Source: a virus. From it: a stretch of DNA of 27,831 nucleotides. Where the stretch lies: positions 1 to 27,831 of IMG/VR virus record IMGVR_UViG_3300030060_004998; one strand, given 5' to 3'. Made by a program: the position numbers and the translations under genes. The notes beneath the pieces are model-generated. The model searched no databases. It saw only the letters and a program-made list of their open reading frames with translations, and had not been told where the DNA came from. Positions 1-27,831 of this stretch are shown here, in pieces (the first letter of the stretch is position 1; every line of letters starts with the position of its first letter).

Positions 1-671
1 TGCTCGTACATTATGCCAAAAAACACGATTTAGAGGGCGCTGAGACCCTAATTAAGTTCTTTCATGATGGAGAGGACTTCCACCAAGTAACAGCTAATAT
101 GGCTCAAATATCACGGAAAGAAGCTAAAACAATAGGATTAGGACTTATGTACGGAATGGGCATAGCTAAATTAGCTGATTCTCTAGATATTAGTCAGGAT
201 CAAGCTAAATCTTTGAAGAAGAAATACAACGATAACGTAAGTTTTTTAAATAATATTATTGTTCGTGCTACAAGATACACAGAACAAAACGGATATATAA
301 ATACTCTGCTCGGTCGTAAATGTAGATTTGATCTATGGGAGAACAAAGACTTCCACGACAAAAGAATGATGAATTATGAAAACGCCAAAAAGACATGGGC
401 GTGGAATGAAATGAAAAGAGCAGGAACCTATCGTGCATTGAATAGGTTGATACAAGGTTCAGCGGCAGATCAAACCAAGAAAGCCATGGTTGATTTGTGG
501 AATAATCACGGGATTGTCCCGATGATACAAATACATGACGAACTAAATATTTCTGTAGCCGATGAGACCCAGGTAAAAGAAATAAAAGATACGATGGAGT
601 CTGCCGTTGAACTTCACGTGCCCGTGAAATGCGAGGCAAAAATAGGAACAAACTGGGGAGAAATAAAATGA
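1..671 (+). CDS. polA: DNA polymerase I, family A (C-terminal part, cut by window edge)
   Basis: This is the replicative DNA polymerase of the phage. The reading frame is open from base 3, so about 222 C-terminal residues are present; exonuclease, thumb and motif A lie outside the window. Visible polymerase signatures in order are motif B / O-helix (SRKEAKTIGLGLMYGMG, bases 111-161) with the invariant Arg, Lys and Tyr, the GYINTLLGRKCRF block, the RALNRLIQGSAADQTKKAM helix, and catalytic motif C QIHDEL (about 531-548) with the metal-binding Asp. The residue matching E. coli Phe762 is Leu (codon 138-140), as in many marine phage enzymes. The stop TGA overlaps the next start as ATGA, so the two genes are probably translationally coupled. 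Recognition comes from motifs, and family A is secure. Confidence 0.96.
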   Translation, partial: LVHYAKKHDLEGAETLIKFFHDGEDFHQVTANMAQISRKEAKTIGLGLMYGMGIAKLADSLDISQDQAKSLKKKYNDNVSFLNNIIVRATRYTEQNGYINTLLGRKCRFDLWENKDFHDKRMMNYENAKKTWAWNEMKRAGTYRALNRLIQGSAADQTKKAMVDLWNNHGIVPMIQIHDELNISVADETQVKEIKDTMESAVELHVPVKCEAKIGTNWGEIK

Positions 672-898
672 GAATAGTATATCAAAGTGGTGAACTATAT
701 GTATCTTTCACACACGCAGAAGTAGATCACATTGTTGAGAATAGAGGAAAGCCAGCAAAGATGGATATTAGTTGGTTGAAAACTTTACATGAGGACATAT
801 CAAAGTGTGTCATGGCTCACTGGTCTGCTGTTGAAGTATGGGATGCACTAGAGTCACATCAGAAGACTGTAAAAGACACAACAAAAGAAAAAAAATAA
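668..898 (+). CDS. Hypothetical protein, 76 aa, coupled to DNA polymerase
   Basis: I do not recognise this protein. The start at 668 overlaps the polymerase stop as ATGA and is preceded by a GGGGAG ribosome site at 654-659, which favours it over the in-frame ATG at 629. It is a small mixed protein beginning MRIVYQSGELYVSF, with a likely short beta N-terminus, a helical middle (Trp- and His-containing) and a Lys-rich tail. There is no signal peptide or membrane helix. Its position suggests a replication-region role, but nothing in the sequence proves that. Confidence 0.75.
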   Translation: MRIVYQSGELYVSFTHAEVDHIVENRGKPAKMDISWLKTLHEDISKCVMAHWSAVEVWDALESHQKTVKDTTKEKK

Positions 899-904
899 AT
901 ATAT

Positions 905-926
905 GTTCTTCTAAAAATAGGAGAAC
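905..926 (+). promoter_or_regulatory. Stem-loop covering the ribosome site of the 55-aa gene
   Basis: GTTCTTC (905-911) can pair with GGAGAAC (920-926), giving a 7-bp stem with one G-U pair and an 8-base A-rich loop. The right arm contains the GGAG ribosome-binding site of the gene starting at 930. It could limit translation or be an RNA processing site. It is not followed by a T tract, so it is unlikely to be a terminator. Confidence 0.4.
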
Positions 927-929
927 ATT

Positions 930-1097
930 ATGACTAAAATATTTAAAGCGATAGGTAATTTTTTTACCTTAGAACATGACGCTGACAAAGCTGTCAGACA
1001 TTGGTTACAAACTGAATACAAACAAGACTGGCAAGCTGCCTACGCCCAGTTTAAACAAACAGGCACATTACCAAACTTTGTAAGAAGAACACTCTAA
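930..1097 (+). CDS. Small hypothetical protein, 55 aa
   Basis: This short gene has ATG 930, an AGGAG site at 919-923 with 6-base spacing, and TAA at 1095-1097. The product starts MTKIFKAIGNFFTLEHDADK, is rich in aromatic and charged residues, and looks like one or two amphipathic helices (WLQTEYKQDWQAAYAQFKQ) without a clear membrane segment. I do not recognise a family. It is the last + strand gene, and its stop codon overlaps the lysozyme stop codon on the other strand. The good ribosome site and phage-like composition support it being real despite its size. Confidence 0.65.
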   Translation: MTKIFKAIGNFFTLEHDADKAVRHWLQTEYKQDWQAAYAQFKQTGTLPNFVRRTL

Positions 1098-1102
1098 GTG
1101 TT
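1088..1102. terminator. Hairpin at the convergent gene ends, possible bidirectional terminator
   Basis: AACACT (1088-1093) and AGTGTT (1097-1102) form a 6-bp stem with a 3-base loop that is exactly the lysozyme stop triplet. The hairpin can form in transcripts of both strands. Neither side has a real T tract, so factor-independent termination would be weak. It is the only candidate structure where the two operons meet. Confidence 0.35.
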
Positions 1103-1543
1103 TGCCACAATTTCAGCTAGGGATTCACAACGCCTCGGTGTCTGTGAATGCCACCTGGAATCTTTCATTTCTTCCGATGCTTTCTTCCAGTCTTTTACTC
1201 TGAGAGCTTTCCAAAATTTTTTAAACTTAGATACGCCTGTTGTTCCCAGCTGAAACACCATCTCAAGAATTACCTCACCTACGTGTTGAGGTAAATCGTG
1301 ACCAACGTTTTCTTGTATTAACATGTCGGCTCCCGCTGCCGCTCTATTTAAATCCATTTCAAATATCTCCATGATTTCATCCATGGGTATTTCCACTCCC
1401 TCTGCAAATCTCTCCATTTCATGTGGTAGCACGAGGTGGCCTATGCCCACAGTTTTTTTGCCCAGTGTGTCTAAGTAAACAGATGTCCTTAGGCCTTCAT
1501 GGTCCTGTACCCGTGCCTTCAGTTCGTCAGTAATTTTTATCAT
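1094..1543 (-). CDS. T4-type lysozyme (endolysin, GH24 family)
   Basis: This is a peptidoglycan muramidase that breaks the host wall at lysis. The 149 residues match T4 lysozyme in order: HEGLRTSVYLDT and KKTVGIGH near the N-terminus carry the catalytic Glu16, Asp25 and Thr31 with exactly the 9- and 6-residue spacings of T4 E11/D20/T26. The C-terminal half has MVFQLGTTGVSKFKKF and SRWHSQTPRRCESL, close to the T4 equivalents. There is no signal or anchor sequence, so a separate holin is expected. The start at 1543 is chosen because AGGAGG lies at 1550-1555 with 6-base spacing; the upstream in-frame ATG at 1564 lacks such a site. It is the last gene of the long - strand operon, fitting late lysis timing. 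Confidence 0.95.
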   Translation of the reverse strand: MIKITDELKARVQDHEGLRTSVYLDTLGKKTVGIGHLVLPHEMERFAEGVEIPMDEIMEIFEMDLNRAAAGADMLIQENVGHDLPQHVGEVILEMVFQLGTTGVSKFKKFWKALRVKDWKKASEEMKDSRWHSQTPRRCESLAEIVANT

Positions 1544-1570
1544 TAAAAACCTCCTATGCCCCAATGTTTA

Positions 1571-1870
1571 TTATGTTCGTCTTCGTCTTTCTTTCGTTTT
1601 TTTCTTTTGCGCTTCGATGAACTTCCTATATATCCCTGCAGGTTTTGTTTTACCAGCAACCCTAGCTCTTTGCTCCATAGCAATAGCAGCTTGAGTCTTA
1701 TGAGCATGGCTTCTACCGCTTCTACGAATTTTAGCAACGCTCTTTCTAGCTGATACTTCATCTTTAAAACCAAGTCCTTTAATTGTTCCTTTTGGATTCT
1801 CATCTGTATAGAGATCAGAGTGTAACTTAGACTTTCTGGGTTGTCCAGGTTTTCTAGGTATTCGTTTCAT
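1571..1870 (-). CDS. Small basic protein, 99 aa (unknown family seen in aquatic viruses)
   Basis: The product is a Lys/Arg-rich soluble protein. It contains the block HSDLYTDENPKGTIKGLGF followed by a helix that reads SVAKIRRSGRSHAHKTQA and AIAMEQRARVAG, and ends in a poly-basic tail (KKKTKERRRRT). From memory, proteins with this layout are frequent in marine phage contigs and large aquatic viruses and are labelled as DUFs; I cannot name the family with certainty. A packaged nucleic-acid-binding role is plausible from charge alone. Its ATG shares bases with the stop of the preceding gene (TAATG at 1868-1872), indicating coupled translation. A different-frame reading at 1543-1803 is a shadow. 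Confidence 0.8.
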   Translation of the reverse strand: MKRIPRKPGQPRKSKLHSDLYTDENPKGTIKGLGFKDEVSARKSVAKIRRSGRSHAHKTQAAIAMEQRARVAGKTKPAGIYRKFIEAQKKKTKERRRRT

Positions 1871-2865
1871 TATCTTCTTGAGGAAACTATACCGCCCTCA
1901 TACAACCTTTTAGTCTGTCTTAAAAAATCTAATATTTTTTGATCTTCTTGTTTTACAAAATCAGCTCCCGCTAAAGCCGTTTGTAGTCCAGGGCTAGGAT
2001 TTCTAAAAGATTCTATAACGGTGTCTTGTAAAGTTTGTGGATCTCGTTCTACAATCCCTATTGTCCTATCAAAAGTGGTGGGACCTGCTCCTACCTCAAC
2101 ATTAGTGGTTATAAAAGGACTTCTAATTGTCTGTATTTCTTGTGCAGTTGGTTCTGCTTTGGGTGCAATTATTGGATCTAACTCTCCTACTTCAGCTGTT
2201 TCCGTGGACACTGGGCCACCAAACTCGGAGTAATCTCCAAATAAATTTCTGTTGGCTGCAATTATACCTGCGTTTCTTTCTATGTTTGCTGCTAATTTTG
2301 CGTCAACTTCTAATTGTTCTATACCTTGTAATTTAGGTTTGTTAGATACAAAATTATATTTATCTTTATTTTTTAGAATCTCTAAATCAACACTAGATAA
2401 TTTATCCACTCCTGATCTTAAAGCTCCGGTTGCTCTATTATACAAATCTTTTGCAATTCCAAGGATTCCAAAGCTTCCAGACTGAATCCTGTCCCCTACA
2501 CCCTTTGCGATACTTCCAAGTCCAAAGGCAATATCGCTTCCTATTTCTTTAAATGTGGGACCAAACTCTCTAGCGAGTCTCATCTCTTCTTGCGCTAAAG
2601 TACGAGGAGCATCTGCTGTCATTTGCAAAAGATTAGATGAGCCTTGCACGGGCTTAGTGAATTGATTTTTAAATGATTGTAATTGGTCTGCCTGTTGCAT
2701 TCGGCGGAACGCCCTATCGTCTGAGATATCGGGACGATTAGAAAAAAATTCTCTACGGCCACGAGCAATATCTAATTCTCTAGCGATTTGATCCTTGCTT
2801 TTGGATGGAGGACCTATTGGTGTTCCTCTTCTACTCTCTGCTAATCCTGGTGGTCCATTACTCAT
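1870..2865 (-). CDS. Putative virion/ejection protein, 331 aa
   Basis: This protein is not recognised by family. It begins MSNGPPGLAESRRGTPIG, has a charged helical N-terminal third, a Gly/Ala-containing amphipathic stretch (about residues 105-145, including DIAFGLGSIAKGVGDRIQSG), and a Thr/Pro/Glu-rich loose region near residues 225-270. It has no signal peptide. It follows the 1455-residue protein with a TAATG-type junction at 2865 and precedes a small basic protein. The position between the giant protein and lysozyme, and the composition, suggest a minor virion or internal protein, by inference. The ribosome site is weak (AAGAAG type) downstream and GAGG upstream. Confidence 0.8.
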   Translation of the reverse strand: MSNGPPGLAESRRGTPIGPPSKSKDQIARELDIARGRREFFSNRPDISDDRAFRRMQQADQLQSFKNQFTKPVQGSSNLLQMTADAPRTLAQEEMRLAREFGPTFKEIGSDIAFGLGSIAKGVGDRIQSGSFGILGIAKDLYNRATGALRSGVDKLSSVDLEILKNKDKYNFVSNKPKLQGIEQLEVDAKLAANIERNAGIIAANRNLFGDYSEFGGPVSTETAEVGELDPIIAPKAEPTAQEIQTIRSPFITTNVEVGAGPTTFDRTIGIVERDPQTLQDTVIESFRNPSPGLQTALAGADFVKQEDQKILDFLRQTKRLYEGGIVSSRR

Positions 2866-5800
2866 TATGTTCGTCCTCTTTCATTAATTAAACTCTCAAT
2901 CGGATCTAATGTTGCTTGTCTAAACCTATCATCAACTGTGACATTTGTCGATGGTTGACTGACACGTTTAAATCCCTCTGGTATTTTTACCAGAGGAGTT
3001 ACTGGCTGATTACCGCCCGGCAGGGCAGGGACAACAAAATCTTCTTTTTCAAATAAAATGTCTGGTATTTCAATTTCAAATTTAGGATCTTCTGTTAAAT
3101 CTAAACTTAAATTCTTACTATAAATTTTATTTATCTGAGGTATTGCGGTGTTTAAAGGATTGCTTAGTTTTTTACCTAATTTTTCTTCTAGCTCTGCATA
3201 GTTTTCAGCAAAAATTTGACGGACAGAATCTGTTATTCTGTAAGGTATATATCTACCGTTTAATAACGCAGTTTTTTCTTTTTTAGTTAGTCTTAACTCT
3301 TTAAGTATATTTGCTCTGGACATCCCCAATTTTTCTGCATCTTGAATAACTTTATACATTTGTCTGTAAGCTTCAAATCTTTCTCTTTCTGCTCCAATAT
3401 ATTGTTGAATTATTTCTCCTGGAGAGACAAGTCCTCCCTTAGCCACGTCTCCTATAAAAGAAGATCTTGCACTTTTAATTTGATTTTTAAAATCAGAAAC
3501 AGCAAATGGAAGTGACCTCTTTGGATCTGCCTCTATTTGTCTAAAACCAAATATGCCTCCAACCTCATCTCCTAAATCATAAACTTGACCATACTTATCT
3601 GCAGTTTTTTCTCCTGATGCTTGGAACAATCTTTTAATTTGTCCGACTGAACCCGGTATAAAAGTTTCAACTATATGCATCGTTGCCTTTTGTAGTTGTT
3701 CTCCCACTGTGTCACCAGGTTTAAAAACTTGTCTTCCATCTCTGGATCTTCCGTTTCTTAAAAATACATCCGCTATGGCCTCAAAAGCTATGGCCTCAGA
3801 CATAAAAGGTTTAAGAAGTTCAGCGGATGATTTAATGCCTGCGTCTACCAATGATTTATTTATACTCTCTCCAGTTTTTTGACCGGCAGCTACTTCATTT
3901 AATAAAGTTGTCGCTGGTCTAATTAATGTGTCGTAGGGGAAAATATAACTTAGATCTATATATTTTATTTTACCATCTTTACCTTTTTCTGTTGGCATCA
4001 ACAAACTATTCTCTGACCATGATGGCACAAAAGATCTAAGAGCTTGTAGTTCATCATCACTTACTCCTGATAATGTTTGACCAAATTTTACTAAACCTGC
4101 TGGCACGACACTAGCTGTGCTTATGACTCCAGCTAATCTTCTAAGCCCTGTTTGTCTAAAACCCTCTGTTCCTATTTCTCTAGCTGCTCTTTGTATGGTG
4201 TTAAATCCTGTCCTGATAATCTCAGCAGGGAAAGCAACAAATGTTCCCAAAGGAAGTCTTCTAAGTTTTTTTATAAACTCCCCAACATACTCGTAATTAG
4301 GTATGTTGTTTTTAGTTATACTGGCTGCCATGTTTTCTATAAATGTTTCTTTAAGTTTGTTGCCAGTAACGACCTGACCTTTTGTAAAATCTAGGAATCT
4401 ACCATCAGGACTTAAATCAACAGTTTGTTTGAATATGGGATCATCAGCAACATTTCTAAGTCCTGTTTGAGGGTCTAAAGTGCCTATCTTTCTACCTAAT
4501 AATTTTTCATATCGTTTAATATTTTTAGGATCAAAAATATTTTCAGGAGTAATGTCTTTTAAGTTTCTTGTCATGCTTTTTAGTTCTGACTCAAAGTTAT
4601 ATATCTTCCAAAAGTTATCTTCTGCTATGTAAGCATCTCTTGCTTTTTTAGCCATCTTACCAGCGGTTCTTAAAAATAAATTGTCAACCATTTCGTTATA
4701 GTTGCCGGTGGCTATACTGGTCCCTGTTTCTTTCGCCAATGTATCTAGATCTCCTATTATTGGGTTTGTTCCCAAGATGCCCAACCTTTGATATCGTAAT
4801 TGTTTTTTTAAGGCTTCTTTACTGTTACCTGTTATGCCTTTAAAAGCAGAAACAAAATTTCTAGCTGTCTCTGCAGGGTTTTGAAAAAATATATTTCCGT
4901 TCATAGTTGTAAATAAAGTTGCAGACAAAAGGTTTCTTACGTGAGTGAAAGGAGAGTAAATTGTTTTTGATTGTTGAGAAAAACTTTTTGGAACTAACAC
5001 CATGTATTTGTAAAGATTATTAAATACACCATCACCTATCGCTTGAGGAACATTGTTTAATACGTCAGCTACTGGTTTAAAAGTCAACAACCCATCTAAT
5101 TTAGTTGCAACAGGACTACCAGAATTTATTCTTACCAAGTCTTTTTCTAAATCAAAAGCTGTATCTGCAAATTCTGGACTAGTTTCTTTAAGTTTTGTAA
5201 TGTAATCAGTTGCCTCTTCAGTGTTTCTAAAAAACAAACCACTTTGTCCATTAGGGGTGACTGAGCTATTATATAAATCATCAAAAACTTTAAACTGAGA
5301 TACAAATTGTGCCTGTTTACTTATCGTATTAGCTATATTGTAAAAAGGATCATCTATCTCTCCAAACAAAGCACGAAGTTCAGGACTTTTCAATGTTCTA
5401 GTTTTTAAAATATTATCTTCTATTTCAAGTCCTGCCTGACCTAATTCTCTTTTAAATCTATTTAAAGGGCTTAACTCATCTAAATTTCTACCAGAGGTAG
5501 CAAGAAGAGCAGTGACTAAATCTGTGGCCTCATTATAAAAATCTTTATTGCCATCTTTATCAATCATAATCCTAGATATTTCTTCATCTATTAGTTCTTG
5601 TTTTCTAATTCTAGCTGCCCTTTGTTCAACAGGATTTAATTTTTTAATAGACTCTTCTGGTATTCTTTCATCAATAATCGCCTTAGCTGTATTTTTAACT
5701 TCTTCACTTGCACGATTAACTCTTATAATTTTTTCAAAGTATTTAGTTGCATTTTCTATAACGTCTGATGCAGGTCTAAATTTATCTCCATCTAAAAGAC

Positions 5801-7232
5801 CAAATAGTTTTTTATTATCTTTAAATAACTCATACTCTCTTGAGATGTATGTTCCCAGTTGCGATCGAGTCGCCTCTCCAACTCTATCTGCCTCTGCTAG
5901 TATTTTTTCAGCCTTTATTTTTTCGTCTCTAATTGCTCTAGGATCATCTAAAATTGCTTGAGCATTTTTTCTAACCGCCTCTGATATGTTTCTAACTTCA
6001 CCAGAGGTCAAATCAATTTGATATCTAGCATCTCCAATCGCATCAAGTAATTCTTTTTTTTCGTTGTTTGATGCTCCTAATTTATTCAGGTAATCATCTA
6101 ATTCTTTTTGTGATTTTAAAGACTCTTTCGTTGATTTATATCTTGATGTTCTGTATGTAACTCCAGGTTCAACTGGCACTGAGGTATCTATCTCATCTAT
6201 AAAATCTCCATAGTTTTTAATTCTATTATCTATTAGTTTTTTTAGTCTAGCCATTTTATCTTTTGTTTTACCAGCTAAAACTTTATTAGAACTTTTGACT
6301 ATTGTGTCAGCAGATTTTTCAATCTCATCAACAAACTGTGTTGCTTTCAACGCTGCTGCTGAAACTGCTTCTTTTCCCGCTTGGACTCTTTCAAACATAT
6401 CTCTTGTAAAAGCACCACTAGGTGTTACAGCATTAACAACTCTACCTAGTAATTTATTTAATGGATCTTTGTCAAAGTTTCTTGCAAGAGGACTTTTTTT
6501 AGCTGCACCTCTAACACCAGCTATCACACCACCAATACCCGCTCCTATCAATCCACTTTCTATGGCAAACTTAAATCTATTCGATAATCTTCTACTAGCC
6601 TCTTCCGAACCCTCTAGTCCCTCTGTTGTGTCTAATTCTGTAGGGCCACCTATTACATCGCCTATTGTTCCTAAGTTTTGATCGAAAGCTACAGACTCAC
6701 CCAGAGTTGCACCTGCAATAGCTCCAGATGCTATCCCTAATCTTTGAGCCATGCTTCTAGGCTTTGCTTCAAGAGCATCTAATTTTTGTTCAACTTTTGT
6801 TTTAGGTTTACCTAATTGTTTAGCCTTACCAAAACTAAGGTACTTTCCGCCTTTCTTTGCATCTATCGCACCTTTTGCTAATCTTGAACCAATTTTAAAA
6901 CCCACAGTTCCGGGTATACCTATTTGAACTAAACCTTCTGTTATTTTACCGGTAAGAGTTTTTTCTGCTATTTCATCAAAAGGATTTATGTCATCAAAAA
7001 AAGTTTCTACTTCTGCAGCGTAATTTGTATCTAATCCTAAATCTAATAATTCTGCTCCTAGAGATGCAATACCTCCAGGTATTTTAATTGCACCAGATCC
7101 TACACCAGCAAAAAAAGATGTAAAAAATCCGGGCTTATCTTCTTCTTCTTTCTTCTCGTTTGTTAATTGAAATCCCTCTGGGACAACAGTAGGAGAGGAA
7201 ACCCTTTTAAATCCCTCTGGTATTTTAACCAT
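2865..7232 (-). CDS. Giant internal/ejection-type virion protein, 1455 aa
   Basis: This is the largest gene of the window. The N-terminal 280 residues hold several Gly/Ala-rich hydrophobic segments (for example near 38-60, 165-185 and 228-250: GLIGAGIGGVIAGVRGAAKK) of the kind seen in proteins that insert into membranes during DNA ejection. Residues 250-650 are highly charged and helical, and the rest is mixed. The motif VKIPEGFKRVS occurs at residues 2-12 and again about 40 residues before the C-terminus, with a third partial copy (VVPEGFQL) at 16-23. No lysozyme or protease motif was recognised. Length and place beside other Ala/Gly-rich proteins recall T7 gp16-type ejection proteins, but no homology is claimed. 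ATG 7232 has an AAGGA site, and its stop touches the next start. Confidence 0.85.
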   Translation of the reverse strand: MVKIPEGFKRVSSPTVVPEGFQLTNEKKEEEDKPGFFTSFFAGVGSGAIKIPGGIASLGAELLDLGLDTNYAAEVETFFDDINPFDEIAEKTLTGKITEGLVQIGIPGTVGFKIGSRLAKGAIDAKKGGKYLSFGKAKQLGKPKTKVEQKLDALEAKPRSMAQRLGIASGAIAGATLGESVAFDQNLGTIGDVIGGPTELDTTEGLEGSEEASRRLSNRFKFAIESGLIGAGIGGVIAGVRGAAKKSPLARNFDKDPLNKLLGRVVNAVTPSGAFTRDMFERVQAGKEAVSAAALKATQFVDEIEKSADTIVKSSNKVLAGKTKDKMARLKKLIDNRIKNYGDFIDEIDTSVPVEPGVTYRTSRYKSTKESLKSQKELDDYLNKLGASNNEKKELLDAIGDARYQIDLTSGEVRNISEAVRKNAQAILDDPRAIRDEKIKAEKILAEADRVGEATRSQLGTYISREYELFKDNKKLFGLLDGDKFRPASDVIENATKYFEKIIRVNRASEEVKNTAKAIIDERIPEESIKKLNPVEQRAARIRKQELIDEEISRIMIDKDGNKDFYNEATDLVTALLATSGRNLDELSPLNRFKRELGQAGLEIEDNILKTRTLKSPELRALFGEIDDPFYNIANTISKQAQFVSQFKVFDDLYNSSVTPNGQSGLFFRNTEEATDYITKLKETSPEFADTAFDLEKDLVRINSGSPVATKLDGLLTFKPVADVLNNVPQAIGDGVFNNLYKYMVLVPKSFSQQSKTIYSPFTHVRNLLSATLFTTMNGNIFFQNPAETARNFVSAFKGITGNSKEALKKQLRYQRLGILGTNPIIGDLDTLAKETGTSIATGNYNEMVDNLFLRTAGKMAKKARDAYIAEDNFWKIYNFESELKSMTRNLKDITPENIFDPKNIKRYEKLLGRKIGTLDPQTGLRNVADDPIFKQTVDLSPDGRFLDFTKGQVVTGNKLKETFIENMAASITKNNIPNYEYVGEFIKKLRRLPLGTFVAFPAEIIRTGFNTIQRAAREIGTEGFRQTGLRRLAGVISTASVVPAGLVKFGQTLSGVSDDELQALRSFVPSWSENSLLMPTEKGKDGKIKYIDLSYIFPYDTLIRPATTLLNEVAAGQKTGESINKSLVDAGIKSSAELLKPFMSEAIAFEAIADVFLRNGRSRDGRQVFKPGDTVGEQLQKATMHIVETFIPGSVGQIKRLFQASGEKTADKYGQVYDLGDEVGGIFGFRQIEADPKRSLPFAVSDFKNQIKSARSSFIGDVAKGGLVSPGEIIQQYIGAERERFEAYRQMYKVIQDAEKLGMSRANILKELRLTKKEKTALLNGRYIPYRITDSVRQIFAENYAELEEKLGKKLSNPLNTAIPQINKIYSKNLSLDLTEDPKFEIEIPDILFEKEDFVVPALPGGNQPVTPLVKIPEGFKRVSQPSTNVTVDDRFRQATLDPIESLINERGRT
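2967..2987 (-). repeat. 21-base direct repeat, copy at gene 3' end
   Basis: Bases 2967-2987 are identical to 7206-7226 and encode the core of KIPEGFK near the C-terminus of the 1455-aa protein. The other copy sits at the start codon end of the same gene, 4.2 kb away. Confidence 0.9.
7206..7226 (-). repeat. 21-base direct repeat, copy at gene 5' end
   Basis: This is the second copy of the 21-base identity with 2967-2987. A shorter 12-base match lies at 7170-7181 and encodes the related VPEGF motif. Same-strand repeats at both ends of one gene could also recombine and delete it. Confidence 0.9.
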
Positions 7233-7235
7233 AGA

Positions 7236-8354
7236 TTAATCCTTTTTTTCTGGTGTAACTAGAACAAGTTCTTTTCCATCGAATCTATAAGTATCACCTT
7301 TTTCATCCTGAAACAGCTGTCCCACTTTCATTGTGTCGTCCTCTCCAAAAACAATATTTTTTATGGAATTGTAAGTGCTTAAGTATTCTGGTGTTCTCGG
7401 ATCTAGCGTTGCTAGTGTTGCGCTTGTAGAAACTAGCTCTTCAAATAAATCATTTTTTATCTCAGTGTCTGATTTATCGCTCTTACCTTCTAATAAATTT
7501 AAAGTTTTTTGATTTATCTCTTGCTCAGTTGCATCAGGATTTGCTTTTTTAATTATATCTGCATATTTATCAATAGTATCTTTATCAAAAGCTTTAAGAA
7601 CTTGCTCTTGTTGGAACTTCTTCTCTCTTGCGATATCTGCTTCAGCAGATTCTATTGCTAGTAAATCTATGGCTCTTTCATCTTTCATGGCTTGTTGTCC
7701 AAGGGCCGCAAAAGTTTGTAATGGATCCTTTGCTGAATTAGCAATTTTTTCTGCAAAGTTGCCTCCTTTAGCAGAGGCAAGATTTAAACCAAACTGTGCA
7801 AGTTGTAAAAAACCTTGTTGACGAAGCATCTCTTTCGGATCTCCAATTAAATTTTTATAAATGGCAGATTTTTCTTTTACAAGTTCCTCTAAATTTAATA
7901 ATTTTTGTGTCTGATCCTCTTCATCATCAGTTTTAAGATCTGTTAAGTCGCCCTTTGGTTTAGGAACATCCTCTTCATTTTTCTCTTCTTGTTCTTTTTC
8001 TTTTTCCCTAACACTTCTTAAAGCTTCAGCATCTGCTTTTAATTTTCTTTTTCTCTCTTCTTCTAGCTTTAAGGCATTTTCAACTGCTAATATTTCTTCT
8101 GTCGATTGTCTCTTTGCAGCCTCTATACCTTTTTCTCCAGCAATAAATTTACCTAATGAACCATAATCTTGCTCTAGTATTTGTTCAGGGGATCTAACTA
8201 AAGTTGATAAAGCGGTGGGACTTCCTAACATCGCTTGAGATAGTCCGGGAGTTACTTCAATAAAACCACCATTAGCAAATGCATGTATGCCGTATTGACG
8301 TAATTGATTTTTACTTAGTTTTTTTTTAAAAAGTGGTCTGTCTAAAATAGCCAT
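7236..8354 (-). CDS. Putative internal virion protein with long charged coiled coil, 372 aa
   Basis: The family is not recognised. The N-terminus (MAILDRPLFKKKLSKNQLRQ, then YGIHAFANGGF) is basic and Gly-containing, a style common at the start of marine phage structural proteins. Residues about 85-170 form a strongly charged Glu/Lys coiled-coil stretch with an acidic patch (TDDEEDQTQ). Residues 175-275 are Ala/Gln-rich helices. The C-terminus (QLFQDEKGDTYRFDGKELVLV) looks like a small beta domain. It sits 3 bases upstream of the giant protein and abuts the next gene with a TAATG-like junction at 8354. ATG 8354 has a GGAGG site. A role in the ejected core or tail is inferred from context. Confidence 0.82.
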   Translation of the reverse strand: MAILDRPLFKKKLSKNQLRQYGIHAFANGGFIEVTPGLSQAMLGSPTALSTLVRSPEQILEQDYGSLGKFIAGEKGIEAAKRQSTEEILAVENALKLEEERKRKLKADAEALRSVREKEKEQEEKNEEDVPKPKGDLTDLKTDDEEDQTQKLLNLEELVKEKSAIYKNLIGDPKEMLRQQGFLQLAQFGLNLASAKGGNFAEKIANSAKDPLQTFAALGQQAMKDERAIDLLAIESAEADIAREKKFQQEQVLKAFDKDTIDKYADIIKKANPDATEQEINQKTLNLLEGKSDKSDTEIKNDLFEELVSTSATLATLDPRTPEYLSTYNSIKNIVFGEDDTMKVGQLFQDEKGDTYRFDGKELVLVTPEKKD

Positions 8355-9343
8355 TAGATCCCTCCAAACAAGGAACTAATACCTCCTAGTCCCCCAAGAG
8401 ATCCAACTGCCCCAAGACCTGCAATACCTAATCCTGCAATTTGTTGTAGCGCTGAAGGAGATGGAGATTGTGTATAAGTAATTTGTGATGAAGGCACACC
8501 TCGTAAAATATCAGATGCAAAAGCTACTCTTTCAAAAGGTTCTTTTTGTTCAGCGAGAGTTGTTGCTCTAGCAGCTTCAATCTGTGCTTGACCAGGAACA
8601 AAAGCTTGAGTTGTAGGATCGACAAAACCAAACTGTTGTGTCAGTTGTCCAAGGCCCAGTAGCCTGTCTACATCTCTAGATCCTAATTGTTGACCGAGCT
8701 GCCCCAAACCTGCTTGTGCTTGCGCACCTCTCAAAGTTTGAGAGCCTATCGCTCCTAACTGTTGAGCGGTTCTAGCTTGAGCCTGTTGTGCCTGTAAAAA
8801 GTTTCGTGATAGATCTTCAAAAATTCTTTGTGATTTTACCTGTGCTAAGTTTCTAGCCTCTTCTGCTTCACGAACACCGAATCGTGAACCACCGAAAGCT
8901 CCAGCAGCCACTGCCTCTGCAGCGGTTCGTTGTCCTTGAATAGCTGCCTGCCTATCTAATTCTTTTAACGCTTCTTGTGTTACTTGTTGTTGAAAAGGAT
9001 CCATAAAAGTTGAAATCTGATTTGGATCTAAAGTCTGTTGCGCTGCAGTCAAAGCTCCAAGACCTGCACCGATGGTGGTTCCAGCGGCGTCTAAGAAAGG
9101 TTGATATGCCCCAAGACCAGCTTCTGCTCTTTGTATAGCAGCTTGTTGTTGTGGGGATAATCCTGCAACTTCAAAAGCAGGAATGGTGGTTGCTCTTCCA
9201 GCTAATCCTGGTTGTGCCTCTTGGAAATTTGGATCTCCTGGCTGTCCCACTTGAGGTATGCCAAAAACTGAAGCTAATAATTTTTCTACTCTATCTTCGA
9301 TGAAAGGGGCTTGTCTTGCAAATTGAACTACTTCTTGAACCAT
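8354..9343 (-). CDS. Ala/Gln-rich virion protein, 329 aa
   Basis: This is a helical, Ala/Gln/Gly-rich protein. It carries the stretch FMDPFQQQVTQEALKELDRQ (about residues 113-132) and AAGAFGGSRFGVREAE (146-161). I know this arrangement (FM-P, then DRQ, then GAFGGSR) as a recurrent, unnamed structural protein of marine podo- and myoviruses. The last 30 residues are Gly/Leu-rich and hydrophobic (IAGLGIAGLGAVGSLGGLGG), perhaps a membrane-active tail. It lies between two proteins with similar Gly-rich segments, fitting a set of DNA-ejection or internal core proteins; the exact role is unknown. It overlaps both neighbours by one base. Confidence 0.85.
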   Translation of the reverse strand: MVQEVVQFARQAPFIEDRVEKLLASVFGIPQVGQPGDPNFQEAQPGLAGRATTIPAFEVAGLSPQQQAAIQRAEAGLGAYQPFLDAAGTTIGAGLGALTAAQQTLDPNQISTFMDPFQQQVTQEALKELDRQAAIQGQRTAAEAVAAGAFGGSRFGVREAEEARNLAQVKSQRIFEDLSRNFLQAQQAQARTAQQLGAIGSQTLRGAQAQAGLGQLGQQLGSRDVDRLLGLGQLTQQFGFVDPTTQAFVPGQAQIEAARATTLAEQKEPFERVAFASDILRGVPSSQITYTQSPSPSALQQIAGLGIAGLGAVGSLGGLGGISSLFGGI

Positions 9344-10146
9344 TACGCTACTCTCTTTTCAAATTTATCCATCATTTCATACATCATCTTAGCACCTTTG
9401 CGACGCTGTTCTAACTTATCATCTTTATCTGCACCATTCAATGCACCTAATCCTCTAACTGCTTTCGCAGTCATTACAAACTCTCCGTCACTTAACATGG
9501 CAGGAATGTCATCAGACTTTTCTGTGCCGGGACCAGAAATCTGACCAGTCTTACGAGGGAATCCTCCCTCAGCAACCTGTGCTATTGGTCGTAGTGTTGG
9601 AGAAGATGCTCCGTACTGTCCAGTTGCAGTATCAAAAAAAACTGCTCGAGGGGGAGCGATATCTAACATACCTCTACTTCCTGCCTCTGGTGGAGGAGGG
9701 ACACTAGTTGCCTTTTCCTCTTCATCAAATGCTCCTAAAGCTCCTAAAGCTCCAAGGCCTAACGCACCTGTTAATAATTTATTTTGTTTTGCAAATTGTA
9801 AAGCTTGTGCGCCTAGTCCTGGTTTGGCTAAAGCTTGAGCAGCAGTTTTTTGTGCTAGTGAAGTTGGTGCACCACCTAACGCAGCTTTTAATTCTGCCAC
9901 ATCTTTTGCAGCCTTAATTTTTGCAGGAACTGCTGTTGCTCCAAACTTTGAGGGAGCCGCTCCAAATAGCCCTGCACTTTGACCAAAACTTCCTAGGCCA
10001 TAACCCATTAATGCTGATGTAGCTATATTTGCAGGGTTGTCTCCTCTAATCGCTGATCCTAAACCTGCACCAATAGAAGCGCCCATAGGTCCACCTATTG
10101 CAAAACCTATCGCTCCTGTTACTGCGGGTAGGATCTTTTTAAACAT
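9343..10146 (-). CDS. Gly/Ala-rich virion protein with C-terminal SDGEF motif, 267 aa
   Basis: The N-terminus (MFKKILPAVTGAIGFAIGGP) is followed by a Gly/Ala hydrophobic segment through residue 33, and a second Leu/Gly segment lies near 125-140 (LLTGALGLGALGALGAF). The C-terminus carries SDDIPAMLSDGEFVMTAKAV (about 211-230), a motif I recognise from many marine phage structural and tape-measure-like proteins, and a charged helical end. The start at 10146 is preferred over the in-frame upstream start at 10173: a GAGGAG site lies just before it and the preceding gene ends at 10148. It is likely a minor virion or ejection protein, possibly membrane-active. Confidence 0.85.
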   Translation of the reverse strand: MFKKILPAVTGAIGFAIGGPMGASIGAGLGSAIRGDNPANIATSALMGYGLGSFGQSAGLFGAAPSKFGATAVPAKIKAAKDVAELKAALGGAPTSLAQKTAAQALAKPGLGAQALQFAKQNKLLTGALGLGALGALGAFDEEEKATSVPPPPEAGSRGMLDIAPPRAVFFDTATGQYGASSPTLRPIAQVAEGGFPRKTGQISGPGTEKSDDIPAMLSDGEFVMTAKAVRGLGALNGADKDDKLEQRRKGAKMMYEMMDKFEKRVA

Positions 10147-10147
10147 T

Positions 10148-10399
10148 TTACTCCTCGCCTGTAGCTGCACCACTAAATAAATTAGGTGCTATTACATTGA
10201 CATCTCTTCTAATGTCCGCCTCTGTTGTTTCTGTTTCAGGATTGTCAATATCTGCCTGACACTCCTCATGTGAATTATACTCTTGCCCTGTCTTAGTGTT
10301 AGTAACTGTTGTTTCTACTTTTGCACTATATACAGGGACTTCTTTACCGTCTATTATGTCATGACGTAATAGAACGGGTTCATCTATAATTTTCGCCAT
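10148..10399 (-). CDS. Conserved-looking hypothetical protein, 83 aa
   Basis: This is a small acidic soluble protein beginning MAKIIDEPVLLRHDIIDGKE, with KTGQEYNSHEECQADIDNP in the middle and a Thr/Glu/Asp-rich stretch before an Ala/Gly C-terminus. From memory, very similar short proteins occur in marine phages without assigned function. There is no Shine-Dalgarno sequence ahead of ATG 10399, and the start codon lies inside a strong inverted repeat. It is the first gene after a 45-base gap and is followed one base later by the SDGEF protein. Confidence 0.8.
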   Translation of the reverse strand: MAKIIDEPVLLRHDIIDGKEVPVYSAKVETTVTNTKTGQEYNSHEECQADIDNPETETTEADIRRDVNVIAPNLFSGAATGEE

Positions 10400-10420
10400 A
10401 ATATAGTTCTATAGGCGAAA
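10391..10420 (-). promoter_or_regulatory. Stem-loop enclosing a start codon
   Basis: On the - strand, TTTCGCC (10414-10420) pairs perfectly with GGCGAAA (10391-10397), a 7-bp stem with a 16-base loop. The right arm is made of the G of the start codon plus codons 2 and 3 of the 83-aa gene; the AU of AUG lies in the loop edge. No ribosome site is visible, so the fold may control initiation. Confidence 0.4.
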
Positions 10421-10444
10421 AGATACTAAATCAACAGGTTTTAT

Positions 10445-11032
10445 TTATTGAAATCCCACGTTACCAGATATTGATATTCTATATTCATCTGATGTATAAA
10501 AAGGATAAACTAAGTGATTTAGATTAGCGGGAAACAAAGCCATCTTACCCTCCCAAGTTTTGTCGGCTGGTATCTCTATACTCACTATTTGACCTAATTC
10601 GTTTGTCGTTAAAAAAGCAAAATGTCCTGCCCTTATTTCATCTTGTTTCATGTGTGGGAATCTTGCTCTTTCGTCTTCAATTTTATACGGAACTTTATGC
10701 CATATAACAAAGCTAAATAAACCATCATGAATATGCATTGGATTAAATTCATATTTTTTTTGATAATTAACCCATAAATGATGAAGTTGTAAGTTGAATT
10801 TTTTTGTAGTGTGCATACCACTAATTCTTCCATAATAGTTTGGAAACTTTTTAAAATGCTCTTGTATACAAGTGCTTATTAGAGGCCATACTATAGGCTT
10901 ACCCTCTGGTAACATAAACTCGTTTTGAATATTACCTGCAAGATCTTGATTTGCTCTTTCTGTATGTTTTTTGTTTATAACTTCGTCTAATTTTTTATTA
11001 ACATCCTCAGGAAGATTCGCTATTAAATACAT
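10445..11032 (-). CDS. 2OG-Fe(II) oxygenase-like protein, 195 aa
   Basis: This is a probable 2-oxoglutarate/iron dioxygenase of the short phage type (resembling the Pfam 2OG-FeII_Oxy_5 group). The double-stranded beta-helix signatures are EFNPMHIHDGLFSFVIW, with metal ligands around His100/His102/Asp103, and ALFPANLNHLVYPFYTSDEY followed by RISISGN, with distal His173 and 2OG-binding Arg185. The substrate is unknown. It is clearly paralogous to the protein at 14748-15359: both share the N-terminal block (N/D)xDLAGNI(Q/E)xE and the whole C-terminal pattern. It overlaps the 118-aa gene by one base (TAATG), and no ribosome site is seen. Confidence 0.85.
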   Translation of the reverse strand: MYLIANLPEDVNKKLDEVINKKHTERANQDLAGNIQNEFMLPEGKPIVWPLISTCIQEHFKKFPNYYGRISGMHTTKKFNLQLHHLWVNYQKKYEFNPMHIHDGLFSFVIWHKVPYKIEDERARFPHMKQDEIRAGHFAFLTTNELGQIVSIEIPADKTWEGKMALFPANLNHLVYPFYTSDEYRISISGNVGFQ

Positions 11033-11388
11033 TACTGTTGTTGTTTTACCTCTAATACTGAAACCTCAACCATGGCTCTTGAGGCAGCGTTTGCTTGTAC
11101 TTTCATAGCATCCCCTTCTTGATAAACCATGCTAGTGCTTATGGTGTTCGTGTTTGAAGCCGCCACATCAACTTGAAATATCTGAAAATCTGCACTGCCA
11201 TTATTATGGTCAACATTTACAGTTACGGCTGCTGACCCGTCATAGTTATGCACATTAATTGTTTTGACTATAAATGTTGAAACAGGTATTGGAGGCGTGG
11301 TAGCCACATTAGCAGTTGGCACTGTGAACACTGTTGTTAAATCTGTGGTTGTCACATTTGTTATAAATCTTTTAAAAACATCAGCCAT
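11032..11388 (-). CDS. Small beta-rich structural protein, 118 aa
   Basis: This is a Thr/Val/Ala-rich protein with alternating hydrophobic residues (IVKTINVHNYDGSAAVTVNV, then YQEGDAMKVQANAASRAMVE), typical of a small beta-sandwich phage surface or tail protein. The name is not recognised. It lies just downstream of the tail-nozzle gene and a 57-aa coiled-coil protein, so a tail or decoration role is likely. Its ATG lies inside the end of the 57-aa gene (8-base overlap); no ribosome site is close. Confidence 0.78.
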   Translation of the reverse strand: MADVFKRFITNVTTTDLTTVFTVPTANVATTPPIPVSTFIVKTINVHNYDGSAAVTVNVDHNNGSADFQIFQVDVAASNTNTISTSMVYQEGDAMKVQANAASRAMVEVSVLEVKQQQ

Positions 11389-11554
11389 TTGAAAAAAACC
11401 AACTTCGGCGAGTTGACTCCTCTTGAGTATCTTGTGTGTATTGCGTATTTAATTGTTGAACCAATTCTTCAAGTTGTCTAATTAGTTCAGCCTGTTGTTC
11501 TCTTTGATAGTCTTCTCTTGGATCTGGAAATCTTGTTAAACTTAGTTTAGCCAT
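11381..11554 (-). CDS. Small coiled-coil protein, 57 aa
   Basis: A compact gene fills the gap between the nozzle protein and the 118-aa protein. ATG 11554 overlaps the nozzle stop as TAATG, and TGA lies at 11381-11383. The product starts MAKLSLTRFPDPREDYQREQ and continues with a Gln/Glu/Leu heptad-like helix (AELIRQLEELVQQLNTQY), ending in TRRSWFFSNG. The tight junctions on both sides and the coiled-coil pattern support a real gene. A small tail-associated or chaperone-like function is conceivable but not shown. Confidence 0.72.
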   Translation of the reverse strand: MAKLSLTRFPDPREDYQREQQAELIRQLEELVQQLNTQYTQDTQEESTRRSWFFSNG

Positions 11555-13377
11555 TATCTTCTACCGTCGGGTTGTATGTCAAATCTTTGCGTTCCTAGTC
11601 TCCATGCTGTTCCTGTTGTGTTAGAAACCACGTTGACTGTAAACTCTCTGCCTCTACCACGAAGACTAACAAAATCTGTATTATCTTGAAACGTTACTGT
11701 TTTAGTTACACTCGTGCTATTATTTGGATAATTTTTAAACTCTAACTTAGCATTCAATGTGCCTTCTTGATCTTCAATATCTGGAATTAATTTGGAAACA
11801 AAAGAAAACTCATTACCCTCTCCTATCTGCACTACACCAGATTTAACAAAGGCAGTAATAGCCTGACCGTCACCATTGTTTCCTTGTTCATGTAAAAACA
11901 CTGAAGATGCTCCTGCAGTCAGTCCAACAATTACCTCATTATTAGCGGTTGCCGTTGGATCAAACTCAGTTGCTATTGGGTTGTCATAAACTTCTCTGTC
12001 TATCCATGTTGTTCTAGATAAAGTGCCAGTCCACCAAGTGCCCTCTAAATAATTGTAAGCCACTATTGCGTTAATTTGATCGGAGCCTGTTCTTGGATAA
12101 AACCACATGATCTCGTTGAACTCACCATTGTGACCAGCAAAAGCATTCTCTGATCCTGTTATGTTAATATTATTAAATATAAATTGTTCCACAGTGCAAG
12201 GTAGTTTTTTTACGGTACCATCGAATAAGAAAAAAGAATCTTGTGACATCCAATAAGACACACCATTTATATCCACACCCGCATGACTTCCTATAATTCC
12301 ACAGTTTTGACCTAACTGTCTTAAACCAAAAGTAAATGGTGGACCTATGAATTGTAAACTATGTAAAGATGTATCTGTCCAAACAAGTATTTGTCCTCTT
12401 GATCGCTCTGCTGCCACGATCCGTGATCCGTCGGCAATACGCAGTGAGCCCGCAGTGTTCTCTGCAGTTGGTTGATACGTATTAATGTCCTCTTGATTTG
12501 AAAATCTTAATAACAAATCATCTTGGGGATCAGATCCAATGGTTGTTTGTGTGCCAAAAAAAATCAAGTGTCTATCTGGGGTGGAAACTAAACCTAATCT
12601 AGATTTAGTAGGTGCGTTTGTAATAGCAGTCGCTCTTGTCGATACACCTGAATCAGGACTCCATTCAAATGCTCCACCATTTAAAACCACTGCAATAAGT
12701 TTTTGTCCAAAATTATCTAGTGACCATTGTCTAGCCTCTAGAGTTACATTTGAAGTGCTTGATGGTGTGCCCCATGTGCCTGAACCCCACGTATCTGTGC
12801 CCCAACCAAAAGCTGAAGTAGATAGAGATGGCCCAACATTTATTTGATATTTTGCGTTACCTGTCCCTCCTCCTCCAGATGTTGATCCTGATGCGGCAGC
12901 CGTGGTTGTAACAACATATGCATCACTATTAGCAATAGAAGTTATCTCAAACTCTTTATTCATATCAAGCCCGTCTATGGCAGAGAAAGAATCAAAAGTA
13001 ACAAAGTCTCCTTTTGCAGCGCCATGTGAGGTATCTGTAACCACAACTGATGTGGTGGCGTTTGTTGTAAAGGGATTGGTAAGTGCCTGAGTTTCTCTTA
13101 TAGGGGTAATATCATAAACTCTACCTTCCTCATGAACGTAAAGTTTTCTATCTGTGCCAAAAGCATCATACCTTGTTCCATCAAGTGCCACCCATGCATG
13201 TTGATCTCTTGCAACTCCAACTAAAGTTGTTGAAACAAACCTCTCCCAACCTTTAATTTTTTGAGCAGACCCTTGAAAAAAACGAACCATATCTCCATCA
13301 GTCCATTTACCTTGACCTGTATAGTCAGTAACTTCCTTATTTATACCGGGAGCTGGTCTAAAATTTATTAGGGGCAT
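11554..13377 (-). CDS. Tail nozzle / packaged-DNA stabilisation protein, 607 aa
   Basis: This is the likely short-tail tube or nozzle component (functionally like P22 gp10 or T7 gp12). The N-terminus PLINFRPAPGINKEVTDYTG, followed by KWTDGDMVRFFQGSAQKIKG and later RDQHAWVALDGTRY, is a hallmark of marine podovirus tail-stabilisation proteins as I remember them. The rest is beta-rich with propeller-like blocks (RSRGQILVWTDTSLHSLQFI, WMSQDSFFLFDG, AYNYLEGTWWTGTLSRTTWI) and a Gly/Ser/Thr linker near residue 165. It supports the short-tailed assignment together with the adaptors at 19.6-21.3 kb. No Shine-Dalgarno sequence is visible at ATG 13377, but a promoter-like pair lies just upstream. Confidence 0.85.
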   Translation of the reverse strand: MPLINFRPAPGINKEVTDYTGQGKWTDGDMVRFFQGSAQKIKGWERFVSTTLVGVARDQHAWVALDGTRYDAFGTDRKLYVHEEGRVYDITPIRETQALTNPFTTNATTSVVVTDTSHGAAKGDFVTFDSFSAIDGLDMNKEFEITSIANSDAYVVTTTAAASGSTSGGGGTGNAKYQINVGPSLSTSAFGWGTDTWGSGTWGTPSSTSNVTLEARQWSLDNFGQKLIAVVLNGGAFEWSPDSGVSTRATAITNAPTKSRLGLVSTPDRHLIFFGTQTTIGSDPQDDLLLRFSNQEDINTYQPTAENTAGSLRIADGSRIVAAERSRGQILVWTDTSLHSLQFIGPPFTFGLRQLGQNCGIIGSHAGVDINGVSYWMSQDSFFLFDGTVKKLPCTVEQFIFNNINITGSENAFAGHNGEFNEIMWFYPRTGSDQINAIVAYNYLEGTWWTGTLSRTTWIDREVYDNPIATEFDPTATANNEVIVGLTAGASSVFLHEQGNNGDGQAITAFVKSGVVQIGEGNEFSFVSKLIPDIEDQEGTLNAKLEFKNYPNNSTSVTKTVTFQDNTDFVSLRGRGREFTVNVVSNTTGTAWRLGTQRFDIQPDGRR

Positions 13378-13383
13378 GATGTG

Positions 13384-13412
13384 AATATATATAAATTAGT
13401 CTTTTTTAGCAA
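13384..13412 (-). promoter_or_regulatory. Candidate promoter before tail-nozzle gene
   Basis: Reading the - strand, TTGCTA (13407-13412) is followed after 17 bases by TATATT (13384-13389), just upstream of ATG 13377. The hexamers are identical to those before the Gly-rich fibre gene. In AT-rich DNA such matches also occur by chance. Confidence 0.35.
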
Positions 13413-14196
13413 CCAAAGACCCTACATGTCCTCTATACGCTCTATTGCCAAAATGCGTTAATGGACTAGCTAAATCTGCCCAAATCTCTCCACCACATTC
13501 TTGCCATAATCTAGAGAAATAATAGTCTTCAGATAAATATCTTTTTTGCCCTGCGGTCATATAAGGGCCAACAGCGAATAAATCATAACAATTGTCTGAT
13601 CTGTAATGTAAACCATTTACTATCTGATCTGTTTCATATTTTCTTTCGGGAAACTTTTTCATCATAGTTGTAAATACCTCTCTCTTAACTAACATCATCC
13701 CGGTAGCTGCTTCATTAACTCTAAAATATCCATGCTCTCCCGAAACATTTTTAGGATCATCAAAGTTTACATTGTACCCTAAAGATTTAGCTTCCATATC
13801 CTCCAAACTAATTTCTGGATCCTCTTCTAAAATACCTTTTATCTTTTCAAGATGTATGTGTTTTCTAGGATAAACTCCACACACAACATCTTTGTCCGCA
13901 CAAATTAGTCTTTGAACATTTTGCCAGTGAAACCCTATGTCTGCATCAATAAATAAAAGATGACTAGCTGCAAAATCTGTTTGATCCAACATCATAGATA
14001 CAAGAGTATTCCTAGCTCTAGTTATTAAACTTTCATTTCCCATAGTTTGTATTCTCATGTTAACACCAGATTGTGCAGTCCAACTTTGAAGTTCTAACAA
14101 TCCATGTAAGGTGGGTTCTGTTAATAAACCCCCATACATAGGCATTCCTAAAAATATTTTAAAATTTTTATTTCTTATTTCTTCTGGATTAATCAT
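13396..14196 (-). CDS. Glycosyltransferase, GT-A fold (family 2-like), 266 aa
   Basis: This enzyme probably moves a sugar from a nucleotide donor to an acceptor in the cytoplasm. The start KIFLGMPMYGG is a typical first beta-strand. RARNTLVSMML (60-70) is followed by LLFIDADIGFHW with the DxD-type metal/nucleotide site Asp84-Ala-Asp86, then VVCGVYPRK. The C-terminal half has the acceptor-site style (GMMLVKREVF, SEDYYFSRLWQECGGEIWAD, then HFGNRAYRGHV). There is no membrane helix. It overlaps the cupin-like gene by 8 bases and belongs to the oxygenase cassette. Whether the acceptor is a virion protein, DNA or host polysaccharide cannot be read from the sequence. Confidence 0.88.
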   Translation of the reverse strand: MINPEEIRNKNFKIFLGMPMYGGLLTEPTLHGLLELQSWTAQSGVNMRIQTMGNESLITRARNTLVSMMLDQTDFAASHLLFIDADIGFHWQNVQRLICADKDVVCGVYPRKHIHLEKIKGILEEDPEISLEDMEAKSLGYNVNFDDPKNVSGEHGYFRVNEAATGMMLVKREVFTTMMKKFPERKYETDQIVNGLHYRSDNCYDLFAVGPYMTAGQKRYLSEDYYFSRLWQECGGEIWADLASPLTHFGNRAYRGHVGSLVAKKD

Positions 14197-14746
14197 CTTT
14201 TTGTAAGTCTATATTACAAGTAAGAGATAATTTTGGGCTTTGTATTTCTAATACTTGATGGTTAATATTTTTGTCAAACCAGATTACGTCCTGATCTTTT
14301 AATTTTTGTTCCGCATTATCAATCATCCACGTAGACTCTCCATAAATATTCTTAACGATTACAGCGTAATCATGTTGATGTTTACCAAAAGAAATAGATT
14401 TTTTACCATTACCCATGTAAATGTTGATATTTATATCTGTTTGAAATTGTGTATTAAGTAATTGTTGTATTATCCAAACATCTTTTGATATGCCACCAAC
14501 GGCAGAGAGAATTAAAGTATGCCCTTCCTCATAACACTCGATACACTTTTCTGAAAGCAAATATCCATCATCTCCGAAAAATTCTTGATGTTTTGTGCCG
14601 TCTTCTAAAATAGCTTCTACACTAGGTTGCCCAGATAAATATTGTTTTGGCCAACGTTTGCTGTCTAACAATCTTTCTAACATATTATCTTCTGTAAGAT
14701 TAACAGCTAAATTTTGTAATTTATCAATTAATTGTTTTTCTATCAT
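14189..14746 (-). CDS. Cupin/JmjC-like oxygenase, 185 aa
   Basis: The C-terminal half shows a cupin metal-site pattern resembling Cupin_4/JmjC hydroxylases: FGKHQHDYAVIVKNIYGEST with candidate ligands His123 and His125/Asp126, an aromatic at the end of the strand (W140), then DVIWFDKNINHQVLEI with His163. The N-terminal 80 residues are helical with a Cys pair (CIECYEEGH, 68-76) of unknown use. It is shorter than cellular JmjC enzymes. It lies between a glycosyltransferase and two 2OG oxygenases, so a protein-hydroxylase-like role in the same pathway is likely but unproven. A GAGG site precedes ATG 14746, the only decent ribosome site in the cassette. Confidence 0.7.
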   Translation of the reverse strand: MIEKQLIDKLQNLAVNLTEDNMLERLLDSKRWPKQYLSGQPSVEAILEDGTKHQEFFGDDGYLLSEKCIECYEEGHTLILSAVGGISKDVWIIQQLLNTQFQTDININIYMGNGKKSISFGKHQHDYAVIVKNIYGESTWMIDNAEQKLKDQDVIWFDKNINHQVLEIQSPKLSLTCNIDLQKDD

Positions 14747-14747
14747 T

Positions 14748-15359
14748 CTATACCTCTATCATTATATTTCCTGAAACACTAATACGATAATCATCTGAGC
14801 TAAAAAAGGGACTAACCGAATGACGAAGTTTAGACGGAAATAGACATATTTTACCCTCATATGATTTATCAGCATGAATTATTTCATTATTTATTTCTCC
14901 AAGAGCATTAGTGTAATGAAATGAGAAACACCCAGGCACATTTGTGTTACCGTGTTTTCCAGGTGAATTTTCTTGCTCTTGTTCTTTTGTATAAGGCACC
15001 TGAAGCCATATGACAAAAGAAAAAACTCCTGTGTGTGTATGTATGGGATTAAACTCATGTTTTTTTTGAAAGTTAACCCACATTTGGTCAAGAAAAAAAG
15101 GATGTCTATTTTTATTTACATCTATTGAATTTATGTAATTAAATTCTTCGTCATATGCTTTACATAAACTCATTATGTACTGTTCAAAATATCCTAATGC
15201 TTTTGGTATTAAATATTCTTTTTCTATGTTACCCGCTAAGTCTTTATTATGTTTATCAAGATTTTTTTCATTTACTATTTTTTTTAGTTTAATTAACAAT
15301 TCTTCAGGCACATCATCCATTACGTACCCTAAATTTTTGAAATAATATCTCTCTCCCAT
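14748..15359 (-). CDS. 2OG-Fe(II) oxygenase-like protein, 203 aa
   Basis: This probable 2-oxoglutarate/iron dioxygenase is paralogous to 10445-11032. Key parts are EFNPIHTHTGVFSFVIWLQ (His107, His109), ICLFPSKLRHSVSPFFSSDD (His180) and YRISVSGN (Arg192). The first ligand pair reads His-x-His rather than His-x-Asp, as in other short phage members. The start at 15359 is chosen because it forms a TAATG junction with the preceding oxygenase; an in-frame GTG at 15386 would add nine residues. No clear ribosome site exists, so coupled translation is expected. The substrate is unknown. Confidence 0.85.
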   Translation of the reverse strand: MGERYYFKNLGYVMDDVPEELLIKLKKIVNEKNLDKHNKDLAGNIEKEYLIPKALGYFEQYIMSLCKAYDEEFNYINSIDVNKNRHPFFLDQMWVNFQKKHEFNPIHTHTGVFSFVIWLQVPYTKEQEQENSPGKHGNTNVPGCFSFHYTNALGEINNEIIHADKSYEGKICLFPSKLRHSVSPFFSSDDYRISVSGNIMIEV

Positions 15360-16483
15360 TATTTGAAACTTGGCCCCCTTAACCACGATACTATTGTTCT
15401 TCTTGTTCCTGATATAACAGGCTCAACACAATGTAATAAAAAAGAAGGAAAAACTAAAACATCACCAAGTTCTTGTGGAGGATAAATTTTATCTTTACCA
15501 GCTTTGATATATAAACGACCACCCTCATAATCATCATTTAAGAAAAGAATGATAGTTAACTTTCTTTCTGCTTCTGTGTTAAAAATAGTGTCAATGTGCT
15601 CTGAAAAATGTCCAGCAGGGCCATACTGTAAATATTCAGATTGATCGCTGTGATTTATATTGTATTTCCAAACTTTATAGTTTGCCGCTAAACCTATTCC
15701 TGCTAATGTGGCACCTATCCCTTGATCTGGTGGTAATAGTATTTTTTTACTGTCTCTTATTTCTTTATCTAAAACCATGCCAACTAACAAAGCATCTTGT
15801 AAGTGTTCTTTGTTATCATTTAAAGAATTAATTATAGCCTCACAACTTTTTTTTGATAATGCATTTTTTTTAGTTTGCGAAATATAATTAAATCTGTAAT
15901 TCTCTGGATCATCATGATGAGCTAATTTTTCTCTTTTATCATACTTCCATTCAGCATTAGGCCCCTCAGCATCAACATAATGAATAAAAACTTGTGCTTG
16001 CCACTTACCTTCAACATATTTTTCTCGCCAATGATATATTTCACATCCTTTGTAAACAACTGCATCTCCAACATTCATGTTAATTTGTTTTGCATCTTCT
16101 TTGTTTTTTTGATGTCCTACATAAATAGGCCATTGATCTCCTTCAAAACCTAAATTTATTGTGGCACTTATTTCACAAGCAGGTCTATCTTTATGAATTT
16201 TTAACTCATCTCCTGGTGCGTACCACCTTGCATAGGCATATGTAGGGTGTAATTTTTTGCCTGTTACTTTCTCTATACTAGGTGTGAGTTGTTCTAAGAG
16301 ACTGTCAAATAAGACACAATGACCGATAGAATGAGATAGGGGGCATTGAGTATCTTTTGTAGTTAGACCTTGATCGACTAATTTTTTAAATTCAGTAACA
16401 AAATCTCCGCAATTTTCTTTGTCTATAAAATTACTTAAATAAACATATTTATTCTCTTCAAAAAAAGATTGTTTCTCTTTCAT
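15359..16483 (-). CDS. Two-domain 2OG-Fe(II) oxygenase, 374 aa
   Basis: Two different dioxygenase domains are fused. Domain 1 (about 1-175) has YAPGDELKIHKDRPACEIS with His97/Asp99 and GDAVVYKGCEIYHWRE with His151; the usual Arg/Lys ten residues after the distal His is not there. Domain 2 (about 195-374) resembles prolyl 4-hydroxylases: YGPAGHFSEHIDTIF with His296/Asp298, FLNDDYEGGRLYI, LGDVLVFPSFLLHCVEPV with His351, and GTRRTIVSWLRGP with Arg361 at the classic +10 position. It is the first gene of the modification cassette. ATG 16483 has no Shine-Dalgarno sequence. Domain 2 is the best candidate for a protein hydroxylase; the target is unknown. Confidence 0.9.
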   Translation of the reverse strand: MKEKQSFFEENKYVYLSNFIDKENCGDFVTEFKKLVDQGLTTKDTQCPLSHSIGHCVLFDSLLEQLTPSIEKVTGKKLHPTYAYARWYAPGDELKIHKDRPACEISATINLGFEGDQWPIYVGHQKNKEDAKQINMNVGDAVVYKGCEIYHWREKYVEGKWQAQVFIHYVDAEGPNAEWKYDKREKLAHHDDPENYRFNYISQTKKNALSKKSCEAIINSLNDNKEHLQDALLVGMVLDKEIRDSKKILLPPDQGIGATLAGIGLAANYKVWKYNINHSDQSEYLQYGPAGHFSEHIDTIFNTEAERKLTIILFLNDDYEGGRLYIKAGKDKIYPPQELGDVLVFPSFLLHCVEPVISGTRRTIVSWLRGPSFK

Positions 16484-16494
16484 TTCTTAGAGAA

Positions 16495-16522
16495 AATTTA
16501 TCCTAATATATTGTAATTGCAA
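16495..16522 (-). promoter_or_regulatory. Weak candidate promoter before oxygenase cassette
   Basis: In the 47-base gap, TTGCAA (16517-16522) and TAAATT (16495-16500) are 16 bases apart on the - strand, ending 12 bases before ATG 16483. Both hexamers match consensus at 4 of 6 places, so this is a weak call. Confidence 0.2.
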
Positions 16523-16530
16523 GAGGTGTG

Positions 16531-16776
16531 CTATGACTCGTCTTTTGTAACGTTGACTATTTCTTTAAAAGTTTTGTCTACGGTGTCATAATAATGACCA
16601 CCTGTGGTGATTGTGTTGTCACAATCTACCCAAAATAGAGGAGGTGCAACATCAAACTCATTCTCTTCTATTTGAGCCACCCTAGCAGAATTAGGAATGG
16701 TTTCCATTATTGATTCATCACCGTCAAAACCAGTTCGTCTTCTTATTGTTGTTGCTGTTTCTATTAATGCTTTCAT
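16531..16776 (-). CDS. Hypothetical protein after fibre gene, 81 aa
   Basis: This small protein carries the block EFDVAPPLFWVDCDNT, followed by GGHYYDTVDKTFKEIV. I remember the VAPPLFWVDC pattern from many marine phage proteins encoded directly after tail-fibre genes; the function is unknown (chaperone or fibre-tip partner are guesses). It overlaps the fibre gene as TAATG at 16776 and is separated by 47 bases from the oxygenase cassette. There is no signal or membrane segment. Confidence 0.78.
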   Translation of the reverse strand: MKALIETATTIRRRTGFDGDESIMETIPNSARVAQIEENEFDVAPPLFWVDCDNTITTGGHYYDTVDKTFKEIVNVTKDES

Positions 16777-18107
16777 TATCCTAAATACTCCTCAACTATA
16801 ACTATTCCAGCCGCTCCAGAGTTACCATTAAACATTCCGCCACCACCAAAGGCTTGACCATCGTTAGGTTGATTATCTGCTCCTCTTTTTCCACCAGCGC
16901 CAAAACCAAAAGCTGCATCTCCGCCACTTCCTAAAATACCACTTGGTCCTCCGTCTAGGCCTGTGTTTCCTCTGACATTTACGTTTCCGCCAGATCCAAT
17001 GCCGCCGTTTCCACCTTGCCCGGCAGTTCCTCCACCGCCTCTTGTGGCTCCACTTCCACCTGAAGCAGAACAGAAAGTTCCAAAGCTAGATGTTCCACCG
17101 GCTGCGCCTGTGCCACCAGGTGCAGTGCCACCTGTGCCTACAGTCACTGAAACAGGATTACTTACATCTGATGAAGTGAGACGTTCAATAACTCCTCCGC
17201 CGCCGCCGCCGCCTGCGCCTTGTTCGGGAGCTGGAGTTGATCCCCCTCCACCGCCGCCTATTGCAGTAACTTTAAGAGAACTCATGTCTGAGTCTTTAGT
17301 AAAAGTACCAGGATTTGTAAAAACTGTAAGTTTGTATCCACCGCCACCTGCTGCTGCCGCAAATTCTAATCCGCTTGCACCAGAGTTGACTGTTAAAACT
17401 TGTCCTGCAGTTCCAATAGATGTAAGTCCTGTTCCACCTTTTGAAGTTGGAACTGTTGGTAATCTTGCATCACCTATTGTGCCTGAGGCTATGTTACTTG
17501 CATTTAAAGCTGTTAGAGCAGATCCATCTGCTGCGGGAAGTGTTGCAGGAAATCTTGCATCTGGAACTGTGCCTGATCCAAGATTAGAAGCATTTAATGA
17601 TGTTAAATTAGCACCAGAAGCTGCAGGTAAAGTTGCAGGAAATCTACCGTCAGGTAAAGTACCAGACCCTAAGGCTCCTGCATCTGTGGATGAAATTATT
17701 TCTACATTAAAGTTTGATGAACCATCACAAAATACTGTTGTCTTTGCACCTTGTGCAATAGCAATACCATTAGCTGTATGGCCTGTTGCTGCGATAGTTA
17801 AAGTTTGAGAACCAGAAGTATTATTAAAAAAGTTATATTCGCTTTCAACGGCAGGTATAAATACCACGATATCGCCTGTTAAAGCACCTGTTAATTCAAT
17901 TGTTTTGTTTGAAGACTCTGCAGTATCTGATGCATTAGCAGTAGTAAGTGTAATATTAGATGATCCCGCAACAGATTTTGATAAATATCCCGCTGCAAAA
18001 GCATCTAAAACCTCTAAGTTGTTATTTGTATTAGTACCCCATGTATTGGCGTTGGCGCCAGTAGCCATGAGTTCTAATTTGAGTCTATCTGAATATGTAC
18101 TGCTCAT
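16776..18107 (-). CDS. Tail fibre protein with 30-aa repeats and Gly-rich tip, 443 aa
   Basis: This is a probable receptor-binding fibre. The N-terminus (SSTYSDRLKLELMATGANAN, then TWGTNTNNNLEVLDAF) is a widespread phage fibre attachment motif. Residues 146-235 hold three repeats with exact 30-residue spacing (GSGTLPDGRFPATLPA / GSGTVPDARFPATLPA / ASGTIGDARLPTVP). From residue 284 to 435 the protein is extremely Gly-rich (GGGGGGSTPAPEQGAGGGGG and similar), ending GAAGIVIVEEYLG, resembling polyglycine-helix adhesin tips of T4-like phages. A strong GGAGG site precedes ATG 18107, and promoter-like hexamers lie upstream. It is directly upstream of the hydroxylase/glycosyltransferase cassette. Confidence 0.9.
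   Translation of the reverse strand: MSSTYSDRLKLELMATGANANTWGTNTNNNLEVLDAFAAGYLSKSVAGSSNITLTTANASDTAESSNKTIELTGALTGDIVVFIPAVESEYNFFNNTSGSQTLTIAATGHTANGIAIAQGAKTTVFCDGSSNFNVEIISSTDAGALGSGTLPDGRFPATLPAASGANLTSLNASNLGSGTVPDARFPATLPAADGSALTALNASNIASGTIGDARLPTVPTSKGGTGLTSIGTAGQVLTVNSGASGLEFAAAAGGGGYKLTVFTNPGTFTKDSDMSSLKVTAIGGGGGGSTPAPEQGAGGGGGGGVIERLTSSDVSNPVSVTVGTGGTAPGGTGAAGGTSSFGTFCSASGGSGATRGGGGTAGQGGNGGIGSGGNVNVRGNTGLDGGPSGILGSGGDAAFGFGAGGKRGADNQPNDGQAFGGGGMFNGNSGAAGIVIVEEYLG
17403..17672 (-). repeat. Three 90-base coding repeats in the fibre
   Basis: Three in-frame units of 90 bases encode the LGSGT...LNASN repeat; the first two are close to each other and the third diverges after PTVP. They are protein repeats, not a CRISPR array. 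Confidence 0.85.
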
Positions 18108-18122
18108 TTTTTACCTCCGTAA

Positions 18123-18150
18123 AATATATCTTTTTTTAATATCCTAGCAA
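18123..18150 (-). promoter_or_regulatory. Candidate promoter before Gly-rich fibre gene
   Basis: In the 51-base gap, TTGCTA (18145-18150) is followed after 16 bases by TATATT (18123-18128) on the - strand, leaving a short leader with a GGAGG site before ATG 18107. The hexamers are the same as at 13384-13412. Confidence 0.4.
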
Positions 18151-18158
18151 CACTTTTT

Positions 18159-19145
18159 TTATGCTGCGTTCACCTCTGTCCAAGTATTACTTGCTCCTGT
18201 TACCACATTCGCCCAAGGAGTTTCAAATGTATCTCCTAAGACAGTTGCCATACTTAATCCTGTAAGATCAACGATAGCACCACCCGTTGCTGTTTCCGTG
18301 CCCTCAGCAAATGTTAAGGCCACTGTTGAAACACTAACTATTACACCTGTGCCAACCTCTACAGTTTCCGTGCCCAACGCAAAAGTGCTAGACAAACTAC
18401 CTAGTGTTACTAAGGCGTCTGCTTCAGCAACAACTGTGCCTAAAGCAGATGTCATTGTAACTGCAGTTGGGTCTACTTGAGTAAAGATGTCAATGGTAAC
18501 TGAACCAATACTAAAATCAAGTTGATCTGAAGGAGCTATAACTCCTACATTACCTTCACCAGTAATACCTGATGCGCCTGATAAAGCGGCTCCTATCGTT
18601 AAACTACCGAGTGTTTGTACTGCTGTTCCTGTTTGTGATGTTGTGCCTAAAGCACTTGTCATGCCTAGACCTGTGGCAGATACGATTATACCTGTACCTA
18701 CTGATTGTGTTGTCGTGCCAAGAGACGTTGACATCGCAACGCCTGTAACACTAACTTCTTGTGTTATGTTTTCATTCCATGCAAAAGATCCCCAGGTATT
18801 TCTACCCCAACCTGCATCGACTGTCCCTGAAGCAGATTCATCTCCCGCAGCGAATGTCATGGACAAGCTGCCAAGGACTACTCCTGCGCCTTCACCTACT
18901 GTTACACCTGATAATTGTGTTTCGAATGAAACACCTGTTAAGGGAAAAACAGATTCTTGCGAGGCAACTGCCGTGCCTAACGCTGAGGTAACTTGTAATG
19001 AGTCTAGAGTTACTAAACTATCTGCAACTACAGATTCAGTGCCTAATGCAAATGAAGATGAGACACCTGAAAGGGTAACTGTTATAGAGCTTTGTTGGCC
19101 CCAAAATCCTTGTCCCCACGTGCCCTCATTCCAAGCATCTGCCAT
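18159..19145 (-). CDS. Repeat-rich fibre/adhesin-like protein, 328 aa
   Basis: This is almost entirely a short beta-repeat with the pattern SLxxTxALGTxxV (SSFALGTESV, TSALGTAVAS, STSLGTTTQS, TSALGTTSQT, TSALGTVVAE, STFALGTETV and others), roughly ten units of irregular 20-30 residues. Two Trp-rich inserts (WNEGTWGQGFWGQQ at the N-terminus, GWGRNTWGSFAWNEN near residue 112) resemble each other. The composition is Ser/Thr/Val/Ala/Gly with almost no Lys or Cys. There is no signal peptide. It lies next to the Gly-rich fibre and is likely a second tail fibre or surface protein. A strong GGAGG site precedes ATG 19145, directly downstream of a large palindrome. Confidence 0.83.
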   Translation of the reverse strand: MADAWNEGTWGQGFWGQQSSITVTLSGVSSSFALGTESVVADSLVTLDSLQVTSALGTAVASQESVFPLTGVSFETQLSGVTVGEGAGVVLGSLSMTFAAGDESASGTVDAGWGRNTWGSFAWNENITQEVSVTGVAMSTSLGTTTQSVGTGIIVSATGLGMTSALGTTSQTGTAVQTLGSLTIGAALSGASGITGEGNVGVIAPSDQLDFSIGSVTIDIFTQVDPTAVTMTSALGTVVAEADALVTLGSLSSTFALGTETVEVGTGVIVSVSTVALTFAEGTETATGGAIVDLTGLSMATVLGDTFETPWANVVTGASNTWTEVNAA

Positions 19146-19157
19146 GGTAATGACCTC

Positions 19158-19182
19158 CTATATTAAGATAATCTTAATATAG
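19158..19182 (-). promoter_or_regulatory. 25-base palindrome touching the fibre ribosome site
   Basis: CTATATTAAGAT (19158-19169) and its exact complement (19171-19182) flank a single base. In the - strand RNA this folds into an 11-bp hairpin with a 3-base loop. It contains the stop codon of the 147-aa gene, and its last bases are the first bases of the AGGAGG site (19154-19159). No T tract follows, so RNA processing or translation control is more likely than termination. Confidence 0.5.
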
Positions 19183-19606
19183 CACTTGAAGCATCGTTAG
19201 TTGGGAATGCGATTGTGAATGTACCGTTTGTTGATGTCTTTACACTACCAAAATCTAAAACTGCAATAGCTGCATTCGTATTTGATGATGATCTATTGTA
19301 GATCAAAGCTGCTTGAGCAGAAATCGTTGCTGAAGTAAAACTTACGTTTGCAAAGTCAACAAATGCTGTTGATGCTGTTGCGCTTGTTTTGGTTAAGCCA
19401 ATGGTTGCACTCGTTAAAGTTGCACCGCCACTAGCGTATGTTCCTGAGTTTCCAACTTCGTTAGCTGTTGAAAACGCTGTAGTGTTTCCGTTTAAAGTTG
19501 CAGAGTCGGTGAAGAGAGCAAGATTAATTGTATCGTTATCAATATCGTGATCCCCTGCCAATAACTCCTGTTTAAAGGAAGCACAGACTGCTTGGTTTAT
19601 TGCCAT
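19163..19606 (-). CDS. Small structural protein, 147 aa
   Basis: This is a Thr/Ser/Ala-rich beta protein starting MAINQAVCASFKQELLAGDH, then DTINLALFTDSATLNG and GGATLTSATIGL. I recall very similar proteins, with this N-terminus, as a common unnamed structural protein in marine phages. There is no signal peptide. An AGGAGG site precedes ATG 19606. It sits between an adaptor-like gene and a fibre gene, so a tail or connector-surface role is likely. The 3' end lies within a 25-base palindrome. Confidence 0.82.
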   Translation of the reverse strand: MAINQAVCASFKQELLAGDHDIDNDTINLALFTDSATLNGNTTAFSTANEVGNSGTYASGGATLTSATIGLTKTSATASTAFVDFANVSFTSATISAQAALIYNRSSSNTNAAIAVLDFGSVKTSTNGTFTIAFPTNDASSAILRLS

Positions 19607-19608
19607 TT

Positions 19609-20304
19609 TTAACTACCTCCTGGGTCTACTGATCTTAGGGGGAGTCGTAATACACCATCACTGTACTCATCCCTACGTTTACGTCCCATCTGCTCTTGTG
19701 CAAAAAGCTGAAGAGCTTGTTGGAACTTCTGTGTGTATAATTGCATATCTTTGTCATTTTTCAAGTATGAAAATGCTTCAGACAGCGTTCCATACAACAA
19801 TACCTCCGAGGCATTGTTGGATAAAAATGTTGTAGTGGTTGTAGATCCAGAACCGTTTCCTAATCTTTGTGGGGTTTCGTTGTACCACATTTCTACTGTG
19901 TAAGCTGCGTTTGGAGTAGGAGCCACCACTAATTGTGTTGCATCCCAGTTAGCCCAATACTTTGGCTTTCCTGTAAAGTTAATATCAGTAGTTGATCTTT
20001 CTGGAATATACTCATCTATAAAAGTTGTATCTCTTTGTTGTAACCAAGTTCTAGTTCCGTCAGTTTCAACTAATTGTAATCCTCTAGCAAACTTAAATCC
20101 GCCCTCAGGACCACTGACATCTAAAAAAGCGTTATTGGCTTCAAAGGTTGTTGTTGCATATCTTCTTTGGTCATCACTATCAACCTCTCTTGAAACTTTA
20201 TTTTCTGTATTTGTAATAAAAACATTTATAACTGTGTTTGTTAAAACATCAGATGTAACCTCTGTATAGTTTCTTACATTATCTAATAATTCAGAATAAT
20301 TCAT
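19609..20304 (-). CDS. Head-tail adaptor-like protein, 231 aa
   Basis: MNYSELLDNVRNYTEVTSDV, followed by a helical segment and the beta-rich middle (PKYWANWDATQLVVAPTPNA, YTVEMWYNETPQRLG), then helices (SEAFSYLKNDKDMQLYTQKF), resembles adaptor/tail-tubular proteins that bridge portal and nozzle (SU10-type adaptor; T7 gp11 analogue). The C-terminus is charged (GRKRRDEYSDGVLRLPLR). It overlaps the zinc-ribbon gene by 4 bases (ATGA). The assignment is from pattern memory and gene order; a second adaptor-like protein lies two genes upstream. Confidence 0.75.
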   Translation of the reverse strand: MNYSELLDNVRNYTEVTSDVLTNTVINVFITNTENKVSREVDSDDQRRYATTTFEANNAFLDVSGPEGGFKFARGLQLVETDGTRTWLQQRDTTFIDEYIPERSTTDINFTGKPKYWANWDATQLVVAPTPNAAYTVEMWYNETPQRLGNGSGSTTTTTFLSNNASEVLLYGTLSEAFSYLKNDKDMQLYTQKFQQALQLFAQEQMGRKRRDEYSDGVLRLPLRSVDPGGS

Positions 20305-20630
20305 GATATCACCACTGTCACATTACCAAGTGCTGAGGACATTATCAAGTCATCTCTAATAGGTGAGGGCTGCATCCCAACACTATCAAAGGGTGTGCTG
20401 TTTGGAAAACCTACGTCAACAATTAAAGGCTCTGTTCTATCCGGTCTAGGATTTTGTAAAGCTTCTGGATCTGGTTTTGAATAGGGCGGATCTAGTTGAG
20501 GATGTTTTGGTTCGTAACACTCTGGACAAACGAGAAGTCCATTCCACTCTTTTTGTAAATCTAAATAATCATATTGATAACCACAACGATCACAAATCGC
20601 TTGTGATTTTTTTCCAACTGCAAAAGTCAT
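20301..20630 (-). CDS. Zinc-ribbon protein, 109 aa
   Basis: The N-terminal third has a four-cysteine zinc-binding pattern: CDRC (Cys13, Cys16) and CPEC (Cys35, Cys38), around YLDLQKEWNGLLV, followed by YEPKHPQLDPPYSKPDP. The C-terminal half is Pro-rich and probably extended. I recognise this layout as a frequent marine phage protein encoded among adaptor genes, without known function. A GAGGAAG site precedes ATG 20630. Its place between two adaptor-like genes suggests a structural or assembly role at the connector. Confidence 0.85.
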   Translation of the reverse strand: MTFAVGKKSQAICDRCGYQYDYLDLQKEWNGLLVCPECYEPKHPQLDPPYSKPDPEALQNPRPDRTEPLIVDVGFPNSTPFDSVGMQPSPIRDDLIMSSALGNVTVVIS

Positions 20631-20632
20631 AT

Positions 20633-21301
20633 TTAACTTCCTCTAAAAAAATTTTGTGGCACTAAATGAACAGATGTTCTCTGCCCGTCTTCTGTTAAAG
20701 CTCTTTGTAGTTCATCCTCGTAGTATAGTTTCATTTCTTGAACTCTACCTGCATTATGTTTTTGTGCTAAATAAAATGAAAGTCCAGAAACCATACAAGG
20801 TAAAAATCTGTATGGTGCGTCAGGTGTGTTTGTGTAAGCACCTGCATCCTCAATCCTAGCAACATAAAAATAATTAATTTGTGTATCAGTTACATTAGGA
20901 GTTAAATATAAATTTATTTCAACGTTAGATAAATTTCTTCTAACATAATATTGACTTGGTGTGCCTGTAGAACTTTTATTTGGTATGGCTTGATACTCTG
21001 ATCTAGAAATTTTAGTCATGGTCGTATCGGTGCTACCATTTCTAAAAACTGCTTCTAGCACGTCACTAGTGTCAGCAGGAGCAGTATAGGTTGTACTATT
21101 GGCTACCAGGTTTTGTGTGTGATTAACAACTTTCCAAAGATGGATGCCTCTGTTGCCCCATTCGGATAATAATAAATTTAAACTTCTTCTGGCTGATTTT
21201 AAATCATAACCAGTTCTAACTTGTTTACCGATTCTCTCAAAAGATTCTTCGATAACCTCGTCAATATTTAAATTAAAATCTGTTGTGCCTGAAGTAGCCA
21301 T
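20633..21301 (-). CDS. Head-tail adaptor-like protein, 222 aa
   Basis: The N-terminus FNLNIDEVIEESFERIGKQV, then RTGYDLKSARRSLNLLLSEW and GNRGIHLW, is a motif series I associate with P22 gp4-like/tail-tubular-A type adaptors in marine podoviruses. A beta middle (APADTSDVLEAVFRNG, PSQYYVRRNLSNVEINLYL) and C-terminal helices (FLPCMVSGLSFYLAQKHN) complete the family layout. It is expected at the portal-tail interface. No clear ribosome site is seen before ATG 21301; it follows the Lys-rich repeat protein after a short gap. Confidence 0.8.
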   Translation of the reverse strand: MATSGTTDFNLNIDEVIEESFERIGKQVRTGYDLKSARRSLNLLLSEWGNRGIHLWKVVNHTQNLVANSTTYTAPADTSDVLEAVFRNGSTDTTMTKISRSEYQAIPNKSSTGTPSQYYVRRNLSNVEINLYLTPNVTDTQINYFYVARIEDAGAYTNTPDAPYRFLPCMVSGLSFYLAQKHNAGRVQEMKLYYEDELQRALTEDGQRTSVHLVPQNFFRGS

Positions 21302-21307
21302 AGTAGA

Positions 21308-21682
21308 TTATTTCTTTTTCATCATTCCGCCGCCACGTTTTTTCATTATACCGCCGCCACGTTTTTTCATGACTTGTTTCTTTTTAGCCATTCCGCCATC
21401 CATCATTCCCATGGCCATAGCTTTTCTTGGTGAAACTGCACCGCCCATCATCATCTTCTTGGCTGCCATTCCACCACCACGCTTCTTCATGACTTGTTTT
21501 TTCTTAGCCATGCCTCCGCCTCTTTTTTTGATTACTTGTTTCTTCTTCATCATCATTCCACCGCCCTTCTTTTTGGTTGCTTTTTCCTCTTCCTTCTCTT
21601 TAAATATGCCCGAGCCTTTTATTTTTTTGCCCCTTGCTGCCTCTGGCTTAGGAAAAGTTCTTTGCAAGTTAGACTTTTTCAT
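21308..21682 (-). CDS. Lys/Gly/Met repeat protein, 124 aa
   Basis: This is a highly basic low-complexity protein. After an N-terminal KKSNLQRTFPKPEAARGKK segment it is built from repeats of MAKKKQVMKKRGGG (exact copies twice, a variant MMMKKKQVIKKRGGG before them, and short copies IMKKRGGG and MMKKK at the end), broken by a Met-rich stretch (KAMAMGMMDGG). Such charge suggests nucleic-acid binding, for example DNA condensation in the capsid, but no fold is visible. From memory, similar Lys/Met/Gly repeat proteins occur in marine phages. The start at 21682 is chosen for its GAGG site at 8 bases; an in-frame GTG at 21691 would overlap the previous stop and lacks room for a ribosome site. Confidence 0.75.
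   Translation of the reverse strand: MKKSNLQRTFPKPEAARGKKIKGSGIFKEKEEEKATKKKGGGMMMKKKQVIKKRGGGMAKKKQVMKKRGGGMAAKKMMMGGAVSPRKAMAMGMMDGGMAKKKQVMKKRGGGIMKKRGGGMMKKK
21311..21556 (-). repeat. Degenerate tandem coding repeats (Lys/Gly-rich)
   Basis: The repeats of the MAKKKQVMKKRGGG unit are visible in DNA as recurring CCGCCACGTTTTTTCAT-like blocks on the + strand (for example 21330-21350 and 21352-21372). They are of unequal length and in frame, so they probably arose by slippage or recombination. Confidence 0.75.
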
Positions 21683-21687
21683 TTTGG

Positions 21688-22263
21688 TCACCTCTTTTTG
21701 TTTATTTTTTCATACGTATGTTGCCTCTCGGCTACTACCTCATTGTAGTATTCCTTAGGCCATTTCTTATAATACCCTATCTTATGTAGTTTGCAACTTG
21801 CATCATACAGTTGTTTAAATTTTTGTATCAGCATCATAGAGTATTCCAACTCTCCGTGTGTCACTGGTGCATCTGTAGGGTCGCATAAAAATTCTTGATC
21901 TTGAGGGTCAGCGGGAGTTTCAGGATGAAAACCCATAAAATACACATCTCGTCTATTGTATGTTTTGTTGTAGAAATCTATTTTTTCTTGAAACTGATTG
22001 GGGTCGTATTGTTCAAAAAAAGGATCACAATAAATTATTATATCGTGTTGTTTTTTATCCCAAGATTTTAAAACAGTGGTTAGTTGTTTTTCATACTTAG
22101 ATTTGTCCATGCGAACTTCTATTCGCACTTTTCCATCTTTTCTCCATTTAGCTGCAAAAGGACATGCAGGGAAACCTATATGTTTGTTCATCGGTTCTAA
22201 GACAGTCTTAGACCAATTAATTACATCAAGCTTTATTTTTTCTGCTTGTTTTTTTCTTGACAC
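21688..22263 (-). CDS. Unknown protein with CPFA motif, 191 aa (DUF1415-like pattern)
   Basis: The protein reads VINWSKTVLEPMNKHIGFPA followed by CPFAAKWRKDGKVRIEV, then DIIIYCDPFFEQYDP and MGFHPETPADPQDQEF. The order W...CPFA, a hydrophobic strand with acidic loop, then FHP followed by a P-D block is reminiscent of the bacterial DUF1415 family, though I am not certain. It is soluble, with a His/Lys-rich C-terminus (WPKEYYNEVVAERQHTYE). Only a GTG start at 22263 is available just after an in-frame stop; the next Met is residue 25, which would drop the VINW block. A possible small gene overlaps its first 38 bases. Confidence 0.78.
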   Translation of the reverse strand: MSRKKQAEKIKLDVINWSKTVLEPMNKHIGFPACPFAAKWRKDGKVRIEVRMDKSKYEKQLTTVLKSWDKKQHDIIIYCDPFFEQYDPNQFQEKIDFYNKTYNRRDVYFMGFHPETPADPQDQEFLCDPTDAPVTHGELEYSMMLIQKFKQLYDASCKLHKIGYYKKWPKEYYNEVVAERQHTYEKINKKR

Positions 22264-22363
22264 TCGGTAACAACCCTTTGTTGACTGCTCTTGCCCTTTC
22301 TGAAAATCCTAATTTCTTACCAGTTCTAATTTTATTTTTTATGGTGGATACTTTAGCTACCAT
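22226..22363 (-). CDS. Possible small basic protein, 45 aa
   Basis: An open frame from ATG 22363 to TGA at 22226 encodes MVAKVSTIKNKIRTGKKLGF, SERARAVNKGLLP and a Lys/Ser/Arg tail. It fills an otherwise empty gap, has the same basic character as its neighbours and overlaps the next gene by 38 bases. There is no good ribosome site, so the call is tentative. Confidence 0.4.
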   Translation of the reverse strand: MVAKVSTIKNKIRTGKKLGFSERARAVNKGLLPSVKKKTSRKNKA

Positions 22364-22391
22364 TGATTATGTCTTAAATCTTGCTGCTGCA

Positions 22392-22526
22392 TTATTTTTT
22401 TTTTCTAACCGTTTGAGCTGCTCTTCTAAATTGTGCTGCAGTTGGTGCTCCCTTCTCACCTTTCTTTCTCATCTTCTCTCCACGTTTTCTTTTAGCGTGA
22501 ATATTTGCGTATAAGCCTTTTCTCAT
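22392..22526 (-). CDS. Small basic protein, 44 aa (GLYANIHAKRKR type)
   Basis: ATG 22526 overlaps the preceding stop as ATGA, and TAA lies at 22392-22394. The product is MRKGLYANIHAKRKRGEKMR, then KKGEKGAPTAAQFRRAAQTV and RKKK. I recognise the GLYANIHAKRKR...GAPTA arrangement from small basic proteins of many marine phages, which supports this as a real gene despite 44 residues. The function is unknown; the charge suggests a nucleic acid partner or packaged protein. Confidence 0.72.
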   Translation of the reverse strand: MRKGLYANIHAKRKRGEKMRKKGEKGAPTAAQFRRAAQTVRKKK

Positions 22527-22756
22527 TTTTTCTTTGTGGTTTTCTTTTTACCACCCCCTAGTAAATCTTTATCAGCTTTTCTTGCTCCACCTTTACCACT
22601 AACAAAAGATTTTACACGGCCCATCGCCCATTGATGTGATGAAACTTTTGGTCTTGAACCAGAGCTATAGTAAGCTCCTAGTCCTCTTTTATAAACTTTA
22701 TCTAAAGTGCTTTTAGAAAATCTACTTGCGCCAGGTATACTCTTATATTTTGACAT
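22523..22756 (-). CDS. Small basic protein, 77 aa (DUF5824-like pattern)
   Basis: The core KVYKRGLGAYYSSGSRPKVS, then SHQWAMGRVKSFVSGKGGAR and KADKDLL, matches what I remember as a DUF5824-type domain found in aquatic phages and large algal viruses. It ends with a Lys-rich tail (GGGKKKTTKKK). Family naming is tentative and the function is unknown. It overlaps both neighbours (TAATG at 22756, ATGA at 22523). A GGAG/AAAGG site precedes it. Confidence 0.8.
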   Translation of the reverse strand: MSKYKSIPGASRFSKSTLDKVYKRGLGAYYSSGSRPKVSSHQWAMGRVKSFVSGKGGARKADKDLLGGGKKKTTKKK

Positions 22757-22983
22757 TAGCCTTTACTCCTTTGTTTGCTAATTTTATCCATCATAGCAGG
22801 AGTTAGTTTGCCTTGTCTATATAGTTTTGCAGTTCGTTTAATTTCTGCTTCTCTCGCTTTTGGATTTTTTGCGCCCCTTACATATTTTTTAGGAACGCCT
22901 CCCTTTGTTTTGGCAACCCTTTTAAACTTTCTTTTACCCCCTGTAGAAACTTGTTTTCTCATTTGTGATCTTGATATTGCCAT
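22756..22983 (-). CDS. Small basic protein, 75 aa
   Basis: MAISRSQMRKQVSTGGKRKF precedes the core VPKKYVRGAKNPKAREAEIK, then RTAKLYRQGKLTPAMMDKIS and KQRSKG. It is strongly basic and helical in the second half. From memory this is a recurrent marine phage protein of unknown function encoded next to the DUF5824-like one. There is no Shine-Dalgarno sequence; ATG 22983 overlaps the upstream stop as TAATG, so translation is likely coupled. Confidence 0.8.
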   Translation of the reverse strand: MAISRSQMRKQVSTGGKRKFKRVAKTKGGVPKKYVRGAKNPKAREAEIKRTAKLYRQGKLTPAMMDKISKQRSKG

Positions 22984-23210
22984 TAAAAGTCAGTGGTCTT
23001 AATAAGAAACTCTTCTATCCAAGCTATCTTATCATCCATCTGTATTAATTTTGATTTTATCACAGCAATATCTTGTTGCATTTGTGCAACACTATCGGCT
23101 TTCTTTTCTACTGCGTTTAAGCGCTCAGACCACATACCCCATGTCATGCCGACTGTTGCAATCAGCACAACATAAGGCAGGACTGTTTTCATCTCTATCT
23201 TAATCGACAT
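22983..23210 (-). CDS. Single membrane helix plus coiled coil protein, 75 aa
   Basis: A membrane segment (about residues 9-26, VLPYVVLIATVGMTWGMW) is followed by a coiled coil (SERLNAVEKKADSVAQMQQD and onward). The start at 23210 is chosen because a GAGG site lies 7 bases upstream; an in-frame GTG at 23216 is too close to it. The W...ERLNxxE junction is shared with the protein at 26095-26451. It could be a holin, spanin or antiholin component; the lysozyme at the operon end lacks its own export signal, so some membrane lysis protein is expected. Not proven. Confidence 0.78.
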   Translation of the reverse strand: MSIKIEMKTVLPYVVLIATVGMTWGMWSERLNAVEKKADSVAQMQQDIAVIKSKLIQMDDKIAWIEEFLIKTTDF

Positions 23211-23242
23211 ACACAATCCTCATCTGTTTTACAATCGCACAT
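23195..23242 (-). CDS. Possible 15-residue cysteine-rich micro-ORF
   Basis: In the gap between two coiled-coil genes, ATG 23242 is preceded by AGGAG (23249-23253) at 6-base spacing and encodes MCDCKTDEDCVCRLR, stopping at TAG 23195. Four Cys in two CxC pairs within 15 residues is unusual. It overlaps the next gene start by 16 bases. It could be a real metal-binding microprotein or merely a leader that couples translation. Confidence 0.35.
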   Translation of the reverse strand: MCDCKTDEDCVCRLR

Positions 23243-23251
23243 GGTTTACTC

Positions 23252-23770
23252 CTATTTTGTTCCTTTTGCGGACATTCCGCTTAATGGATTATTTAAAGCC
23301 TTATTGATCTGTAAGTCAAGGTTTTCTTCAATCAGTTTAAGTTCGTCAAATATCTCTCTGGTATCCTCTTTTTGTCTATCTTCCACGTCATTTACAATTT
23401 CAGTAATGTGTCGAACATCGCCTTCCATTTGACGCAAGTCTGTTTTAAGGTCGTCTTTTAATTCTCTACTTACAGTCGATATAAGATTTATTTCTTCTAA
23501 AACTATGTCTAGTTCACTCTTCAAACCGTCAACTTTTTGTATGACAATTTCCATTTCTGCTTGTGTGTTTGATTCTATTAAAGATATTTTCTTATCAAAT
23601 CCAGAGAGATCCGGCTCGGTATAAAGTAAAATCTTCTCCTTCATTGAAAGATAGTCGGAGTAAAAATTAAAAACGGCCCATGCACCCGAACCAAGTGCAC
23701 CCAATAAGGTAATAATAGCGAAGACCTTCCCCCCGGATACCTTCATCCCAGCATACTCAATACTGGGCAT
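23252..23770 (-). CDS. Membrane helix plus long coiled coil protein, 172 aa
   Basis: After a short basic/Gly N-terminus (MPSIEYAGMKVSGGK) there is one membrane helix (about 15-35, VFAIITLLGALGSGAWAVF), then a long acidic coiled coil (about 50-155) with heptads such as SELDIVLEEINLISTVSREL, and a short loose end (LNNPLSGMSAKGTK). The likely topology is N-in with the coiled coil outside or vice versa; it cannot be decided here. It overlaps the acidic exported protein gene by 14 bases and has a GGAG site. It may be a phage envelope protein, a spanin-like factor or a superinfection factor; the family was not recognised. Confidence 0.78.
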   Translation of the reverse strand: MPSIEYAGMKVSGGKVFAIITLLGALGSGAWAVFNFYSDYLSMKEKILLYTEPDLSGFDKKISLIESNTQAEMEIVIQKVDGLKSELDIVLEEINLISTVSRELKDDLKTDLRQMEGDVRHITEIVNDVEDRQKEDTREIFDELKLIEENLDLQINKALNNPLSGMSAKGTK

Positions 23771-25391
23771 CTATCATCTCCTGAATTGTATTATCTTGTG
23801 CCATGTTAAACAACATACCATACTGATCTTCTATTGTCTTGTTTAAATACTCAGTGACATTTGTATCTTGTATAAAAGACTGACTGTCAAAAAAAGTTTT
23901 TGTGTTGCCTAGTATTTGCATCACAATCAAAGTTTTAGTCTGAGCAGCGTCATCATATCTTGCCTTATCATCAATCTTCTTTACGATTTTGGTAGCAGCC
24001 TTTTCTTTCTTTGATACCTTAGGCTCTGATGGTTTCTCTTCTTCTACCGTTTCTTCTGGATCTTCTTCTTTTTGCGGTGTTTGTGGTTCTTCTGGTTCTG
24101 ATTCCTGTGGTTCTTCTTGAGATTCTTCGGTAGTCTCTTCTGATACCTCCTCGGGTTCAGGTTCAGTCATTTCAGGCTCCTCTTTTATTTCTTCCATAGG
24201 AGGAGCTTCGTCCTCAACTTCAATAATTTCAGGTTCTGGTTCTGTAGGTGTTGTTGGCATTTCTTCAACAGAAGCCACCATTTCCGGCGGGGGTAGCTCC
24301 TCTAACTCCATTTGAATCTCATTTTCAACCGTTTCAATATTAATTGGTATTGGTATGTCCATGTCAGGTGATGGTAGCATTTCCATTGGAGGAGGGGGTG
24401 CAAACTCCATGTCAAAGTTTATTTCAAAATCTATTTCTAGTTCCACACTTTCATAAGTCACCTCTTCAGGCTCAGGTTCAATTGGTGCAAAATCTACAAA
24501 ACCATCATTCACAGATATATCATTGTACTCGAAAACCTCTTCAACAAAATCTAACTCAACTGAGTCAAACAGATTTAGATAATATATTTCCTCAATGGTT
24601 GTGATTTGTTGAGTTATGATTGTGTTAATTACATTATAAAAAACGTTGACAGTCACATCATCAAACAGAGGACCTATTGCAAGATTGATATCTCGTCCAC
24701 CTACTTCAACAGTTATTCTATTTAGAACACCAGTGAAATCGAAAGACCCATTGTATGATTGGTAACCTGATGCAATACCAGATTCAGACAAGATATCAGT
24801 CCCTTGAAAGACTGTGTTAGATCCATTACGTCCTGTAATGTGCATGTATATTCTATCTTGAGCATCTCGTTTTTCGACTTCAATTGAGTATCTTACCTCA
24901 CCACCCTTGTCTATTTGTAAATCAGATATATCAATATTGTTAATTATAAAAGTCGTTCCCATGCCTGACACACCCATCGTGGAGGTATTATTACCAGATC
25001 CTGTAATCTGTGCGCATTTATCAGTGCCTAATTCTCCACAGGTGTTGCCACTGGGCATAGTAGCGGGACCTTGCCCACCCCAATCAATATTCATATTGCC
25101 ATCATCAGCAGAGGTCACATAACCATTAGAACTATCTAGAATATTACCTGAGTCCTCGTTAGTAACAGTTGTAGTAGTAGTCGTAGTTGTCGTTGTAGTG
25201 GTCGTAATTATCTCTGTACCTTTGTCCTCTTCAGTAACAACAACATTCTCTTCTTCTGTAATAGTTACACCTGGAGTGCAAAGACCTGTAAAATTTTTAC
25301 CTGTAGCGTCAGGTAAACAATCTGCCTTAGAATAAGAGGAGGCCAGTAGTAATAAGGAAAAAAGTTTTAAACATAGCAACGTTTTGCGCAT
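23757..25391 (-). CDS. Sec-exported acidic protein with Thr run, 544 aa
   Basis: The signal peptide is MRKTLLCLKLFSLLLLASSY, probably cut after SKA (residue 23); no lipobox is seen. Next come a 13-Thr run (63-75), a Gly/Asn-rich beta domain (about 100-265), a very acidic Glu/Pro region (about 287-458, units like EPEPEEV, EEPQESEPEEPQTP), a short Lys-rich switch (KVSKKEKAATKIVKK), and a compact C-terminus (LIVMQILGNTKTFFDSQSF). The start at 25391 has AAGGAG at 7 bases; an earlier start would add 13 residues before the signal. From memory the C-terminal MQxLGNTKTFFD block recurs in marine myo- and podoviruses. The Glu/Pro stretch resembles periplasm-spanning linkers. Its signal-peptide DNA overlaps the end of the upstream gene by 65 bases. 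Confidence 0.82.
   Translation of the reverse strand: MRKTLLCLKLFSLLLLASSYSKADCLPDATGKNFTGLCTPGVTITEEENVVVTEEDKGTEIITTTTTTTTTTTTTVTNEDSGNILDSSNGYVTSADDGNMNIDWGGQGPATMPSGNTCGELGTDKCAQITGSGNNTSTMGVSGMGTTFIINNIDISDLQIDKGGEVRYSIEVEKRDAQDRIYMHITGRNGSNTVFQGTDILSESGIASGYQSYNGSFDFTGVLNRITVEVGGRDINLAIGPLFDDVTVNVFYNVINTIITQQITTIEEIYYLNLFDSVELDFVEEVFEYNDISVNDGFVDFAPIEPEPEEVTYESVELEIDFEINFDMEFAPPPPMEMLPSPDMDIPIPINIETVENEIQMELEELPPPEMVASVEEMPTTPTEPEPEIIEVEDEAPPMEEIKEEPEMTEPEPEEVSEETTEESQEEPQESEPEEPQTPQKEEDPEETVEEEKPSEPKVSKKEKAATKIVKKIDDKARYDDAAQTKTLIVMQILGNTKTFFDSQSFIQDTNVTEYLNKTIEDQYGMLFNMAQDNTIQEMIDAQY
25167..25205 (-). repeat. Thr13 codon run
   Basis: Thirteen consecutive Thr codons of all types (ACG, ACC, ACT, ACA) lie here. 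The mixed codons argue that the threonine tract is kept for the protein rather than being a fresh slippage product. Confidence 0.85.
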
Positions 25392-25887
25392 CACTAAACT
25401 CCTTTGGTTCTGGTTTATTGGCTTCAACATATTCCGCTTTGTATCTACTACCGTCTGGAATTAAATGAGGATGTTCTGCCCAGTAATCAGCCGCCTCTTG
25501 GCCAATAAGCCCGTTGACTGGACACGGAGTCCCTGCATCTTGCATACTTGTCCAAACACGAGGGTCCTGACACAAGAGGGCTACCGCACTCACTTTCATG
25601 CCGTAGGCGAACTGGCTGCGAGATAACTTAAGAAGCTGACACAGCTCGTCGTCTACAAGAACGCCTGTAGCAATACCTAACACATTATTTTGAACTGCTC
25701 CGCCAATGCCAACTTTACATATATCTGAATTTGAATTGGGAACTACTGGTGCATTTGCTGTTGGTGGCGTATTGTTAACTACCGTGCTCGACACGGTATT
25801 GGTTTCTGCCCATGAATTTTGTATTGAAAAAAACATAAATATTATTGTCGCAACGGCGCACAATAAATAAAAATAGGCTTTAAACAT
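25327..25887 (-). CDS. Sec-exported Cys protein with C-terminal membrane helix, 186 aa
   Basis: The N-terminal signal sequence (MFKAYFYLLCAVATIIFMFF) probably ends after NSWA (residue 27). It is followed by a Thr/Pro/Asn linker and a domain with four cysteines (57, 83, 106, 122) in contexts SDICKVGIGGAVQN, DDELCQLLKLSRS, LLCQDPRVWTSM and GTPCPVNGLIGQEA. A hydrophobic C-terminus (VAMFKTFFLITTGLLLF) may anchor it. I recall the SDIC...MCQDxRV...GTPCP series from marine T4-like and other phages, of unknown function. Even Cys number after the signal suggests disulfides in the periplasm. It is coupled to the 72-aa gene by TAATG, and its last 65 bases overlap the next gene. Confidence 0.82.
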   Translation of the reverse strand: MFKAYFYLLCAVATIIFMFFSIQNSWAETNTVSSTVVNNTPPTANAPVVPNSNSDICKVGIGGAVQNNVLGIATGVLVDDELCQLLKLSRSQFAYGMKVSAVALLCQDPRVWTSMQDAGTPCPVNGLIGQEAADYWAEHPHLIPDGSRYKAEYVEANKPEPKEFSDAQNVAMFKTFFLITTGLLLF

Positions 25888-26105
25888 TAATTTACCTTAC
25901 TCATAGATCTAATAAATTCCACACCTTCTATTGTTTCTATTTGTGCCTCAACTTTAGCACAAGATACTCTTGCTGTATCAGATTGCATATTACGTTCTAT
26001 AATTCTTTTTTTTTCAAGACAGTCTTTAACACCATCAGTAACAGTATGTTCAATCATAGTTCCACCTGAGAATAAAATTAAAGCTATAATAACTTTAGTT
26101 ACCAT
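25887..26105 (-). CDS. Small exported or anchored protein with two Cys, 72 aa
   Basis: A hydrophobic N-terminus (VTKVIIALILFSGGTMIEH) is followed by DCLEKKRIIERNMQSDTARV and SCAKVEAQIETI, with Cys29 and Cys49 able to form one disulfide if exported. From memory, short proteins with LxCLxKKRxIER...CxKVEA occur widely in marine phages next to the 186-aa type protein. The function is unknown. It overlaps the preceding gene by 11 bases, and its stop joins the next start as TAATG. It is a candidate lysis accessory or envelope-active protein only by position. Confidence 0.8.
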   Translation of the reverse strand: MVTKVIIALILFSGGTMIEHTVTDGVKDCLEKKRIIERNMQSDTARVSCAKVEAQIETIEGVEFIRSMSKVN

Positions 26106-26451
26106 TTGCTCTTACCTTATCTTTTAATTTTTCTATATCTCCTAATGCTTTTTCCATATCAGCTTGTAATCTCATGATATTAACTTTGTTATGAGCCATA
26201 TTTTCTAAGTCTTCTGCCATACCCTCTACTTGTCCTGATACAAATTCTAGTAACATAAATTGTTCTTGGTCTATGGGAGTTTGGTCAGCACCCTTAACTA
26301 AATCCTCTTCAAATAATGTTTGCCTTGTCTCTATATTATTTAATCTTTCAATAACTCCAAAATATGCCCACACACCAACTGCTGTTGCTCCTAAAATGCT
26401 TAACAAGTTTCTCATAGGCATAGAGATACTTGTTTGATCTGATATTTTCAT
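26095..26451 (-). CDS. Membrane helix plus coiled coil protein, 118 aa
   Basis: MKISDQTSISMPMRNLLSIL leads into one membrane helix (about 14-33, ending GVWAYFG), then IERLNNIETRQTLFEEDLVK and a coiled coil ending ALGDIEKLKDKVRANGN. The architecture and the W...ERLNxxE junction match the smaller protein at 22983-23210. From memory this is a common marine phage protein of unknown role. A GGAG site lies 7 bases before ATG 26451. It could be a holin- or spanin-like part; no proof. Confidence 0.8.
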   Translation of the reverse strand: MKISDQTSISMPMRNLLSILGATAVGVWAYFGVIERLNNIETRQTLFEEDLVKGADQTPIDQEQFMLLEFVSGQVEGMAEDLENMAHNKVNIMRLQADMEKALGDIEKLKDKVRANGN

Positions 26452-26727
26452 TTAACATCTCCATCTCTTTCTTGCTTGTCTTAATCTTGAGTTAGGATCC
26501 TTTGCTGCTTTAGGAAACTTTTTCATTTGTCCTGCGCTTCTAGCACAAAACGACTTTCTTCTCGCTTTTTCTTTTTTTGTTAAATTTTTCTTTTTTGTAA
26601 CTGCTGTTTTTAATTTAGAACCGGGGTTTTCTCGTCTGTAACGAGCAACCCCAGCTTTAGTCATTCCCGCCCCTGCTTTAGTGGGGCGGAAATATTTTTT
26701 AGTTCTAGGTGGCTGTTTGTCTGCCAT
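26452..26727 (-). CDS. Small basic protein with C-terminal RKWRC-like end, 91 aa (DUF6321-like pattern)
   Basis: The order AGMTKAGVARYRRENPGSKL, KTAVT, RRKSFCARSAGQMKKFPKAA and a final LRQARKRWRC matches what I remember as DUF6321-type proteins of marine phages. It is strongly basic, with two Cys (in SFCAR and the last residue) that may pair or bind metal. The function is unknown; a packaged DNA-binding or maturation role is a guess. TAATG junction at 26727. A GC-rich hairpin lies in its early codons. Confidence 0.82.
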   Translation of the reverse strand: MADKQPPRTKKYFRPTKAGAGMTKAGVARYRRENPGSKLKTAVTKKKNLTKKEKARRKSFCARSAGQMKKFPKAAKDPNSRLRQARKRWRC

Positions 26728-26999
26728 TATGCAAATATACAGGTTAATGAAGTTACATTAGTTAATGTAGCATGAATGACATTTTCAAATCTCATACCAT
26801 CATCTCCAATGTAAAGATTAACTTGTTCTGTGGCTGATGCAGGAGTATCTAAATCTAATCTAGTATCTCCTCCGCTTCCGTCTTTTAACAGGATATTACC
26901 AGCACTCCCAGAGCAGACTGCATTAATTGCAATCAGTCTTGCAGGTCCTGCGCCTACATTTCCTGTAGCAGTTACTTTAGCCGAGCGATAGTTAATCAT
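26727..26999 (-). CDS. Small beta-rich structural protein, 90 aa
   Basis: MINYRSAKVTATGNVGAGPA, then RLIAINAVCSGSAGNILLKD and FENVIHATLTNVTSLTCIFA: a short beta-sandwich-like protein of a kind I recall as frequent in marine phage structural regions (possible decoration or fibre protein). There is no signal peptide. An AAGGAG site overlaps the stop of the upstream gene and precedes ATG 26999. It stands just after the 254-aa protein, suggesting virion surface function. Confidence 0.78.
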   Translation of the reverse strand: MINYRSAKVTATGNVGAGPARLIAINAVCSGSAGNILLKDGSGGDTRLDLDTPASATEQVNLYIGDDGMRFENVIHATLTNVTSLTCIFA

Positions 27000-27009
27000 A
27001 ATCTACTCC

Positions 27010-27774
27010 TTATGTTGGTTGACCTGGATATGATACGTCTCTATCTTTTGCAGCCATTATGTAATCAAGTTTTGTATTCATAGCGTCTCCACCAAGAATA
27101 CCTGAAATACTAGCAGCTTGAGGCTTCATATTTGCAGTTGGAATGTTTGTTGTAGAAGTTCCAACTTTTTTTCTGTTAACAAAAAACTCTACTTTGTCAG
27201 TAGTTGTGCCTTTTGTTGCTACAAAACCTAAAGTGATAAAAGTATCATCTGCTAAAGTGACATCTGCTGTAGGTGATAAAGTAACAGTAGTTGTGGTTCC
27301 ACCACTTTTTGTTCTACCAGTAATCACACCACCGGTTCCCTCTGTCAAGATGAATGCTATTTGATTGTTAGTATTAAAAATATTCTCAGGGTTTGTAATG
27401 AATACTTCACCTAGTCCAACAAAGATGTCGGTTGAAGTTGCGCCTACTGTTTTAAGTCTGGTTTCAAAATATAATTTGTCACCTGCTGTTGTAGGTAGGG
27501 CTAAAAATTCATGCTTACCTTGTATGGATCCACCATCGTTGTCAACACCAGCAGCAGATCTTAATTCTACTTCACCATTTACTGTGTCAGCTAATACTGC
27601 AACAGTTGCGCCTGAGTCTTTAACGATTGTCCATTTGTGAGTTTCGTCAAGTGCACCTGCATAGAAATCATCCATGTAGTATACTTGATCGGGCCACATT
27701 CCTGTATTTAAATTCTCTAAAGCAGCACGTTGTGCCGAGAATAAAATTGGCCCTTTAAAGTGTGTTCCAGCCAT
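27010..27774 (-). CDS. Beta-sandwich virion surface protein, 254 aa
   Basis: It starts MAGTHFKGPILFSAQRAALE and continues YYMDDFYAGALDETHKWTIV, then alternating strands with Thr/Gly (GDKLYFETRLKTVGATSTDI, FVGLGEVFITNPENIFNTNN, FITLGFVATKGTTTDKVEFF). The pattern looks like a concanavalin/laminin-G-type beta sandwich, which is common in phage decoration or head-fibre proteins. No enzyme motif is seen. A strong AAGGAGG site precedes ATG 27774. It is the first complete gene of the - strand series in the window, probably downstream of capsid genes. Confidence 0.8.
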   Translation of the reverse strand: MAGTHFKGPILFSAQRAALENLNTGMWPDQVYYMDDFYAGALDETHKWTIVKDSGATVAVLADTVNGEVELRSAAGVDNDGGSIQGKHEFLALPTTAGDKLYFETRLKTVGATSTDIFVGLGEVFITNPENIFNTNNQIAFILTEGTGGVITGRTKSGGTTTTVTLSPTADVTLADDTFITLGFVATKGTTTDKVEFFVNRKKVGTSTTNIPTANMKPQAASISGILGGDAMNTKLDYIMAAKDRDVSYPGQPT

Positions 27775-27775
27775 A

Positions 27776-27831
27776 TTAAACCTCCTTGGTTGTATAGACC
27801 ATAACCATGCAGTCTCTATACCGTCTGCTAG
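27776..27831 (-). CDS. Possible C-terminal end of an upstream gene (cut by window)
   Basis: An open frame runs from the window edge to TAA at 27776-27778, giving a 17-residue tail SRRYRDCMVMVYTTKEV. The stop sits next to the ribosome site and start of the 254-aa gene, the usual spacing in this operon. Too short to identify; the same DNA is open in one other frame. Confidence 0.4.
   Translation of the reverse strand, partial: SRRYRDCMVMVYTTKEV

Follow-up and report, generated by a model that had tools for sequence, protein, structure and literature searches.

A tandem 2OG-Fe(II) oxygenase encoded behind a glycine-rich tail-fibre tip in a marine podovirus

Gene content of the locus

The stretch of DNA that was analyzed (the window) is a 27.8 kb fragment of a podovirus, a marine virus of bacteria whose relatives are the SAR11 phages HTVC023P and HTVC027P, and it carries the gene for a double iron enzyme behind a tail-fibre gene (Table 1). 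On the minus strand, the fibre gene with its Gly-rich tip is followed by an 81-amino-acid chaperone-like gene, a tandem 2OG oxygenase (named DUAL here), a PF13759-type 2OG oxygenase, a cupin, a GT-A glycosyltransferase (GT) and a stabilization protein. The four adjacent ORFs at 13396–16483, which an earlier note had singled out as a possible hydroxylation–glycosylation cassette for virion proteins, are all real and tightly packed, with overlaps of 28 bp between the DUAL and PF13759 ORFs and of 8 bp between the cupin and GT ORFs. The cassette had been placed directly after the fibre; the fibre does lie upstream, but the 81-amino-acid gene stands in between. A paralogue of the PF13759-type oxygenase was found outside the coordinates of the earlier note, beyond the stabilization gene, the product of which matches that of phage DSL-LC04 at 45% and those of HTVC027P and HTVC023P at 40–41%. 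Furthermore, the module is present in the cultured phages HTVC023P, HTVC008M, P-RSM4, S-SM1 and S-SSM5.

Table 1. Features at and around the oxygenase island of the window.
Feature	Coordinates	Strand	Evidence
Tail fibre, N-terminal shaft and C-terminal Gly-rich tip	16776..18107	-	PF21722 E = 4.5e-6; tail fibre PHROGs
81 aa protein, probable tail-fibre assembly chaperone (Tfa-like)	16531..16776	-	Longer relatives PF16778; co-occurrence
DUAL, tandem 2OG-Fe(II) oxygenase, 374 aa	15359..16483	-	Pfam, PHROG, invariant residues, P4H profile, model
Short PF13759-type 2OG-Fe(II) oxygenase, 212 aa, accessory	14748..15386	-	Pfam E = 4.3e-13
Cupin-fold protein, 185 aa, accessory and mobile	14189..14746	-	Cupin/AraC_binding E = 2e-5; JmjC_2 0.001
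GT-A glycosyltransferase, 266 aa, DxD	13396..14196	-	Phage glycosyltransferase PHROG 1574; invariant D84, D86; model
Podovirus stabilization/virion structural protein, island border	11554..13377	-	PHROG; similarity to named phages
Second PF13759-type oxygenase, beyond the stabilization gene	10445..11032	-	Pfam E = 1e-8

The fibre consists of a conserved N-terminal shaft with two to three PDxRFPATLPA repeats (PDGRFPATLPA in the earlier note, which had also recognized the Gly-rich tip) and a tip at residues ∼259–443 that contains seven prolines and belongs to the Gly_rich_2 family. The fibre has no match to Pfam Collagen, and the parallel drawn earlier with collagen-like viral proteins is not upheld. 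The 81-amino-acid protein itself has no Pfam match, while its longer relatives match Phage_tail_APC (PF16778, E = 6.6e-21); in loci of the fused type, a gene of this kind typically sits between the Gly-rich tip and DUAL. A Gly-rich tip domain adjoining a chaperone gene, as found here (PF21722 next to small or APC genes), is characteristic of polyglycine-II adhesins such as gp38 of phages S16 and PP01, in which Gly-rich motifs and variable loops at the tip are coupled to a chaperone as in the window fibre (PMC12892980). The window tip differs from gp38 in being fused to the fibre and in having modification enzymes nearby. The tip is probably of the polyglycine-II type and is expected to contact the host.

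Structure of the tandem oxygenase

DUAL comprises an N-domain (residues ∼1–190) with Fe-site residues H97, D99 and H151 and a prolyl-4-hydroxylase-like (P4H-like) C-domain (∼196–374) with an HxD...H iron triad (H296, D298, H351) and a 2OG-binding Arg (R361). In an alignment of 27 homologues both triads are invariant and both sites intact. The C-terminal half matches PF13640 (E = 4.6e-17), and the sequence profile matches the P4H of B. anthracis (3itq, E = 2.6e-7) and also 5hv0. The model (pLDDT 92.4) was closest in Foldseek to the PDB folds of the tandem enzymes Tpa1/OGFOD1, P. putida P4H (TMt 0.72–0.75), PHD2, an algal P4H and PBCV-1 vCPH; the solved structures nearest to DUAL as modelled are peptidyl-prolyl hydroxylases. 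The reading of this ORF as a two-domain dioxygenase with a P4H-like second domain is therefore sound. Tpa1/OGFOD1, the top matches, likewise carry two double-stranded β-helix domains in one chain; however, only their N-terminal domain is known to be catalytic, whereas both DUAL domains have complete Fe sites, and the domains are placed differently (r.m.s.d. above 20 over both domains).

The PHROG label of the N-domain, ferrochelatase, was rejected in favour of an oxygenase on the basis of the HxD–H triad and the oxygenase fold. No ferrochelatase family was matched by DUAL in Pfam or NCBIfam, or by 23 N-domain homologues in Pfam, and the family labelled 'ferrochelatase' elsewhere is an oxygenase family.

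Linkage of DUAL to glycine-rich tips

In phages that are otherwise unrelated, DUAL follows a Gly-rich adhesin tip at a distance of one to four genes. Among 20 usable nonredundant loci collected through DUAL alone, 15 have a Gly-rich ORF one to three genes upstream, compared with 5.1 expected; in most of the remainder it lies at four genes, and the phages concerned share no other genes with the window. Conversely, ∼17 of 41 loci collected through the tip alone have DUAL or its split pair nearby. A fresh collection later yielded two further loci, L450 (a tip with 8.9% Pro, a small gene and DUAL) and L458 (a Gly-rich gene at 5.3%, a chaperone and an oxygenase array). Cyanophages S-T4 and ACG-2014f are counter-cases, with a DUAL homologue and no Gly-rich gene nearby.

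Such linkage might also arise if the oxygenases acted on other virion or host proteins, such as a host factor or a small structural protein encoded nearby, and the tip were carried along in a shared recombination cassette of the host-range region. Fibre-adjacent genes do swap together, tip, small gene and DUAL being exchanged against a collar tip, c3, c4 and the split pair, and the P. putida P4H, which modifies EF-Tu, is among the structural neighbours of DUAL. However, hitch-hiking does not predict that the linkage is retained between DUAL pairs at 45–55% identity in unrelated phages, nor that proline, out of 20 residues, is enriched specifically in the tip while the shaft and the remaining locus show no such enrichment (see below), and this explanation is considered unlikely.

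Proline content of the tips

Gly-rich tips accompanied by an oxygenase contain 6.4% Pro, compared with 2.1% in those without (37 versus 22 nonredundant tips; Mann–Whitney p = 1.5e-8). The difference persists after tree correction (PGLS, p = 1.7e-5) and in a matched comparison (22/22), although few independent events underlie this statistic because the oxygenase state switches only four to five times on the tip tree. Proline is the only one of the 20 residues with a strong enrichment, which runs against the GC bias, the GC content being lower with the oxygenase (0.38 versus 0.45). Shaft Pro is lower in oxygenase-linked fibres (2.1 versus 3.8%), and the ratio of tip Pro to that of the rest is 1.61 with and 0.53 without the oxygenase. 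In cultured HTVC023P, the four adhesins preceding oxygenases have 6–9% Pro and a separate Gly-rich gene has 1.6%. The co-occurrence with Pro/Gly-rich fibres that had been suggested as a check is thus seen, both as adjacency of DUAL and tip and as a threefold enrichment of tip Pro.

The idea of proline arose from inspecting tips first, and the enlarged set and L450/L458 served as later checks. A few oxygenase-free tips are Pro-rich (L198), and two doubtful negatives, L048 (a second adhesin) and L213 (a contig end), leave the result unchanged when removed. Close relatives with collar-type tips in place of Gly-rich ones have a Pro-rich loop and carry the oxygenase pair in all 27 nonredundant loci, so that they provide no oxygenase-free comparison group. 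Lysyl hydroxylation was rejected, as Lys accounts for ∼0.7% of tip residues whether or not an oxygenase is present. The proposal that the enzymes decorate the fibre survives as a link between a hydroxylase-type enzyme and the Gly-rich tip; the PDGRFPATLPA shaft was rejected as substrate, since just 3 of 20 usable loci have its motif in the vicinity of DUAL and its Pro is not enriched.

Accessory genes and the glycosyltransferase

The short oxygenase, confirmed as such by Pfam, is an HxH variant (HTH...H...R), and its presence varies among relatives. For the protein described earlier as cupin/JmjC-like, the cupin assignment holds and the JmjC match is weak; the gene follows the stabilization gene in some relatives and is also found in HTVC008M and S-SSM7. 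The GT ORF has no confident Pfam match, yet its identification as a DxD glycosyltransferase was corroborated by the PHROG, the invariant aspartates and a GT-A model (pLDDT 89.5). The best PDB folds were 6te3, 6fxm and 9evj (LH3 and COLGALT1 on top; E ∼1e-6, TMq only 0.4–0.5), with R699 further down. The combination of hydroxylase and GT resembles Mimivirus L230 and R699 and human LH3/COLGALT1; the window differs from the Mimivirus collagen system in having no collagen GXY repeats or lysine-rich substrate, separate genes, a prolyl- rather than lysyl-hydroxylase fold and a modest GT fold match (PMC9546862).

The GT occurs in practically every close relative, and in the window lineage it is always within the island. 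Outside this lineage most DUAL loci are without a window-type GT, and hydroxylation and glycosylation as an obligatory unit was therefore rejected there. A general fibre linkage of the GT family was also rejected, since none of 80 distant homologues adjoins a Gly-rich fibre. The single exception is L213, ordered tip, GT and chaperone.

The wider GT family instead usually adjoins DNA-metabolism genes, with homologues next to gp46/gp45 in the T4-like phages phiM12, Cr30 and DLP6 and next to DNA-metabolism genes in freshwater phages, which in part bears out a finding that the earlier note had said would count against its proposal, namely proximity to DNA-modification genes. Together with a cupin homologue near gp46 in HTVC008M and very weak AlkB matches of the N-domain (E = 0.004–0.006), these homologues would fit an island that modifies nucleic acid or nucleotides by AlkB/TET-like oxidation and then glycosylation. 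However, no TET/JBP match was found in the Pfam search of the cassette, the C-domain is P4H/PKHD-like, and in the window lineage the island always lies between the fibre and stabilization genes. As this alternative, already raised in the earlier note, also leaves the prolyl-hydroxylase folds and the Pro statistic unexplained, it is regarded as highly improbable.

Discussion

The locus is rather likely to be a tail-fibre-linked protein-modification island in which DUAL hydroxylates Pro in the Gly-rich tip. Hydroxylation of the tip is well supported; the chemistry, the tip as substrate, proline as target residue and an effect on adsorption are inferred. These data suggest that oxygenase-carrying viruses chemically modify the part that recognizes the host. 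Judging from its operon position, the island would be expressed late with the virion proteins, and DUAL would act on tip prolines at about the time that the tip folds with the adjacent chaperone-like gene, or later. With hydroxyproline in its variable tip loops, the adhesin could then become stiffer or change its receptor contacts, and new points for O-linkage may arise. In the window lineage, the accessory oxygenase, cupin and GT may take the modification further, for instance through addition of sugar to the hydroxylated residue; modification of the fibre by the GT is possible but doubtful, and the whole sugar step is one that we infer.

In HTVC023P-type pelagiphages, the 2OG-Fe(II) oxygenase and 'ferrochelatase' have been regarded as partner auxiliary metabolic genes tied to iron/heme (PMC9599517). 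The same gene families are adjacent there and in cyanomyoviruses, these phages belonging to the same groups or to related ones; here, by contrast, the 'ferrochelatase' proves to be a domain of the 2OG type, joined in the window to a P4H domain, and the pair is linked with fibre tips. Auxiliary metabolism through a small metabolite, or alteration of a host cell-surface glycan for superinfection exclusion, would be in keeping with that treatment and with the GT9-like, carbamoyltransferase, sulfotransferase-like and methyltransferase-like genes in the arrays of relatives. It is nevertheless decidedly unlikely given a location immediately after fibre and chaperone in unrelated phages, the Pro enrichment and the protein-type hydroxylase fold.

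No paper on hydroxyproline or hydroxylation in phage virions was found in the literature searched. New evidence comes from unrelated phages in which DUAL is linked to Gly-rich tips, and from the specific Pro enrichment of those tips. Tentatively, Gly-rich receptor-binding tips may commonly be modified after translation by adjacent enzymes. These would be tandem prolyl hydroxylases that form hydroxyproline in the recognition loops, with a subsequent glycosylation step in some lineages, and in other cases sulfotransferases or tryptophan halogenases; chemistry would in that event encode host range in addition to sequence. If tip hydroxylation is true, some of the most abundant phages of the ocean, those of SAR11 and cyanobacteria, modify their host-recognizing adhesin, which would help to explain the many 2OG oxygenases of marine phages that are usually filed under auxiliary metabolism, and the widespread 'ferrochelatase' label would be corrected.

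Gene order and kinship

The window, a 27,831-base fragment that forms an IMG/VR virus record, encodes a stabilization protein with 45% identity to that of phage DSL-LC04 and 40–41% identity to those of the SAR11-infecting phages HTVC027P and HTVC023P, and on these identities of 40–45% it is placed as a podovirus of the wider HTVC027P/HTVC023P group. The four adjacent enzyme genes, which an earlier note had read as a possible cassette for hydroxylating and glycosylating the fibre or another virion protein, are present where it placed them. ORFs in this run of genes overlap or almost abut, which suggests that they may share a single transcript.

Genes of the fibre region, in transcription order
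Feature	Position	Strand	Remark
Fibre	18107-16776	-	first in transcription order
81-aa gene		-	
DUAL (tandem 2OG-Fe(II) oxygenase)	15359-16483	-	374 aa
PF13759 oxygenase	14748-15386	-	short
Cupin		-	
Glycosyltransferase (GT)	13396-14196	-	
Stabilization gene		-	
Small gene		-	
Second PF13759 oxygenase	10445-11032	-	beyond stabilization gene and small gene

Both PF13759-type oxygenases of the window, together with protein cluster c1 of its relatives, carry HxH (HTH, HIH or HHH) instead of HxD, a motif that suggests a putative three-histidine iron site or a different chemistry.

Among 69 relatives with the fibre and stabilization genes both on the contig, the interval between them holds from zero to about a dozen genes. 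The pair of N- and C-domain oxygenases and GT are nearly always inside it in the close clade, accompanied by a changing set of extra PF13759/PF13640 oxygenases, a GT9-like gene, a NodU-type carbamoyltransferase (PF16861), and sulfotransferase-like and methyltransferase-like genes (the GT9-, sulfotransferase- and methyltransferase-like labels were read from the sequences by eye, without a Pfam match); the short PF13759 oxygenase and the cupin of the window belong to this variable set. A NodU-type carbamoyltransferase is among the fibre-linked enzyme genes of podoviruses (L128, L132, L149; cluster c24) and, in cyanomyoviruses, adjoins the adhesin (P-RSM4, L170:6228-7892).

The tandem oxygenase

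The C-half of DUAL matches PF13640 in Pfam, and in the PDB a profile of 27 DUAL proteins retrieved PKHD hydroxylases and the prolyl 4-hydroxylase of B. anthracis. PHROGs and phage annotation give the family of the N-half the name ferrochelatase; family searches with the N-half gave no match to a ferrochelatase family, and its HxD...H triad (H97, D99, H151) is invariant, as are H296, D298, H351 and R361 in the C-half. The label (PHROG 2954; HTVC023P gp67, P-RSM4_049 and similar) was rejected, the family having a 2OG-oxygenase triad instead; many phage records thus appear to carry a mistaken annotation. The DUAL model (pLDDT 92) matched peptidyl-prolyl hydroxylase structures in the PDB: Tpa1 and OGFOD1, both tandem enzymes, as well as P. 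putida P4H, PHD2, algal P4H and chlorovirus vCPH. The domains are fused N–C in the window and are two separate genes, C then N, in the majority of close relatives.

Stand-alone N-domain homologues occur in bacteria, between NRPS/PKS-like genes in the genome of Brasilonema sp. CT11 (L452:5971-6642) and, in a Nitrospirae MAG (L451:3665-4276), close to a PqqD-like gene, neighbourhoods hinting at possible peptide substrates. A putative fatty-acid-desaturase-like gene, labelled from its sequence, lies shortly downstream of DUAL in two loci (L046:10295-11053 and L047:8477-9235).

Linkage to Gly-rich tips

A search with DUAL as the only query also reached phages with nothing else in common with the window; in these, a Gly-rich-tip protein is nearly always followed by a small chaperone-like gene and then by DUAL. 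A Gly-rich ORF lay one to three genes upstream of DUAL in 15 of 20 usable non-redundant loci, against an expectation of 5.1 for a gene drawn at random from those contigs; in four of the remaining five (L037, L045-L047) it lay at four genes, and L044 has a tip that is under the Gly cut-off. In the reverse search, with the tip as sole query, DUAL or its split counterparts lay a short way downstream in about 17 of 41 loci. The isolate HTVC023P encodes adhesins gp59-62, then a chaperone and then oxygenases, a pattern shared by the isolates P-RSM4, S-SSM5, S-SM1 and HTVC008M. The oxygenase pair is retained in relatives of the window with collar-type tips and in those with S74-type tips plus a separate Gly-rich adhesin; S-T4 and ACG-2014f are exceptions to the linkage.

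A tryptophan halogenase stands just behind Gly-rich tips and the chaperone in L199 (7922-9526; PF04820, E = 1.8e-106) and L203, and an annotated one adjoins the oxygenase-rich region of HTVC008M (L174:1-492); Gly-rich tips may also be halogenated. Downstream of a further Gly-rich tip and chaperone-like gene is a sulfotransferase (L186:8117-8938; PF13469, E = 2e-37), with a 398-aa protein intervening.

The glycosyltransferase

GT is a GT-A enzyme with an invariant DxD, and its model (pLDDT 89.5) has human LH3 and COLGALT1 as its best PDB folds, with mimivirus R699 lower in the list. These human enzymes are collagen hydroxylysine glycosyltransferases, but the likeness is at the level of the fold only (TM-scores 0.4–0.5). 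GT is inside the island throughout the window lineage, and in the unrelated phage of L213 a homologue occupies the usual position of DUAL, with a Pro-rich Gly tip on one side and the chaperone of that tip on the other. In phiM12, Cr30 and DLP6 the homologues are flanked by gp46 and gp45 or adjoin the clamp genes, and 80 distant homologues have non-fibre neighbours, largely of DNA metabolism; DUAL outside the window lineage is mostly without GT. Owing to these non-fibre settings and to the general absence of GT beside DUAL elsewhere, a sugar step by GT is regarded as a possibility, and a rather doubtful one, and not as a finding.

Proline in the tips

Thirty-seven non-redundant Gly-rich tips with an oxygenase nearby were compared with 22 without any. 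Proline amounted to 6.4% of the former versus 2.1% of the latter (p = 1.5e-8, in a comparison covering all 20 residues); there was no change in Gly, Ala or Lys, and Ser, Asp, His and Trp were somewhat lower in the oxygenase-linked tips. The shafts of the same fibres differed in the opposite direction (2.1% proline with oxygenase versus 3.8% without), GC content also ran opposite to the proline trend (0.38 versus 0.45), and the ratio of proline in the tip to that in the rest of the locus was 1.61 versus 0.53. The effect holds under Brownian motion on the tip tree (p = 1.7e-5), on which the oxygenase state switches only four to five times, and in a matched test all 22 of the 2OG-free tips were lower in proline than the mean of their three nearest 2OG-linked tips. 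Later-found loci from a different collection agree (tip proline 8.9% in L450 and 5.3% in L458). The tip prolines are mostly in non-conserved columns of the alignment; in gp38-type PGII adhesins, receptor contact is made by variable loops (PMC12892980).

The gene families have already been described as auxiliary metabolic genes of HTVC023P-type phages (PMC9599517). A literature search of incomplete coverage found no earlier paper on the fibre-tip link, the proline signal or the relabelling of 'ferrochelatase', and these therefore appear to be new. Hydroxylation of the fibre, as the earlier note proposed, is well supported in a sharper form, in which the proposed target is the proline of the Gly-rich tip and not the shaft with its PDGRFPATLPA repeats.
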